From Kofleriaceae bacterium (GTDB taxonomy: Bacteria > Myxococcota_A > Polyangia > Haliangiales > Haliangiaceae): 64,000 nt of DNA. How positions within the stretch are numbered: the stretch's first letter is position 1; every line of letters starts with the position of its first letter. The notes beneath the pieces are model-generated. The model searched no databases. It had not been told where the DNA came from and was given only the letters and a program-made list of their open reading frames with translations. The DNA lies in contig JANXOP010000380.1 of NCBI GenBank assembly GCA_025357755.1, positions 1 through 64,000 of the forward strand, read 5' to 3'. Positions 1 through 64,000 of this stretch are shown here, piece by piece. The translations under genes and the position numbers were made by a program.

Positions 1-699
1 ATCGCGATCGATGCGGTCGATGTCGAGCGCGCCCAATGCGATGCGCAGCGCATCGGCTCCGATCGCGAACCTGCACGCGCGACGCAAGACATCGCGCCGA
101 TGGTGCGGCGATTTGTGCAGCGTCGCGATCACGGCAAGTGCTGTGTCCCGGGTTGCCGCGCCTCGCGCAACGTCGATCTCCATCACGTGGTGCATCGCGA
201 ACACGGCGGCGGTCACGAGGCAGAGAATGTGACCCTCACCTGCTCGGCACACCATCGCGCCCTGCATGAAGGCAAGCTTCAGATCACGGGCTCGGCGCCG
301 AACCTCACGATCACCTATGTGAATCCACCTGCCTCGCCCTCGCCCTCGTCGTCGTCGTCGTCGTCGTCGTCCTCGTCCTCGTCGTCGTCCTCGTCCTCGT
401 CCTCGTCCTCTTCTTCGTCGCTCGCGATCGCGCCGGTGATCGATCCGATCGATGCTAGCGAGGCGCTCCGTGCAGCGCTACTTCAACCGCGCGTCGCAGG
501 CTCGACGCCCCCCGTTGGGCGTTCGAAGTTCGAGAGCGTCGTCGCTGTGACGCAGGCGAAGCAAGCGCTGACGACCCTCGGCTTCAAGAAAGCCGAGGCT
601 GCGCGCTATGTCGACCAGGCACTCGCGACGGTCGACAGGCCTGACCTCGAGCTGCTGATCCGTACAGCGCTCGCGTGTTCGCGGCAGGGAGTGACCTAG
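1..699 (+). CDS. HNH endonuclease, C-terminal part (5' end outside window)
   Basis: The frame is open from base 1, so the gene begins upstream. It shows a typical HNH nuclease core: a cysteine pair near CCVPGC, then LHHV, an asparagine (AENVTL) and a closing CSAHH. These are the metal-binding and catalytic parts of the DUF222/HNH-type proteins that are often multi-copy in actinobacteria and myxobacteria. A run of 25 serines follows. The last 50 residues (ALTTLGFKKAEA...) resemble the RuvA C-terminal three-helix domain, which is an inference from pattern only. A role as a DNA endonuclease is likely; target and biological purpose are unknown. Confidence 0.8.
   Translation: MAIDAVDVERAQCDAQRIGSDREPARATQDIAPMVRRFVQRRDHGKCCVPGCRASRNVDLHHVVHREHGGGHEAENVTLTCSAHHRALHEGKLQITGSAPNLTITYVNPPASPSPSSSSSSSSSSSSSSSSSSSSSSSSSLAIAPVIDPIDASEALRAALLQPRVAGSTPPVGRSKFESVVAVTQAKQALTTLGFKKAEAARYVDQALATVDRPDLELLIRTALACSRQGVT
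346..420 (+). repeat. Trinucleotide tract encoding 25 serines
   Basis: Twenty-five consecutive serine codons, mostly TCG with interspersed TCC and two TCT, sit between the HNH core and the C-terminal helical domain. The unit is 3 bp, so slippage would change linker length without breaking the frame. It most likely encodes a flexible linker. Confidence 0.9.
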
Positions 700-719
700 C
701 CTGCTCGCCCGCAGCGCAC

Positions 720-833
720 GATGACCAGATGTCTCCGGGGCAACAGAGCGCGGGAGCGCGCGAAGCGCCTTCGACCGATGACCAGATGTCTCCGGCGCAA
801 CAGACCGCGGGAGCGCGCGAAGCGCCTTCGACC
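720..833. repeat. Two tandem copies of a 57-bp repeat
   Basis: Copy one (720-776) and copy two (777-833) begin GATGACCAGATGTCTCCGG and differ at only two positions. Each copy ends in a small inverted repeat, CGAAG-CGC-CTTCG. The unit is a multiple of three and both strands stay open through it, but it lies in a stretch without an intact gene, so I treat it as a non-coding or relic repeat. No further copy was found in the window. Confidence 0.85.
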
Positions 834-879
834 GGAGCGACGCTGCTGAGAAACGCCCGAGGATCGAGATGGAATCGAT

Positions 880-1030
880 CTTGCTGGCGCCCACATAACC
901 GCGTGAGGTGGCGTGCAAGCAACGACGTCCAGCTGCGCGAGCGCACCCCGGCCCGTAGAACGGATCGTCACCGCGCTGACTCGCGGCGTGCGGGCCTTCG
1001 TACAGATCGAGCAGGATCGCGTCGTGCGAG
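880..1030 (-). pseudogene. Spermidine-synthase-like fragment
   Basis: On the minus strand, 1029-952 encodes HDAILLDLYEGPHAASQ followed by DDPFYG, which matches the conserved core of spermidine/polyamine synthase-like methyltransferases. The following ALAQL... stretch continues only in another frame, and no start, N-terminal half or C-terminal end is present. The 5' edge abuts the transposase remnant at about 1030-1040, suggesting the gene was cut by an insertion and then decayed. Confidence 0.6.
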
Positions 1031-1034
1031 CCCG

Positions 1035-1310
1035 TCGGGGCCCGTCGCGCAACTTCTCGCCGACCTCGGCGTGACCAAGACCCACTCGCGGCCCCACGTC
1101 TCCAACGATAACCCCCTTCTCCGAATCTGCCTTCAAGACGCTCGAGTACCGCCCGGATTTCCCCGAGTGCTTCGGCTCCATCGAGGACGCGCGCGCCTAC
1201 TGCGTCGACTTCTTCGCTTGGTACAACGGCGAGCACTGCGCGATCACCTTCGCGACATCGCCGATGATCATTCGACGCGATTCAGGCGAGCAGCGCCTGA
1301 CCAACCACCC
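1035..1310 (+). pseudogene. Frameshifted IS3-family transposase (orfB) C-terminal remnant
   Basis: Bases 1035-1114 read SGPVAQLLADLGVTKTHSRP then HVSNDNP. An extra C in the run at 1112-1116 shifts the frame, and 1117-1240 continues FSESAFKTLEYRPDFP, FGSIEDARAY, FFAWYNGEH. This is the C-terminal half of the integrase (rve) domain of IS3/IS150-type transposases, ending near the final catalytic Glu region. After EH the frame is lost again. No terminal inverted repeats or orfA were found. The element is dead. Confidence 0.8.
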
Positions 1311-1423
1311 TACGAACGACGAGCGCGATTCCCCTCGGTTTCGATGTTCGCCACGGTTCGAGTAGAACCCAGTCTCCTCGCAACTAGCCCGGTTCGTATG
1401 CTCCTCGACCTGCGCGATGCTGC

Positions 1424-1780
1424 TTAGCGCAGCGCCTTGGCCCACGCTTTCTCGTCGAACCCGACGAGCGCGATCTTGGCGCCGACGACGAGCGGGCGCT
1501 TGATCAGCTTGCCGTCCTTGGCCAATGCGGTGAGCGCTTGCGCTTCGGTCATGGTCGGCAGCTTCGTCTTGAAGTCACCATCGCGGTACGAAGCTCCAGC
1601 GATGTTGAACAGCTTCTTGATCGGGACCTCGGCGAGCTTCTGGGCGGCCTCGAGCGTCGCCTTCGAAGGCGGCTCCTTCACGATGTCGATCGAGGTGAAG
1701 GCGATCTTGTTCGCGGTCAACCACGCGAGCGCCTGCTTGCAGGTCGAGCAGTTCGGGTACTGATAGATCGTCAACGGCAC
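1424..1780 (-). CDS. ArsC/Spx-family thioredoxin-fold protein
   Basis: A 118-residue protein of the usual length for the ArsC/Spx/YffB family. It has the N-terminal C11-x-x-C14 motif (NCSTCK) and the C-terminal signature LIKRPLVV. Family members are arsenate reductases, thiol oxidoreductases or Spx-type RNA polymerase-binding regulators; the CxxC form does not settle which. It is transcribed divergently from the AhpD-like selenoprotein operon with 29 bp between the start codons, so the two probably share a promoter region and a redox role. Confidence 0.85.
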   Translation of the reverse strand: MPLTIYQYPNCSTCKQALAWLTANKIAFTSIDIVKEPPSKATLEAAQKLAEVPIKKLFNIAGASYRDGDFKTKLPTMTEAQALTALAKDGKLIKRPLVVGAKIALVGFDEKAWAKALR

Positions 1781-1809
1781 GCGGCTGTTCTAGCGTGTAT
1801 TGTTGTTCC

Positions 1810-2106
1810 ATGGACGTGGAGCGGCATCGGAAGGCGGCAGTTGTGCGCGTGGTGGATGGAGATGGGCGATCCAGCCCTGCGGTGCGTCGCGCCGTGTTCG
1901 AGGATCCGGCCAGCGCTCCCGAGGCGATGCGTGCGTTGCTCCTCAAGGTGTCCGAGCATGCCCACCAGATCACCGACGAGGATCTCGCGTCCGTCAAGGC
2001 GGTCGTCGCCGAGGACGAGATCTTCGAGCTCGTCATTGCCGCCGCGCTGGGCAAGGCACAGCGCCAGCTCGCCGCCGCGCATGCCGCGATCGCAGAGGTC
2101 GGTTAG
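1810..2106 (+). CDS. Small protein upstream of AhpD-like gene
   Basis: I chose the ATG at 1810 (MDVERHRKAAV), which gives 98 residues. The C-terminal half (ITDEDLAS...EDEIFELVIAAALGKAQ) resembles the N-terminal helices of carboxymuconolactone decarboxylase/AhpD proteins but lacks their CxxC. Its TAG stop is directly followed by the ATG of the next gene, so translation is likely coupled. Function unknown; it may be a partner or a split subunit of the AhpD-like peroxidase. An alternative start lies at 1795. Confidence 0.75.
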   Translation: MDVERHRKAAVVRVVDGDGRSSPAVRRAVFEDPASAPEAMRALLLKVSEHAHQITDEDLASVKAVVAEDEIFELVIAAALGKAQRQLAAAHAAIAEVG

Positions 2107-2685
2107 ATGCGGCTCGAGGTCCTGAACCGTGGGCACAAGCTCCGCCACAAGCTGCTGTTCAAGATGATCCGCGTGATGTCGTCTCATCCTGCGCCCGACG
2201 TGGTGAAGCTACTGACGTATCGCGGCGACTTCTTCGGCACGCCGATGAACGAGGTCTTTCAGGAAGCGATGCGAGGCCCATCGGAGTGGTCGATCGGCGA
2301 TCGCGAGATGATGGCCTCGTTCGTCTCGAAGACAAACGAATGCGAGTTTTGAATGAACGCACACGGCGCGGTCGCGTCGCACGAGCTTGGTAGAGAGACG
2401 GTCGATGCGGTCAACGCGAACCTCGAGACGGCACCGATCCGCGAGCCGTTGCGCGCGGCGTTACGGTTCCTGAAGATCACGACGCTCGGCACGCCCACCG
2501 CAGCGGACGTGCGCGCCACCTACGCGGCGGGAGTCACGAAGGTCCAGCTGAAGGAGGCGCTCGAGGTCGCGTTCTGCTTCAACGTGATCGATCGGCTCGC
2601 CGATACGTTCGAGTTCCACGTCGGCTCGCCGGCTTCGTTCGCGTCGTCGGCGAAGATGTTGTTGAAGCGCGGCTACAAGATGTAG
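2107..2685 (+). CDS. AhpD-like (CMD family) selenoprotein with in-frame TGA
   Basis: Read as one 192-residue gene with selenocysteine at residue 82 (TGA 2350-2352). Upstream of the TGA the frame encodes ...SKTNECEF, downstream MNAHGAVASHELG. Together these form the AhpD active-site motif C79-x-x-U82 followed by H86, where homologues have CxxC-x3-H. The downstream half (LRFLKITTLGTP...LKEALEVAFCFNVIDRLAD) is the normal rest of the domain. An SD-like AGAGG (2094-2098) precedes the ATG; the half after the TGA has no ribosome site of its own. A SECIS-like hairpin follows the TGA. Expected role: thiol/selenol-dependent peroxidase or reductase. Conventional calling would split it into an 81- and a 110-residue gene. 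Confidence 0.85.
2353..2379 (+). promoter_or_regulatory. Candidate bacterial SECIS element
   Basis: Immediately after the TGA, CGGCGC (2364-2369) pairs with GCGTCG (2374-2379), giving six base pairs including one G-U, closed by the tetraloop GGTC (2370-2373). The loop begins 18 nt after the last base of the TGA. Bacterial SECIS loops bound by SelB typically lie about 16-37 nt downstream and carry a G/GU; the E. coli fdhF loop also contains GGUC. The fit is good by eye, though GC-rich DNA forms hairpins easily. Confidence 0.65.
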
Positions 2686-2743
2686 GCGTGGCCGCGGTTG
2701 GCGAAATGACCGTAAGCGGCGCGACCGCGGTACGTTCTCCAGC

Positions 2744-3298
2744 GTGACCCGTTCGATCGCGCCGTTCGTCGTGTTCGTAACCGGCTGCGCCGCACCCAGC
2801 TTCAGCACGATGGTCACGCTCGGCCCGACGTTCGGTACCGATCATCAAGGGGTCGTGCTCGCGGTCGAGGTCGCGCCGGTGTTGCACACCGCGTTTCCGA
2901 CGCCACCGACCCCGATCACGTTAGCCGACGGCACGACCGCGCCGCAGCTCTACGATCCGCACGACGGCCCTGCGAGCGCGGTCGGCATCGCCCCGATGAT
3001 CGCGTTCGGTATGGACTGGCACTCCCACAACCTCGGGTTCTCCGGGTTCACCGCGGTCGGCGCGGATTTTCTGCCGTGGCTGTTCGAGAACGGCACCACC
3101 GTCGGTTTCGGTGGCCAACTCGGGTACGCGCGGGGCGCCTACGATGGGTTCTACGTGATCGCGCCGCGGCTGTGGTTCGCAGTGCCGGTCACCGAGCTCG
3201 CGGGCAGGCCGGTGAGCCTCGGCTTGATGCTGCGCGGCCAGTTCGGCTTCGGTTCGGGCACCTCGGGTGTCGGCCCATCGCTCGTGCTCCGGCTGTAG
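2744..3298 (+). CDS. Putative outer-membrane beta-barrel lipoprotein
   Basis: The GTG start gives 184 residues with a short hydrophobic leader and a lipobox ending at C15 (FVTGC). The rest alternates short hydrophobic strands and glycine/aromatic turns (FGMDWHSHNLGFSG, VGFGGQLGYARG, LMLRGQFGFGSGTSG) and ends in RL, as in small outer-membrane barrels. It is likely a surface or outer-membrane protein. No family could be named. Confidence 0.7.
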   Translation: MTRSIAPFVVFVTGCAAPSFSTMVTLGPTFGTDHQGVVLAVEVAPVLHTAFPTPPTPITLADGTTAPQLYDPHDGPASAVGIAPMIAFGMDWHSHNLGFSGFTAVGADFLPWLFENGTTVGFGGQLGYARGAYDGFYVIAPRLWFAVPVTELAGRPVSLGLMLRGQFGFGSGTSGVGPSLVLRL

Positions 3299-3329
3299 CT
3301 GCGACGCCTGGGTCTCGGGTGCGACGGGT

Positions 3330-3351
3330 GCGACGAGGTTTTTTTCGTCGC
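3330..3351. terminator. Hairpin with T-rich loop after the barrel lipoprotein
   Basis: GCGACGA (3330-3336) and TCGTCGC (3345-3351) form a perfect 7-bp stem around an eight-base loop GGTTTTTT. The T run is in the loop, not after the stem, so it is not a textbook terminator. It lies between two same-direction genes. Confidence 0.35.
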
Positions 3352-3406
3352 TGATACGCGGATTGAATGTTGACGATGTTTCGATGGCGTCGATGATGGG
3401 CAGGTC

Positions 3407-4756
3407 GTGGCAGATACGTTGACCTTGGTGCCCGAGCGCGTGCGCGACGGCCAGATTTCGTGCGCAGCGTTGTTCGTCGTCCTCGATGCAGGGCGACCGC
3501 GCGCCGGTACGCGCCACTTGCTGCGCGGCATCGAACGCACCGTCGTCGGTCGCGGCTCGGCACCCGCGCGGCGCGATGGCAGCAACCTCCGCATCGACCT
3601 CCTCGATCCTCATCTCTCGATCGAGCATGTCGCGATCGAGCGCGCGCTCGGCGGTTGGACGTTGCGCGACCTCGGCTCGAAGAACGGGGTGATCGTCAAT
3701 GGCGAGCGCACCGCGCAACGCGTCCTCTCCGATGGCGATTGGATCGAAGTCGGCGAGACCTTCCTGCGGTTCCGCGTGGTCAAGATTGCGGTGAGCACGG
3801 CCAACGATACGAGCGGCCACGACGTCCCGTCGCTCGTTCCCGTGGTCGAGAGCTCGTTGCGGCGGCTGATCGATGTCGCGCCGAGCATGGTGCCGGTGCT
3901 GCTGCTCGGCGAGAGCGGCGTCGGCAAAGAAGTCGCGGCGCGGATGGTCCACGCACACTCGAAGCGGCCGGGTGGCTTCGTCGCGGTGAACTGCGCAGGC
4001 CTCGTCGAATCGCTCGCCGCGGCGACGCTATTCGGCCACAGCCGCGGCGCGTACACCGGCGCGATCGAGGCCCGTCCGGGAGCGATTCGCGAGAGCGACC
4101 GCGGCACGCTGCTGCTCGACGAGGTCGGAGATCTCCCGCTCGCCACGCAAGGCACGCTGCTTCGGGTGCTGCAAGAGCGTGAGGTCGTGCCCGTCGGCGA
4201 GACCCGACCGATTCCGATCGACGTGCGCTTCGTTGCCGCCACCCTCAAGGACCTGGAGCGCGAAGTCGAAGCCGGGCGATTCCGGGTCGACCTCTACGCG
4301 CGGCTCGCGGGACTCCGCGTCACGTTGCCGCCGCTGCGCGACCGGCTCGAGGATCTCGGCACGCTGGTCGCTTCCTCGCTCGCGCGCATTCGCGGTCACG
4401 ACCTCGGGTTGTCCTCGGCGGCCGCGTGGGCCCTGTGTCGCCATCGCTGGCCGCTCAATATTCGCGAGCTCGATCAAGCGATCGCAGCGGCGGCCGCGGT
4501 CGCACAAGGGGATCGCATCGATCTGCATCAGTTGCCCGAGCAGGTCGCGGGGCGCGCACCGGCCGCGGCGGTCGAGGCGGCGAGGCGCGAGGAGCTGCTC
4601 GCGCTGTTACGCGATCATCGGGGCAACCTCGCGGCCGTCGCGCGCGCACTCACCACGTCGCGCGCTCAGATCCATCGGCTCTTACGCCGGTACTCGATCG
4701 ACCTCGAGACCTACCGGCCTCGCGGCAGCGGCACCGGCCCCACCGGGGGTGTCTAA
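3407..4756 (+). CDS. FHA-domain sigma54-dependent transcriptional activator
   Basis: 449 residues from a GTG start. Residues about 40-125 are an FHA phosphothreonine-binding domain ([26 protein letters not shown]). Residues about 145-370 are the AAA+ sigma54-interaction domain with Walker A GESGVGKE (168-175), the loop GAYTGA (214-219, a Tyr variant of GAFTGA) and Walker [10 protein letters not shown] (235-243). A Fis-type helix-turn-helix ([20 protein letters not shown]) closes it. It should respond to a phosphorylated partner, probably a Ser/Thr kinase, and open sigma54 promoters. The 3' end overlaps the convergent M50 gene by 4 bp. Such regulators are abundant in myxobacteria. Confidence 0.93.
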
Positions 4757-5430
4757 CGATAGTAGCGGCGGCGGTAGCCGTTCGCGTTGTACGCGTACTG
4801 ATCGGCGGTGACGCGCGCCATCAGCTGCTCGCGGGTGCCGAGCATCCACAGGAACGGCGCGAGCAACACGAGCTGGTACATCCCATAGACCAGTCCGAAG
4901 CCGACGAACGCGATCGCCGTGGCGCGTGCGACCTTGACCGCGAGATCTGTCGCCTTCACGTAGTCGAACTTGCGCGTGAGCAACGCGCGAAGGATCCGTC
5001 CGCCATCCATCGGTAGCGCGGGGATCAAGTTGAACGCGGCAAGAATCAGGTTCGTCCAACCGATCCACGCGAGGATCGGAACATGCGTCACCGCGCCGAG
5101 GGCCAGGCCCAGACCGGCGAGCACGAGCGACACCATCGGGCCCGCTGCGGCGATCGCGAGCTCGTCGTTCGCAGTCTTCGGAAGATCGATCATCTTCGCG
5201 GCGCCACCAAAGAAGCCGAGCTCGATGCCGGAGATCCGGACACCCTTCTTGCGAGCGACGAATGCGTGACCGAGCTCGTGCAGGACGATCGACGCGAAGG
5301 CGAGGCACACGATCTCGACACCAGTGAGGCCGCCGAACGCGACGAACACCAGCCCGAGCAACATCAAGAAGCTGAGGTTGATCTCGATCGGGAACCCGAA
5401 CAGGGCACCTAACCGCCATGACTTCGACAT
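4753..5430 (-). CDS. M50-family membrane zinc metalloprotease (site-2-protease-like)
   Basis: 225 residues with several transmembrane helices. The zinc site HELGH is at 51-55 and the third ligand region [11 protein letters not shown] at 134-144, both inside membrane segments as expected for site-2-protease relatives. No PDZ or CBS domain is attached, so it is the minimal rhomboid-sized form. It probably cleaves membrane-anchored substrates within the bilayer; the substrate is unknown. It converges on the FHA-sigma54 regulator and is divergent from the Gly-rich lipoprotein. Confidence 0.9.
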
Positions 5431-5552
5431 GTGGTCAAGGTGCGCACTCCGTCGACGATCCGCAAGGCCAGCGAAATTGGTTCGTTACGAAACCCCAGGC
5501 GTATCCGACCGCGGTTTGACGAGTGATCCCGATTTCATCAAGGATGACCGCG

Positions 5553-8081
5553 ATGTCCTTTCTCTCTCGCTCTATCGCAGGAACCTTATTGGTGATGGTC
5601 GGTTGTGGTGACAACACCGCAGAACAGTTGATCTCGACGGCTCCGCTCGCCGCTGGCTCGACCGCATGCGCCGCAGGCGGGGTCGCGATCTCGATCGGCG
5701 GTGACTCCAACGGCAACGGCACGCTGGACGCGAGCGAGGTCACGAGCACGCAGAACGTCTGCAACACGCCGGGGAGCATCACCACGCTCACGCCCGCCGC
5801 ACCCGATGCGACCTGCCCCGGTGGTGGCGTGCTCGTGCAGACCGGCGGAGATACGAACGGTGACGGCATGCTCGAGACGGGCGAGGTCGGATCGACGCAA
5901 GAGATCTGCACCGCGCCGACACCGACCCTGACCACGGTGCTCCCGGTCGCCGGTGGCGACGTGCACTGCCCGATCGGCGGCACCGCCGTCGAGACCGGCC
6001 TCGATACCAACGCGAATGGCATGCTCGACGCGAGCGAGGTCGCAGCGACGGACTACGAGTGCCTGACGGGACCGGGCGGCGTTGATGTCCAGGCGTTCAC
6101 GCCGCCCGCGGCCGTCCCGAACCAACCGGCGTACACGATCGGCTTGAGCGGCGGGGCCGGCACCACCGACAATGGCGGTGACGCGGGTTACTTCAGCGCG
6201 TCGCAGTACGGGAGCTCGGGGCGTCACTTCGCGGTCTGGTCGACCGGCGTTGTCGATGCGAGCTTCACGACCCCCGCCGTGGCGCCTTCGTTCGGTGCGT
6301 ACGAGCTCGACGTCACCACCGACACCACGCTCGCGCAGGACAACGGCGGCTCGAATACCGCCGACGGTAACTACTACATCGACGGCAACACGCTGAGCTA
6401 CCGCCAGGATGCGACGCATCTGTTCGCGGTGACCGGCCTGCATGTCGCCGACGGTAAGACGCTCACACTCCCCGTCCAGCTCTCGGGGCTCGTCAACGAC
6501 ATCAGCATCGAGGGCACCGTCGTCACGGCGACGAACAGCAACGGCGATGCGTCCAACCTGACCCTCGTCTCGAGCTCGCTCGTGTACATCGCCGCGACCG
6601 GCAAGATCGATACGTCGGGCGCGGCGGTCACGGCGGCACGTGGCGGCAACTCCGGCCACGTTTATCTGCAAGCGGCGCAGGTCGTCGTCAAGGGCCCGAT
6701 CGTGGCCCACGGTGCCGCGGGTGCCACCTCGTTCAACGGTGGTAACTCCAATGGTGTCGAGGTCTACTCGGATCGCGGTGGCGTCTACATCACGGCGACG
6801 ATCGACGCGCGTGGCGGCATGGCGGGCGATGCTGCCTCCGCGGGCAACGGCGGCAGCGTCAACCTGTCGACGAACTCCGGAAGCCTCGCCAACAGCGGCG
6901 CGATCGACGCACGCGGTGGTGATGGCCTCGCCACGGGCGTCGCCGCGAGTGGCGGCGGCGTGAGCTTCAATATCAATACGAGCGGCACGATCCGCAACTC
7001 GGGCGCGATCGACACGAGCGGCGGCAACACGCCGGCGACGTGTACGGCGAGCTCTTGCTTCGGCGGTTCCGCCGGCTCCGTCTACTTCCAGTGCACCGGC
7101 GGGAGCGTGGCTACGAGTGGGGACGTGACCCAGCGAGGCGGGACGGGTGGCGGCGCTGGCGGCGGCAACGGTGGCTACACGACGTTCCAGTTCAACACGG
7201 GCTACAACAACAACTTTTACGTCCCGGCAGGCGCGTTTTCGGTCTCCGGTAACTATCACAAGGAGGGCGGTGCGGGGACGCGCGGCGGAATCGGCGGCGG
7301 CTTCAACCTGTACGGCAATGCCTACAGCGCGACCAGTGCGGCGCAGTTCCAGTTCTTCGGCTATTCGGACGTGACCGCGAATGGTGGCGCCGGGCTTGGC
7401 GGCGGACGTGGTGGTGACATCAACGTCACCGAGCAGCCGTACAGCCTCTATAACGGCTACTACTCCTCGACCAACACGGGCTCCGCGCTGCTGTGGTTCG
7501 CGAACGTCTCGACCAACGGTGGTGCGGGGACGGCGAACAACGGTGGTGACGGCGGCAACCTCTCGCTGCGCGCGTGCGACTACCCCTATCTCGCTTTCGG
7601 TTGCCTCGTCGAGAACCGGGGATCGATCACCGCGAACGGCGGTTCGGGAAATCACCACGGCGGCGCGAGTGGCAACATCTACATGAAGGGCCAGTCTGGG
7701 ATCGCGAACGCGGGTGCGTTGATCGGCCATGCGGGCGCGGGCCAGGATCAACCCGGCGGCGATACGCAGAACGTGCAGCTCTACACGACGGGCCCGCTCA
7801 CGAACAGCGGTGCGATCGATCTCGTCGCTGGTGACTCGGATAGCGCGCACGGTGGCAACTGTGACGGCGTGCAGCTCTACGGTTCGACCACCACGAACAC
7901 CGGCGCGATCACGGAGGCGGCTGGCTCGTCGACGACGGGCGTCGGCGGAGATAGCAACCAGATCGCGCTCTATGGCTCGAGCGCGCTGACGAACACCGGC
8001 GTGCTCGCGGCACCGGGCGGCACGGGTGTCACGGATGGCGTCGATGGCACGGTCATGTTCAACAACGTCGTCCAGAACTAG
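5553..8081 (+). CDS. Large Gly/Asn-rich repeat lipoprotein
   Basis: The ATG at 5553 is preferred because AAGG lies 9 nt upstream; 5523 (GTG) and 5544 (ATG) are alternatives. It gives about 842 residues with a leader and lipobox LLVMVGC. Three repeats of about 40 residues follow, each with C...GG...G.D.NGNGxLDxxEVxxTxxxC, an EF-hand-like Ca-binding pattern common in myxobacterial surface lipoproteins (similar to those annotated DUF7151). The remainder is Gly/Ser/Asn-rich with recurring NSGAID and GGxG motifs, suggesting a beta-helix or beta-solenoid. Likely exported and surface exposed, an adhesin or matrix protein; function not proven. Confidence 0.8.
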   Translation: MSFLSRSIAGTLLVMVGCGDNTAEQLISTAPLAAGSTACAAGGVAISIGGDSNGNGTLDASEVTSTQNVCNTPGSITTLTPAAPDATCPGGGVLVQTGGDTNGDGMLETGEVGSTQEICTAPTPTLTTVLPVAGGDVHCPIGGTAVETGLDTNANGMLDASEVAATDYECLTGPGGVDVQAFTPPAAVPNQPAYTIGLSGGAGTTDNGGDAGYFSASQYGSSGRHFAVWSTGVVDASFTTPAVAPSFGAYELDVTTDTTLAQDNGGSNTADGNYYIDGNTLSYRQDATHLFAVTGLHVADGKTLTLPVQLSGLVNDISIEGTVVTATNSNGDASNLTLVSSSLVYIAATGKIDTSGAAVTAARGGNSGHVYLQAAQVVVKGPIVAHGAAGATSFNGGNSNGVEVYSDRGGVYITATIDARGGMAGDAASAGNGGSVNLSTNSGSLANSGAIDARGGDGLATGVAASGGGVSFNINTSGTIRNSGAIDTSGGNTPATCTASSCFGGSAGSVYFQCTGGSVATSGDVTQRGGTGGGAGGGNGGYTTFQFNTGYNNNFYVPAGAFSVSGNYHKEGGAGTRGGIGGGFNLYGNAYSATSAAQFQFFGYSDVTANGGAGLGGGRGGDINVTEQPYSLYNGYYSSTNTGSALLWFANVSTNGGAGTANNGGDGGNLSLRACDYPYLAFGCLVENRGSITANGGSGNHHGGASGNIYMKGQSGIANAGALIGHAGAGQDQPGGDTQNVQLYTTGPLTNSGAIDLVAGDSDSAHGGNCDGVQLYGSTTTNTGAITEAAGSSTTGVGGDSNQIALYGSSALTNTGVLAAPGGTGVTDGVDGTVMFNNVVQN

Positions 8082-8101
8082 GCCAGAACTGAGCCAGAAC
8101 T
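8072..8101. repeat. Three copies of CCAGAACT at 11-bp spacing
   Basis: CCAGAACT occurs at 8072-8079, 8083-8090 and 8094-8101, overlapping the stop of the Gly-rich lipoprotein and reaching the stop of the convergent gene. The period of 11 bp is close to one helical turn. It may be a small slippage repeat. Confidence 0.7.
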
Positions 8102-8804
8102 AATCTGGAACCAGCGCGCCGATCCGCTTGGCCAGCTCCTCGCGGTCCTCGCGCGTGATCCAGGGAATCGCGAGCTTCGCGAGATCGGTGCCGCTCTCGT
8201 CGATGAATCGGATGTAATCGCCGCTCACGGTGATCCCGAGCCGCCACGTGATCGTGACCTCCGGACCTTCGGAGATCAGGATCCGCCCGCCGTCGTAGAT
8301 CGAGAGCACGAGCCTCGCGCGATCGCGAAACAGCTTCCGCGCGTAGACCGCGTGGTGGTCGCCCTGGTCGACGAACAAGATCTTGTCGAGACCCCGACCG
8401 ATCTCGATCGCCCGGTCGACCGTGCCCGAGAATAGCTCCGCGACGGCGGCGCGGAGCTGGTGGAACAAGGCATCGAGCCGCTTGAGGGCTTCCAGCCCGC
8501 CCGGTTCGAGGAAGGGAACCGGCTCGACCCCGAAGATCCGGCGCATCCCTGGCTGCTTGTCGGCGAGCTCGATCCAGACCGCGAGATCCTCGTGGGGCAC
8601 ATCGCGTGCGACCAGCAAGCGGCCCGCGATGCGTAGCGATTCCTGGTTTTTAGCCTCGAGCAGCGTCACCAGCTGGTCGGTGATCTGGAGGGTTCGACCA
8701 CCCGACGACAGCGTGATCTGGCGCGGGGCCAGCTCCATCCGTAAGGGGCCCTTGGCCGTCGGTGCCTCGAAGACGAGGTTGGCATCATCGCCGCGATACG
8801 CCAT
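8100..8804 (-). CDS. Hypothetical protein, 234 residues
   Basis: Strong coding bias and a clear ATG start. There is no signal peptide or membrane segment, so it is probably cytoplasmic. It is acidic and basic mixed, with alternating strand and helix stretches, an alpha-helical middle (LEALKRLDALFHQLRAAVAEL) and a C-terminal segment rich in beta strands (VTITWRLGITVSGDYIRFID). I do not recognise a family. It is divergent from ettA with only 29 bp between start codons. Confidence 0.75.
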   Translation of the reverse strand: MAYRGDDANLVFEAPTAKGPLRMELAPRQITLSSGGRTLQITDQLVTLLEAKNQESLRIAGRLLVARDVPHEDLAVWIELADKQPGMRRIFGVEPVPFLEPGGLEALKRLDALFHQLRAAVAELFSGTVDRAIEIGRGLDKILFVDQGDHHAVYARKLFRDRARLVLSIYDGGRILISEGPEVTITWRLGITVSGDYIRFIDESGTDLAKLAIPWITREDREELAKRIGALVPD

Positions 8805-8833
8805 GGCTGGAGGGTAGGGTATAACCCCCGGCC

Positions 8834-10516
<1,683 letters not shown>

Positions 10517-10607
10517 GCGCTCGCGCGCGCTCGCCATGGGCTAGCCCTGCGTTAGACGGGGGTTAGCGAGGTTTGGACAGGGCACGCTGGCTGCACTTGC
10601 GTCCCGC

Positions 10608-11003
10608 ATGGCCACGACTCGCGAACCCCCGAAGGTCAGTGATCTTCTCAAGCACGTCGGCGACGATCTCAAGACGATCGCCACCACCGAGCTCGAGCTG
10701 ACCCGCAACAAGATGAGCCAGTTCGTCGACCGCACTATCATGCGGGCGAGCGTGATCATCATCGGTGCGTTCATCGCGCTGATCGGGCTCGCGATGCTGT
10801 GCGTCGTGGCGGTCCTCGCCATGCAGCCGGTGATTCACCTCCTGTGGGTGCGCCTGCTCATGATGTCAGGCGTGTACATCCTGGTCGGCGGAGGCGCTGC
10901 GTGGATCTATGCGCGGCGGGTCGCGAGTGGTCCGGACATCGACAACGAGGTCGAAGAAGTCGGCCAGACCTTCGACGCGATCTCGAATGGATTGAAGAGT
11001 TAA
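10608..11003 (+). CDS. Small two-TM membrane protein (holin-X/Phage_holin_3-like)
   Basis: 131 residues: a charged N-terminal helix, two hydrophobic segments at about 45-68 and 80-103, and an acidic C-terminus. The pattern matches the membrane proteins annotated as holin-X or phage-holin superfamily found beside DUF3618-like genes in many non-phage operons. Its stop overlaps the next start by one base (TAATG), so the two are likely co-translated. Probably a cell-envelope helper, not a lysis protein. Confidence 0.8.
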   Translation: MATTREPPKVSDLLKHVGDDLKTIATTELELTRNKMSQFVDRTIMRASVIIIGAFIALIGLAMLCVVAVLAMQPVIHLLWVRLLMMSGVYILVGGGAAWIYARRVASGPDIDNEVEEVGQTFDAISNGLKS

Positions 11004-11236
11004 TGCGCGACACCAAAGAAATTCAAGCGGACCTCGATGCCGCGCAAGCGGATCTCCAGAAATCGGTCGCCGAGCTCAAGCACATCATCGAGGGCAAGCT
11101 CGAGACCCCGAAGCACATCATCGAGGTGGTCGAGCGTCCCGTGTCCTTCGTGAAGGATCACGCGCTCCTGATCGGCGTCGCCCTGACCTTCGGGCTCGGA
11201 GTCCTCGTGGGGCGCGCCGTGTTCCGCGAGGACTAA
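11003..11236 (+). CDS. Small DUF3618-like membrane protein
   Basis: 77 residues starting at the ATG that overlaps the previous stop. An N-terminal amphipathic/coiled helix ([21 protein letters not shown]) leads to one hydrophobic segment ([20 protein letters not shown]). The arrangement with the preceding two-TM gene is a common conserved pair of unknown envelope function. The 3' end overlaps the convergent EEP gene by 4 bp. Confidence 0.8.
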
Positions 11237-11988
11237 GCAGCGCGCTGATTCGCGTGGAGCCGGACATCGGCGACGAGTGGGCGATGATCGCTCGCTCGCC
11301 GTGCAACCTCCGAATCGCATCGCGATAGCTTGATGAAGTCGACGCCGCCTCGCACGAACACGCCGTCGAGCGCGCGGACCGGGCCCCACGCCGGGAACGT
11401 GAACGGGCGCTTCTCGATGCCGCGGAAACCTGCGGGACGGAGGAGGTCGCCGAGCCCACCGTAGACATCGTTGAGATCGCCGCCGACGAGCACCGGGGTC
11501 TCGTGCTGCATGTGCTGGAACGGCTGCGCGTCGAGGAACTTCGCGAGCTGGAGCTTGCGCTCGTAGCGCGCGAGTCCGAGGTGCATGTTGAACACGTGTA
11601 CGGTGCGATCGATCTCCTCGCCCTCGTGATCCTGGCGGACCCGGATCACGCCGTGGAGCACGCTGCGCTTCTTCTTGAACCGGATCGAGAGATCGATGTT
11701 CGAGGCCTCTACGATCGGGTAGCGGCTGAGGATCGCATTGCCGTAGCACCCGCCGCCGCGGACCTCGACGTTCGGGAAGAACGAGCGATAGCGCATGCCG
11801 ACGAGGTCACCGAGCAGGTCGACCTGACGATCCCGATTGCTGCGCGGTACGTCGTGATCGACTTCCTGGAGCAACAGCACGTCGGCGTGCAGGTTGTTGA
11901 TCACGGTGGCGATGCGTTGCGGATCGTACTTGCGATCGACGCCGCCGATGCACTCGTGGATGTTGTAGGTGAGGAGCCTGAGTCTCAT
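11233..11988 (-). CDS. Endonuclease/exonuclease/phosphatase (EEP) family hydrolase
   Basis: 251 residues from the ATG at 11988 ([12 protein letters not shown]). The EEP fold motifs are all present: TYNIHE at the start, [20 protein letters not shown] and the closing SDHRPLVAD. Family members cut nucleic acids or hydrolyse phospho- or sphingolipids; no signal peptide is seen, so a cytoplasmic phosphodiesterase is likely. The start overlaps the stop of the upstream SpoIIE phosphatase gene by 4 bp (ATGA), indicating translational coupling. An upstream in-frame start at 12045 lies inside the phosphatase gene and is less likely. Confidence 0.9.
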
Positions 11989-14159
11989 GGTAGGGACTGC
12001 GTGGTCGAGGCGGGCGTGATGGAGGCGGCGGCGGTGGGCAGCCACTGCGCGACGACGAGCGTCTCGTCGTCATTGCGCGGGTGGCCAGCGCGATGCGCGG
12101 CGACGCTCGCGTGCACGAGATCGTGGACCGACGGCGGCGCGAGCGCGTTGCGATCGAGGCGGCGAAGCAACCGCTGCAACCTGCGATCGCCGAACGGTTC
12201 GCCGTTGGGATCCTGTGCTTCGATCACGCCATCGGTATACCAGACGAGGAGATCGCCGGCTCGCAGCGGACGCTGATGAACCTTCGGAACCGTATGGCTG
12301 GGCGACCCGAGAGGATTGCCGCGTGCGACCAGCGCGTGGAGCTCTACGTCCTTGTCGCCTGCATGGCAGACATAGGGCGAGGTGTGACCGCACGATACGT
12401 AGCTGATCGTGCGGGTTGTCGCGTCGAAGATCGCGGCGAACATCGTCATCGCGAGCTGGCCGCCGCCGACCCGGCTCACCGCCGCATCCATGGCCGCGAC
12501 GAACGTGACCAGATCGAGCGCGTTGCCGTGGCGCCGAACCGCGACATCCGCCGCCGCGGCGGCCGCCGCGGTCACGGTGGCCGAGGCGACGCCATGACCC
12601 GTGACATCGCCGATCGCGAGCAGCAAGCGCTCGGGACCGAGCGGGAAGAACCCCCAGAAATCACCGGCGCAGCGCGTCGCCGGTTGCCACGAACCGACGA
12701 CGGTGACATCGCCGTGGACGTGCGGGCCGCGCCCGGGCAGGAGCTGCGCTTGCACGGTCGCCGCGAGCTCGACCTCGCGCGCGATCGTGGCGCGCTCGGC
12801 CGCGCGTCGAGCCATCCGAGCGTGGATCAAGCCCTCGGCGAGGCGATCGGCCGCGCGCTCGACGAACGCGAGGTGACGCCGGCGCAAGCGGCGCGCGGCC
12901 GCCGGCACGGTGATCAAGCCGAGCAATTCATCGCGGCTGATCACCGGGACCGCGGTCCGCGCCTTCGTACCGGCGAGCACCGCGCCGAGCAACACGCGCA
13001 GATCTTCGGGGACGCCCGCGGCCTGCTCGAACACCGCTCCGGGATGTTCGGCGAGCCAGGCCCCGAGCAACGGATCCGGTGCGGCCGCGTCGTCGAGACG
13101 CTGGCCGGCGGTGGTCCAGCTGTAGTCGGTCTCCGCGGCGATCAACACCTCGACACGCACGCCCATCGCGAGCTCGATCACGTCGATCGCGAGCTGCGCG
13201 ATCGCGCGTTCGTCGCGCAGCGTCCGTGCCCGCGTGACCAGCTGGGTGAGCAAGCGGTCGAGCGTGCTGTCGGTCATCCGCCCGCCTCGGCTGACCAGCG
13301 AGAACACCGAGATCGAGACGCGTGCACCGGCGAACACGCACAGCATCACGAGGCCGCCGCCCCACCACACGAGGGTGGTGCCGAGGAGCGAGAGCGCGAC
13401 CCACCCGAGCAGCGTCGCGACCGCGAGGTGGAGCAGCACGCGCGGCATCGTGTCGTCGACCGCACGTACACGGAGGAGATCTTCGACGATCAGCGCGCGC
13501 ACGACGAGCACGCTGCCGAGGCCCGAGAGCAACCAGCCGAGCGGGAACATGCCGAGGTGAAACGCGAGACCGACATCGGTGAGGCCGGAGTACGTGATCA
13601 TGTTCGCGAGCCAGACCGCGCGGAGCTGGCGGCGCTCGTGAGAGGGCGGGGCGCGATAGGCTGCGAGCGTCAACATGAGGAAGCTCGGCGCCGAGATCAC
13701 GACGATCGAGAGCAGCACGAGCCACGCGTAGTGACCTGCATCCGCATACCAGAGCCCGAAGCCGAGGCGATGGACGCCAGAGACCACCACGTCGCTCGAG
13801 GCCGACAGGATGACCCAGACGACCGAGATGGCCACACCGACCCACACGAACCAGTGACGGTTGCCGAGCAGGCGGAGCTGGAAGCCGGCGCCCGAGGCTG
13901 CGGCCATCGGAATGAAGGCGGCGGCGATCCGGAACAGGTGCTCCGCGGCGGCCGGCGACGTCACGGAGGGCGACATCGCCATGCAGATCGAATAGGGCAT
14001 CAGCGACGCGAAGTGCAGCAACATCCACGCGCGCAGCACCGGTTCGCCACGCATGGCGACGCCGTACGCGATCACGACCGCCATCGCGGCGGGAGCGAAC
14101 GCGAACGGGAGCGATAAGAGGTGCGCGTCGTAGCTCGCGCTCGACCACAGGGCGTGCAT
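11985..14159 (-). CDS. Membrane-anchored SpoIIE-type PP2C phosphatase
   Basis: 724 residues from the ATG at 14159 (MHALWSS). The N-terminal 330 residues hold about eight to ten transmembrane segments in a 7TM-like sensory arrangement. A GAF-like region follows (about 350-475), then a SpoIIE/PP2C phosphatase domain ([55 protein letters not shown]). The Asp residues of GDFW, GDVTGHG and DD are the expected metal ligands. Such proteins dephosphorylate anti-sigma-factor antagonists in partner-switching circuits. It is divergent from a PAS-containing Ser/Thr kinase with 35 bp between starts, and may oppose it. Confidence 0.92.
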
Positions 14160-14194
14160 CGACGGTCCTGACTGTATCGTGTACCATTCGTGCC

Positions 14195-15771
<1,577 letters not shown>

Positions 15772-15775
<4 letters not shown>

Positions 15776-15791
15776 TCGCGTTCGCGACTAC
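15772..15791 (+). terminator. Perfect 9-bp inverted repeat at kinase stop
   Basis: GTAGTCGCG (15772-15780), a TT spacer and CGCGACTAC (15783-15791) form a perfect inverted repeat that includes the kinase TAG. No T run follows. The remaining bases to 15891 hold no recognisable gene. Confidence 0.5.
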
Positions 15792-15891
15792 CTGCGAGCG
15801 CCGCGAAGGCGCGCCTTGACCTCGATTGGGTCAGCCGTGATGGCTTCATCGATCCCAGCTCGATCGACGATAGGGTCAACGTCGTGCTAGC

Positions 15892-16335
15892 TCAGTGGCA
15901 AGCCATCTCGATATCGGGTAGCGAGTAGACGCAGTCAGGGAACGCGCCGGTGCACGCACCTCCTGGCGCGGTCTGCCCACACGCTGGCACGTCGTTTCCC
16001 CAGGCATACCCGGCGCACTGACCCTGGTTGTCATCACATCCCTTCGTGTCGTCGATCTTCTCCTCGATGCCGTCACAATTATAGTCGAAGGATCCGTTCG
16101 CGCGCGCGACAGTGAAGAACGCCATCTGGCCAGGAAACACCGCCGGATCGTCATCATCGCAGTCCGTCGCACACGTGACCCCATCCATGTCGTGATCGAC
16201 GTTGCACGATGACAGGCTGTCGTTCTCGACGTGGGCATCGTCCTCGGCATCGAGCCGCTTCGCATCGGAGGGTCGCGAGTCGAAGCCCACTCGACCACAC
16301 GCGACGGTGAACACGACCAAAAAACACCGCCGCAC
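15892..16335 (-). CDS. MopE-like Asp-rich lipoprotein
   Basis: 147 residues with a leader and lipobox ending VAC13. The core motif at about 47-69 (DHDMDGVTCATDCDDDDP then FPG) is the Ca-binding repeat of MopE-type myxobacterial surface proteins, here in one clear copy plus an NCDGIEEKIDD segment. Cysteine-rich C-terminus. Probably an outer-membrane-anchored protein. It stands alone, transcribed leftward. Confidence 0.8.
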   Translation of the reverse strand: MRRCFLVVFTVACGRVGFDSRPSDAKRLDAEDDAHVENDSLSSCNVDHDMDGVTCATDCDDDDPAVFPGQMAFFTVARANGSFDYNCDGIEEKIDDTKGCDDNQGQCAGYAWGNDVPACGQTAPGGACTGAFPDCVYSLPDIEMACH

Positions 16336-16428
16336 GCGCCCAGCGTAGCCCAGGTTCTATCGTTGCGACGCCGTTTCGCGCGCGTGGCGCGGCGCGCAGC
16401 AGACCGTCGAGCCTGCTATCCTTGGCCC

Positions 16429-16731
16429 ATGCGAGGCCCGCTCGATCCGGCGGCAGTGCGCGCGTACATGGCGCGCGATTGGGGCGCGGTGCGCGAGGCC
16501 AAGCGACAATATTGGCGCGATCGGCTCGATCGTGGCGGTCTCGTCGAAGCACTGCGGGTGAGCGAGCAACTCCGTGACCAAGCGGCGCACGCGAATCCGG
16601 CGTGGCCGACCGAAAAGGACCGTGAAGAAGATCTCGAAACCCATCAGCGTGTCGCGAAAGCCCTCGCCTCGACCGCGCCGCCCGAGCGCCGCTCTGCATC
16701 AGCCAGAGCACGCACTCCTCGCGTTCGCTAG
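16429..16731 (+). CDS. Small helical protein overlapping the nucleotidyltransferase gene
   Basis: 100 residues from the ATG at 16429 (MRGPLDPAAVRAYMARDWGAV). Helical and charged, with no membrane segment. Coding character is clear to about residue 70 (REEDLETHQRVAKAL); the arginine-rich tail (RSASARARTPRVR) may be ordinary or the result of the long overlap with the next gene. The upstream position and overlap fit an antitoxin or partner for the AbiEii-like protein. Function inferred from context only. Confidence 0.65.
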   Translation: MRGPLDPAAVRAYMARDWGAVREAKRQYWRDRLDRGGLVEALRVSEQLRDQAAHANPAWPTEKDREEDLETHQRVAKALASTAPPERRSASARARTPRVR

Positions 16732-17248
16732 GTTTGCCAAGCAGCTCGGTATCCGCTGGTACGTGTTCGGGGCGCAAGCGGTCAACCTGCACGGGTTTCC
16801 TCGTACGACCGCGGATCTGGACCTCACGATCGAGCTCGGCGACCGAGATCCCATCGAGGTCGTCGCGAAGCTCGCGAAGGCCGGGTTCTCTGCGCGGTTC
16901 TCCGATGCCGCCTTCATCGCGGCCACGCGCGTCATCCCGGTGGTCCATGGAGCGACGGCCTTTCCGATCGATCTGGTCCTCGCGGGACCAGGTCTCGAAG
17001 CGCAGTTTCTCGATGAAGTCGTCGTTCATTCGATCGGGCGCGCGAAGATTCCGGTGCTCTCGGTCGAGAACCTGATCGTGACCAAGCTCCTCGCGGCGCG
17101 CCCGAAGGACCTCGAGGACGTCCGCGAGTTGCTCGCGATCCGGGAGGTCGATCACGGTCGGATCGAAGCCCTGCTCGCGAGGCTCGAGGCGGCGCTCGAC
17201 CAAAGTGACCTGAGGTCGGTGTACCGGAGCCTCCGCGCTGGATCGTGA
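16574..17248 (+). CDS. AbiEii-like nucleotidyltransferase
   Basis: Up to 224 residues from the GTG at 16574, which overlaps the previous gene by 158 bp. GTG 16622, preceded by AAAAGGA, is an alternative start; conserved sequence begins near residue 45. The nucleotidyltransferase signature VFGAQAVNLHGFPRTTADLD carries the G-x-x-A-x-x-x-x-G turn and the D81-x-D83 pair that binds metal. The following PIDLV is the third acidic position. The family includes type IV AbiEii toxins and MNT antitoxins. Could act in phage defence or tRNA modification; the partner is probably the upstream small gene. Confidence 0.8.
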   Translation: MTKRRTRIRRGRPKRTVKKISKPISVSRKPSPRPRRPSAALHQPEHALLAFARFAKQLGIRWYVFGAQAVNLHGFPRTTADLDLTIELGDRDPIEVVAKLAKAGFSARFSDAAFIAATRVIPVVHGATAFPIDLVLAGPGLEAQFLDEVVVHSIGRAKIPVLSVENLIVTKLLAARPKDLEDVRELLAIREVDHGRIEALLARLEAALDQSDLRSVYRSLRAGS

Positions 17249-17273
17249 TCGGGGCTGGGGCTACCGTGCGCCC

Positions 17274-18632
17274 ATGAAACGGGCCCTGGTCATCGCGCTG
17301 CTCGTTGGGAGCAGTACCGTCGTGCATGCCGACGATCCAAAGATTCCATTCGAGAAGTACAAGCTCGCGAACGGCCTCGAGGTCATCCTCGCGCCCGACT
17401 CGAGCATCCCGATCGTCGCGGTGAACGTCTGGTACCACGTCGGGTCTGGCGACGAGGTGCCGGGCAAGAGCGGCTTCGCGCACCTGTTCGAGCACATGAT
17501 GTTCCAGGGCTCCAAGAACGTCGGCGCCGATCAGCACTTCCCGGTCCTGCGCAAGCTCGGCTCGGATCTCGTCAACGGTACGACGAACACCGATCGCACG
17601 AACTACTTCGAGGTCGTGCCGTCGAACCAGCTCGAGACCGGGCTGTGGCTCGAGAGCGATCGGATGAGCCACCTGCTCGACATCCTCGACAAGGCCGAGC
17701 TCGACAACCAGATCGATGTCGTGCGTAACGAGCGCCGCCAGAACTACGACAACCAGCCGTACAACAAGGCGCGGTTCGCGCTGCAGGCGGCGCTCTATCC
17801 CGAGGGCCATCCGTATCGCTACTTCACGATCGGCAAGCACGAGGATCTAACGACCGCGTCGCTCGAGGACGTGAAGGATTTCTATCGCACCTGGTACGTG
17901 CCCGCGAATGCGACGCTCACGCTCGTCGGTGACTTCGATGTCGCCGCGACGAAGAAGCTCGTGGAGAAGTGGTTCGGTTCGTTCCCGGCGAGCACCAAGC
18001 CGGCCGTCGTGACGATTCCGGCGCCGGTCGCGAAGGCCGCGGCGCTGACGGTCGATGACCCCTTCGCGAAGCTCCGCCAGATCACGTTCGCGTGGCACTC
18101 GCCCGCGATGTTCGCGCCCGGCGATGCCGAGCTCGATTTCGTCGCGACCGCACTCGGTCGCGAGGGAACGGGGCGGCTCTACAAGGCGCTCGTGTTCGAC
18201 AAGCAGCTCGCACAGAGCGTACGCGCGAACCAAGGCGGCCAGACCTTCTCCGGCACGTTCCAGATCACGGTGGCGCTGCGCACTGGCGCGGATGTCGCGG
18301 CGGTCCAGCAGATCGTGGTCGACGAAGTCGCCAAGGTGACCAAAGAGCACCTGACCGACAAAGAGATGTCGCGGCTGGTGACCGCGCAAGAAGCCACCGC
18401 GATCCGCGAGCTCGAGAGCGTGAACGGCCGCGCGAACGTCTTGCAGATGTACAACCAGTACCTCGGCGATCCGGACAAGATCACGTTCGACCTCGATCGC
18501 TATCGCAAGGCCACGCCCGAGCAGGTGCGCGCGGCGGCCGCGACGTACCTCACCCCCGCGCACCTCGTGACCGTGGTGACGAATCCCGCCGAGGTCCCCG
18601 CGAAGGCCCCCGCGAAGGCGGGTGACAAGTGA
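17274..18632 (+). CDS. M16 zinc metalloprotease, catalytic subunit
   Basis: 452 residues with a signal peptide (cleavage near VHA-DD). The inverted zinc motif H70-L-F-E-H74 and the downstream ligand E153 (RNERRQNYDN) are intact, so it should be catalytic. It is a two-lobed M16B peptidase of usual length. The stop overlaps the start of the second M16 gene by 4 bp (GTGA). Together they should form a periplasmic peptide-degrading heterodimer like the mitochondrial processing peptidase-type pairs. Confidence 0.94.
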   Translation: MKRALVIALLVGSSTVVHADDPKIPFEKYKLANGLEVILAPDSSIPIVAVNVWYHVGSGDEVPGKSGFAHLFEHMMFQGSKNVGADQHFPVLRKLGSDLVNGTTNTDRTNYFEVVPSNQLETGLWLESDRMSHLLDILDKAELDNQIDVVRNERRQNYDNQPYNKARFALQAALYPEGHPYRYFTIGKHEDLTTASLEDVKDFYRTWYVPANATLTLVGDFDVAATKKLVEKWFGSFPASTKPAVVTIPAPVAKAAALTVDDPFAKLRQITFAWHSPAMFAPGDAELDFVATALGREGTGRLYKALVFDKQLAQSVRANQGGQTFSGTFQITVALRTGADVAAVQQIVVDEVAKVTKEHLTDKEMSRLVTAQEATAIRELESVNGRANVLQMYNQYLGDPDKITFDLDRYRKATPEQVRAAAATYLTPAHLVTVVTNPAEVPAKAPAKAGDK

Positions 18633-20281
18633 ACCGCGTCGCGCTGTGTTTGTTCGTCGCTGCGTGCGGCAGCTCGAAGCCGCAATACACCGTCGCGGCA
18701 CCGCCGCCATCGAATGCACCTGACCCGACTCCGATGAAAGTAGAGGCCCCGATGGCGCCGACCACCCAGACCGCACGACCGCAACACCTCGAGTTCCCGA
18801 ACGAGGAGTTCCGCGCGAAGCAGCCCGTCGCTTCTGCCGTGCGGCCGTTCGCGCTCCCGGCGATGAAGCCGTTCACGCTGCCGAATGGCATCAAGGTCTA
18901 TCTCGTCGAGCAGCACACGCTGCCGATCGTCTCGATGGATCTCAACTTCGACGGTGGTGGGCTCACCGATCCCAAGGAGAAAGACGGCCTCGCGAGCGTG
19001 TGCACGAGCATGCTGACCGAGGGCACGGAGAAGCTCGACAAGATCCAGTACAGCGAGGCGCTCGCCGATGTCGCGTCTTCGATCAACGCCTATGCGACGG
19101 ACGATTCGCAGGGGCTTGGCCTCGCGAGCCTGACCAAGCACCTGCCAGCCACGTTCGCGTTGTTTGCCGAGACGCTGCGCTCGCCCGGACTGCGCCAGAG
19201 CGATCTCGAGCGCATGGTGAAGCGCCGGATCGAAGCGGTGAAGCAGAGCCGCGGCAATCCGAGCGCGATCCCGGGCCGCGTGTCGGGCACGATCCTCTAC
19301 GGCGAGGCGCACCCGTTCGGCGGGGTGATCAGCGAGCAATCGCTCTCGAAGATCACGCTGGAGGACTGCAAGAAGCAGCTCGCGACCTGGATGCAGCCTA
19401 AGAACGCACGGCTGTTCGTTGTCGGTGATCTGAACGAACAGCAACTGCGCGACACGTTCGCGAAGTCGCCGCTCGCCGATTGGAAGGGGACGGCGCCGAA
19501 GCTGCCCGCCTTGCCGGCGCCCAAGACGATGGCCGGCCGGATCTTCTTCGTGAACGTGCCGAATGCCGCGCAGTCGACCGTGCTCCTCATGGAGCACGGG
19601 CCGCTGCGCACGGCCTCGGATTACTTCCAGAACACGATCATGTCGGGCGTGTTCGGCGGCAGCTTCACGAGCCGCCTCAACATGAACCTGCGCGAGGACA
19701 AGGGCTACGCCTACGGCTCGCGCGGCGGGCTCTCGTACTCGAAGCAATACGGCACGCTCACCGCGAGTGCCTCGGTGCAGACCGATTCGACCTATCAATC
19801 GCTGCTCGAGATCGATCACGAGCTCAAAGATCTGTGGGCCGGCAAGCGACCGGTCACGGCCGAGGAGCTCGAGCGCGAGAAGCTGAACGCGACCCTGGCG
19901 TTGCCAGGTAAGTTCGCCACCGCAGCATCGGCGCTCGGACAATATCGGAGCCTCGTGTACTACGGCCTCCCACTCGACTACTTCAATACCTACGTCGACC
20001 GGGTCAACAAGGTGACCGCGGCCGAAGTCAAACAATCGGCAGCCGCCCACCTCAAACCGGCGCTGGCCGTCTACCTCGTCGTCGGTGACGGTGATGCGAA
20101 GATGATCGTCGACGATGCGAAGCAGCCGAAGGATAAGCGTCGCCAGCCGTTCATCAAGGATGGAACCCAGGTCACGCTGCGTCAGGCACTGAAGGACCTC
20201 GCCACGGCGGGTGATGTAGGACCGGGTGGTTTCGTAGAGCTCGATGTCGATGGCGCCGTCGTCACGAACGTTGTCCGCTAA
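18629..20281 (+). CDS. M16 family lipoprotein, non-catalytic partner subunit
   Basis: 550 residues from the GTG overlapping the previous stop. Lipobox LFVAAC. The M16 fold is recognisable but the HxxEH site is replaced (CTSMLTEGT), so it cannot bind zinc. It keeps the substrate-binding Arg/Tyr region typical of the inactive subunit (NLREDKGYAYGSRGG). A Pro-rich linker follows the lipid anchor. It probably anchors the active subunit to the outer membrane and shapes the substrate cavity. Confidence 0.92.
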   Translation: MNRVALCLFVAACGSSKPQYTVAAPPPSNAPDPTPMKVEAPMAPTTQTARPQHLEFPNEEFRAKQPVASAVRPFALPAMKPFTLPNGIKVYLVEQHTLPIVSMDLNFDGGGLTDPKEKDGLASVCTSMLTEGTEKLDKIQYSEALADVASSINAYATDDSQGLGLASLTKHLPATFALFAETLRSPGLRQSDLERMVKRRIEAVKQSRGNPSAIPGRVSGTILYGEAHPFGGVISEQSLSKITLEDCKKQLATWMQPKNARLFVVGDLNEQQLRDTFAKSPLADWKGTAPKLPALPAPKTMAGRIFFVNVPNAAQSTVLLMEHGPLRTASDYFQNTIMSGVFGGSFTSRLNMNLREDKGYAYGSRGGLSYSKQYGTLTASASVQTDSTYQSLLEIDHELKDLWAGKRPVTAEELEREKLNATLALPGKFATAASALGQYRSLVYYGLPLDYFNTYVDRVNKVTAAEVKQSAAAHLKPALAVYLVVGDGDAKMIVDDAKQPKDKRRQPFIKDGTQVTLRQALKDLATAGDVGPGGFVELDVDGAVVTNVVR

Positions 20282-20295
20282 CCGATCGATCACCC

Positions 20296-20316
20296 TCGGA
20301 AACTAAGTGTTTCCGA
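20296..20316 (+). terminator. 8-bp hairpin between M16 pair and pilin operon
   Basis: TCGGAAAC (20296-20303) and GTTTCCGA (20309-20316) form a perfect stem around loop TAAGT. It lies 14 bp after the M16 stop and 23 bp before the pilin start. It could terminate the protease operon or regulate the pilin leader. Confidence 0.5.
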
Positions 20317-20339
20317 CGAGTCGCGTGTAGACTGGTTCG

Positions 20340-20879
20340 GTGCGGGAACGAAAAGCTGGTCCACGCGGGTTCACGTTGCTCGAGCTGATGATCGTCGTCG
20401 CGATCATCGGCATTCTCGCGGCAGTCGTGATCCCGAACTGGGCGAGCACGTCGCGAAATAAGAAATACGATCCGGAGATCACGGCGATGACCACCGAGAT
20501 CGCGAATCGCGAAGAGCAGTACAAATCGGAGCTCGGCAACGGCGCGTATCTCGCGGCTGCGAACTGTCCGACGACGCCGAACCAAGCTGGCGTCGACTTC
20601 AATACGGCCTGCGTGGGCAGTGGCTCGGGCGCGTACGGCACGTTGCGCGTGGTCGCGACCGACAACACCATTCGTTGCTCGTATCAGGTCGTCATCGGTG
20701 CCGCAGGCACGCAACCGACGGGCGCGCCGGCATCGTGCACGGCACCCTCGCTCGCGCTCGCCGGTGCTTGGTACTACACGCTCGCGACGTGTGACATGGA
20801 TGGCAACGGTGGCACCAACGCAACCTTCTGCACCTCGAGCTGGAACTCGAAGGTGGGCTCGGCCAACTACGGTCAATGA
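20340..20879 (+). CDS. Type IV major pilin-like protein (PilA/PilE family)
   Basis: 179 residues from a GTG start. Prepilin leader with cleavage at G10-F11 and Glu at mature position 5 (GFTLLELMIVVAIIGILAAVV), then an N-terminal helix and a Cys-containing globular domain (four Cys; the last pair, CDM...CTSSW, may be a D-loop). It heads the minor pilin/PilY1 operon, with a 4-bp overlap to the next gene. Either a major pilin or a pilin dedicated to this cluster. Confidence 0.92.
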   Translation: MRERKAGPRGFTLLELMIVVAIIGILAAVVIPNWASTSRNKKYDPEITAMTTEIANREEQYKSELGNGAYLAAANCPTTPNQAGVDFNTACVGSGSGAYGTLRVVATDNTIRCSYQVVIGAAGTQPTGAPASCTAPSLALAGAWYYTLATCDMDGNGGTNATFCTSSWNSKVGSANYGQ

Positions 20880-21454
20880 GCAAGCGACGGCAAACACAGC
20901 GTGGCTTCACGCTCATGGAATTGATGATCGTGGTCGCGATCATCGCGATCATCGCGGTCGTGATGTTCAACCTCAGCAGCACCACCTATGGCGCGAGTGC
21001 GAACAACGTCGCCGATCAGATCACGCAGGATCTCAACATGTGCAAGATGCGCGCGGTCTCGACGCGGCGCTGGCATCGCTGCGAGATCACCGGCCCGTCG
21101 GCCGCCGCACCGTCCAGCCCGAGCAGCGTCACGATCATGCAGTGGCAGTCGACCGGCATGACGAATCCGGCAACGATCGCGAACGGCCAGTGGTTCCTGG
21201 TGCTCAACGACAAGATCGGCAATCCAGGGGCCGGCGTGCAGGTCTGGGACGCGAGCACGACGATCTGCATCGCGAACGGTTGCGGTGGCGCACCGACCGC
21301 GAAGAACGACACGCTCGTGTTCGATATCGATTTCCGCCCGGATGGCACGAGCACCGGCGGCACCCTGTTCATCACTCAACCGAATCGCGCTAGTTCATAT
21401 CGTGTCGTCACCTACAAGGCGACGGGGAGCTCGTATGCTCGGAACTCCTGGTAA
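20876..21454 (+). CDS. Minor pilin FimT/FimU (GspH-like)
   Basis: 192 residues. Prepilin leader cleaved at G10-F11 with Glu5 (GFTLMELMIVVAIIAIIAVV), then a GspH/FimT-like globular domain (ADQITQDLNMCKMRAVSTRR...). It corresponds to FimU in the FimU-PilV-PilW-PilX-PilE-PilY1 priming complex known from Pseudomonas and, in clustered copies, Myxococcus. It overlaps both neighbours in the operon. Confidence 0.88.
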   Translation: MSKRRQTQRGFTLMELMIVVAIIAIIAVVMFNLSSTTYGASANNVADQITQDLNMCKMRAVSTRRWHRCEITGPSAAAPSSPSSVTIMQWQSTGMTNPATIANGQWFLVLNDKIGNPGAGVQVWDASTTICIANGCGGAPTAKNDTLVFDIDFRPDGTSTGGTLFITQPNRASSYRVVTYKATGSSYARNSW

Positions 21455-24400
21455 GAGGCTTCTTTATTCTGCGGTCGTGGTCGCCGGTCTCGCCCTGGTG
21501 GCAACCCCGGCGCACGCCAACACCTCGACGGCCTTTCCTACGGGGTCGTTGATCATCCCGGTCGGCTCGGCCTTCCAGGATGACTGCGGCGCGGTCTCGG
21601 CGTACGGCATGATGTACAACGTGCTGCGCGCGAACCCGTGGCTCTCGACCCACGGGTACACACCGATCACGGTGTTCTACACGTACCTCGATACGAAGGC
21701 ATCGCCGAACCGGTGCATGCCGACCACGCTCGATACGCCACCGACCGCATCCGCGATGTGGACCGATGGTTGCGACATCACGAACGTCGGCGTCGCGCTG
21801 ATCACGAACAACAACCACTCCACCGCGGACGCCGTCGTCACCACATACAACAACTCGGCGAAGGCGAACGTCTGGCCGCGCTACCCGTCGAGGTCGATCA
21901 CGGGGACCGCGAAGGCGAACTACCTCGGTGGTCCGTTCGTCATCCTCGCGTCGGATGCACCGACCTTCCGCCTCCTACTCGACAACACGATCTCCGCGAC
22001 CGACGTCAGCGGCAATACGATCGACTTCGCTCAATACCGTACGCGCAACGCGACCCAGACCGCGGCGCCCACGAGTGGTTGTGCGCTCGGCGTCGACCAC
22101 TACGTCAACGTTCACAAGACCACGTCTGCGTTCGTCGCGAACATCGGCAAGGCGTTCCAGTCCGTGCCGCCGCGCCTCGCGCTGCTCGCGACCGACAAGA
22201 ACGGGCACACCGTCACGGTCTCGAACAACATTCTTCAGGGTTACCTGCTGAACGCCGGCCTCAGCTACGCGGGCTCGCAAGGCTGCCCGCCGGCCTCGGT
22301 GCAGGCGGGCAACGCGGCGGTCTGTCCGAACGGCGCGGTGTCGGGTCAGATCTACGACTCGTTCGACTTCGACGATCTCGCGAGCGGGCAGCTCCAGGCG
22401 ACCTCGGGCGGCTCGCCGCTCTATCAGATGTTGTGGACGCCACACTGGGAAGTGACGCACCCCAAACTCTACCAATGCACGGGCAGCTCCTGTGCCTGCA
22501 AGGTCAACTGCACCAGCTCCTGCGCGAAGACCGGGTGCACGCTCAACAGCACGAACCCGGGCCCGCCGACGACGATCGAGCAAAACGCCCTCAACGGGAT
22601 CAGCGCGTTCCTCGATGGTCAGACCGGGCTCGCTGCCGAATGCGCCTCGATCACGAGTTACGAAGGTGACTGGACCGGCGGCGCCGCCGACACCCAGAGC
22701 AGCACCCAATTCCAGACATGCTTGAACAATGGCGCTGGCGTGTGTGCCGCCGCGGTCACGCCGTACGGCATCAATCGCAACGGCGCCGGTTCGTATCTCG
22801 CGAGCAACATCAAGAACTGCAGCGATCCGGACGAGGTCAACGGCGCCGCCTGCATCGTCTACTCGTATCCGGGGGACTCGTTCGCGCAGACCGGTGACTA
22901 CTCGTGGAGCGCGGTCTCGGGGCACACTCAGGCGTGGCTCCCGAACACCGCGGCGGTCAATGCGATCTACAAGCCCGGCGTCGTGCCGTTGATCTCGCAG
23001 GTCGCGTCGCTCGACACGACCAAGATGGTCACGCCGAGCGCGTACAACGGGACGCGTAGCACGGCCGATACGACGGCACGTCCGATGATCGTCGCCGACC
23101 TCACGACCCGGAGCGTGAAGGATAACGTGCCGGGCAAGGCAAACATCCTCTACCTCGCCGGTCACGACGAACGCAGCAGCGTCGCGGGTACGAAGGTCAT
23201 GCTCGAGACCCTGCTCCAACTCGGCATCAGCACGCTCCCTCCGATCGTCTCGATCACGGAGGTCTCGCGCAACTCGCCGATCGCGGTGACCGTCAGCAAC
23301 CAGGCCGCGATCGTGCAAGGCACGTTCGAGTTCATCACGTCGTCGTCGACCGCGATCACCGTGCCGACGTTCTCGAGCGACGCGGACTCGACGAAGTTCC
23401 GCTTCCCGTTCACGAAGGGTCACCTCCGTGCACGCGCGACGAGCAACATCACCACGACGTCGAGCAACTACAACGCGGGAACGGCGATCTTCGACGCCTC
23501 CGGTGGTGTCCCGGATGCGACGTTCGCAGGTTGCGCGGCCTACTTCAACAGCGATTGCCGCACGGTGTTCACCACGGTCGATGAAGGTGTGAAGCCGGCG
23601 ATGCACTTCCTCAAGCAGAGCGAAGTCTCGACGCTCGGCCCGCTGATGGGCCCGAACCTGAGCGCAGCCAATCAGACGCTGCTGGTCTCGCGCGTGCTCG
23701 CGGGCGACGACTCGCTGATCCCGAACTTCTTCCGTCCTGCGCTCGGTGGTGTCGATCGTTCGACGGTGGCCGTGATCGAGGCGAGCAACATCGTCAACAA
23801 GGACCGTCCGGCGATGGCGTACTTCGGTGGGGACGACGGCATGCTCCACGCGGTGTGCATGGAGGTGAAGGGCACTTGCGATGTCATCGGTCGCGAGCTG
23901 TGGGCGTACATCCCGCGCACCCAGCTGCCGATCCTTCGCTACAACACCGGCCGCATCGATGGCTCGCCGCACGTGATCGATGCGTTTGGTGACTTCACCG
24001 CCTCGGGTCAGCGCGGCTGGCACACGATCTTGATGATCCAGACCGGCAGTGGCGACACGACCGCGAACGATCGCAAGCCCGGCGTCTACGCGCTCGATAT
24101 CTCCGATCCGGCGAACCCGATCGTCCTGTGGGAGTACTCGATGAAGAACACCGCGGCGCGCGGCACGTTCGAGATCGGCACGGGCCTCACGCTCGCGGCG
24201 GGTGCTGTTCAGAACGGCGTCGCCACGAAGTGGTTGGTCTACGCGCAGACCAACAACGGCGGCACCGCCGGTTCGGGCGACGTCGTCACCGGCATCAACA
24301 TGGAGACCGGCCTCGCCGAGTGGCAGACCGGATATGCGTTCACGACGTCGCTGCGCAGTGGTGGCGCGTCGATTCCTTCGGGCACCGGCATCCCTGGTGG

Positions 24401-25121
24401 TGTCGTCGCGATCGATACGAAGCTCCAGGGTTATCTGACCGACGTTGCGTGGGGCACGCTCTACGGCGATGTCTGGCGCGCCGATCCGGCGACGGGTCTC
24501 AGCAAGGACGGCGTCACCAAACCGCTGTTCCGGTTCTCGACCGACAACCATCCGATCGGTGCGAAGCCGGCGATCTTCGTCAAGGGCGGGGTTCAGTACG
24601 CCATCATCTCGACGGGCGGTTACGTCGATACCTACCCGAGCGACACCACGTGGGGGCCAGCGAACACCGCGCAGTACATCATGGCGGTCTCTCTCAACAC
24701 GCCGATCGTCGACGCGACGATCAACGAGAACAAGGGCGCGCCCGATATCCTGTTCAAGTACGCATATGGCACGAACGAGAAGGGTGTCGCGCAGGCGACC
24801 GTGATCGGTAACCAGATCTACGTGACGACGGATACCGCGGACACCAACGACAATACGAACCCCAATGCGTACGGCACCGGCGGTGCGACGGGCCATGTCT
24901 ACGCCATCAATGTTGCGAGTACGCCGTCGATCGGCACCTCGGTCATCGTCGAGGGCGGTGTGAGCTCGGTGATCAACTCGGGCACCGGTGTCTACTCCGG
25001 CGCCGCGGACCAGCAGTCGCGCCTCGTCACCGATGCAAACGCTGCGAGCGTCGCGGCCGCTGCTGTCGATTCGGCGAACACGACGTCCGTCAAACGCAGA
25101 CTATGGATTCGCACCCAGTGA
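21435..25121 (+). CDS. pilY1: PilY1-like type IV pilus tip adhesin
   Basis: 1228 residues from the ATG at 21435, which overlaps fimT by 20 bp. Signal peptide ends near PAHA-NT. The C-terminal third is the PilY1 beta-propeller (FRPALGGVDRSTV, YFGGDDGMLHAV, ELWAYIPRTQLP, GQRGWHTILM, GVYALDISDP). An Asp/Asn-rich turn (TADTNDNTNPN) could be the Ca-binding loop, which is inference. The N-terminal half is cluster-specific with many Cys (CTGSSCACKVNC...), with no clear von Willebrand A domain. It should cap the pilus and mediate adhesion or retraction control. Confidence 0.92.
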   Translation: MLGTPGKRLLYSAVVVAGLALVATPAHANTSTAFPTGSLIIPVGSAFQDDCGAVSAYGMMYNVLRANPWLSTHGYTPITVFYTYLDTKASPNRCMPTTLDTPPTASAMWTDGCDITNVGVALITNNNHSTADAVVTTYNNSAKANVWPRYPSRSITGTAKANYLGGPFVILASDAPTFRLLLDNTISATDVSGNTIDFAQYRTRNATQTAAPTSGCALGVDHYVNVHKTTSAFVANIGKAFQSVPPRLALLATDKNGHTVTVSNNILQGYLLNAGLSYAGSQGCPPASVQAGNAAVCPNGAVSGQIYDSFDFDDLASGQLQATSGGSPLYQMLWTPHWEVTHPKLYQCTGSSCACKVNCTSSCAKTGCTLNSTNPGPPTTIEQNALNGISAFLDGQTGLAAECASITSYEGDWTGGAADTQSSTQFQTCLNNGAGVCAAAVTPYGINRNGAGSYLASNIKNCSDPDEVNGAACIVYSYPGDSFAQTGDYSWSAVSGHTQAWLPNTAAVNAIYKPGVVPLISQVASLDTTKMVTPSAYNGTRSTADTTARPMIVADLTTRSVKDNVPGKANILYLAGHDERSSVAGTKVMLETLLQLGISTLPPIVSITEVSRNSPIAVTVSNQAAIVQGTFEFITSSSTAITVPTFSSDADSTKFRFPFTKGHLRARATSNITTTSSNYNAGTAIFDASGGVPDATFAGCAAYFNSDCRTVFTTVDEGVKPAMHFLKQSEVSTLGPLMGPNLSAANQTLLVSRVLAGDDSLIPNFFRPALGGVDRSTVAVIEASNIVNKDRPAMAYFGGDDGMLHAVCMEVKGTCDVIGRELWAYIPRTQLPILRYNTGRIDGSPHVIDAFGDFTASGQRGWHTILMIQTGSGDTTANDRKPGVYALDISDPANPIVLWEYSMKNTAARGTFEIGTGLTLAAGAVQNGVATKWLVYAQTNNGGTAGSGDVVTGINMETGLAEWQTGYAFTTSLRSGGASIPSGTGIPGGVVAIDTKLQGYLTDVAWGTLYGDVWRADPATGLSKDGVTKPLFRFSTDNHPIGAKPAIFVKGGVQYAIISTGGYVDTYPSDTTWGPANTAQYIMAVSLNTPIVDATINENKGAPDILFKYAYGTNEKGVAQATVIGNQIYVTTDTADTNDNTNPNAYGTGGATGHVYAINVASTPSIGTSVIVEGGVSSVINSGTGVYSGAADQQSRLVTDANAASVAAAAVDSANTTSVKRRLWIRTQ

Positions 25122-25492
25122 CCCGACGCAAGGCGCAAGCAGGCTTCACGATGATCGAGGTCATGATCGCGATGGTGCTCACCGCCGTCGCGATCATGGG
25201 GATCATCGCGCTCTACGTGACGCAGACCAAGGCGTCGAACTTCTCGCGCCATTCGACCGAGGCGGCGATGCTCGCGCAGGACAAGATCGAACGCATGCGT
25301 ACGAGCCTGGGATCGGCCGGTGTGTGGCCGACCGAGACCAGCATCAACGAGCGTGGCTCGGCATCGGGAATCTTCACGCGCGCGACGACCATGACCGCGC
25401 AGACCAACTACTGGGACATGCTGGTCACGGTGACGTGGGCCGACGATGGCCAGACCCACACCGTCACGCAATACGCGAGGCGAGGGTTATGA
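25103..25492 (+). CDS. pilV: Minor pilin PilV-like
   Basis: 129 residues overlapping the end of the pilY1 gene by 19 bp. Prepilin leader cleaved at G14-F15 with Glu5 (GFTMIEVMIAMVLTAVAIMG). A short globular domain ends in TWADDGQTHTVTQYARR, the usual PilV tail. Its TGA overlaps the next ATG. Confidence 0.9.
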   Translation: MDSHPVTRRKAQAGFTMIEVMIAMVLTAVAIMGIIALYVTQTKASNFSRHSTEAAMLAQDKIERMRTSLGSAGVWPTETSINERGSASGIFTRATTMTAQTNYWDMLVTVTWADDGQTHTVTQYARRGL

Positions 25493-26511
25493 CCCGTACG
25501 CGCACCGCTCAGCGCGGCTTCACGCTTGTCGAGCTCATGATCTCGCTGGTCATCTTCTCGTTCGCGGTCGCGGGTGTGCTCGCGGTCGCGGTCTCGATGA
25601 CGCAAGGCTTCCGCGAACAGCGGGCCTCGGTCACGACCGAGAGCGCGGTGCGCGTGCCGCTCGATTTCATCGCCGATGCGATCCGCCAGTCGAGTCCCGG
25701 CTCGCCCGCGAACGCGATCTACGATCCGAACACGTGCACCATCACCGGGATCCAGGTCTACAACAACGCGACGACCCCGAGCGGCATCGCAACCGGCACC
25801 GACAAGCTCGACGTGATCTTCGCGTCAGGCGCGGTCGTGACTTCGACGCGCGAGATCTACAACAACAACGCCTCGCTCACCGTCACCGATGGCTCCCAGC
25901 TCTCCGCGGGTGACTCGATCGTGGTCAGCAACGGCACGGTCGGCATGCTCGCGAGGATCACGGCGGTCAACACGAACGTCCTCACGCTCGTCGTGCCCGG
26001 CACGTGTGGGATCACCTTGCCGGCCAATGCGGCCGGTCCCTACGCGGCCGGCTCGCTCGTGATCCGCGCGCAGCACGCGCTGTTCTACGTGGGCTCGGTC
26101 TCGGATGGTGGCAGCGGTACGAACCCGACGCTGCTCATGGACCCTGATGGCAAAGAATCGACCGCCGATGCCGAGCCCATGGCTGAAGGTGTCGAGGACC
26201 TCCAGCTCGTCAAGGCCGAGGATATCAACGGCAGCGGCTCGATCGATCCCGAAGGGACCACCCCGGCTGCGATGGCCGCGGACGAGTGGCTTTTCAACAT
26301 CAGCACCGACGCCGCCGACCCGAATGCGACGCTCCGTGCGGTCCGCGTCACGATGGTCGCGCGCACCCTGAGTGGCCTGATCGGCAACCTCAAATCGTAC
26401 AATCGTCCCGCCGTCGAAGACCACGCGGCCGCGGCCGCCGCTTCCGACAACTTCCGTCGTCGTATCCTTCGTCAGACCGTCGAAATCCGTAACACCAGCG
26501 CGTCGCCATGA
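25489..26511 (+). CDS. pilW: Minor pilin PilW-like
   Basis: 340 residues from the ATG at 25489 (ATGA overlap with pilV). Leader cleaved at G10-F11 with Glu5 (GFTLVELMISLVIFSFAVAG). The domain includes FIADAIRQSSPGSPANAIYD and a long beta-rich insertion, in keeping with PilW. It overlaps the pilX gene by 4 bp. Confidence 0.9.
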   Translation: MTRTRTAQRGFTLVELMISLVIFSFAVAGVLAVAVSMTQGFREQRASVTTESAVRVPLDFIADAIRQSSPGSPANAIYDPNTCTITGIQVYNNATTPSGIATGTDKLDVIFASGAVVTSTREIYNNNASLTVTDGSQLSAGDSIVVSNGTVGMLARITAVNTNVLTLVVPGTCGITLPANAAGPYAAGSLVIRAQHALFYVGSVSDGGSGTNPTLLMDPDGKESTADAEPMAEGVEDLQLVKAEDINGSGSIDPEGTTPAAMAADEWLFNISTDAADPNATLRAVRVTMVARTLSGLIGNLKSYNRPAVEDHAAAAAASDNFRRRILRQTVEIRNTSASP

Positions 26512-27059
26512 AGCTGACCAAACGCACGCCCCAACGAGGCAGCGCGATGCTCGTCACGATGATCATCATCGCGTCGTTGCTCGCGGGAGCTTCGGTCCTC
26601 GTCTCGATGCAGCTCGCCTCGAACCGGTCCTCCGACCTCACCCGCAGTGGGATCGCCGCGACCGATTGTGCGGAGTCCGGCCTCAATGTCGCCCGCGCCT
26701 ACGTGGTCGCGAACATCGCGAACTGGAACACCGCGCTCGCGACCTGCGGCTCTGGAGCCACCTATCCCTGCCCGGAGCCGGTCTGGCTCTCGCAGGGCGC
26801 GGGTGTCAACCACGACTCGCAGGGCAGCGGCTCGAACAGCGACTTCACGCTCTACCTCAAGGACAACGACGACGAGCTGCCGCCGTCGCCGAACGATCCG
26901 AGCCACGACTCGGACCTTCGCGTGTTCGTGGTCTCGCGTTGCACCAAGTACACCGACACCGTCAAAGAGGTCGAGGAGCTGATCGAATACACCGGCGGCG
27001 GTAACAACTACCGCGCGCAGCAGGGCCTCGGCCGCCTCGGCGGCGGAAACAACAACTAG
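26508..27059 (+). CDS. pilX: Minor pilin PilX-like
   Basis: 183 residues. The leader QRG-SAMLVTMIIIASLLAGA has the PilX form: a G-S junction and no Glu5, as in PilX/GspK-type pilins that sit at the tip. The C-terminus is Gly/Asn-rich. Last gene of the pilin operon. Confidence 0.85.
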   Translation: MKLTKRTPQRGSAMLVTMIIIASLLAGASVLVSMQLASNRSSDLTRSGIAATDCAESGLNVARAYVVANIANWNTALATCGSGATYPCPEPVWLSQGAGVNHDSQGSGSNSDFTLYLKDNDDELPPSPNDPSHDSDLRVFVVSRCTKYTDTVKEVEELIEYTGGGNNYRAQQGLGRLGGGNNN

Positions 27060-27100
27060 GCTGGATTGACCAGGAGTGAGGGACGCGCTTCACTCACGGG

Positions 27101-27688
27101 GTGAAGGCCCTTGTCCTCCTGGTCGCGATGTTGGTCGCCTGCGGTTCGTCGCTCCCGAACTACGACTATTCGAAGGAGCCGGATCCGCGCAATCGCGAGC
27201 TCGTGCTCGGGGTCGGCGATGTCGTCGGCATCAACGTGTGGGAGCAAAAAGAGCTCAACACGGAGGCCACGATCCGCCCCGATGGCACGATCACGATGCC
27301 GCTCGTCGGCGACCTCAAGGCGGCTGGCGAGACGCCCTCGGCGCTCAAGGAGAAGATCAAGACGCAGCTCGCGAACTTCGTGAAGCTGACCGCCGGCAAC
27401 GAGGTCACGATCGCGGTTCGCGCGTGGAAGAGTTATCGCTTCACGATCGAGGGCGAGGTCAGCAAGGCCGGCGTGTTCTCGAGCGACCAGTACGTGACGG
27501 TCGCCGAGGCGATCGCGATGGCAGGCGGCATCTCGCGGTTTGCCCGTCGCGACGAGATCCGCCTGCTTCGCCGCGATGCGAAGGGAACCACGCGCCAGAT
27601 CCCGCTCGACTACGATTCGCTCGCCTCGGGTACCCGCAGTGACATGAACATCTACGTGCTGCCCGGCGACCTGATCTACGTTCCCTGA
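27101..27688 (+). CDS. Wza/polysaccharide export lipoprotein
   Basis: 195 residues from a GTG start with lipobox LVAC14. The polysaccharide biosynthesis/export domain (LGVGDVVGINVWEQKELNTE, TIRPDGTITMPLVGDL) is followed by one SLBB-like domain (RFTIEGEVSKAGVFSS...). It lacks the long C-terminal part of E. coli Wza, matching the short myxobacterial EpsY-type export proteins. Probably an outer-membrane exopolysaccharide exit component; no other capsule genes are in view. Confidence 0.9.
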   Translation: MKALVLLVAMLVACGSSLPNYDYSKEPDPRNRELVLGVGDVVGINVWEQKELNTEATIRPDGTITMPLVGDLKAAGETPSALKEKIKTQLANFVKLTAGNEVTIAVRAWKSYRFTIEGEVSKAGVFSSDQYVTVAEAIAMAGGISRFARRDEIRLLRRDAKGTTRQIPLDYDSLASGTRSDMNIYVLPGDLIYVP

Positions 27689-27729
27689 CACCCAAGCGCT
27701 GATCGTGGCGATCGCCCCGTGCGATGCGC

Positions 27730-29094
27730 CTACGCGGTGAGCCACTTTGCGATCGCGGCCTTCGAGGTCAGACGCTCGTCGGGGAGCAGGAGCTCGTCGA
27801 GCTGTTTCGCGAACTTCATGAACCTTCGATCGTCGCGCAGCGCCCACACGAGGTAGTCGTCGACATCGTCGAACACGCCCTCGGCTTGGGCGTCGAGGCC
27901 GCCGACCGAGCTGCAGCGGCTGAGGTCAAGCACGCGGAGTTTCGGCGTCTTCGAGGTCCACGCCAGGGCGATCGCGTCGGTCGACCAGTCGACGCCCGTG
28001 CCGGTATCGTCGACGTCGAGTTGCCACGATAGCTTCTCGAGCTTCGGGAGGTCGAGCGGCACGGTACACAGCGGATATCCTGTGACCGACAGCTCGCGAA
28101 TCTCGGGCAGCGCCATCGAGTGAAACAGATCCCAGCCCTGGAGCCGCAGCGACTCGAGCTTTGGCAGTGCCTTCCACATCACGTCCTGTTGCTTGTGCTG
28201 CGGATGCTGTAGCAGCGCCCGCATCCCAGCCTCCTCCTGGAAGCCCAGGTAACGCTGCACGAACGCAAGCGAGCGCAGCGCTGGACGCGGGGTCGCGCCG
28301 ATCCGCTGCGCGACCAGGGGGGCGGCACTGTAGGCGACCTCCAGCTCGAGCGCGCGCACGAACTTCATGCTCTCGTGATCGAGGATGCTCTCGACCACCC
28401 CGCGCGGCGCGCCGGTGATCTTCGCGGCGTCGATGAAGCCGAGCTTCCACGTCAGGTGCTTCTGGTGCTTCGCGAGCGGCCCGAGCAATGTGTCAGCGTG
28501 TTTCTTCAGTAGCGCCGTGGCGGCAGTGGTCTTCCCCTTCGCGTGGAGGTGGATCAGCTCGCCGCGCGGATCGCCGCGCTCCTGTAAGAAGTCCGCATAG
28601 ACGAGGAAATCGTCGTCATTGCCCGCCGCGAGCTGCTTCTCCAGCACGGGCCGCACCGTCGCCTTCGCCGCCTTCGCGTCGGCCTTGACCTTCCCGGGCC
28701 GCGGAAGCCGCTTGTCGATCAGCGCGGTGTCCGCGTCCGTGAGCGCGCGGGGCGTCTGCAAGGACATCCCGAGCTGCCCGCGTTTTGCGTGGATGCCATG
28801 GCCCGACTCGAACTTCAGCTTCGTCACGAGACTCGTAAGATCGGTGATCGGCGTGGTGTTCGTCGCTGCGGTCCACGTACCTCTGGATCGTTTCGGCGCA
28901 TCGAGCACGGCGACGAGCCACAGCTGATCGCCCGGGCGTGCGGTCACGACATAGAGCCTGCCGCCGTTCGCAAGCGCTTCGAACGGTTTCGGGTCGCTGT
29001 CGTAGCTCGCGAGTGGGTGGATGTCTCCGACGCCGAGACCTCGCGCGGTCTGTTCGAAGATCGCCTTGCTGATCAGCGCGAGCACGCTTGCCAT
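27730..29094 (-). CDS. TIGR02996-type repeat-companion protein
   Basis: 454 residues. The TIGR02996 motif (LVYADFLQERGDPRGELIHL) is at about 163-182. It is followed by leucine-rich-like segments (LRSLAFVQRYLGF, LESLRLQGWDLF, LRVLDLSRCSSV). These proteins are abundant, often paralogous, in myxobacteria and planctomycetes; function unknown. The C-terminal tail LTSKAAIAKWLTA is nearly repeated in a scar at 33980-34020. Cytoplasmic. Confidence 0.8.
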   Translation of the reverse strand: MASVLALISKAIFEQTARGLGVGDIHPLASYDSDPKPFEALANGGRLYVVTARPGDQLWLVAVLDAPKRSRGTWTAATNTTPITDLTSLVTKLKFESGHGIHAKRGQLGMSLQTPRALTDADTALIDKRLPRPGKVKADAKAAKATVRPVLEKQLAAGNDDDFLVYADFLQERGDPRGELIHLHAKGKTTAATALLKKHADTLLGPLAKHQKHLTWKLGFIDAAKITGAPRGVVESILDHESMKFVRALELEVAYSAAPLVAQRIGATPRPALRSLAFVQRYLGFQEEAGMRALLQHPQHKQQDVMWKALPKLESLRLQGWDLFHSMALPEIRELSVTGYPLCTVPLDLPKLEKLSWQLDVDDTGTGVDWSTDAIALAWTSKTPKLRVLDLSRCSSVGGLDAQAEGVFDDVDDYLVWALRDDRRFMKFAKQLDELLLPDERLTSKAAIAKWLTA

Positions 29095-29106
29095 CCGCGC
29101 ACGGTA

Positions 29107-29416
29107 TCACCCGCACGTCAGTCCAGACCTATTCGCGGCGATCATCGCGCGGCCGCACCATGTCGCCTCGTACCGCGCACTCGCGTCCACGCTGACCGCA
29201 GCGGGCGATCCTCGCGGTGAGCTGATCTTGGCCGAACAGGCTGCCGAGGAGGACCGAGCGACGCGCTCGCCCAGGTCGTGGAGCTGCGCGCCTGCAGCGT
29301 TCGTCAGCGCACGGGGCCACTCGAGGTCCGACTCGTCGTGCTCGACAGCGTGCTTGCGTAAGAAGTACGCGAAGCGCTTCAGTGTGCAGCTCGAGATCTC
29401 CGAGAACGCCTGGTGA
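29107..29416 (+). pseudogene. Decayed TIGR02996-family gene
   Basis: The plus strand from about 29107 encodes HPHVSPDLFAAIIARPHHVA then YRALASTLTAAGDPRGELIL, a TIGR02996 motif. There is no good start. After AEQAAEED the sense continues better in another frame (DALAQVVELRACSV...), pointing to a frameshift near 29255. A tail KYAKRFSVQLEISENAW* ends the remnant. It is divergent from the intact family member. Confidence 0.6.
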
Positions 29417-29466
29417 GTCGCTTCGTCGACATGGGGCTCGCCTTTTTCGCGCTCGTTGAGTAACTG

Positions 29467-30678
29467 ATGCGTATGGTCAATGGCGTCGGGATCGATGTGG
29501 GCACGAGCAACTGCACGGTCGCCGTAGTGATCGATGGCGCTGCGCTTGCGATTCCTCCTTTTTCTTCGACGGCGATCACGGCAGCGCTAGCCTTTGCACA
29601 AACCCCGGACGATCCAGCAAAGCTTGCTCCCTCGTTCGTCGGCGTCGCGGAGCAAGGGGACTGGCTCGTCGGTCTCGCGGCCGCGCGGCAACGCGTGAAC
29701 CGCAGCGCGCATACTGCCACCGGCATGAAGCGGCTGCTCGGGAGAGCGTGGACCGATGCCGGCGTCCAGGACGTGGCGGGCAGCTTTTGCTCGACGCCGA
29801 GCGCAGGTGCGGACGGCAGCGCGTGCATCGATGTCGGCGGCATCCCGCGTGATCCTGCGTCACTCGCCGAGCTCCTGTTTGCGGAGATCCTGCGCAACAC
29901 GCGTGCGCTGGTAGAGCCCTTTCCCGAGCAATGCGTGCTCACCGTCTCTCCTGGTTTCGGCGAGGCGTCGATCCAGGCTCTCCGCAGCGCGTCGCAGCGA
30001 GCCGGGTGGGATGTGCTCGACGTCATGAGCGAGCCCGAGGCTGCAGTCGTCGCGTATGCGATCGAACGCGGCGAAGTCGACGGCAAGGAGACCGTCGCTG
30101 TGGTGAACGTTGGTGCTGGAACCACGCACGCCTCCTTCGTCGAAGTGCAACACGCACGAGTCGAGGTGACCGCGAGCGAAGGCGAGCCATTCCTCGGCGC
30201 AGACGAGCTCGATACCTCGTTTGCCGATTGGCTCTTGGTCCAGAGTAACGACGATCGCGGGCTCGCCGGTGTTGCTGATCGGTCCGCTCGGCAACGTCTT
30301 CGGCTAGCGGCGCAAGAGTGCCGGCATGCGTTGTCGCGCGGCGAAGCCAGCACGATCAGCCTTCCTTTCCTGATGGCAGACGCGCGCGGGCAGCCGGTGC
30401 ATGTCGACCAACGTGTCTCTCGAGAAGCGCTCGAGCGCTTAGCTGCATCCTGGAGCGAACGCGTGCTCGGTGTTGGTGCGAGGCTGCGCGCCCGCATGCC
30501 TGGCGTCCAGATCTCTCGCGTGCTCGGCCTCGGCGGTGCGATTCAGATGCCGCTGCTCGCCCGCGGCATCGCGAGCGTCTTTGCCGCCTCGGTTGACGAT
30601 CGCTTCGTCAGGTCACCGGGAGTCGCCAAGGGTGCGGCTCTCCGCTGCGCGGCGCTGCGCGGAAAAGCTCCGCGCTAA
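29467..30678 (+). CDS. Hsp70/DnaK-like ATPase without substrate-binding domain
   Basis: 403 residues, about the length of the Hsp70 nucleotide-binding domain alone. Phosphate-1 loop GIDVGTSNCTVAV, phosphate-2 NVGAGTTHASF and adenosine motif LGLGGAIQMPLL are visible. The peptide-binding and lid domains are absent. No signal or membrane segment. Such stand-alone actin-fold ATPases occur in myxobacteria next to TIGR02996 or kinase genes. Role unknown; a chaperone-like regulator is likely. Confidence 0.85.
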   Translation: MRMVNGVGIDVGTSNCTVAVVIDGAALAIPPFSSTAITAALAFAQTPDDPAKLAPSFVGVAEQGDWLVGLAAARQRVNRSAHTATGMKRLLGRAWTDAGVQDVAGSFCSTPSAGADGSACIDVGGIPRDPASLAELLFAEILRNTRALVEPFPEQCVLTVSPGFGEASIQALRSASQRAGWDVLDVMSEPEAAVVAYAIERGEVDGKETVAVVNVGAGTTHASFVEVQHARVEVTASEGEPFLGADELDTSFADWLLVQSNDDRGLAGVADRSARQRLRLAAQECRHALSRGEASTISLPFLMADARGQPVHVDQRVSREALERLAASWSERVLGVGARLRARMPGVQISRVLGLGGAIQMPLLARGIASVFAASVDDRFVRSPGVAKGAALRCAALRGKAPR

Positions 30679-30784
30679 AGATGCTCCTCCGATATCCGGC
30701 GCTCTCGAGCCACCGCATGGAATCGGGGCACTGTTCAATCCTGTTCGTCCTATCTGGTAGTCTTGATCTCGAAGGCCATCCAGC

Positions 30785-31702
30785 TTGCAGCAACCCCGAC
30801 CGACGAAACCCCTCGCCAATCCCCTCGCTGTATCTGTTTGCCTACTCATCTCTGGTTGCTACCGCGACGCGGTCCTGACGCGGCACGGACCCGAGGCGCT
30901 GTTGAGGCGCAGGCAGGCCGTGGGCTCCGAGCTCGCCGGATGCATGGTCTCCGATATGACGCTCACGACGAGTGGCAAGAGTGTTCGAGCGACCCTGGGC
31001 GATCGGTGGATCGAGCGCGTGGTCGATGTCGACGCCGACCACGTGATCTCGATCCAGCGCTTCGATCTCGGAACGTCGCTCGCCGGCACGGCGTCGGATC
31101 ACGCACCGGAGGTACACGACCTGACCAACCACGAACCGGGGCGGCCAGTAGCGATCGACCCGCGCAATCATGTCGTCGACAGTCCGCTGGCCCGGACGAC
31201 CGATCGAGAAGCCCCGACGAAGTTCGATTTTTCGATGGTCGAGGCCGATCCCTGGGAGCTCGAGAAGGTGGCGTATCCGGAGCGACCGGTCGCAGCGGGT
31301 GACACGTTCGATCTCCAGAGCCAATTCATCAAGCGCGTGCCCGAGACGGTTCCAGTCGAACATCGGCTCGACGTGCGGTTCACGGTCGAGCACGTCGAGC
31401 CGGGACGGTCGATGCAAATGACCTGCGCTGGTACCGAGCGCGCGACGTTTCACCACGCGACAGTTCGCGGAGACAGCACGACGATCATCAAGTGCCGCGT
31501 CGAGCTCGACCTTCGCGATGGCGCGTCTGCACGATGGCACATCGAGGTCGCGACAGATGGCGAGCTCGTGATCAGCGGATCGCCCACGGTCAAGGTCCAA
31601 GCCCAGGGCACGGTGGAATTGACCCGCGCGCCGGAAGCCGAAGTAGACGCGATGGTGTGCGCTCGAGCAGAGCCGGGGAAGAAGACGTTCGGTCGTGACT
31701 GA
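30785..31702 (+). CDS. Hypothetical lipoprotein, 305 residues
   Basis: TTG start, preceded by GAAGG at 11 nt. Leader AVSVCLLISGC gives a lipobox. The mature part is beta-rich with no recognised family (FDFSMVEADPWELEKVAYPE, IKRVPETVPVEHRLDVRFTV). An anchored envelope protein. It follows the Hsp70-like gene by 106 bp with nothing recognisable between. Confidence 0.75.
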   Translation: MQQPRPTKPLANPLAVSVCLLISGCYRDAVLTRHGPEALLRRRQAVGSELAGCMVSDMTLTTSGKSVRATLGDRWIERVVDVDADHVISIQRFDLGTSLAGTASDHAPEVHDLTNHEPGRPVAIDPRNHVVDSPLARTTDREAPTKFDFSMVEADPWELEKVAYPERPVAAGDTFDLQSQFIKRVPETVPVEHRLDVRFTVEHVEPGRSMQMTCAGTERATFHHATVRGDSTTIIKCRVELDLRDGASARWHIEVATDGELVISGSPTVKVQAQGTVELTRAPEAEVDAMVCARAEPGKKTFGRD

Positions 31703-31798
31703 CCCAGAGCTCTGCGCCCACCGAGCGCGCGCGGACAGTGACGGATCGCGTTCGCTCGTCCCTCATATCGCGCTCGAGCATGCGCGTCTCCGACGACA

Positions 31799-32683
31799 TC
31801 ACGGGCAGAGGCTGTCGTAGCGAGGATCCGCGCTCGCGTCGGCAAACGGCAAAACAAACACCCGTTGCTCGCTAGCAGGAGCAGCGGCGAATTCTGCGAC
31901 GAGACCCGCGTTGAACTGGCTCGCGTGTGCGTGCAAATCGTCGAGCAAGTAGTCCCAGGTTGGTCCGCCAGCTGCGCGCGTCCGACGCGCGTCGTACCCG
32001 ATCACGTTCGTGTCGCCGGAGACCGCAGGCACGTACCCGAGCGCCGAAGGATCGGTGGCTTCTTGATATTTCGTTTCGGCGAGATACGCCTTCGGCGCAG
32101 AGCTCCCCATTTGCCCGAGCGCAGAAATCGCGACCATCGCGATCGCTCGATGATCCGGATGACACGTCGTACCGTGCCGCGGATCGAGCGTGATCACGGC
32201 CTCGGGCGACGCTGCTGCGATCGCGGCCTGCATGTTTGCGACGAGAGCCGGCACTCCACCTTGCGAGGCTGCCCAGTTGCTGACGACGGTATTCGGATCC
32301 GGCGAAGAACCATCTGCGAGGCGCCATTGCACGACGGTGCCTCCAAACAGCGTCGCTGCGGTCACCATTTCTCCGCTCCGAAAGGTCCCGACATCGGGCG
32401 CGCACGAACCGAGTCCGCAACTCCCGGTCTCGCCCCGCGTGGCGACCAGGAACGTGCACGTCGCTTTGCGATCGACGCAGACCTCGCCGAGCAGCGGCGC
32501 GACGGTACCCTCGTCGTCGGGGTGCGCACCGATCCAGAGCACCCGCTTTCCCGCGAGCGCATCGACGAGCGGATCCTCGATGCTCGCATCCACTTGCGCA
32601 CCATCGGCTGCAGCGTTCGATGCGCCGCAACCGGTCACGAGAAGTGCGAGCACAGCAAGAACACATCGGTGCGGTACTCGCAT
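31799..32683 (-). CDS. PIG-L family deacetylase lipoprotein
   Basis: 294 residues from the ATG at 32683 (MRVPHRC). Lipobox LVTGC19. The zinc motif H54-P-D-D-E58 and the second histidine region CHPDHRAIAMVA match the LmbE/PIG-L de-N-acetylases, which remove acetyl groups from GlcNAc-type substrates. The lipid anchor puts it in the envelope. Six Cys between residues 80 and 110 may form disulfides. Confidence 0.9.
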   Translation of the reverse strand: MRVPHRCVLAVLALLVTGCGASNAAADGAQVDASIEDPLVDALAGKRVLWIGAHPDDEGTVAPLLGEVCVDRKATCTFLVATRGETGSCGLGSCAPDVGTFRSGEMVTAATLFGGTVVQWRLADGSSPDPNTVVSNWAASQGGVPALVANMQAAIAAASPEAVITLDPRHGTTCHPDHRAIAMVAISALGQMGSSAPKAYLAETKYQEATDPSALGYVPAVSGDTNVIGYDARRTRAAGGPTWDYLLDDLHAHASQFNAGLVAEFAAAPASEQRVFVLPFADASADPRYDSLCP

Positions 32684-32815
32684 CAGCGTCGAGCCTACCA
32701 TCGCATCAGGCATGCGAGCGCCGTCCATCGTGACGTCGACCGAATGGCGTACATGGGACAGCGATTGGCGCGCTGCGCTGGTGCGTACTTCGCACGCCCG
32801 AGGTCACCTCTACCC

Positions 32816-33943
32816 ATGGAGCAACCCAAGCCCCCTTCTGTTCCCAACGCGGCCACGTACGACAAGTCGACCGAGACGTGGCAACTCGGTTCGGTCGCTA
32901 CCGGCGCACTCCAGATCTGGCATCCATCAGGAATTTGCATGCTCGACGCACACTTCCAAGATGGCGCGCTCGACGGAGAGCTCCGGTTCAAGATCATCGG
33001 CGCCGCAGCCCACTACGGTACGGACCACTACGCCTTCTCGAATGGTCTGATCAAGCAATTCGGCCTCCCCGACGGCGACGACATGGGGGAGCTCAGAGCG
33101 AGCTACAGGCGAGGCGTCCCCACAGCCGCCAGCTTTCACATCTTCATGGGCCAGCCGAACGAGATCGAACAACTACACGCAACCTTCGACAATGGCGCTC
33201 TCGTGCGCTTGCGATGGAAGCCGACGGGAACCGCGCAGAGCGTCTTCAAGTACGGCGGCGTGGAGATCGTTCGCGCCAACATGAAGATCCCAAAGCCCTG
33301 GCCGGCCACGATCGAGGTCGAAGTTTCGAAGGGCAAGGTCGTGTCGCGCACGTTCCTCGACGCGGCCGGTAAGTCGATGAAGGCCGATGTGGCGCCGCCT
33401 CCAGTCGCGGAGTGGGGGCAGAAGACAACGCGCAAGGAGCTCGACGGGTACATCGAGAGCGGTCGGTTCGCGAAGGAGCTCGCGACCTTCTGGAAAGGCG
33501 CGAAGAAGGCGACGTTCGACAAGGACGCGCGCCGGGCACCGAAGGTGTTCGATCGACTGCCGAAGGCGCAACAGGCAGCTGCGAGAGCCTTCGACGCGAT
33601 CTGCAAGAAGAACTTCCCGGCGCTCAAGCGGAGCTCGCTGTCTGGCTATGGCTTCGATTGTGTGAAGAACGATCTGCCGGTGGCAACGGACGCGAAATAC
33701 TTCGGGCTTTCGTACACGCTCGACGGCGACCTCCAGCTCCTCGATCTAGAGACCGGTCGCGTCCTCGAGTGGGTGCACGATTACGAGCCGTTCGAAGATG
33801 ACCACGTGTTCCCGAGTCTCGACGCCTATGCCTTCGCGATCGTTCGCATCGAGCTCCTGTTCGAGAAGCGCATACCCGCGGCCGCCCTCGAAGCAACGTT
33901 CAAACGCCTCGGCTTTGCCTGGGCGACGATGCTTGCGCGATGA
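32816..33943 (+). CDS. YwqK/MORN-like repeat protein, 375 residues
   Basis: I chose the ATG at 32816 (MEQPKPPSV). The N-terminal half contains short beta-hairpin units ending in G-L-D-G, FDNGAL and similar, as in the YwqK/MORN-type proteins. The C-terminal half is alpha-helical (KELDGYIESGRFAKELATFW...). No signal peptide. The protein type recurs in the next large gene. Its stop overlaps the ATG of a short 27-codon frame. Confidence 0.7.
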   Translation: MEQPKPPSVPNAATYDKSTETWQLGSVATGALQIWHPSGICMLDAHFQDGALDGELRFKIIGAAAHYGTDHYAFSNGLIKQFGLPDGDDMGELRASYRRGVPTAASFHIFMGQPNEIEQLHATFDNGALVRLRWKPTGTAQSVFKYGGVEIVRANMKIPKPWPATIEVEVSKGKVVSRTFLDAAGKSMKADVAPPPVAEWGQKTTRKELDGYIESGRFAKELATFWKGAKKATFDKDARRAPKVFDRLPKAQQAAARAFDAICKKNFPALKRSSLSGYGFDCVKNDLPVATDAKYFGLSYTLDGDLQLLDLETGRVLEWVHDYEPFEDDHVFPSLDAYAFAIVRIELLFEKRIPAAALEATFKRLGFAWATMLAR

Positions 33944-34023
33944 CCGAAGCGAGTGCTGCAAGGGCTGTACGCAACGAGCACCTGAAGTCGAAGGCCGCGA
34001 TCGCGCAGTGGCTCACCGCGTAG
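33940..34023 (+). pseudogene. 27-codon scar ending in a TIGR02996-family tail
   Basis: An ATG overlapping the preceding TGA opens a 27-residue frame that ends EHLKSKAAIAQWLTA*. The last 12 residues match the C-terminus of the intact TIGR02996 protein (SKAAIAKWLTA) with one change. It is best read as the 3' tail of a lost paralogue. Confidence 0.6.
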
Positions 34024-34041
34024 AGCGATCTATACTTGCTG

Positions 34042-34302
34042 ATGCCCGACGATGCGGCGATCGAACTAGCTCTCAACCGCGCCGGAAAACGACAGAGGAG
34101 GCTGGTCGGCCTCGTTGCCGCGCTCGTCTTGGCCGCACTCGGAACCTTCATGTTCTATCTTGGCGTGACCTGGCACGAGCCTGCCGAGCGCCTGGGCTCG
34201 CGACCTGTAGGCGCATTCGCTCCGATCGGCCTATCGATCGCAGGCGCGATCGTCGTGCTCGGCGGCATCTTCTGGGTTGCCCGCGCCATGCGGCGCAGCT
34301 AG
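34042..34302 (+). CDS. Small two-TM protein
   Basis: 86 residues from the ATG at 34042 (MPDDAAIELALN); an in-frame TTG at 34036 is possible. A charged N-terminus and two hydrophobic segments (LVGLVAALVLAALGTFMFYL; IGLSIAGAIVVLGGIFWVA). Inner-membrane protein of unknown function. Confidence 0.65.
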   Translation: MPDDAAIELALNRAGKRQRRLVGLVAALVLAALGTFMFYLGVTWHEPAERLGSRPVGAFAPIGLSIAGAIVVLGGIFWVARAMRRS

Positions 34303-34417
34303 CGAGCTGCTTCGTCGTACCGACCGATAGAACAGCTGCTCGAGCCGGCATGCCGTCGACCGTCATGGCGCAAATAGTTCACAAAGAGCGGCCTCTGCAA
34401 CCCACCACGAAGCGTGA

Positions 34418-34594
34418 CCGACCGCGAAGTTTCGCAAAGCGGGTCTCGAGCTCAGTGCCGGTCACTCGAAGGCGTTCCTGAGCTCGTATTCCGATGAACA
34501 AGGCGGCCTGAACTACAGCAACTTGGCGCTCGACTCGGCGGGCGGTACGTCGCAGCACCTCACCACCGAACGCAACGCCCCTCCAGCGAAGTGA
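34418..34594 (+). pseudogene. C-terminal remnant of an unknown gene
   Basis: A frame opening after a TGA at 34415 and ending at 34594 encodes AKFRKAGLELSAGHSKAFLS and a tail LTTERNAPPAK. It has good codon usage but no start. The family is not recognised. The rest of 34303-34709 shows nothing else. Confidence 0.4.
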
Positions 34595-34709
34595 AGCCGC
34601 TCGCGGCGTGTGCCTCGATCATGGCCCGCCGGAAATCCCTCCGTGCTTCAGGGAGTTACCGAGCGAAGAAATCTCGCAGCACTTTGCAGCGAGCGCCGAC
34701 TACTCGAGC

Positions 34710-37184
34710 ATGGACAATCTCGATCGACCCGCCGGCGTCCCGGCATCGGCAACCTGGGATGCGGGTGACCGCGAGTGGGTGCTCGCGCAGCACGACGCCG
34801 AGGGCGAGCTCCACGGGCTCGTCACGTACTATCGCCCGGATGGCACGCGGTGCTGCGCGACCGAGTTCGTCAGTGGCACGCCCCACGGCGCGTTCGAGCG
34901 GTTTCACGAGAACCAGGAGACATCGCGGACCGGCACGTACGTCGAAGGTGCCTTGCACGGGACGAACGTGTTCACGCGCTCGACCGCACCGACGACCGAG
35001 AACTTTCCGCGGGGCCTCGGCAGCAACATCTGGCGCTGCGAGATGGACTACGTCGGGGGCGAGGTCACCGAAGGCCGGCTCTACGATCGGCAGAACCGCC
35101 GGGTCAAAGAAGACGGCGAGCTATTCCCCGAGGTTCGACCGGCCGGCGTGCCAAGTGATGCGCACTATCGCAAACCAGAAGGTCACGACGACTACCGCTG
35201 GGTCTCGGGCCGGACGCGCGACAACAACGACGGAACGATCGCGAAGGTCGGCTCGTGGAAGATCTGGACCGAGGCCGGGGTACTGATCGTCGAGGAGCTC
35301 TACGAGGACGGCGAGCCCCACGGCACCACTCGCCACTTCGACGAGGATAGCGGCGAGCTGCTGCGCGAGTACCGCTACGACCACGGGACGCGGCTCTACG
35401 GCCGGCCTGCCAACGTTCCGGCCGAGGCCGCGCTCGATAGCGACGACGAGACCTGGACGGTCGCCGCACCCACCGTCGAAGGGCACGCCCATGGCGAGAG
35501 CTTCGTGTGGTCGATCGACGGGGTGCTGCGCTCGAGCGAGACGTACCGTGCCGGTAGCCTCGAGCGCATTCGCGAGTTCCTCGCGGACGGCACGCTCGCG
35601 CAGGACTCGTCGATCGTCGACAATAACGTGCCGCTCCGAAAATTCTTCCGGCGCACACCCGACGAGGAGCTCGCCAGCTTCCCGAACGTCCAGCGCCAGC
35701 ATCCGACCGCACTCGAGGTCGAGTACCTGTTCGATCCGCACGGCATGATGAGCGGCTACGCGATCCGTGGCGAGGGTGGCGCCCTGCTCGAGAACGAGCA
35801 CGTGTACCGCGATGCCGGCAACCGCGAGGCGCAGGCCCGGTTCGCGACGATCGAGGAGGCTGCGCAGGCGTGGATCGCCGCGGGCGAGAGTTATACCGGC
35901 GGGCTCAACAAGTGGCTCGGCGAGCTCTACGATACCGGCGAACCCACGTTCGAGGAGCCGACCTTCGAGCGCCGCGACCTCGAGCGCGCGGTGATCGAGG
36001 GCGTCGTCGCGCTGAACGAGCGAGGCCAAGGCGAACGCGCGCACTCGACCTTCCCGCTGTTCCACGACGGTATCGGTAAGGCGTTCTGGGACAAGTACGG
36101 ACTGGTCGCCGATCGCGTGCTCCACACCGAGGCGGGGACGTTCGCGCGGATCCAACCTGCGACGCGCCCACCCGAGGTCGTGTTGCTCGCGAATCATCGG
36201 ATCCAGCCCGTGCCTGGCGTGATCGCGTTCGGCGCGTCGCCCGACAAGCGCGCGACCGCGTTCGCCTACGACGACAGGATCGAGGTGCGCACCGGCGGGG
36301 CCGTGACGACGCTCGCGTATCCGACGAGCTACCAGCACGCGCGTGCGGACAAGCGTGGCGCCACCAAGCTCGGCAGCGGACGCAGCATGAACGTCCTCGC
36401 GCTGCACGTGCTGCCGGCCGGACGGGACGTCGTGCTCGTCAGCGACGAGGGTATCTACCTCCTGAACGGCGCGGTCGGTGCGGCGAAGCGGCTCTATCCG
36501 CTGGACGACAACTTCGATGCGTACCTGGAGGATGATGGCGACGAAGCTCCGTTCTCGCTCGCGATGAAGTTCGCGAACGCCGACATCTCGCCGAGCGGTG
36601 ACCGGATCACCTGCGGCGCGATGTTCAAGCGGGGCGTGATGGCCGGCCTCGCGATCTTTCGCAACATCAACGGCGACTGGCGGCTCGACAACACGAGTCA
36701 GGCCGATGCGTTCTTCCCGATCCAGGCCGTGTTCCACGCGACCCGCCCACACATCGCGTTCGCGGCCTGCCTCTATGCATCGCTCTCGAACGCGCTGAAG
36801 AACACCACCTTCCGGATCGATCTCGAGGGACTCGCACCGGGAGAGATCGAAGGGTTCGCGGGTGGTATCGCGCAGGAGCCGGGTGTGGTCCAGACCATCG
36901 CCTCGTTTGGCGAGGGCTTCTTGCTCGGCTTCGATAACGGCTACGTCCGGTGGCTGGGCGTCGAGGAAAACCTCCAGCTGTTCGGCTACGTGTTCGTCGG
37001 CGGCAGCATCAAGCACATCGACGTCATGGCCGATGGCAAGGGCTTCGTCGTCGCGAGCGATGCGGGCCTGGTCTCGACGTTCCGGCTCGCGAGCGAGGCC
37101 TCGCGCAACCTGATCGCGACGATGCCCGTCACCGACGAATCGCGCTACGCGTTCTTCCGGACCTATCAACCGCTGGTCTGGTAA
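34710..37184 (+). CDS. Large YwqK/MORN-like plus propeller-like protein
   Basis: 824 residues from the ATG at 34710 (MDNLDRPAGVPAS); the longer frame to 34608 lacks support. Residues 1-350 are repeating YwqK/MORN-like units (GELHGLVTYYRPDGTRC, GTPHGAFERFHENQ, GEPHGTTRHFDEDSG). Residues about 450-824 form a beta-propeller-like domain (ISPSGDRITCGAMF, GFVVASDAGLVSTFR). No signal peptide. YwqK-type repeats are often annotated as antitoxins, but nothing here shows a toxin. It overlaps the convergent sigma factor by 19 bp. Confidence 0.75.
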   Translation: MDNLDRPAGVPASATWDAGDREWVLAQHDAEGELHGLVTYYRPDGTRCCATEFVSGTPHGAFERFHENQETSRTGTYVEGALHGTNVFTRSTAPTTENFPRGLGSNIWRCEMDYVGGEVTEGRLYDRQNRRVKEDGELFPEVRPAGVPSDAHYRKPEGHDDYRWVSGRTRDNNDGTIAKVGSWKIWTEAGVLIVEELYEDGEPHGTTRHFDEDSGELLREYRYDHGTRLYGRPANVPAEAALDSDDETWTVAAPTVEGHAHGESFVWSIDGVLRSSETYRAGSLERIREFLADGTLAQDSSIVDNNVPLRKFFRRTPDEELASFPNVQRQHPTALEVEYLFDPHGMMSGYAIRGEGGALLENEHVYRDAGNREAQARFATIEEAAQAWIAAGESYTGGLNKWLGELYDTGEPTFEEPTFERRDLERAVIEGVVALNERGQGERAHSTFPLFHDGIGKAFWDKYGLVADRVLHTEAGTFARIQPATRPPEVVLLANHRIQPVPGVIAFGASPDKRATAFAYDDRIEVRTGGAVTTLAYPTSYQHARADKRGATKLGSGRSMNVLALHVLPAGRDVVLVSDEGIYLLNGAVGAAKRLYPLDDNFDAYLEDDGDEAPFSLAMKFANADISPSGDRITCGAMFKRGVMAGLAIFRNINGDWRLDNTSQADAFFPIQAVFHATRPHIAFAACLYASLSNALKNTTFRIDLEGLAPGEIEGFAGGIAQEPGVVQTIASFGEGFLLGFDNGYVRWLGVEENLQLFGYVFVGGSIKHIDVMADGKGFVVASDAGLVSTFRLASEASRNLIATMPVTDESRYAFFRTYQPLVW

Positions 37185-37735
37185 TCGCCGAACAGGTTCT
37201 CGACATTGCCACCGAGCGCGCTCACCGCGTCGCGTAGAAGATCGCGCGCGCGGGTCAACCGCGAGCGTGCGCTGCTCGGTTCGAGCTCGAGCGCGACGGC
37301 GAGCTCGGCTCCTGACAGGCCCTCCCAGTACGCGAGCTCGAGCGCGACTTGCGCGTCGATCGGGAGCTGGCGGAGTGCGGTCTGGAGCAGCTTGGACCGC
37401 TGGGCGCAAGCGACCCGCTCGCTCGGCGTCGTCCCGAGATCTGCGAACGAGGTGTGCGAGGTGTTGATCTCCCGCGACTTGTAGCGCGTGCGCAGGTGGT
37501 CGTAGAGCCGGCGCGTCGCGACCGCGAACAGGTAGCTGCGAAAGCTGCTTTCGATCCGATCGCGCGCTTCGACACACGCGAGAAAGGTTTGTTGGATGAG
37601 ATCCTCGACGTCATCGCCGAGCTTGCTGCGAAAGAACCGGCTGACGGCCGGAAAGTGCGTGGTCGCGAGCTGGTTGCCGGCCCGGGGGTCGCCCGCACGC
37701 CATTGCGCGAGCACTTCCCAGTCGGCGTCGTCCAT
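37166..37735 (-). CDS. ECF-type RNA polymerase sigma factor
   Basis: 189 residues. Region 2 (VSRFFRSKLGDDVEDLIQQT, FRSYLFAVATRRLYDHLR) and region 4 (ALRQLPIDAQVALELAYWEG, LSGAELAVALELEPSSARSR) are both present. It is divergent from a TPR Ser/Thr kinase with 24 bp between starts, an arrangement known in myxobacteria and planctomycetes in which the kinase controls the sigma factor. No anti-sigma gene is adjacent. Confidence 0.93.
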   Translation of the reverse strand: MDDADWEVLAQWRAGDPRAGNQLATTHFPAVSRFFRSKLGDDVEDLIQQTFLACVEARDRIESSFRSYLFAVATRRLYDHLRTRYKSREINTSHTSFADLGTTPSERVACAQRSKLLQTALRQLPIDAQVALELAYWEGLSGAELAVALELEPSSARSRLTRARDLLRDAVSALGGNVENLFGDYQTSG

Positions 37736-37759
37736 CTCGTTCTATTATCACCCGCGCGG

Positions 37760-40231
37760 ATGGCCGACCACGGAGATCTCGGCGAAGCGCGCCCGGTTTC
37801 GGGCGACCTGGTCGATCGCGTGCTCGAGGCCAAGGTCCGCACCGCGCTGTTCGGGCTGGCCGAGGAGATCAAGCTCGGCCGCCTGCGCGTCGAGGGCGTG
37901 CTCGGCCGCGGCGGGATGGGGGCGGTCGTCTCGGCGTTCGATCCGGTCCTCGATCGGTCGGTTGCGGTCAAGGCCTTGCACGCGACCCGCGGCGATCGAG
38001 ACGAGTTGCTCCGCGAAGCGCGCACGCTCGCGAAGCTGTCGCACGCGAACATCGTCCCGGTCTACGACGTGATCGACGCCGATGGCGAGCTCTACCTCGT
38101 GATGGAGCGGGTCGATGGCGGCGATCTGCGCGCGTGGTTGCGAGCCGGCGCGAGATCGTGGCGCGAGGTCGTCGCCGTGTTCGTCCAGCTCGGCAACGGC
38201 CTCGCCGCAGCGCACGAGCTCGGCATCGTCCACTGCGATCTCAAACCGGAGAATATCGTGGTCAGCGAGGGCCGGCCCCGGCTGATCGATTTCGGGCTGG
38301 CTAGCGATACGCGCGACGAGCCATCGCGCGCCGGCACGCGCGCTTACTTCGCGCCCGAGCGGCTCGCGGGTGGGGGCGGGAGCCGCGCGGCGGATCAGTA
38401 CGCGTTCTTCGCGTCGCTCGCGGAGGCCCTCGACGGCATGCGGACGCCCGGATGGCTCGCGAAAGTCGTGCGACGAGGTCGCGCCGCTGACCCGGCCGCG
38501 CGCTATCCGACGATGACGGTCGCGGTCGGTGCGCTGACCCGGATGTCGCCGATCGCCAAGACCGCGATCGCGACCTCGATCGTCGCGGTGGCCGCGGTGA
38601 TCGCAGTGCTCGCCGTTCCGCGCTCGGGAGAGGCGCCCTGTGAGGGTTCCGAATCGCTGATCGCGCGCACGTGGTCGCCGATCCGCCGCGCGAGCATCAC
38701 GGTCCAGCTCCTCGCGACCGGCGCGCCCGCAGCCGACGCGATCGCCGCGCGGGTCGGTACGAGGCTCGATCGCTACGCCGGAGACTGGGTTCGCCTGCGA
38801 ACCCAAAGTTGCGTCGCGACCCGCGTCCACCAGACCCAGAGCGAGGCGCTCCTCGACGGTTCGATGGCGTGCTTCGATCGCCAGCTGCTCGCGCTGGGCG
38901 GGGTCGCCGAGCTCTTGGCCGCACCCGATCGCAAGATCGCGGCGCGCGCCGACGGCACCCTCGACGAGCTCGGCAGTCTCGCGAGCTGCACCGATCCGAC
39001 CGCGCTCGCGCAGGCGGTCGCGCTCCCTTCGGATCGCACGCGCTTGCACGAGCTGCAGACTCGGTTCGAGACCGCGCGCAACCTCGAGCGCCGCGGCGAT
39101 CACAAAGCTGCACTCGGCGCCGCCGATGCGTTGCTCGCGGAGGTCCAGACATTTGGCTTCGCACCGCTGACCGCGCAGGTGCAAAAGCTCCGCGGCGCGA
39201 TCCAGGTCACGCTCGGCGATCTGAAGACCGCGGAGGCGACGTTTCGCGCGGCGGTCTCCGCCGGTGCGCAGGCGCACGACGACAAGCTCGTCGCCGAGGT
39301 CTGGATCCGCGTGCTCGACCTGCTCGCGCAACAAGGGAGGTTCGACGAGGCCCTCACGCTCGAGCCGGTCGCGCAGGCGAGCGCCGAGCGCGTCGCCGAC
39401 GAGCTCGCCGTGGCCGCGCGGCTCGCGAACACGCTCGGCGGCATCTACCTCGCGAAGGGGCGCTATCCCGAATCGTACCGCGCGTACGCGAAGGCGTTCG
39501 CGCTCCAACAAAAGCTCGGCGCCGACGGCAATAGCGCGTACACCCCCGCGCTCGGAAACCTCGGGCTCGCGAAGTGGTACGCGGGTGACCTGAAGGGCGC
39601 GGTCACCGATCTCGAAGCGGCGCTCGTGCGGATGACCGCCGAGCTCGGACCCGATCACTCGAGCCTCGCGTACGTCCACGAGAACCTCGCGGATATCGCG
39701 CACCAGCTCGGAGATACCGCGAAGGCGACCCCGCACTACGACGAGGCGATCCGGATCTGGTCGGCGAGCCTCGGCGCGGCCCACCCGAACCTCGCATACC
39801 CGTACGAGCAGCTCGCGCTCGTCGCGAAGGACGTTCGCGACTATCCGGCGGCGCGGCACGCCGCGATGCACGCGCTCGCATTGCGCGAGACCGGGCTCGG
39901 TCCCGAGCACCCGCTCGTCGCACAAACTCTGACCGTGGTCGCAGAGGTCGAGCTCGCCGATGGTGATCCGGCGGCGCAGCGCCGCGCGCAGGCCGCGATC
40001 GTTCGTGCTCTCCAGATCCTCGACAAGCTCGGTGAAGCGGGCCGCCGCCAGCGGCCCTACGTACTCGAGGCGCGCGCGCACCTCGCGGACCTCCGTCACG
40101 ATCTGTCAGGTGCACTGAGCGACCGCCGTGCTGCGCTCGCTCTCTGCGAAGTCCTACTCGGCCCCGATCATGCCGATACAGCACGCGCGCGTGCCGCCGT
40201 GGCAGAAGCCGAGAAGCACGCACGCAACTGA
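37760..40231 (+). CDS. Ser/Thr protein kinase with TM and TPR domains
   Basis: 823 residues from the ATG at 37760. Kinase domain about 43-260: GRGGMGAVVSAFD, VAVKAL, HCDLKPEN (non-RD), DFGLAS, FAPERLAGG. One transmembrane segment about 268-290 (IAKTAIATSIVAVAAVIAVL). The exported part carries helical tetratricopeptide-like repeats (about 430-780: FRAAVSAGAQAHDDKLVAEV, YRAYAKAFALQQKLG, HYDEAIRIWSASLGAAHPN). It probably phosphorylates or senses for the divergent ECF sigma factor. Confidence 0.93.
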   Translation: MADHGDLGEARPVSGDLVDRVLEAKVRTALFGLAEEIKLGRLRVEGVLGRGGMGAVVSAFDPVLDRSVAVKALHATRGDRDELLREARTLAKLSHANIVPVYDVIDADGELYLVMERVDGGDLRAWLRAGARSWREVVAVFVQLGNGLAAAHELGIVHCDLKPENIVVSEGRPRLIDFGLASDTRDEPSRAGTRAYFAPERLAGGGGSRAADQYAFFASLAEALDGMRTPGWLAKVVRRGRAADPAARYPTMTVAVGALTRMSPIAKTAIATSIVAVAAVIAVLAVPRSGEAPCEGSESLIARTWSPIRRASITVQLLATGAPAADAIAARVGTRLDRYAGDWVRLRTQSCVATRVHQTQSEALLDGSMACFDRQLLALGGVAELLAAPDRKIAARADGTLDELGSLASCTDPTALAQAVALPSDRTRLHELQTRFETARNLERRGDHKAALGAADALLAEVQTFGFAPLTAQVQKLRGAIQVTLGDLKTAEATFRAAVSAGAQAHDDKLVAEVWIRVLDLLAQQGRFDEALTLEPVAQASAERVADELAVAARLANTLGGIYLAKGRYPESYRAYAKAFALQQKLGADGNSAYTPALGNLGLAKWYAGDLKGAVTDLEAALVRMTAELGPDHSSLAYVHENLADIAHQLGDTAKATPHYDEAIRIWSASLGAAHPNLAYPYEQLALVAKDVRDYPAARHAAMHALALRETGLGPEHPLVAQTLTVVAEVELADGDPAAQRRAQAAIVRALQILDKLGEAGRRQRPYVLEARAHLADLRHDLSGALSDRRAALALCEVLLGPDHADTARARAAVAEAEKHARN

Positions 40232-40283
40232 TGGCTGTGACCGGCGGGGCGTCGACACGTGAGCACTCGGTGAGAGCGCGGTG

Positions 40284-40301
40284 AAGGACGATCGCGTCCT
40301 T
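40284..40301 (+). terminator. 7-bp hairpin after the TPR kinase
   Basis: AAGGACG (40284-40290), loop ATCG and CGTCCTT (40295-40301) form a perfect stem 53 bp after the kinase stop. A weak T run follows later. A likely intrinsic terminator or processing hairpin. Confidence 0.45.
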
Positions 40302-40370
40302 GATCATGGGCGACAATGGGCTCTAACCGGCTAGTCCGTTGATCGCGTTTTCATCTCATAGGGAGTTTTC

Positions 40371-41432
40371 ATGGTTCGTTCGCGCTTCTCTCGATTCTCA
40401 CGCATTGCACTCGTTCTAGCGTCGCTAGCCGTTGCGAGTCCGTCGTTCGCCGATGGAGGTAAGGCTTCGGCCACGATCTCGATCAAGGCCGATGTCAGCG
40501 CCAAGGGAACCGCGCAAGCGACCTCGGGCGATGCCGCCTACGCAGCGGGCAAGTTCGACGTCGCACTGGCCGCATACGGTGCGGGCTTCGCGACTGCCCG
40601 TGACAGCGCCTTCATCTATGCGATGGCGGAGTGCCACAAGGCGCTGGGACACAAGGACGACGCACAGGCGATGTTCAAGATGTACCTGGGCGCATCGAAC
40701 AGCGCGACCGCGAAGTACAAAGGAGACGCCGAAGCCGAGATGGGCGTGGTCGCGAAGGGCAGCAAGTCCGCGGTCGGCGGTGTCCTCGGCAGCGTCAAAG
40801 ATACGACCACGAAGATCGTCACCGACGTTGGCGGCGGTGTGTATTCGGTCGCCAAGGTCTCGATCTCGTCGTCGGTGAGCGCGTCCGCAAAGGCGTCGGC
40901 GAAGGCTGGCGACGACGCGTATGCCGCCGGCAAGTTCGAGGACGCAGCGAAGAGCTATGCGGAGGCGTATACGAGCTCGCAGCAGGCTGCCGCGCTCTAC
41001 GCCGAGGCTCAAGCCAAGGCTCAGGCAGGTCATGGAGTGGAGGCCAAAGGAGCGCTCGCCGGCTACCTCGTCGCGCAGCCGAACGGCACGTACGCCAAAG
41101 ATGCGCAGACCCTGTTGCTCGCGCTCGGCGGTCGCGCCCAACTCGCGACGAAGGTCTCGGTGAAGGCGAAGGTCGCCGCGGACGTTAAGGCCAAGGCCGA
41201 GATCGGAGACAGTGCGATGGCGGCCGGCAAGTTTGTCGATGCTGCCAATGCATATGGCGAGGCATACGCGAAGAAGTCCGATGCCGCGCTCCTCTATGCG
41301 AAGGGCATGGCGCAATTCTATGCGGGCATGACGGCAGAAGCCGCAACCTCGTTGAAGGCCTACCTCGCGGCGAGTGGCTCGCTCGAGTTCAAGGCGAGCG
41401 CGGAGGCGACGCTACACGCGAGCGCGGCCTAG
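40371..41432 (+). CDS. Periplasmic protein of three homologous TPR-like repeats
   Basis: 353 residues. AGGGA precedes the ATG by about 7 nt. Signal peptide ends SFA-DG. Three similar blocks follow, each about 100 residues, with KGTAQATSGDAAYAAGKFDV, AKAGDDAYAAGKFEDAA and AKAEIGDSAMAAGKFVDAA and then a helical YGxAYA-type unit. Ala/Lys-rich. Probably a periplasmic scaffold or stress protein. It overlaps the convergent membrane gene by 21 bp. Confidence 0.8.
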   Translation: MVRSRFSRFSRIALVLASLAVASPSFADGGKASATISIKADVSAKGTAQATSGDAAYAAGKFDVALAAYGAGFATARDSAFIYAMAECHKALGHKDDAQAMFKMYLGASNSATAKYKGDAEAEMGVVAKGSKSAVGGVLGSVKDTTTKIVTDVGGGVYSVAKVSISSSVSASAKASAKAGDDAYAAGKFEDAAKSYAEAYTSSQQAAALYAEAQAKAQAGHGVEAKGALAGYLVAQPNGTYAKDAQTLLLALGGRAQLATKVSVKAKVAADVKAKAEIGDSAMAAGKFVDAANAYGEAYAKKSDAALLYAKGMAQFYAGMTAEAATSLKAYLAASGSLEFKASAEATLHASAA

Positions 41433-42014
41433 AAAGATCGAAGCGCCCGCGGCCAGCACGGCACCGAGTGCGTAAGCGCCGAAGCCGTATGACAGCGTCG
41501 AGTCGCGCAAGTCGCCCGTCATCACGACCAGCGGAACGAGTGCCCCCACGATGGGCATCACGATCAGAGCGAGCCGCGTACGCCTGGTCGGAAGCCTGCC
41601 GTCCAAGGCTCGTATTCCAGCGCGAGCCGCGATGACCGCCGTCGCCAGGCCCGCGAAGAGACCGAACGTCAGCACGAACCAATCAACGAAGTCTCGAACG
41701 TGGCGGATGGCGACGACGAACAAGATCGTCACGTCGTACTCGCAGCGCCAGATCGGGGCTGCAACGGGTCTGCCCTCCAGGTGCCGTTGATACTGGTCGA
41801 GCTCGTTCACCCCCAGATCCGTCCCGCATACCTCGCCGGCCAGGAGCCCTTGATGCATGGTCAAGTGGCCGTCACGTCGGTCCTCGAACCAATGGAGGGA
41901 CAACGACCCGTAGGTCAGGACGAGCGCCGCGACCAAGAGACCAAATCCCGCCTTGCGTGGTGTCGCGTGCACGTTGCGAGAACCTAGTCGGTCGACCCGA
42001 ACGTAGTGCGCCAA
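41412..42014 (-). CDS. Four-TM hypothetical membrane protein
   Basis: 200 residues with four predicted membrane segments (FGLLVAALVLTYGSL; WFVLTFGLFAGLATAVIAA; LALIVMPIVGALVPLVV; YGFGAYALGAVLAAGASIF) and a soluble loop between the first two. No family recognised. Inner-membrane protein. Confidence 0.7.
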   Translation of the reverse strand: MAHYVRVDRLGSRNVHATPRKAGFGLLVAALVLTYGSLSLHWFEDRRDGHLTMHQGLLAGEVCGTDLGVNELDQYQRHLEGRPVAAPIWRCEYDVTILFVVAIRHVRDFVDWFVLTFGLFAGLATAVIAARAGIRALDGRLPTRRTRLALIVMPIVGALVPLVVMTGDLRDSTLSYGFGAYALGAVLAAGASIFLGRARV

Positions 42015-42141
42015 TCACTGTTCCGTGCGCGCCATCCGACACGTTTGTCACTGACCGGTCCATCGAGGTTCCACTGACCGATCTGACCGATGGAAGGTTC
42101 ACGACTTGCGTCTGGCAAGCGCGTTGCACATCCCATCCGCA

Positions 42142-42375
42142 ATGCTTCGCATCTTGACCGCTCTGCTCCTCGTCGCCCGTGATCACGGCACGAACGCCAC
42201 CCCCGATGCTGGACCGAGTCCCGACGCGGTCACGACGGACGCGCAAGGTGGCGTCACGCGGCGTTGATCGCACGAGAACGCTGCTCGATGCGCCAGCGTC
42301 TCTGGCCACACGGCCACGATCCAGTGCACCGCGAACATGCCGAAGGTCACGACCCTCTTGAACGTGACGCCGTAA
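42142..42375 (+). pseudogene. Decayed small lipoprotein gene
   Basis: The ATG at 42142 begins a lipoprotein-like leader, MLRILTALLLVARDHG, where VAAC would be expected at the lipobox; the Cys is absent. A Pro/Asp linker follows and a TGA stops it at 42265-42267. The same frame then continues to CTANMPKVTTLLNVTP*. A lost Cys and internal stop indicate decay. The remainder of 42015-42487 shows no gene. Confidence 0.5.
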
Positions 42376-42458
42376 CTGGTCCTCCCAGGCGCCAGTGAAA
42401 CGTCGAGGGCTGGAACCCCGAGGGACCATCACGCGTCCCGGTTGCTGGAGTTAACCGG

Positions 42459-42472
42459 GGCACAGTGCCTGC
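42459..42472 (+). promoter_or_regulatory. Candidate sigma54 -24/-12 promoter
   Basis: GGCACAGTGCCTGC has the invariant GG and GC separated by 10 bases, with GGCAC and TGCAT around them. It lies 15 bp before the ATG at 42488, so the leader would be only about 4 nt. A chance match is possible. Confidence 0.3.
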
Positions 42473-42487
42473 ATACGAAGCACTTCA

Positions 42488-42889
42488 ATGAACATCTCAC
42501 GTCACGTAGTTCTCGCTCTGTTCTTGCTCGTCGGGTGCGGCAAGAAAGACAAGCCTGCCGAGCAGTCCGCCACCGAGCAGCCGTCGGCAAAAGTCGCTGC
42601 TGGCGCAACCGCAACCGCAACCGCGCCCGCAGCGGCAGCCGGAGCGGCGAGCTGTCTGAACCCCGATGGATCGATCTGCACCGACTACGCAGATGCCGCG
42701 ATCGCTAAATCGCAATGCGATCTGATCAGCGGCAAGCTCGCGAACACGAGCTGCGCTACGACGAGCAAGCTCGGTGGCTGCACGCTCGCCAACCACAAGC
42801 ACCTGACCTACTACCCGGGAACCGATACGATCGACGCGGCGTTTGCCAAGGGCGACTGCACGTCGATGTCCGGCACCTGGGAGCCGTGA
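42488..42889 (+). CDS. Small lipoprotein, 133 residues
   Basis: Lipobox LLVGC17 after a short leader. An Ala/Thr-rich linker leads to a Cys-rich domain (SCLNPDGSICTDYAD..., SCATTSKLGGCTLAN...), six Cys in the mature part likely in disulfides. Ends CTSMSGTWEP. Outer-membrane-anchored; function unknown. It converges on the BlaR1-PBP gene, 7 bp apart. Confidence 0.75.
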   Translation: MNISRHVVLALFLLVGCGKKDKPAEQSATEQPSAKVAAGATATATAPAAAAGAASCLNPDGSICTDYADAAIAKSQCDLISGKLANTSCATTSKLGGCTLANHKHLTYYPGTDTIDAAFAKGDCTSMSGTWEP

Positions 42890-42896
42890 GCGCGGG

Positions 42897-44792
42897 TTAG
42901 CGAGCGAGCGCGGCCGTCGCGAGCTTGGCGAAGAGCGGCGCCGCTGCCGCACCGCCATAGCTCGTGGTCCCGTCGACACCGACGAGGATCACGTAGCGCG
43001 GCGCATCGGCAGGCACGATGCCGATAAAGCTCGCGTAGTAGCGCTCTGGGACCGACGTCTCTGCGGTGCCGGTCTTGCCGATCACGCGAACGCCCGCGAC
43101 CGCTGCTGCCTGACCGGTACCGGCGGCCGTGTTGACCACGCGGTCGAGCATCGCGTGGACCGCCTGCGCCGTGCCCACCGACATCACGCGCTCGGCGTGT
43201 CCGTCGAGCCCGCGATATACGCCCTCGTTCGCGAACGCGGTGTATGCGGAGGCGAGCGCGAGCGGCGTGGTCAACGAACCTTCCCCCGCGGCGAGCGTCG
43301 CCCCCGCGAACGTACGCGTATCGATGTGCTCGGGCGCGGGTAGATGAAACCGGCGTAGGGCTTCGCCCAGCCGATCACCGAGCGGCTCCGCGAGCTTCGC
43401 GGTGCAGACGTTCGAGGACACGGCGAGGATCTCGCCCAGATCGAGCACGCCGTGCGCAGCCGAGTCCGACATCTTCTTGTCGCCGTACATACGCGTTCCC
43501 TGATCGCAGTCGATCGTGGTCGCGGGCGTCGCGATCCCCGCTTCGAGCGCCGCCGCGACCGTGAACGGCTTCATCGTGGAGCCATTGACGCGAGGCGTAC
43601 GGACGTCGAGCCCGCCACGCGAGGCGAGGGCGACGATGCCACCGGTCTTGGCATCGAGCACGACCACGAGGCCCCCCGTGCCCTTGAAGTCCGTGACCGA
43701 GCGGCCGAGCTCGGCCTCGAGCGTCGCCTGGAACGCCGGATCGTTGGCGCCCATGGCAACCGGAGAGCCCATCGGGGCTGCGGCTGCGGGTCGTGCGGCC
43801 CCCGCGTCGGGTGACATGCATGCGGACAGGGCGGCGATCGCACCGAGGCCCGCGCAGACGAGCGAGGCCGTGCGCGCACCCGCGGCGCGCCGCGAGCGAT
43901 CATCGAAGAGCGCAACCACGCGGGCCTCGAAGCGCGAGGGTTCCGCCATCGCGAGCGCCGCGAATGCGACAGGTTGCCCGGCCGCGATCTCGACGAGGTG
44001 CTCGGCATACGTCGACGCCCGCGTCCCCGCGCGCAAGACCGCATCATCCGCGGCGTGCTCGCGCTCGGCGCGCAGCTGGCGGGCTGCGATCCAGACGAGC
44101 GGGTTGATCCAATGCAGCGCACACGCGAGGTGTGCGAACAGCTGCGTCAGCCCATCGCGCCGACGCACGTGCGCGAGCTCGTGCAACAACACGACGCGCC
44201 AGCGTTCGTTCGTCCAGTGTTTTGACCTCGTCGGCACGACGACGGCGGGCGCGAATGTACCAGCGACGATCGGCGCCTCGAGCTCGTCGCTGACGATGAT
44301 CGGCGGCGGTTCTCCGCGCCCACCGAGCGCGTACCAGGTCGCGAGCAGCATGGGTGCCGTCCCGGGCGCGCCGCGGCGAACGAGACGCCGCGCTCGCAAA
44401 GCGCCGACCGCGGCGCGTGCGCCGATGCCAAGTGCGCCGAGCGCCCACGCTGCGAGTGCGATCGCACCCCACGCGATCGAGCGCGGCGCATGCGTGGTCG
44501 CGGTCCCTTCAGCGTTGGTTGGTGCGCTCGTCACCGCCAGGCCTTCAGGCTCGGCCACCGGCGCGACTGGTGCTCGGACGAGCTCGCGCGCCGCGGACGA
44601 CAACCGATGGGTGACCGACGACGGCGCGAGCAGGTGGAACACGGGTAACGCAGCCGTCGCGAGCAATGTCGCCGCGAGCACGAGCGAGCGAAGTGCGGCC
44701 GACGAGCGCGCGAGCAGGCGCACGAGCAGTAACCCGAGGGCGAGCACGAATGCACCCCGCGCGATGGTCAGGATGATGAAGACGATCGACAT
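42897..44792 (-). CDS. BlaR1/MecR1-like M56 protease fused to a penicillin-binding transpeptidase domain
   Basis: 631 residues from the ATG at 44792. Residues 1-325 are the M56 zinc-protease sensor: N-terminal helices, then HELAH (204-208) and the downstream REHAADD metal region. A further membrane helix at 308-325 ends in a lipobox-like ALSAC. Residues 350-631 are a class B PBP-type transpeptidase with S405-T-M-K408, S-S-N (459-461) and K-T-G (573-575). BlaR1 normally ends in a class D beta-lactamase-like sensor; here it is a transpeptidase-type domain with all three active-site motifs. Expected role: beta-lactam or cell-wall sensing that leads to BlaI cleavage. The gene lies 1 bp after blaI. 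Confidence 0.92.
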   Translation of the reverse strand: MSIVFIILTIARGAFVLALGLLLVRLLARSSAALRSLVLAATLLATAALPVFHLLAPSSVTHRLSSAARELVRAPVAPVAEPEGLAVTSAPTNAEGTATTHAPRSIAWGAIALAAWALGALGIGARAAVGALRARRLVRRGAPGTAPMLLATWYALGGRGEPPPIIVSDELEAPIVAGTFAPAVVVPTRSKHWTNERWRVVLLHELAHVRRRDGLTQLFAHLACALHWINPLVWIAARQLRAEREHAADDAVLRAGTRASTYAEHLVEIAAGQPVAFAALAMAEPSRFEARVVALFDDRSRRAAGARTASLVCAGLGAIAALSACMSPDAGAARPAAAAPMGSPVAMGANDPAFQATLEAELGRSVTDFKGTGGLVVVLDAKTGGIVALASRGGLDVRTPRVNGSTMKPFTVAAALEAGIATPATTIDCDQGTRMYGDKKMSDSAAHGVLDLGEILAVSSNVCTAKLAEPLGDRLGEALRRFHLPAPEHIDTRTFAGATLAAGEGSLTTPLALASAYTAFANEGVYRGLDGHAERVMSVGTAQAVHAMLDRVVNTAAGTGQAAAVAGVRVIGKTGTAETSVPERYYASFIGIVPADAPRYVILVGVDGTTSYGGAAAAPLFAKLATAALAR

Positions 44793-44793
44793 C

Positions 44794-45177
44794 TCAGCGG
44801 CCCTCTTTCTTGGCTTTTGCAATGACTGCGGCGATCCGGTCGAGCTCCTCGCCCGATAATTTTGGTCGCGAGCTCTCCACGAGCGTCGCGACCACATCCT
44901 CGACCGAACCTTCGAAGAAGGTCTCGACAAGGTGCGCCATCGCCGTGCGCTGCGCATCGCGCCGCTTGACGATGGGTGAGTACACGTAGCGCGGCCCATC
45001 CTGAGCATGGCGGACGTGACCCCGCTCCTCGAGCAGCCGCAGGAACGTGCGTACCGACGAGTAACTCGGGGGCTCGGCGAGATCGGCGAGGACCTCGTGC
45101 GCCGTCGCGCGTCCGCGCCGATGCAAGATGTCCATGATTTCACGCTCGCGCCGTGTGAGTGGATCGGGTGCCGTCAT
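44794..45177 (-). CDS. BlaI/MecI-family transcriptional repressor
   Basis: 127 residues from the ATG at 45177 (MTAPDPLTRREREIM); the longer frame to 45219 runs into the operator and is unlikely. The winged-helix signature TRREREIMDILHRRGRATAH and SSVRTFLRLLEERGHV are typical. The C-terminal dimerisation domain follows. Its TAA/TGA is 1 bp from the BlaR1-like start, so the pair is an operon. Represses its own operon until cleaved, in the known family. Confidence 0.93.
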   Translation of the reverse strand: MTAPDPLTRREREIMDILHRRGRATAHEVLADLAEPPSYSSVRTFLRLLEERGHVRHAQDGPRYVYSPIVKRRDAQRTAMAHLVETFFEGSVEDVVATLVESSRPKLSGEELDRIAAVIAKAKKEGR

Positions 45178-45183
45178 TTCGTA

Positions 45184-45199
45184 TGCTAAGGAATTAGCA
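45184..45199. promoter_or_regulatory. Likely BlaI operator, copy 1
   Basis: TGCTAAGGAATTAGCA is a perfect 6-bp inverted repeat (TGCTAA/TTAGCA) with a 4-bp spacer, 6 bp upstream of the blaI start. It matches copy 2 in both half-sites. Confidence 0.75.
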
Positions 45200-45225
45200 C
45201 CGTGCGAAAGGATTCGCAAACGAGA

Positions 45226-45241
45226 TGCTAATTTTTTAGCA
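45226..45241. promoter_or_regulatory. Likely BlaI operator, copy 2
   Basis: TGCTAATTTTTTAGCA has the same half-sites as copy 1 with spacer TTTT. Its centre is 42 bp from copy 1, about four helical turns, so two dimers could bind the same DNA face. The promoter of blaI-blaR1 probably lies between or within them. Confidence 0.75.
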
Positions 45242-45288
45242 CTTCGATCGACTATGCGGTGCTGATCTCGACGACCCCGTAGGTCTCG

Positions 45289-46167
45289 CTACAAATTCGC
45301 GCGAAGGTGGGCATAGGCGAAATCGCAGAAGCGCCGGACCTTGACCGATGGTGTCACGAGCGCGGAGTGGACGATGAACAGACCGCCGTTCGTTGACAGC
45401 GAGGCATGCGGGAGCACGGCGACGAGCTCGCCGGCGCGGATCATCGGGTCGGCGAGGAAGCCCGGTAACGCCGCGATTCCCATCTCGGCGCGCACGAGCT
45501 CGCGTACGACCAGAAAATCGTCGCTGCGATGCGAGGGTCGCCAACCACGTGGCGTTCCTGGGAGCTTGGTATCGCCGAACACGATCCATTGGTGTGCGCG
45601 ATCGGCGATCGCGGAAGGCGTGCCGCGTCGCGCGACATAGCCGGGAGCCGCGAACCAGCCGATCGAGGTCGAGCCTACTCGCCGCGCCTTGAGTCCCGAG
45701 CTCTCCAAGCCCTGTCGCGAAGCGCGAATCGCGACATCGATCTGTTCGTCGACCAGATCGATCTGCGTGTTGCCGATCCGTAGATCGAAGGAGACGAGAG
45801 GATAGCGGCGCGCGAAGTCCGCGAGCAACGCCGGTAGGACGATCTGCCCGACATCGTGCGGCGCGGTGATGCGCAGCTCACCCTCGGGCTCCTCCGACGA
45901 TCGAGGAAGCGTGCCGATCGCCGCTCCGAGCGCGCGGACGTGTGGCGCGGTGCGCTCGTACAACCCGCGACCGAAGGTGTTGAGCGCGACCTTGCGCGAG
46001 CTCCGATGCAACAACGCCGCGCCCAGCTCGTGCTCGAGCCGGGTCAACGATCGGCTGACCGTTCCTTTCGTGACACCGAGTCGCTTCGCCGCCCGCGTCA
46101 AACTTCCATCGTCGGCGACCGCCACGAACACCTGGAGCAGGCCGAGGTCTGGCGACGTTGCGATCAT
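45289..46167 (-). CDS. LysR-family transcriptional regulator
   Basis: 292 residues from the ATG at 46167. N-terminal winged HTH (SLTRAAKRLGVTKGTVSRSL), then the periplasmic-binding-protein-like effector domain (LRITAPHDVGQIVLPALLAD). It resembles the AaeR/DsdC-type branch that often controls an adjacent divergent gene. It is divergent from the NTF2-like lipoprotein. Confidence 0.92.
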   Translation of the reverse strand: MIATSPDLGLLQVFVAVADDGSLTRAAKRLGVTKGTVSRSLTRLEHELGAALLHRSSRKVALNTFGRGLYERTAPHVRALGAAIGTLPRSSEEPEGELRITAPHDVGQIVLPALLADFARRYPLVSFDLRIGNTQIDLVDEQIDVAIRASRQGLESSGLKARRVGSTSIGWFAAPGYVARRGTPSAIADRAHQWIVFGDTKLPGTPRGWRPSHRSDDFLVVRELVRAEMGIAALPGFLADPMIRAGELVAVLPHASLSTNGGLFIVHSALVTPSVKVRRFCDFAYAHLRANL

Positions 46168-46229
46168 GCAACCAAGTGTTGGTAGAACGGAGTCTAGTTG
46201 CAACAACGGAACACTCTTAGATTGCGGCC
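46168..46229. promoter_or_regulatory. Divergent LysR/lipoprotein promoter region
   Basis: 62 bp between the two start codons. The palindrome GTTGCAAC lies at 46197-46204 and a GCAAC half-site at 46168-46172. These could be LysR binding sites; unproven. Confidence 0.35.
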
Positions 46230-46748
46230 ATGCAGCACCACTTGACCGTCCTGACCTTCGCCTCGTTCGTCTTCACGGGTTGCTCGTCCGATGCTACGAG
46301 CGACCATACGGCCACCGAAACCGCCAACCTGGCTAGTTTCGCGAAGCTCGACTTCGAAGCGTTTAGCGGCAAGGACCTCGATAGCTTCCGGCACATTCAC
46401 TGCGCGGACGTCGTCGTGACCTCGCCGGACGGGAGCCAGACCACCGGCATCGACGCTCACGTCCAGTACATCCAGTACCTCTATTCGTGGGCCCCGGACG
46501 TGGTGATCAGTGCGCACCCGATCGAGACCGCGGATGGTGACTGGACCGCTGTCACCGGCGACATGCAGGCGACCTTCTCGCAGCCGATGCAAATGCAGGA
46601 CGGGTCGGTCGTCCAGCCCACGAACAAGATGTTCAACTCGCCGCTCGCGACGTTCGCTCGGTGGAAGGATGGTTGCATCGCAGAGGAGCAGCTGTTCCTC
46701 GACAACCTGTCGTTGCTCGCCCAGATCGGTGTGAGTCCGTCGTCGTAG
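46230..46748 (+). CDS. SnoaL/NTF2-like lipoprotein
   Basis: 172 residues. Leader and lipobox VFTGC18. The domain (LASFAKLDFEAFSGKDLDSF, IHCADVVVTSPDGSQT, WTAVTGDMQATF) matches the SnoaL-like polyketide-cyclase/NTF2 fold. Probably binds a small hydrophobic molecule in the envelope. Its divergence from the LysR gene suggests it is the regulator's target. Confidence 0.8.
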   Translation: MQHHLTVLTFASFVFTGCSSDATSDHTATETANLASFAKLDFEAFSGKDLDSFRHIHCADVVVTSPDGSQTTGIDAHVQYIQYLYSWAPDVVISAHPIETADGDWTAVTGDMQATFSQPMQMQDGSVVQPTNKMFNSPLATFARWKDGCIAEEQLFLDNLSLLAQIGVSPSS

Positions 46749-46829
46749 TCGAAAGTGGCATCTGCCCTCGGAATCACGCCCGCGGCGGTGCGTGCGTGGG
46801 CGCGTCGTGTGCTGAAGACGGCCGTCTAA
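46749..46829 (+). other. Possible HTH-gene remnant
   Basis: In frame after the lipoprotein stop, SKVASALGITPAAVRAWARR and a short tail to a TAA at 46827 look like a helix-turn-helix of a sigma or MerR-type regulator. Too short to assign. Bases 46830-46980 show no gene. Confidence 0.25.
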
Positions 46830-46980
46830 GCACCACCCACCCCGTGGCGTCGCAGCTTCTTCGTCCTGCGAGCGAGGCGACCCGCGGTCGTGGCACGTAT
46901 CCGTCTCGAGCGAATGGCGAAGAAACCTCAGCCGTGAAGTCCTTGGATTTTACGTGGCGAATCAGCGATATGATGGGCGG

Positions 46981-47928
46981 ATGGATCTGCGGGTGCTGAC
47001 GAGCCTGATCATCTCGGGCTGTGGCTTCGCGCCGGGCGCGGCGACTGACAGCGGCACTGGCAGTGGGGGTGATGCGCCAGCCTCGGTTCCGGATGCCGCG
47101 CCCGATGGCAACTCACCCTTCACGCCGGCATGCATGACAAACTCCGCCTACACCGTACGACCGACGACGACGCACCGCTTTCGCTTGATGTCGGCTTCTG
47201 CCGACTACGATACCGGGGTCGAAGCGTGCGAGAAGGATGGCGCGCATCTCGCCCAGATCTCAGACGCGTCCGAGAACACGTACGTACACGCGACCTACTT
47301 TCAGGATTTCTGGCTCGGGCTCAACGATCTGACCACTGAAGGCACGTTTCACTGGACCGATCGGGAGCTCACCCCGTATCGAGATTTTAACGGCAACGAG
47401 CCGAACAACGCGCTGAACAACGAAGATTGCGTCTACATGGACTTCACCGGTCTGTGGAACGACACCGCCTGCGACAACAATCGCAAGGCGTTGTGCGAGT
47501 GCGAGCCGGACTACCACGCGCCTGCGGTACCCGCGTGCCGTTCGATGGCCGGGGCAAAGACCACGCATGGTCGCAAGTACTTCGTCCTCGACACGATGAG
47601 CTGGGCCGAGGCCAGCCAGGCATGCATCGGCATGGGGGGTTACTTGATGGTGCCGAGCGATGACAACGAGAACGCACTGATCGAGAGCGGCGGGGACATC
47701 AACGCGAATGCCGATGCCTGGCTCGGTCTGATCCAGGATCCCGGTGATCCGACGAAGTGGGGTTGGTCGAATGGCTCCCCCTACCTTTACGACAAGTGGG
47801 ACGGACCCAAGCCGACGCCCGCAGCAGGCTTCTGCGGCAAGATCGAGAAGAACAACAGTCAGTGGCAGAGTGTCGATTGCACGACGACGATCCGGGGCGT
47901 CTGCGAGTGCGATCCAGGTACTCCCTAA
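46981..47928 (+). CDS. Lipoprotein with two C-type lectin domains
   Basis: 315 residues from the ATG at 46981. Lipobox LIISGC. An Asp/Pro linker is followed by two C-type-lectin-like domains of about 120 residues (SASADYDTGVEACEKDGAHL, FWLGLNDL, WNDTACDNNRKALCEC; then SWAEASQACIGMGGYLMVP, AWLGLIQD, WQSVDCTTTIRGVCEC). The Ca/sugar EPN region is visible in the first (NEPNNALNNEDC). Likely a surface carbohydrate-binding protein. It precedes the DUF11-OmpA gene on the same strand. Confidence 0.88.
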   Translation: MDLRVLTSLIISGCGFAPGAATDSGTGSGGDAPASVPDAAPDGNSPFTPACMTNSAYTVRPTTTHRFRLMSASADYDTGVEACEKDGAHLAQISDASENTYVHATYFQDFWLGLNDLTTEGTFHWTDRELTPYRDFNGNEPNNALNNEDCVYMDFTGLWNDTACDNNRKALCECEPDYHAPAVPACRSMAGAKTTHGRKYFVLDTMSWAEASQACIGMGGYLMVPSDDNENALIESGGDINANADAWLGLIQDPGDPTKWGWSNGSPYLYDKWDGPKPTPAAGFCGKIEKNNSQWQSVDCTTTIRGVCECDPGTP

Positions 47929-48028
47929 ACCGGCGCGGCAAAACGTTCATCGTCAGGATCTCGTGACTACCCAACCCCTACCCAACAGCACCTAGATCTT
48001 GGTCGACACGGGCGGCTACGGTGGGCGG

Positions 48029-51000
48029 ATGTTCGCCCGCCGTATCCTCGCTGCCTTTGCCGTCACGTGGCTCTTCGCGGCCTGTAATCAGCCCGAGGAG
48101 CTCACCAGCGATGCGCACCTCGGCGAGACGTCCGATCCACTGACGGGCCAGGCAGGTACGCTCTCGGTCACGACCGCGAACACCGTGGTCAATCAGTATG
48201 GCGTGCTCGGCGCGAACATCGCGGCCGGCGCGACGTCGCTCACCATCACGTCGGCCGCAGACTTCACCGCGACCGGACCCTTTACGACCCCACTGGCCGC
48301 CAACGATCTGTTGCTCCTCTACCAACCTCAGGGCGCGACAATCGACGGTACCGACTCGGCGACGTTCGGCTCCGTCAGCGCGCTCAACGGCGCCGGCAAC
48401 TACGAGCTGGTGCACGTCGCGAGCGTCATCGGTACCGCCGTCACGCTCGAGACCAGCTGCGGCGGAACCAAGAACGCCTACACGACCGCCGGCCTCACCG
48501 AAGTGATCCGCGTACCCCAGGCGACGACGCTCGCGATCTCCGGAACCGGATCGATCACGGCGACGCCATGGAATGGCGCCCGCGGTGGTGTGATCGCGGT
48601 GCAGGCGCGAAGCACGATGACGATCGGCGGGGTCGGTATCGATGCGAGCGGTACGGGATTTCGCGGTGGCGTCGTCGATAACGCGACGACGGGGCCACCC
48701 GGCACCACGACGATTCGCTCGAACCAGGCCGCGACCGGTGGCGAGAAAGGCGAGAGCATCGCCGGCTTCGAAGCGCTGTACGACTCCGCGGATAATGGTC
48801 GCTACGGACGTGGCGCGCCCGCGAACGGCGGCGGTGGTGGTGACGCACACAACGCGGCGGGTGGTGGTGGCGCGAACGGCAACAATGGCGCGGTGTGGAC
48901 TGGCATCGGCATCATGGATCCCAACGTCACGGGTGCGGCTGCGTGGAAGCTCGATCCCGACTATGTCGCCAACGGCAATGCGTACACCGCCTCGTCGGGC
49001 GGCGGACGCGGTGGCTACACGTACTCGCAGAGCGATCAGGATGCGACGGCGGTCGCGCCAGGAAATACGCTGTGGGCCGGCGACAGTCGTCGCAACGTCG
49101 GTGGCCTCGGCGGTCGTCCGCTCGTGAATGATGCATCGACGCGCGTCTTTTTGGGCGGAGGTGGTGGTGCGGGCGACGGCAACAACAACGCCGCTGGCGC
49201 CGGTGGTCCAGGTGGCGGTCTGGTCGTGTTGCTCGCCGATAGCGTGTCCGGCACCGCGGCGGTCACCTCGAATGGCAAGGTCGGCCTGAACTCGGCGAAC
49301 GACGCCTCCGGCGGCGGCGGTGCCGGTGGCACCATCGTGATCGCAGCGCGTACCCTGACCGGGGTCAACGTACGTGCGGATGGCGCGATCGGCGGCGGGC
49401 AATCGAATCAAACCACCGAGGCTGAAGGTGCCGGCGGTGGTGGTGGTGGTGGCTTCATCGCTCTCGCGGGTGGCACGATCACCACGTCGAACGTCGGTGC
49501 CTTGGGCGGTACGAGCGCCTCGACGGCGGTCATGGAGTTCCCGAGTAACGGTGCGACGAAGGGTGCACCGGGTGACGCGGTCGCGTTGGCTGCCAACATC
49601 CCCATCTGCTTGTCCGACGATCTCGCGGTCACGAACAGCGATGGCAAGACGACCGCCACCCAGGGTCAGACCAACACGTACACGATCGTCGTCACGAACA
49701 ACGGCGCCGATATCCTGAATGGCGCATCGGTCGTCGACACGTTCCCGGCGGCGCTCACCAACGTGACGTGGACGTGTACCGCCTCGGCAGGCTCGTCGTG
49801 CGCGGCCGCCACCGGTACCGGATCGATCAACACGACGGGCACGCTGCAACCGGGCGGCACGCTGACCTACGTTGCGACCGGTACGGTCTCGCCCACGGCG
49901 ACCGGCACGCTGACGACGACGGTGAGCGTGGCGACGCCCACCGGCATCACCGATCCGACGCTTGCGAACAACTCGGCGACCGATTCCGATGCGCTGCCCA
50001 CGGCCAACCTGGGCGTGACGGTCACCGCGAACCCGAGCCCGACCGTCGCGCCCGGCGCGAACGAGGTCTACACGGTCACCGTCTCCAACACGGGTCCGAA
50101 CGATGCGGGCGCGACGACGGTCCGCGATACGCTGCCCGCGGGCGCGACGTTCGTGAGCGCGACGGGCACCGGCTGGTCGTGTACGCAAGCCGGCAACCTG
50201 GTCACGTGCACCTCGACCACGCTGGCCGTCGGCACGGCACCGGCGATCACGATCACCACGAAGGCGCCACCGTTCGGTGGAACGGCGAGCGACTCGGTCA
50301 CGGTGACCGGCACGACCCCCGATCCGAACACCGCGAACAACTCGGCGTCCACGTCGACGACCGTCACCGGCAGTGCCGATCTGTCGGTCGTCGTGACCGG
50401 CCCGGCCAATGTCGCTGTCGGCGGGACGCTCACGTACACCGTGACGGCGACGAACAATGGCACCGGCACGGCGGGCAATGTCACCGTCACCGATACGCTG
50501 CCCGCGGGCGCGACGTTCACCAGTGCGACGGGTACCGGTTGGACCTGCGCTCAATCCGGTCAGGTCGTGACCTGCACTGCGCCGAGCTTGCCGACGGGCG
50601 CTGCCCCGGCGATCACGATCATCGCGACCGCGCCGGCAACGCCTGGAACGATCACGAACCCGGTCACGGTCGCGAGCACGACGCCGGACCCGAACACGAC
50701 CAACAACGCCGGCTCGGTGATGACGAACGTCAACGCGAGTGCGGATCTCGCGGTCGCGATCACGGCGGCGCCGGAGCCGGTCACCGCCGGGGCTCCGATC
50801 ACCTACACCGTCGACGTCACGAACAACGGTCCATCCTCGGCATCGACCGTCACGGTCACCGATACGTTGCCGCCCGGGGCGACGTTCGTGAGTGCGATGG
50901 GTACCGGTTGGACCTGCACCGAGGCCGCGCTCGTCGTGACGTGTACGGCGGCGACGTTGCCGACCGGCGCTGCACCGGCGATCACGATCGTCGCGAACGC

Positions 51001-53629
51001 GCCGGCCGCGGGTGGCGATGCCACCGACACGGTGAGTGTCGGTTCGAGTACGGCCGATCCGGTAACCGCGAACAACACCGCGAGCGTGATCTCGAGCGTC
51101 GGCGCATCGGCTGATCTCGGCATCGTGATCACCCTGGCGCCGATGTCGCCGACCGCCGGCGGCATGCTGACGTACACCGTCTCCGTCACGAACCAGGGAC
51201 CGAGCGCGGCCACGACGGTCACGGTCACCGATACGTTGCCGCCCGGCGCGACGTTCGTGAGTGCGGGTGGCACGGGGTGGACGTGTACGCAAACCGGACA
51301 GGTCGTCACGTGCACCGCGGCGACGCTGGCGACCGGGCAGGCTCCCGACATCACGATCGTCGCGACCGCCCCCGCGATGGGTGGCACGTTCTCCGATAGC
51401 GCGACGGTCGCTGCGGCGACGCTAGACCCGACGCTGACGAACAACTCGGCGAGCCTGAGCTCGGATGCAAGTGCGAGCGCGGACCTGAGCGTCACGGTCA
51501 CTTCGACGTCGCCGGTCTCGATCGGCGGAACGCTGACCTACGACGTGACGGTCACGAACAACGGTCCCTCGACAGCGAATCAAGTCGTGGTGACCGAGAC
51601 GTTGCCCGATGGCGTCAAGTACGTCAGTGGCGGAGGCAACGGGTGGACCTGCACTGCCTCGGGGCAGGTCGTGACCTGTACCAAGGATGCGATCGATACC
51701 GGTACATCGTCGGATCTCACCATCGTCACGACCCTGACCGGTCCCGCCACCGGAACGTTGACCACGTCGGTCGCGGTCAGCGCGGCCACGAGCGATCCGA
51801 CACCCGCGAACAACGCGACCTCGGCGACCACGGTCGTGGGAGCCGATCCGATCGGCGTTCGCGGTGGCGGGCTCAACAGTGGCGGTTGCGATGCGACGGG
51901 TGGCGGCTCGAGCGGCATGGTGGCGGTGTTGCTGGTGCTCGGTGCGCTCGTGATGCGCAAGCGCCGTGCGCCGCGCAAGCTCGCCGTGGCGATCACGCTG
52001 TTCGCCGCATCGCCGGTGTTCGCGCAACTCGCGGGAACGACCCAGAGCTTTCCGGTCGAGCGCATGCGGATGGCACTCGATCGCGAAGGGCTCTCGAACG
52101 TCGAATGGGCCGACGGGCTCGCGCCGTGGCAATGGAACCTCGGGACGTGGCTCGGCTACGCCAACGACCCGTTGACGTTCTACAACGCGCGCACCGGCGA
52201 TCGCGTGGGCTCGCTGGTGCACGACCGGCTCGGCGGTGGGCTGGTCGGCGAAGTCGGCATCACGAGCTGGCTCGACCTCGGGCTCGACCTACCTCTGATC
52301 TACGCGCAGTCGAATCAGATCAGCACCGAGGCGATCAGCTCGCCCACATCGCCGAAGCTCGGCGACCTTCGGTTCATCCCGAAGCTCGTGCTGCGCTCGG
52401 GACGCGGCGATCGACTCGGCATCGCACTCGCGGTCGCGTTCTCTCTCCCGAGCGGTGGCAGCACCGGGTACGCGGGAGATGATGGAGCCACGTTTGTCCC
52501 CGAGCTCATCATCTCGCACGCGTTCGGCGCGCTCCGCTTTGCGGGCAATCTCGAGTACACCGCGCGCAGCGAGAAGACCGTCCTCGATCTCGATGTCGAC
52601 GACGAGATCGATCTGCGCCTCGGTGCGGGCTATCGCTTCGAGAACGGACGCCTTCCGTGGGAGCTCGATCTGACGGGCTCGCTAGGCACTCCGGCGGCGC
52701 ATCCGTACTCGCATATCAATTCCGATCCGTCCGAGGTCGACCTCGGTGCGCAGTTCGACATTCATCGCAATGTCACGCTCGGCGCAGGTGGAGGTATCGG
52801 CATCGGTGCGGGGTTTGGCTCTCCCGATTGGCGGTTGTTCGCGAGCGTTCGCTACACCACCCATCCCGCACCCGCGGAGCCAGCGGTCGTGGTCACACGT
52901 CCTCTTCCTCCTCCCGAAAAGATCGCGGTCGTCGATCCCGATAGCGATGGCGATGGCATCCGTGATTCGCTCGACAAGTGCCCCCAGGAGCCCGAGGACA
53001 AGGATGGCTTCGAGGACGAGGACGGATGCCCGGATCCGGACAACGACAAGGACGGGGTCCTCGATGGGGTCGACAAGTGTCCGCTCGAGCCCGGCCCGGC
53101 CGACAATGCCGGGTGCCCCGACCCCGACCGCGATGGCGATGGCATCCCCGACCGGATCGATAACTGCCCCGACGAGCCGGGCTCGCTCGCGAACCACGGT
53201 TGTGCGGCCAAGCAGCTCGTCGTGATCAACAACGGCAAGATCGAGCTCGTCGATGCCGTCTACTTCCGCACCGACAAGGACGTGATCGAGCAGCGATCGT
53301 TCGGCATCCTCGATAACGTCGCGAAGGTCCTCTCGGCGCATCCGGAGATCGCGAACGTGCGAGTCGAGGGTCACACCGACAATCGCGGTGGCGAAGCGCA
53401 CAACCAAGAGCTCTCGCAGCGCCGCGCTAACGCGGTCGTGAAGTACCTGACCAAGAAGGGCGTCGACAAGGCGCGGCTCGTGCCGCTCGGCTTCGGACAG
53501 AGCAAGCCCATCGCTGACAACGCGACGACCGAGGGCCGCGCGACCAACCGGCGCGTGGAGTTCGTGATCGTGAGCGACGCGGTCGATGTCAAAGCGACAG
53601 GACCCGATAGTGGGACGATCGGGAAGTAA
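48029..53629 (+). CDS. DUF11-repeat adhesin with MYXO-CTERM-like motif fused to OmpA-family protein
   Basis: 1866 residues from the ATG at 48029, lipobox LFAAC. Residues about 45-520 are Gly-rich. Six DUF11 repeats of about 122 residues span about 530-1272 (ADLSV..., DTLPAGATFVSATGTGW). A MYXO-CTERM-like tripartite signal follows: C1287 in GGCDATGGG, a hydrophobic stretch MVAVLLVLGALV and basic RKRR. The frame then runs straight into a second leader (KLAVAITLFAASPVFAQ), a beta-barrel, Ca-binding thrombospondin type 3 repeats (DPDSDGDGIRDSLDKCP) and an OmpA peptidoglycan-binding domain (RVEGHTDNRGG). Met1309 (51953) could start the OmpA part alone. Either a true fusion, a polyprotein, or a pair of overlapping genes. 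Confidence 0.85.
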   Translation: MFARRILAAFAVTWLFAACNQPEELTSDAHLGETSDPLTGQAGTLSVTTANTVVNQYGVLGANIAAGATSLTITSAADFTATGPFTTPLAANDLLLLYQPQGATIDGTDSATFGSVSALNGAGNYELVHVASVIGTAVTLETSCGGTKNAYTTAGLTEVIRVPQATTLAISGTGSITATPWNGARGGVIAVQARSTMTIGGVGIDASGTGFRGGVVDNATTGPPGTTTIRSNQAATGGEKGESIAGFEALYDSADNGRYGRGAPANGGGGGDAHNAAGGGGANGNNGAVWTGIGIMDPNVTGAAAWKLDPDYVANGNAYTASSGGGRGGYTYSQSDQDATAVAPGNTLWAGDSRRNVGGLGGRPLVNDASTRVFLGGGGGAGDGNNNAAGAGGPGGGLVVLLADSVSGTAAVTSNGKVGLNSANDASGGGGAGGTIVIAARTLTGVNVRADGAIGGGQSNQTTEAEGAGGGGGGGFIALAGGTITTSNVGALGGTSASTAVMEFPSNGATKGAPGDAVALAANIPICLSDDLAVTNSDGKTTATQGQTNTYTIVVTNNGADILNGASVVDTFPAALTNVTWTCTASAGSSCAAATGTGSINTTGTLQPGGTLTYVATGTVSPTATGTLTTTVSVATPTGITDPTLANNSATDSDALPTANLGVTVTANPSPTVAPGANEVYTVTVSNTGPNDAGATTVRDTLPAGATFVSATGTGWSCTQAGNLVTCTSTTLAVGTAPAITITTKAPPFGGTASDSVTVTGTTPDPNTANNSASTSTTVTGSADLSVVVTGPANVAVGGTLTYTVTATNNGTGTAGNVTVTDTLPAGATFTSATGTGWTCAQSGQVVTCTAPSLPTGAAPAITIIATAPATPGTITNPVTVASTTPDPNTTNNAGSVMTNVNASADLAVAITAAPEPVTAGAPITYTVDVTNNGPSSASTVTVTDTLPPGATFVSAMGTGWTCTEAALVVTCTAATLPTGAAPAITIVANAPAAGGDATDTVSVGSSTADPVTANNTASVISSVGASADLGIVITLAPMSPTAGGMLTYTVSVTNQGPSAATTVTVTDTLPPGATFVSAGGTGWTCTQTGQVVTCTAATLATGQAPDITIVATAPAMGGTFSDSATVAAATLDPTLTNNSASLSSDASASADLSVTVTSTSPVSIGGTLTYDVTVTNNGPSTANQVVVTETLPDGVKYVSGGGNGWTCTASGQVVTCTKDAIDTGTSSDLTIVTTLTGPATGTLTTSVAVSAATSDPTPANNATSATTVVGADPIGVRGGGLNSGGCDATGGGSSGMVAVLLVLGALVMRKRRAPRKLAVAITLFAASPVFAQLAGTTQSFPVERMRMALDREGLSNVEWADGLAPWQWNLGTWLGYANDPLTFYNARTGDRVGSLVHDRLGGGLVGEVGITSWLDLGLDLPLIYAQSNQISTEAISSPTSPKLGDLRFIPKLVLRSGRGDRLGIALAVAFSLPSGGSTGYAGDDGATFVPELIISHAFGALRFAGNLEYTARSEKTVLDLDVDDEIDLRLGAGYRFENGRLPWELDLTGSLGTPAAHPYSHINSDPSEVDLGAQFDIHRNVTLGAGGGIGIGAGFGSPDWRLFASVRYTTHPAPAEPAVVVTRPLPPPEKIAVVDPDSDGDGIRDSLDKCPQEPEDKDGFEDEDGCPDPDNDKDGVLDGVDKCPLEPGPADNAGCPDPDRDGDGIPDRIDNCPDEPGSLANHGCAAKQLVVINNGKIELVDAVYFRTDKDVIEQRSFGILDNVAKVLSAHPEIANVRVEGHTDNRGGEAHNQELSQRRANAVVKYLTKKGVDKARLVPLGFGQSKPIADNATTEGRATNRRVEFVIVSDAVDVKATGPDSGTIGK
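49620..51840 (+). repeat. Six tandem DUF11-type repeats
   Basis: About 365-bp units at roughly 49620, 50000, 50380, 50740, 51110 and 51480. Units 2-6 begin with A-D/N-L and carry NNGP...VTVTDTLPxGATF and SGQVVTC-like motifs; the first is more diverged. Nucleotide similarity between units is visible, so the array may expand or contract by recombination. Confidence 0.85.
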
Positions 53630-53671
53630 CCGCGTCTCGCCAGGAACTGTTCGAGGTCGTACGCATGGACC

Positions 53672-53884
53672 TCATCTCGATCTGGATCTATGAAGTTCGA
53701 GCAATCGACGCGTGAGCCACTGACCGTCGACGACTTCCGAGCGTAGACAGCGATGCGCCAGTACGTACGTATCGTGGAGCAACGTCTCTGCTGCCGGTCG
53801 ATCGTTGGTGAGCCGAACCGCATATCCGAAAAGGAGCGCGCAGTGGTCACGATACAGCCGCAACAAGAGGTCCTGAGGATTCAT
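53672..53884 (-). pseudogene. Truncated ECF sigma factor (region 2 only)
   Basis: 70 residues from the ATG at 53884: MNPQDLLLRLYRDHCALLFG, YAVRLTNDRPAAETLLHDTY, then a stop after RRLLELHRSRSR. It is the region 2 half of an ECF sigma factor. Region 4 is missing; no continuation was found toward 53630. Hence inactive. Confidence 0.6.
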
Positions 53885-53984
53885 GCGGCGTGCCCTGTGA
53901 CCAGATGCTCCGTCCACGCCCCGAGTTACACGATCGCGACCTTCGTCACGCGACGTCGGCACATAGGGAGGCAGCGATCGTCAC

Positions 53985-54262
53985 GCCACCTCCGTTCGAG
54001 TGTGATCGTGAGGAATGGAGGCCGTAGGGGAGTGCCGCCCATCATCGCGTAAGCCATCGGTCCCCAGAACACCTCGCGTGCGATCGGAATGAGCGCCAGG
54101 CTCGCGGCCGCGGCGGTCAGCAGGATCGGGCGCGTTCGAGCTGCGTGGCATCGAGCACCGCCTCACACGCGCCCATACCCTCCCTGCGGTGATTCTCGAT
54201 CTGGACCACGAGGATGACGGAGTTCCGGATCAGAATGCCGATCGGGGCGAGGATCCCGAGAA
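53985..54262 (-). pseudogene. RND efflux pump fragment
   Basis: The minus strand encodes VALLGILAPIGILIRNSVILVV, QIENHRREGMGACEAVLDAT and, after a frame change, PILLTAAAASLALIPIAREV, FWGPMAYAMMGG. These are conserved segments of the last membrane block of AcrB/CusA-type transporters. Only about 90 of about 1050 residues remain. Confidence 0.7.
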
Positions 54263-54272
54263 GCGCGACGGA

Positions 54273-54737
54273 GCCTTAGATCAACTCGTCGCGCGCGTCG
54301 GAGATGACTCCCTCGCCGCGCCGCTCGACAATCTGCTCGCGACCCTCTCCGCCATGCTGCGCTCGATGCAGGAGAAGCCGGAGAAGCAAGTCCTCGTCCG
54401 CGCCGCGATCACCCTGGCCTTCATCGGGGACGACGAGAGTCGCAGCATGATCCGGGTGTAGAGCCTGCGCATGCTCACGAGCATTGGCCAGGTCATCGAC
54501 GCCGTTCATCGGCGAGGGCAGCTAGCCCAAGGGTGGACAAGAGGATCGGCGGCGTTCGCCGTTCACACGTCGATCATCGGGATCCTCATGTCCGCGTCTG
54601 TCGACGGCGACGCTGGTCAATTCGGGCGAGGACTCGCCGTCGTGAAGCAACTGGTCGAATCGCTTCGTGCCGCGCCTGTACCCGTGCCCGTACGCAAGAA
54701 GGCCCGGGCCACGCGGCCGAAGCCTGTTCGCCAATAG
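54273..54737 (+). pseudogene. TetR-family regulator fragment with in-frame stop
   Basis: DQLVARVGDDSLAAPLDNLL, LRSMQEKPEKQVLVRAAIT ... SMIRV, a TAG at 54459-54461, then in the same frame SLRMLTSIGQVIDAVHRRGQ and LAVVKQLVESL to 54737. This is the C-terminal ligand-binding half of an AcrR-like TetR regulator; the HTH is gone. It probably regulated the adjacent pump. No other gene lies between 54738 and 54820. Confidence 0.6.
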
Positions 54738-54820
54738 CTCGCAAACCAACCGACGCGATGGCGCGCACGGTGAACTGATTGGCGCGTAGCTCGGGTGCAA
54801 ATCGCCTAGGTTTCCTCGCG

Positions 54821-55261
54821 ATGGCAAACCGTCTGAAATGGATGTTGCTGGTGCTCGTGTGTGGGTGCAGCTCGTCATCGGTACACGGTCAGCCGGTCGA
54901 CTCAGGGCTCGCGCCCGACGCGATCGTGGCTCGCGCGTGTGCTGTGGGAGACTCGACCAAGATCGCGTTCACGAGCGCTCAGGGGTGTGCGAACGATGGC
55001 AGCGTCGAGTTCTGCCTGCCCGCCAATGACCAAGCCGCTCGTTCCCGTGTCACTGCGGTCTCGTCGTCGATCTCGTGCGCACCGGGTGGCGGTCGTGCGA
55101 TGTGTAACTCCGCCGATCTGGTGCTGTGTACGTTCCCGACGACGTTTCCCACGCAATGCCAAGCGATGCACGGCGCGATGACCGCCGAGGTGTGGATGCA
55201 GATGTGCTCGCTCAGCGCGATCGACCAGATTCACCAGATCGTTCCGACGTTTGCGGAGTGA
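54821..55261 (+). CDS. Cys-rich lipoprotein, 146 residues
   Basis: ATG at 54821; leader ends in a C-x-C (VLVCGC). A short Asp/Pro linker and nine or so Cys follow (ARACAVGD, GCANDGSVEFCLP, SCAPGGGRAMCNSADLVLC, QCQAMHGA). Function unknown. Bases 55262-55473 hold no recognised gene. Confidence 0.75.
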   Translation: MANRLKWMLLVLVCGCSSSSVHGQPVDSGLAPDAIVARACAVGDSTKIAFTSAQGCANDGSVEFCLPANDQAARSRVTAVSSSISCAPGGGRAMCNSADLVLCTFPTTFPTQCQAMHGAMTAEVWMQMCSLSAIDQIHQIVPTFAE

Positions 55262-55473
55262 GCTGCCGGCTACTTCACGGTCACGACTTGCTGAGCCTTG
55301 AACGTGCGGCGTGAAGTCCTTTATGGCCGAATTATCCGAGCCGACCGAGACCGTGGCCATCACCGTGCAGCTTCCAGGTTTGATCTTCTGGAGTGTCGAG
55401 CCTTCGTCGTAGCCGGTGTCTTGCGCTCCTTCGCGCGCTCGCGAATCGCCGGACCAGGTACCGTCTGTACCGA

Positions 55474-55995
55474 ATGCGGATCGTGTGCTGCGTCCTGGTG
55501 TTGTGCTGCGCCGTCGCTCGTGCCGAGGAGGCGAACTGGCCGGTTCGGCTCAACATCGCGATGCCGCTCGGCTACACCGGTGGGACCGAGGCGCTCCACG
55601 GGTTCACCTGGGGATTTCGTGCCTCCGCGAGCGTCCACCCGCACGAACATGGTCTCGGGCTCGGGGCGTACGCGGAGGTGCTGCTCGACACGGAGACCGA
55701 TCAGCTAGCAACGCTTGGTGTAGCTGCTGACTATCCCGTCAAGCAACTCGGCGGCATCGATTGGCGCGTCGGAGGGAACGGAGGTCTTCGGACCAGTGAT
55801 CACGATAACGACAAGCGCTCGGTCTGGGGCGTGTCGTCGGCGATCGCGTTGCCGTTCTACCTGTACGAGCTTCGACTCGGGCTTCGGTTCGAGGCCACGG
55901 TGCACGGTGGTGCGATCAGCGCGGAGTCCGTGCTGGTCGATGTCGATCTGGTCGCGCTGATCGGCGCGGCGGCTGCCGGTGCCGCTGGGAAGTGA
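55474..55995 (+). CDS. Small outer-membrane beta-barrel-like protein
   Basis: 173 residues from the ATG at 55474; signal peptide ends VARA-EE. Alternating strands with aromatic girdles (LNIAMPLGYTGG, FTWGFRASASVHPHEHG, GVSSAIALPFYLYELRLGLR). Likely an outer-membrane barrel; family not recognised. Confidence 0.7.
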   Translation: MRIVCCVLVLCCAVARAEEANWPVRLNIAMPLGYTGGTEALHGFTWGFRASASVHPHEHGLGLGAYAEVLLDTETDQLATLGVAADYPVKQLGGIDWRVGGNGGLRTSDHDNDKRSVWGVSSAIALPFYLYELRLGLRFEATVHGGAISAESVLVDVDLVALIGAAAAGAAGK

Positions 55996-56048
55996 ACAGC
56001 GCGCCGCGGTAAGACGAAGCCGAGTGGGCGCTTGTCTCGCCTCCTGAG

Positions 56049-58310
56049 TTAGCGAGCGAGCACTGGGTCGACGCCCTTGGTCCCATCGATCTGAGCGCCG
56101 GTGAACTTGGCGGTCGCGAGCATCTCTACATCGGTGAGATCGGCGTTCGACAGCTGGGCCTCACGGAAATCGGCACCACCGACCCGCGCGCGACGGAGAT
56201 CCGCCTGCCGAAGATCGCAACGACCGAGCTCGGCGTCGGTCAAGTCGGCGCCCTGCAGGTCTGCGCCCGATAGATCGGCCTCGTTGAGATCCGCACCGCG
56301 TAGATCAGCGTTCGCGAGCTTCACGCCGCGTAGCCGTGCGCCTCGAAGATCTGCGCGGGCCAGGATGATCCCGGTCAGGTCGCTCGCGGCACGCAAGTTC
56401 TGGGTCCGCGTGATCCGCACCGCGGAGAAGTCCGCACTGACGAGCTTGGCACCGGAGAGCTCGGCCTCGCCGATATTCGTCGCCTCTCGGAAGAGTGCAC
56501 CCGTGAGATTTGCATCGCGAAAGATCGCGCCCGAGAGGTTCGCGCCGAACATGTTCGCGGCATTCATCGTCGCGTTCGTGAAATCGCACTGCTCGAGATT
56601 CGTCCGCGTGAGGATCGTATTCGTCAGGATGCACTTGGCGAACGACGCGGAGCGCAAGTCGGCCCCTGTCATGTCGGCACCGTTCAGATCGGCGCCCTCG
56701 AACTTCGCCTCGCGCAAGTTGAGCACGTGCTTCAGATCGCAGCCGGCCAGCTTCGCGCCACGAAAATCTGCGTTGCGCAGATTGGCTCCGCGTAACTTGG
56801 CATCGGATAGATCGGCATCGCGTAGATCTGCGCCGTCGAGATCCGCATTCTCGAGATTCGCGCTCACGAGCCGCGCGCCACGCAGCTTCACGCCCTTGAG
56901 CTCCATCCCGCTCATCACCGCATCCTCGAGCATCGCGCGTTCGAATACCGCCTCGCGCACGTTGAGCGCTCCGTTGAGGGTGACCGCTCGCAGATCGGCA
57001 GCCGTAAAATCGGTGCCGGCGACGTTGGTCTTCCACAGAGTCGCGCCGACGAGAATGGCTCGACGAAGGTTCGACGTGGCTAGATCTGCGCCTTCGAGAG
57101 TCGCGCCACTCAGATCCGCGCCTTCGAGATCACTTCGCGAGATCCGAGCGTCGCGCGCGAGCGCGCCGACAAACTTCGCATTCTTCGCAACCACACGCGT
57201 GATCGATGCTCGCTCGAGACGAGCATCGCTCATGTCGCAATCGGTGAGCGTGGCGCCGTGAAAGTCGACGTCCGAAAGTGCGGCTCCCGTGAAGCGCGCA
57301 CTCTCGAGGTTGCAGTCCCTGAACTCGGCGTGGTTGAACGTCCCGCGCTCGGCGATCACGCCGATGAAGGTTGATTGGGTGAAATGGGCGCTCGCGGCTT
57401 TGGCACCGGTCAGGTTCGCGCCATCAAACGTGCTGCCACCCAGCGTCGCACTCGCGAGCTTGGCGCCCATCATGTTCGCGTTCGCGAAGCTCGCCTGCTT
57501 GCCGGCTACGCCTTCCAGATCGGCGCCCTCGAGCAGCGCGTCTTGAAGGTTGACCTGGTTCAGGCTCGCCTGGCGCAAGCTCACGAACGCGAGCCGCGCG
57601 CCCGAGAGGTCGACTCCCGAGACATCTGCCCCATCCATCCGAGCCTTGTCCAGGCCGACAGCGTCGCGTAGATCCGTGCCAGCGAGGTTCGCGCGCCACA
57701 GCTCCGCACCCTCGAAGTTCGCGCCGGCGACCTTGGCGTTTTGGAGATCCGTGTAGCGGAGGATGCTCTGCTTGAAGTTGACGCGACGGACGTCAGCGCC
57801 GGAGAGGTCCGCTTGGTGAAGGTTTGCGTCGGACATATCGCTGCCCTCGAGCTTGGCCCCCGTCAGCTTCACGCCTCGGAGTGCCGCGCGACGGAAGTCG
57901 CCATCTCGCATGGTCGCGCCGGACAAATCGGCGCCGCTCAGATTGCAGCCGCCGAGCACGAGCGACTTGAGCGCTTCGTTGGCAGCCTGCTGCGGAATCG
58001 GAGCGGTCGGGGCAGCGACCACTTTGGTAGAGGGTGGTGGCGGCGCTAGCACGGCGTTCTCCTCGTTGACCGTTGGCTTACGCTTCTGCGCGATGACGCC
58101 CGTGGTCCCTGCCTGCATTCCACCCGTCACGGCGGGTACGACCGGCACGACCGGCACGACCGGCACGACCGGCACCGACGTTGAAACCGGCGCCGTCGCT
58201 GGCGCGCCCGGCGCACCCGGCACGCCCGGCACGAGTGGACGTGGGGTCGGGGGAGCCGCGACCGTAGGCGGGACGCCCGGTCGAGAAGGTTCGTTCTTCA
58301 TCTCCCCCAT
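56049..58310 (-). CDS. Large pentapeptide-repeat protein
   Basis: About 753 residues; the ATG at 58310 (MGEMKNEPS) or 58301 is likely, preceded or followed by a GGGGGAG. The first 100 residues are disordered and Pro/Val-rich (PVVPVVPVVPVVP, from a 9-bp DNA repeat). From about residue 115 to the end it is one run of A(D/N)LXX pentapeptides (LSGADLSGATMRDGDFRRAA), predicting a right-handed quadrilateral beta-helix of about 630 residues. Such proteins can mimic DNA or act as scaffolds. No signal peptide or effector domain. Confidence 0.9.
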   Translation of the reverse strand: MGEMKNEPSRPGVPPTVAAPPTPRPLVPGVPGAPGAPATAPVSTSVPVVPVVPVVPVVPAVTGGMQAGTTGVIAQKRKPTVNEENAVLAPPPPSTKVVAAPTAPIPQQAANEALKSLVLGGCNLSGADLSGATMRDGDFRRAALRGVKLTGAKLEGSDMSDANLHQADLSGADVRRVNFKQSILRYTDLQNAKVAGANFEGAELWRANLAGTDLRDAVGLDKARMDGADVSGVDLSGARLAFVSLRQASLNQVNLQDALLEGADLEGVAGKQASFANANMMGAKLASATLGGSTFDGANLTGAKAASAHFTQSTFIGVIAERGTFNHAEFRDCNLESARFTGAALSDVDFHGATLTDCDMSDARLERASITRVVAKNAKFVGALARDARISRSDLEGADLSGATLEGADLATSNLRRAILVGATLWKTNVAGTDFTAADLRAVTLNGALNVREAVFERAMLEDAVMSGMELKGVKLRGARLVSANLENADLDGADLRDADLSDAKLRGANLRNADFRGAKLAGCDLKHVLNLREAKFEGADLNGADMTGADLRSASFAKCILTNTILTRTNLEQCDFTNATMNAANMFGANLSGAIFRDANLTGALFREATNIGEAELSGAKLVSADFSAVRITRTQNLRAASDLTGIILARADLRGARLRGVKLANADLRGADLNEADLSGADLQGADLTDAELGRCDLRQADLRRARVGGADFREAQLSNADLTDVEMLATAKFTGAQIDGTKGVDPVLAR

Positions 58311-58414
58311 GATCCACAAATCGCGGCGCACTGTCAGTTCGGTGACAGTCAGGATCGTCGTCGGAGGGAGTGCGGTGGGGTAACTCCGCAGATGTCAGCT
58401 GGCGAATTCGCGCC

Positions 58415-58849
58415 TTATTGGTTGGCGTGAGCTCGAGCGACCGCACGTAGCAGCACGAAGGCCGTCGAAGCCGAAAGCTCTAGAGGCGTGAAGTTCGCGT
58501 GCTCGCCGAGCTTCGCGAGCAGCGCCTTGGTCTCCGCACCGCACGCTTGGTCGAGCATGGTGAAGCGCATCGCCCAGCGCGAGAACTCGCGCTCTCGAAT
58601 CTCCGCCACGAAGAGAAGCGTGGGATCGACATGACGAGCGTCCTGGCAGATCCGGTGATAGGTGCGGTTCACGTTCGCGCGGTCGCCCTCGAGGACCTGG
58701 AGAAAGCTACCGGCGCCATACAACAGCATCCCGGTGATGCCATTCGCGGTGTTGCGCTCCACCGCGGTCGCATTGATTTGCTGGAGCTCGGATAGCGAGA
58801 CTGCAGACCTCGCCCGGCTCGCGTACACCAGCTGTGTTGTCCCCACCAT
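58415..58849 (-). CDS. BLUF-domain blue-light photoreceptor
   Basis: 144 residues from the ATG at 58849 (MVGTTQLVYASRA). The flavin site is complete: Y9, N36 (NGITGMLL), Q51 (FLQVLEG), and W92/M94 in FSRWAMRF. A short C-terminal helix follows; there is no fused output domain. BLUF proteins bind FAD and change hydrogen bonding in blue light. It is divergent from a GAF histidine kinase with 159 bp between starts. Confidence 0.92.
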   Translation of the reverse strand: MVGTTQLVYASRARSAVSLSELQQINATAVERNTANGITGMLLYGAGSFLQVLEGDRANVNRTYHRICQDARHVDPTLLFVAEIREREFSRWAMRFTMLDQACGAETKALLAKLGEHANFTPLELSASTAFVLLRAVARAHANQ

Positions 58850-59008
58850 CCACCCCTCATCCCGAGCATCGACCGCAACCGCATCACGTCGAGGCCGGGC
58901 TCGATCGGGCAAATGCCCTCACCTGCGATCCGATACATACCTAGCAAAGTGGGCACAGGCCCGACCAAATCTGCGATACGCTGGAAGCCTGACTGGTCGG
59001 AGGGTTGG

Positions 59009-60235
59009 GTGCGAAGGCAAGAACAGACACTCGAGATCAAGCGCTTGGCCGCACTGAGGCGCTACGGCATCCTCGACACGCCAGCCGAGGGCACCTTCGA
59101 CAACATCGTCGAGCTCGCGAGCACGATGTGTTCGGCGCCGATCGCGGTCGTCAGCCTCGTCGACGAGTATCGGCAGTGGTTCAAGGCGCGGGTCGGACTC
59201 GCGCCCAGCGAGACCCCCCGCGAGATCGCGTTCTGCGCGCACGCGATCCAGCAGGACGACATGTTCGTGGTCGACGATGCGACCCGAGATCCACGCTTCA
59301 AAGACAATCCGTTGGTCGTCGGGACGCCAAACGTGCGGTTCTACGCGGGTATGCCACTGCGTACCATCGACGGGTTCAACCTCGGAACGCTGTGCATCAT
59401 CGATTCGAAACTGCACACCTTCGATGACGAGCAGCGGCGCACGCTCGCGTTACTCGCGCAGCAAACCGAAGTGCTGCTGACGCTGCGGCTCGCGCTGCGT
59501 GAAGTCAGTAGATTGGGCACGGAGGTAGCGCGCCAACACGATGCGCTGCTCCTGCTCGAACAAGAACGCCGCGATCTTGCCGTGACCGTCGTGCACGATC
59601 TCAAGAGCCCGCTGATGTGTATCTTGGCCGAAGCGGACTTCATCCAGAGCTCTCCTCTCGATGCCGATAACACCGCGGCGCTGGAGACGATCCGCGAGGC
59701 TGCGACGATCATGCAGCGTCTGACCTTCGATCTGCTCGACGTATCGCGCAGCACGAATGGCAGTCTGATGGTCCGCCAAGAGGACGTCGAGCTGCGGTCG
59801 CTGGTTGCCAATGTTGGTAAGCGCGCGGCACACAGAGTCGAACAGAACGGTATCTTCACCTCGACGACCCAGCGGCCTGTGGTCGCCCGCGTCGACGCGA
59901 ATCTGCTCCGTCGGGTCATCGAGAACCTCGTCGACAAAGCGATCAAGTACGGCGACGATCAGCCGATCACGCTCGAGCTTACCGACACGCAAGATGCATT
60001 CGAAGTGCGCGTCCGCGACCGAGGTCCGGGGATTCCCTTGGCTCAGCGCGAGCAGATCTTCGAGCGGTACGTGCGGCTCGAACCCAGCTCGAACGAACGG
60101 GTGAGCCAAGGCATCGGCCTCGCGTTCTGCCGGCTCGCGGTCGAAGCTCATGGCGGCACGATCTGGATCGAGGACAACCACCCGTGCGGCGTCACGTTCT
60201 GTTTTCGAATCGCGAAGAATCTCGATTTGACGTGA
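59009..60235 (+). CDS. GAF-domain histidine kinase with altered N-box
   Basis: 408 residues from the GTG at 59009, which has GGAGGG 5 nt before it; a longer start at 58913 is possible. GAF domain (TFDNIVELASTMCSAPIAVV..., FYAGMPLRTIDGFNLGTLCI) then HisKA H-box (VVHDLKSPLM) and HATPase (RDRGPGIP, SQGIGLAFCR). The N-box reads ENLVDKAIKYG where the second Asn, the Mg-binding residue, is Lys. This may reduce ATP binding or mark a phosphatase-type or pseudo-kinase. Soluble, no membrane segment. Probable partner of the divergent BLUF protein. Confidence 0.9.
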   Translation: MRRQEQTLEIKRLAALRRYGILDTPAEGTFDNIVELASTMCSAPIAVVSLVDEYRQWFKARVGLAPSETPREIAFCAHAIQQDDMFVVDDATRDPRFKDNPLVVGTPNVRFYAGMPLRTIDGFNLGTLCIIDSKLHTFDDEQRRTLALLAQQTEVLLTLRLALREVSRLGTEVARQHDALLLLEQERRDLAVTVVHDLKSPLMCILAEADFIQSSPLDADNTAALETIREAATIMQRLTFDLLDVSRSTNGSLMVRQEDVELRSLVANVGKRAAHRVEQNGIFTSTTQRPVVARVDANLLRRVIENLVDKAIKYGDDQPITLELTDTQDAFEVRVRDRGPGIPLAQREQIFERYVRLEPSSNERVSQGIGLAFCRLAVEAHGGTIWIEDNHPCGVTFCFRIAKNLDLT

Positions 60236-60308
60236 GCAACGCCTAGCGGCGTCGTGGTCGACGCTTGGTTCGTCGCCGGTCCACCCGCTCGACATAAATG
60301 ATCGGGCC

Positions 60309-60620
60309 ATGCGCGATCCTGCGTGGCTTCCGGAGCTCCGAGCTAACTCGGCCCTTACCACGGACCTCGAGCTGACCTGGCTCGATCCAGATGCGCGCGA
60401 CGCGATTCACGCGGGCGCGCGCGATGAGATTTCCAGCGACGTGCCGAACTTCGGTGCCCGCGGCCTCGAGGGTCTAGAGCGATCCATCGTGCTCGCACTC
60501 GGACCCGAGCGGGCGACGACGATCAGCGGCATCCGGTCGGCGGCCGCACTGTTCTTCGATCCCGCGACGCCTGATCGAGTGTGGCTGTCGTTCGCGCCGT
60601 CGATGAATCCGTTGACGTGA
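60309..60620 (+). CDS. Small hypothetical protein, 103 residues
   Basis: ATG start, no signal peptide. A mixed alpha/beta sequence (WLPELRANSALTTDLELTWL..., FGARGLEGLERSIVLALGPE). No family recognised. It lies 73 bp after the histidine kinase and 65 bp before the next gene, on the same strand. Confidence 0.55.
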   Translation: MRDPAWLPELRANSALTTDLELTWLDPDARDAIHAGARDEISSDVPNFGARGLEGLERSIVLALGPERATTISGIRSAAALFFDPATPDRVWLSFAPSMNPLT

Positions 60621-60685
60621 GATCGCAGACAACTCGTGACCGTGGCCCGGCGTCGGCATTGCGCTCGGGTTAGGGTAAGCGCGCG

Positions 60686-61546
60686 ATGCCACCCTTTCCC
60701 GCGGCGCCGGCTCCAAAGCCAGACGAGCGTCAGCCCGACCAGATGCCGGTGCGAGGCAACGTCGAATGGTTCGATCGGTCGCGCGGCTTTGGCGTATTGA
60801 TCACCACGACGAACGAACGCGTGGCCTTCAACGGCGAGGTGTATACACGCGCGGCGCAAGGTGCGGACGCAGGTGCGCCGGTCGATCTCGTCTGGAAGCG
60901 AGCCAGAGCGGGAGCCTGGAATGTCCCCGCAGCCGTGACGCAAGTCGGGTACAAGCCAGCCGCTCCACCGCCGAGCTTCTCGCTCGCTGCATGGCTCGCG
61001 GGCTTTCAAGAGCGGTCCACCAAGCTGAAGGGGATGACGAGGGCGCGCCTCGTCGCAGCCTCCGACTCGGATCTCGAACCGTGGGTGGTGAGCGATGGAG
61101 CAACCCACCGGTTCGGGTCCGGAACCCGTGACGATGCCTGGCTCATCTTCGACGTCCTCGGAGAACTGCCACCGCACGAGCGCTGGATCCGATCGTTCGA
61201 CTACAAGGACTTCGATGGCGGATTCGCGTTGCTGCCTGCCATGGTCGGACTCACGCTCGATGACCTGCTCGCCACAGGCGCCGCACTAGACGACTTCATT
61301 CCGGCGTGCAATCGGCTCGCGCGTACAGACGAACGGCTGTTCTCGCTCCACACCGGCGGCGACAACTACATGGTCATCGCGATGCCATCCGACGAATGCG
61401 CGCGGCTCGTCGACGATGGTTACCTACGTCTTGATACGGGCGTCGCTCCTGCGGCGCCACCACCGTCGCTTGCCAAGCGGTTCGTCGGCTGGCTAGCGGC
61501 TACGGTGCGCCGGGAACCCAGACCGCCGCGCCGTCTACGACCTTGA
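60686..61546 (+). CDS. Cold-shock-like domain fused to a C-terminal unknown domain
   Basis: 286 residues. Residues about 22-85 (GNVEWFDRSRGFGVLITTTN ...) match the CSD beta-barrel, with the RNP-like GFG. A Pro-rich linker is followed by an unassigned 150-residue domain (WVVSDGATHRFGSGTRDDAW...) that ends in a basic tail. May bind nucleic acid. It overlaps the convergent propeller gene by 47 bp. Confidence 0.65.
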   Translation: MPPFPAAPAPKPDERQPDQMPVRGNVEWFDRSRGFGVLITTTNERVAFNGEVYTRAAQGADAGAPVDLVWKRARAGAWNVPAAVTQVGYKPAAPPPSFSLAAWLAGFQERSTKLKGMTRARLVAASDSDLEPWVVSDGATHRFGSGTRDDAWLIFDVLGELPPHERWIRSFDYKDFDGGFALLPAMVGLTLDDLLATGAALDDFIPACNRLARTDERLFSLHTGGDNYMVIAMPSDECARLVDDGYLRLDTGVAPAAPPPSLAKRFVGWLAATVRREPRPPRRLRP

Positions 61547-62648
61547 CGATCATCGGCGGGTTCTCGGTGAACGCCGAGCCCTCGAGCTTCGCGCGGAAGA
61601 TGCTGAGCGGACCGGAAGGTGGCGGGACCGCGACGTCGTCGTCATCGGTGTCGCCACCATCGAGGTCAGGCTCGTCGGCCGGATCGACCTTCTTCTCGGG
61701 CGGCTTCGGCTTCTCGGCCTTGCTGCCCTTCTTGGGTTTTTTCTTCAGGTCGGCCTTGGTCGGCGCTGGCGCCTGACGATGCGAGCCATCGCGGTTGCCG
61801 AGGAACACGCCGTACTTGCCATCGCTCGAGATCGAAGCAGCGGTGAAGCCACGCCAGCATTTGTATTCGCCGCCCGTCGCGTGCATCAGGCACGCCTCGC
61901 CACCGTTCTGGACGAGCACCCACTCGCTATCGCGCGACCACTCGAGCGGCACGCCGGCCTTGATCGCTTTGCGACGCGCGCCTTCGCCATCGAGTTGGAA
62001 GCCCATCAAGATCTCGGCGGGCTTCTTGTGATGCGCGTCGACGTAGATCTCGTCGCTGTAGACGCCGACGGCGCGCGCGCCATCGGGGCTCGGCAGGAAG
62101 CTGCGCAGCGGCGCTTGTGGAGCAACCTTCTTCGCCTTCTTGCGATCGCCCGGCGGAGCCGACCAGATGCCGTCCTTGTCGGTCCAGACGAGCTTGCGAT
62201 CGGTGCCCTTGCCGGTGATCCGCGCCCCGATGGGATCGACGGCGAGCGTCTTGCCGGTCGCGAGGTTCAGGATCTGCGAGCCGCCTGCTTTCGCGCGACA
62301 CACGACGCAGGTGCCATCCTCGGCGAGCTGCGCGGGCCCGTCCCCACATGCGAGTGGCGTGAGTGACTTCGCGGAGCCATCGAGCGGCATGTACTGCCAG
62401 GTGCCATCGAGATCCGCGAGCAACACCTTGCCGGCCGCATCGGTCTTGAGCGAGCGCACGACCGGAGCCTTGGCTTTCTTGTCGGTCGGATCGCCGAACG
62501 TCGCGATCTCGACCTCGGTCTTGCCCTTCGGATCGACGCGGAGCAACGAGTGATCGCGCGCGAAGATGATGGAGGCGCCGCCGAAGTCGTCGTCGGCACT
62601 GGCACTACTGGCGATCGCGAGGCAAGCCGCGACGGTCGCCAACCGCAC
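61500..62648 (-). CDS. Periplasmic propeller-like protein, 382 residues
   Basis: GTG start overlapping the previous stop by one base (TAGTG). Signal peptide ends SASA-DD. A beta-propeller-like series of units (FARDHSLLRVDPKG, ATFGDPTDKKAK, TYNLATGK-like) with a Lys/Pro/Asp-rich insert at about 300-345. Operon with the next two genes. Function unknown. Confidence 0.7.
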   Translation of the reverse strand: MRLATVAACLAIASSASADDDFGGASIIFARDHSLLRVDPKGKTEVEIATFGDPTDKKAKAPVVRSLKTDAAGKVLLADLDGTWQYMPLDGSAKSLTPLACGDGPAQLAEDGTCVVCRAKAGGSQILNLATGKTLAVDPIGARITGKGTDRKLVWTDKDGIWSAPPGDRKKAKKVAPQAPLRSFLPSPDGARAVGVYSDEIYVDAHHKKPAEILMGFQLDGEGARRKAIKAGVPLEWSRDSEWVLVQNGGEACLMHATGGEYKCWRGFTAASISSDGKYGVFLGNRDGSHRQAPAPTKADLKKKPKKGSKAEKPKPPEKKVDPADEPDLDGGDTDDDDVAVPPPSGPLSIFRAKLEGSAFTENPPMIVKVVDGAAVWVPGAP

Positions 62649-63868
62649 TATTTCACCACCGCCACGGCACGCTCCGGACCACTCGTGAGCGACGTGACGA
62701 AGCGACCCTTGCCGGGCACCTCGAACAGCACGACTTCACCGAACCGCGGGAAGTGGACGGTCAGCGACTTGAGCCCCTCGAGCGGCTGCGAGTCCTTCTC
62801 GAACTGCTGCTTGGTCAGCGGCTTGCCGTCGATGAAGACCTCGGAGAGGAACTCGAGCGGCGCGACCCAGTTCGCGCCATCGCGCTGCATCTTGTCGCGC
62901 ACCGAGCCCGAGACATTGTCCGAGCGCCGCACCACGTTGTCCCAATCGCTCTTGCCGAGCGCGGAGGCGACATCGAGGTTGAAGCGCTCCGCGGGGAACA
63001 CGAGGAGCACGGTGTTCTCGAGCTCTTTGATCGTGAGCGGCGGACCGACCGGCTCCGGCTTCGGTGCGGGCGGGGCTGGCTTCGGCGCAGGCGCGGCCGC
63101 GGCCTTCGCGGGCGCGCCGTTCGCAGGTGCAGCGACCGCCCCTGGCTTCGGCGGCACCTTCGAGGTCGAAGGCGCGCCGGCGATCATCGAGAAGCTCTCC
63201 CACGCGCCGAGCTGCATCTCCATCTGCATCGACTTGCGCTGATCCCACGTGCCGTCTTCTTCGAGCACGTCGACGATCACGAGGTCACCGCGGCGTTCGA
63301 AGTTGAGGCCATCGAGGCGCGCGAGGATCTGCGCTTCGTCGAGCTCCTCGAGGCGCTTCTCGTAGGTCATCAGCTTCGACTCGAACTCTTTTTGCGTCAG
63401 CGGGGTCTGGCGGCGCTTGCCCGTCTCGTCGACCTGCGGATCGAGCGCCCACGGGAGCAAGCAGATCGCGCGAAGGTCCTTGATGTTCCGCGCGACGAGC
63501 ACGGCATCGCCCCAGGTCCCGAGCACGAACAAGCGCCCGAGCCGGATCGGCAGCTTCGCGCAGATATCGATCAGCAGCTCCTTCGCGGCGCGCAGGTCAT
63601 CTTTGATGATCGGCTCCGCATTCGGATCCGGACGCGGCGTGACGATCGTGTCGTCGATGATCATCAACCGCCGCTCGGTCCGGCGGCGGAATGGCATCGA
63701 TGGCGACAGCTCCATCTCCGCGCGCGGGTCGAGCCGATCGACATCGAGCAGCTGCTTGGTCTCGAGGGCGGTTTCCCCTCCGAGGCCTTCGATCAACGTC
63801 TTTTGATCGATGGCCGCGTTGGCCTGGAACATGAGGTCGGTGACGAGGCTATCGAGCTGCAGCGCCAT
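62648..63868 (-). CDS. Hypothetical protein, 406 residues
   Basis: ATG at 63868, AGGGG about 9 nt upstream. No signal or membrane segment. An alpha/beta N-terminal half (ERRLMIIDDTIVTPRPDPNA, LGTWGDAVLVARN), an Ala/Pro/Lys linker (about 236-275) and a C-terminal domain (LTIKELENTVLLVFPAERFN). Family not recognised. In an operon with a membrane-anchored upstream gene. Confidence 0.65.
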   Translation of the reverse strand: MALQLDSLVTDLMFQANAAIDQKTLIEGLGGETALETKQLLDVDRLDPRAEMELSPSMPFRRRTERRLMIIDDTIVTPRPDPNAEPIIKDDLRAAKELLIDICAKLPIRLGRLFVLGTWGDAVLVARNIKDLRAICLLPWALDPQVDETGKRRQTPLTQKEFESKLMTYEKRLEELDEAQILARLDGLNFERRGDLVIVDVLEEDGTWDQRKSMQMEMQLGAWESFSMIAGAPSTSKVPPKPGAVAAPANGAPAKAAAAPAPKPAPPAPKPEPVGPPLTIKELENTVLLVFPAERFNLDVASALGKSDWDNVVRRSDNVSGSVRDKMQRDGANWVAPLEFLSEVFIDGKPLTKQQFEKDSQPLEGLKSLTVHFPRFGEVVLFEVPGKGRFVTSLTSGPERAVAVVK

Positions 63869-63881
63869 TTGCTGCCCCTAT

Positions 63882-64000
63882 CTATAGATACCCGCTGCGC
63901 TGGCGCAAGAGCCACTCGAGCCCGAGGAGACCCACGACGAGGATCAGGAGGCCTGGACGGCTCCACAGCTCGACATCGGTGCGGCGATCGACCCGAATAA
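63882..64000 (-). CDS. 3' end of a membrane protein (5' end outside window)
   Basis: Partial frame ending RVDRRTDVELWSRPGLLILV, VGLLGLEWLLRQRSGYL*. A single C-terminal transmembrane helix followed by a basic tail, as in BatA/VWA- or glutamine-amidotransferase-like membrane proteins of this phylum. 13 bp upstream of the next gene. Confidence 0.6.
   Translation of the reverse strand, partial: IRVDRRTDVELWSRPGLLILVVGLLGLEWLLRQRSGYL

Follow-up and report, generated by a model that had tools for sequence, protein, structure and literature searches.

A Predicted AhpD-like Selenoprotein and Its Conserved Upstream Partner in a Kofleriaceae Genome

Introduction

The window, a 64,000-nucleotide stretch of a Kofleriaceae genome, carries a two-gene unit that can with high confidence be read as an AhpD-like selenoprotein together with a conserved partner. 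The in-frame TGA at codon 82 of the second gene is almost certainly translated as Sec. The partner is encoded immediately upstream and seems to have the same fold without the catalytic helix. This constant pairing with a CMD-like protein offers a testable hypothesis for how AhpD-like selenoproteins work. The AhpD-like CxxU class is itself already known, as a sequence-only reading of this DNA had noted. The Sargasso Sea catalogue holds 27 AhpD-like CXXU and four CMD CXXU sequences (PMC1088965), the GOS survey describes AhpD-like 1 and 2 selenoproteins (PMC2398784), and several AhpD entries, including TIGR01926, are found in the table of a 2026 review (PMC13188914). These catalogued proteins resemble the present one in the Sec at the second Cys and in a bacterial SECIS; unlike it, they have no upstream partner described for them in the available text of these sources. 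What appears to be new is the divergent AhpD-like selenoprotein with a conserved pseudo-subunit, of which no description was found in the open-access literature. The selenoprotein proposed by the sequence-only reading stands, and the refutation tests that could be run by computation came out in its favour, but that reading overlooked the conserved upstream partner gene and made no mention of the SECIS hairpin.

The Selenoprotein Gene and Its Recurrence

The features of the unit are collected in Table 1. The 192-codon frame on the forward strand (2107-2685) has the TGA at codon 82 as its sole interruption, exactly where a single frame broken at the second Cys of the motif had been proposed. The expectation that automated annotation would halve the gene is also correct: open reading frame (ORF) calling with table 11 splits it into 2107-2352 and 2353-2685, and this locus clearly exemplifies how such calling divides a selenoprotein.

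Table 1. Coordinates of the two-gene unit and its principal features in the window.
Feature	Position	Strand	Remarks
Partner gene, AhpD/CMD-like domain apparently without CxxC helix	1810..2106	+	98 aa; stop abuts the selenoprotein ATG
AhpD-like (CMD-fold) selenoprotein gene	2107..2685	+	192 aa; Sec at residue 82; stop TAG
E67 codon	2305..2307	+	matches the proton-relay Glu of AhpD in spacing; Glu in 51/52 loci
TGA Sec codon U82 in C79-E-F-U82-M-N-A-H86	2350..2352	+	TGA at this column in 52/52 distinct loci
SECIS hairpin CGGCGC-GGUC-GCGUCG	2364..2379	+	starts 11 nt past TGA; apical loop 2370-2373

The interrupted gene recurs in many related genomes. In the phylum, 59 of the 377 genomes searched gave matches; among the 21 places scoring above 100 bits, 20 contain exactly one in-frame stop, a TGA, and one (G139) is without it. 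In the class, 317 genomes were searched with a profile; 47 places reached 150 bits or more, of which 43 have exactly one in-frame stop, again TGA, and four have none. A scan of further genome contigs added one locus, L047, from a metagenome-assembled genome (MAG) labelled Myxococcota. L047 and L052 apparently lie on one contig and encode an identical protein and were counted once, which reduces the 53 TGA loci examined to 52 distinct ones, the lowest of them scoring 119.4 bits. Weaker TGA-containing matches below 117 bits were left out, apart from those that were fetched and four two-domain relatives that the search with the partner profile had turned up. The TGA occupies the second position of the motif C-x-x-[C/U]-x-x-x-H in every one of the 52, and its presence in this frame is not due to chance.

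Protein Family and Active Site

For family scoring, Cys was placed at residue 82 of the window protein. In this form it passes Pfam CMD (24.1 bits, cut-off 23) and ahpD_dom (30.7, cut-off 27.8) and stays below the cut-off of TIGR01926 (52.5 vs 81.8). Three unfused orthologues were scored against TIGR01926 as well; two pass (L018 at 84.0 and L025 at 97.5) and L033 just misses at 81.7. The family profile finds the AhpD structures 6k40 (3.1e-26), 3c1l, and 2prr. The C..C...H motif and the preceding Glu of 6k40, an AhpD of D. radiodurans from the peroxidase-related group, align with the present family; 6k40 and 3c1l have Cys at both motif positions, whereas Sec stands at the second one here. AhpD proteins of the peroxidase-related group (6k40, 3c1l, 2oyo, 2prr) are not known to have a partner.

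In M. tuberculosis AhpD, the relay consists of E118, C130, C133, and H137, plus a His/Tyr (PMC3141380). Residues E67, C79, U82, and H86 match the spacing of these first four, with E67 located 12 residues before C79 just as E118 precedes C130 (PMC3141380). Glu is present in 51 of the 52 loci, the first Cys and the His (H86, described as kept by the sequence-only reading) in all 52, and U takes the place of the second Cys. The His/Tyr position of the relay is occupied by Phe in 45 loci, as in the window protein, and by Tyr in seven.

A longer AhpD-related CxxU selenoprotein is described by NF041238 (AhpD_rel_CFYUT; 357 aa, 'hypothetical protein 1'), against which the window protein stays, at 30.1 bits, far below the cut-off (175). 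Positions 222-330 of the 357 are matched, so the extra part of that protein is N-terminal, whereas it is C-terminal in the fusions reported below.

A second family of fused, two-domain CxxU AhpD-like proteins was observed in genomes of the same genus and family (L154:689-1639 (+), L156:1335-2324 (-), L157:489-1487 (+), and L158:292-1212 (-)). Its members are 317-333 aa long in three cases, L158 being shortened by the chosen start, and share the motif NQC[LF]YUT..HAEFLRVA and a hairpin of their own after the TGA. L157 and L156 pass TIGR01926 and L154 just misses it, while all three tested fail NF041238.

The Upstream Partner Gene

A homologue of the partner adjoins the selenoprotein gene in every one of the 52 unfused loci that score 140 bits or more, of which 48 are Sec forms and four have no TGA; the distances, estimated from profile matches, are about -20 to +18 nt. 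It stays with all four orthologues that have no TGA. Within the class, the partner profile matches 47 of the 317 genomes. Each of the 45 genomes whose selenoprotein place reaches 150 bits is among them, and the other two are G419 and G478. The match in G419, like second matches in G286, G416, and G418, belongs to the other, fused CxxU family, and in G478 a partner-like match of 56.5 bits (L155) has no selenoprotein match in the approximately 500 nt left on its contig.

Sequence comparison indicates that the partner and the C-terminal part of the AhpD-like fold are homologous, and that the partner is inherited together with the selenoprotein. The window partner has no match in Pfam or NCBIfam. 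Of the 47 partners scanned, a single one hits Pfam CMD (E 0.0067) and 28 match TIGR01926 at E <= 0.01, the best at 6.3e-6; three further Pfam families receive one stray match each. Alignment of the partner profile with the C-terminal part of the selenoprotein by hhalign gave a probability of 94.5, over 48 columns only. The partner profile also matches the C-terminal halves of 2oyo (5.3e-7), 3c1l, and 6k40; in this search, designed helical proteins rank among and above the AhpD matches, and no stretch passes alone. An AlphaFold2 model built from 47 rows has a mean pLDDT of 97.4, and Foldseek places AhpD chains first for it (3c1l, TM 0.75 by query) with weak E-values, the best being 0.088. From the order of the helices, we infer that the partner would be a CMD domain from which the CxxC helix has been deleted.

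Natural Fusions and the Comparison with Sestrin2

In four loci (L041, L109, L110, and L111), the selenoprotein runs on at its C-terminus into a fused partner region. The L110 fusion was modelled from a 25-row alignment of fusions and selenoproteins (A5), with a pLDDT of 93.5 and a pTM of 0.92; a MAFFT alignment that took in the partners as well (A4) was left unused, its consensus seeming to put the partners on the catalytic domain. The PDB matches of the model are AhpD chains followed by Sestrin2, which it matches lengthwise (9lwf_X; TM 0.67/0.67, E 1.6e-4, 10% identity, rmsd 6.9). Sestrin2 is pseudo-symmetric, with the AhpD motif present in Sesn-A and not in Sesn-C, and the pair overlays the 2PRR dimer (PMC4674687).

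The natural fusion is predicted to resemble Sestrin2 in combining a catalytic with a dead CMD domain; in Sestrin2, the CMD domain bearing the redox motif and the one devoid of it make up a pseudo-dimer (PMC4674687). The second motif position, which is Sec here, is Leu in Sestrin2, where the first Cys is retained (PMC4674687). Gene organization differs too, with a single gene in Sestrin2 and two genes in the unfused loci. No Sestrin was found by sequence among the PDB matches at E <= 10 for the fusion profiles A6 and A7. Since the resemblance is structural only, a shared design is claimed and not membership of one family.

These fusions bear on the alternative that survives best, namely that the selenoprotein is real and the upstream gene functionally separate, being kept by translational coupling or regulation next to an ordinary homo-oligomeric AhpD. 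Coupling would in general agree with stop and start codons that touch or overlap, AhpD relatives are homo-oligomeric (PMC3141380), and G478 may carry a partner-like gene alone; on the other side stand the joining of the partner to the selenoprotein in four loci, its sharing of the same fold, its retention with the four non-TGA orthologues, and a confident fusion model that matches two-domain Sestrin2. We consider separate functions rather unlikely. Partner and selenoprotein probably pair with each other physically and directly.

The SECIS Hairpin

A hairpin with a 6-bp stem and a 4-nt loop, starting 11 nt after the TGA, is present in all 52 distinct TGA loci. The apical loop is GGUC in 51 of them and AGUU in one (L036). 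In the 48 distinct rows of the alignment, all 288 of 288 stem cells are standard pairs, compared with 16-69% pairing at slid control positions. Three of the six pairs vary on both sides, with compensatory changes in 22 cells in total; the remaining three are invariant and hence uninformative on covariation. The covariation score is 0.260 against 0.096 for shuffled alignments, a value reached in none of 500 shuffles, and two weaker measures of the same test were matched by 15-16 of 500.

The coding sequence bears the mark of this structure. Codons 87-91, which form the hairpin, show the strongest silent-site fixation in the gene: 51 of the 52 loci have GTC at V89, a codon with 44% usage, and as many have GCG (57% usage) at A88 and at A90; G87 and S91 are without exception GGC (36/36) and TCG (38/38). 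The residue pair 87/91 is G/S in 36 loci, T/V in seven, A/A in six, D/S in two, and A/V in one, and the two residues covary because the SECIS stem must pair. Protein and RNA constraint thereby act on the same bases. Outside the hairpin, the Phe codon before the TGA (window 2347-2349) is TTT in 29 of the 45 Phe loci against 19% usage in these genes (P 3e-11), perhaps a context effect on UGA decoding. The second strong skew outside the hairpin is Ala at +3, which is GCC in 27 of 36 cases against 36% usage; weaker ones occur at +2, +12, and +14.

A published bSECIS model specifies a loop of 3-9 nt, a stem of 4-16 bp, a G in the first two loop positions, a distance of 16-37 nt from UGA to loop, and an MFE <= -7.5 (PMC13188914). 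The hairpin of the window lies within these bounds, with its 4-nt GGUC loop, 6 bp, 17 nt from TGA to loop, and a fold energy of -9.2 (36-nt fold) or -8.1 (bare hairpin). The stability of the 61-nt stretch of the window is unexceptional, 195 of 200 shuffles folding at least as well, and Rfam gave no SECIS family match. The SECIS of E. coli fdhF likewise has a GGUC loop closing a stem, 18 nt past the UGA in fdhF and 17 nt here, but it has a longer lower stem in place of the one conserved 6-bp stem seen here.

The Sec Machinery and the Reading of TGA

The machinery for Sec insertion, the search for which had been suggested as a check of the selenoprotein, is present in the source genome (G000), where tRNA-Sec (69 bits), SelA (435.7), SelB (322.4), and SelD (319.1) all score over their cut-offs. 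In the phylum draw, 21 genomes have the U form, these being the 20 with TGA places above 100 bits plus G082. SelA was detected in 20 of these 21, compared with 246 of the 377 genomes overall (one-sided Fisher 0.0012), and tRNA-Sec over the cut-off in 19 of 21, with none lacking both. The exceptions are G295, whose search returned no SelA, and G333 and G322, whose searches returned no tRNA-Sec; these are drafts, and only 105 tRNA-Sec candidates were scored per genome. SelD is over the cut-off in all four U-form genomes tested (G000, G295, G333, and G322). An in-frame TGA was also seen within SelD at L146, L147, L148, L149, and L151 (G139, G483, G295, G322, and G333, respectively), and SelD of these genomes is probably itself a selenoprotein; that of the source genome has no in-frame TGA.

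The remaining alternatives concern the TGA itself, and each has very little to recommend it. A reassigned code or plain readthrough, in which TGA would stand for a standard amino acid and no Sec would be involved, accords with an open frame that runs on past the TGA. This possibility is very remote, given that the Sec machinery is present and the hairpin conserved, and that TGA serves as the terminal stop in 21 of the 52 genes of this selenoprotein and ends nine of the 24 long ORFs of the window (picked by length and codon-position GC). Since the same codon is also a terminal stop in these loci, TGA is not globally reassigned.

A true stop at the TGA with a restart at the following ATG (TGAATG), which would yield two half-proteins from two genes, draws on the abutting ATG in the window and on the mechanical ORF listing that splits the gene. 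An ATG directly follows the TGA in only two of the 52 loci, however, and a restart at the ATG of the window is therefore not a conserved feature. Two separate genes would also sever the pair formed by C79 and residue 82 and leave a hairpin with silent-site constraint without a role. The profile match crosses the TGA in one frame at all 52 loci, which places conserved domain sequence on both of its sides as had been claimed, and a pair of half-proteins can be given practically no credence. A sequencing error or pseudogene, with a Cys codon misread or freshly mutated to TGA, is less credible still, for although the window belongs to a contig of a draft genome (8.6 Mb in 450 contigs, 89.86% complete, 5.74% contamination), 52 loci drawn from many assemblies share this TGA, and the protein is conserved before and after it.

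Cys Forms

Homologues with Cys at position 82, sought by alignment as the sequence-only reading had proposed, do exist. They are four full-length orthologues without TGA: L023, L071 (TGT), L108 (TGC), and L102 (TGC), the last of which has lost the first Cys of the motif. In L023, L071, L108, and L102, respectively, 4, 4, 4, and 5 of the six stem pairs are kept, and the loops read GGUG, GGUG, GAUC, and CGUG; the full stem or loop is kept in none of these four.

In the phylogenetic tree, L023, L071, and L102 form a supported clade (100/99) within a 29-row group that otherwise consists of Sec forms (100/100), with a midpoint root only. The position of this clade inside the Sec forms suggests that Sec was lost there, while L108 lies on a long branch and its placement is unsure. 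Of the genomes whose forms lack TGA, G139 and G483 possess both tRNA-Sec and SelD, and G395 and G537 have neither over the cut-off. As the first two retain both components, the change to Cys does not go hand in hand with losing the Sec machinery. A compensation of F81 by Sec was considered and dropped, several Cys homologues also having Phe at that position.

Proposed Mechanism

The two genes of the unit would specify a selenoenzyme and, as its sister subunit, a protein that shares the fold and has no redox helix. The two products may form a pseudo-symmetric heterodimer, similar to the AhpD-family homodimer or to Sesn-A/Sesn-C of Sestrin2, in which the partner probably stands in for the second protomer. 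At the active site, U82 would attack a hydroperoxide or a disulfide, and C79 would act as the resolving thiol to give a C79-U82 selenylsulfide, with E67 and H86 as a candidate relay. It is reasonably likely that the unit reduces peroxide or disulfide.

On these assumptions, the unit would be a prokaryotic parallel to the catalytic/pseudo-domain design of the Sestrins. A bolder proposal, which we put forward only tentatively and regard as doubtful, is that the unit represents a bacterial version of the Sestrin architecture that is split over two chains and uses Sec. The Sec peroxidase would then form an obligate heterodimer with a regulatory or sensing pseudo-enzyme subunit, and the two would have been fused into a Sestrin-like chain in some lineages.

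Neighbouring Genes

Apart from the partner, no conserved neighbour of the selenoprotein gene emerged from 34 neighbourhoods, the largest cluster being found in seven of them at varying positions. A contig end truncates many of these neighbourhoods, two of them (L047 and L142) probably come from the same contig, and clusters overlapping the two genes were set aside. In the window, an ArsC-family gene on the reverse strand (1424-1780; Pfam ArsC, 60.4 bits) adjoins the unit, and an ORF on the forward strand (100-699) has a long serine run mid-way.
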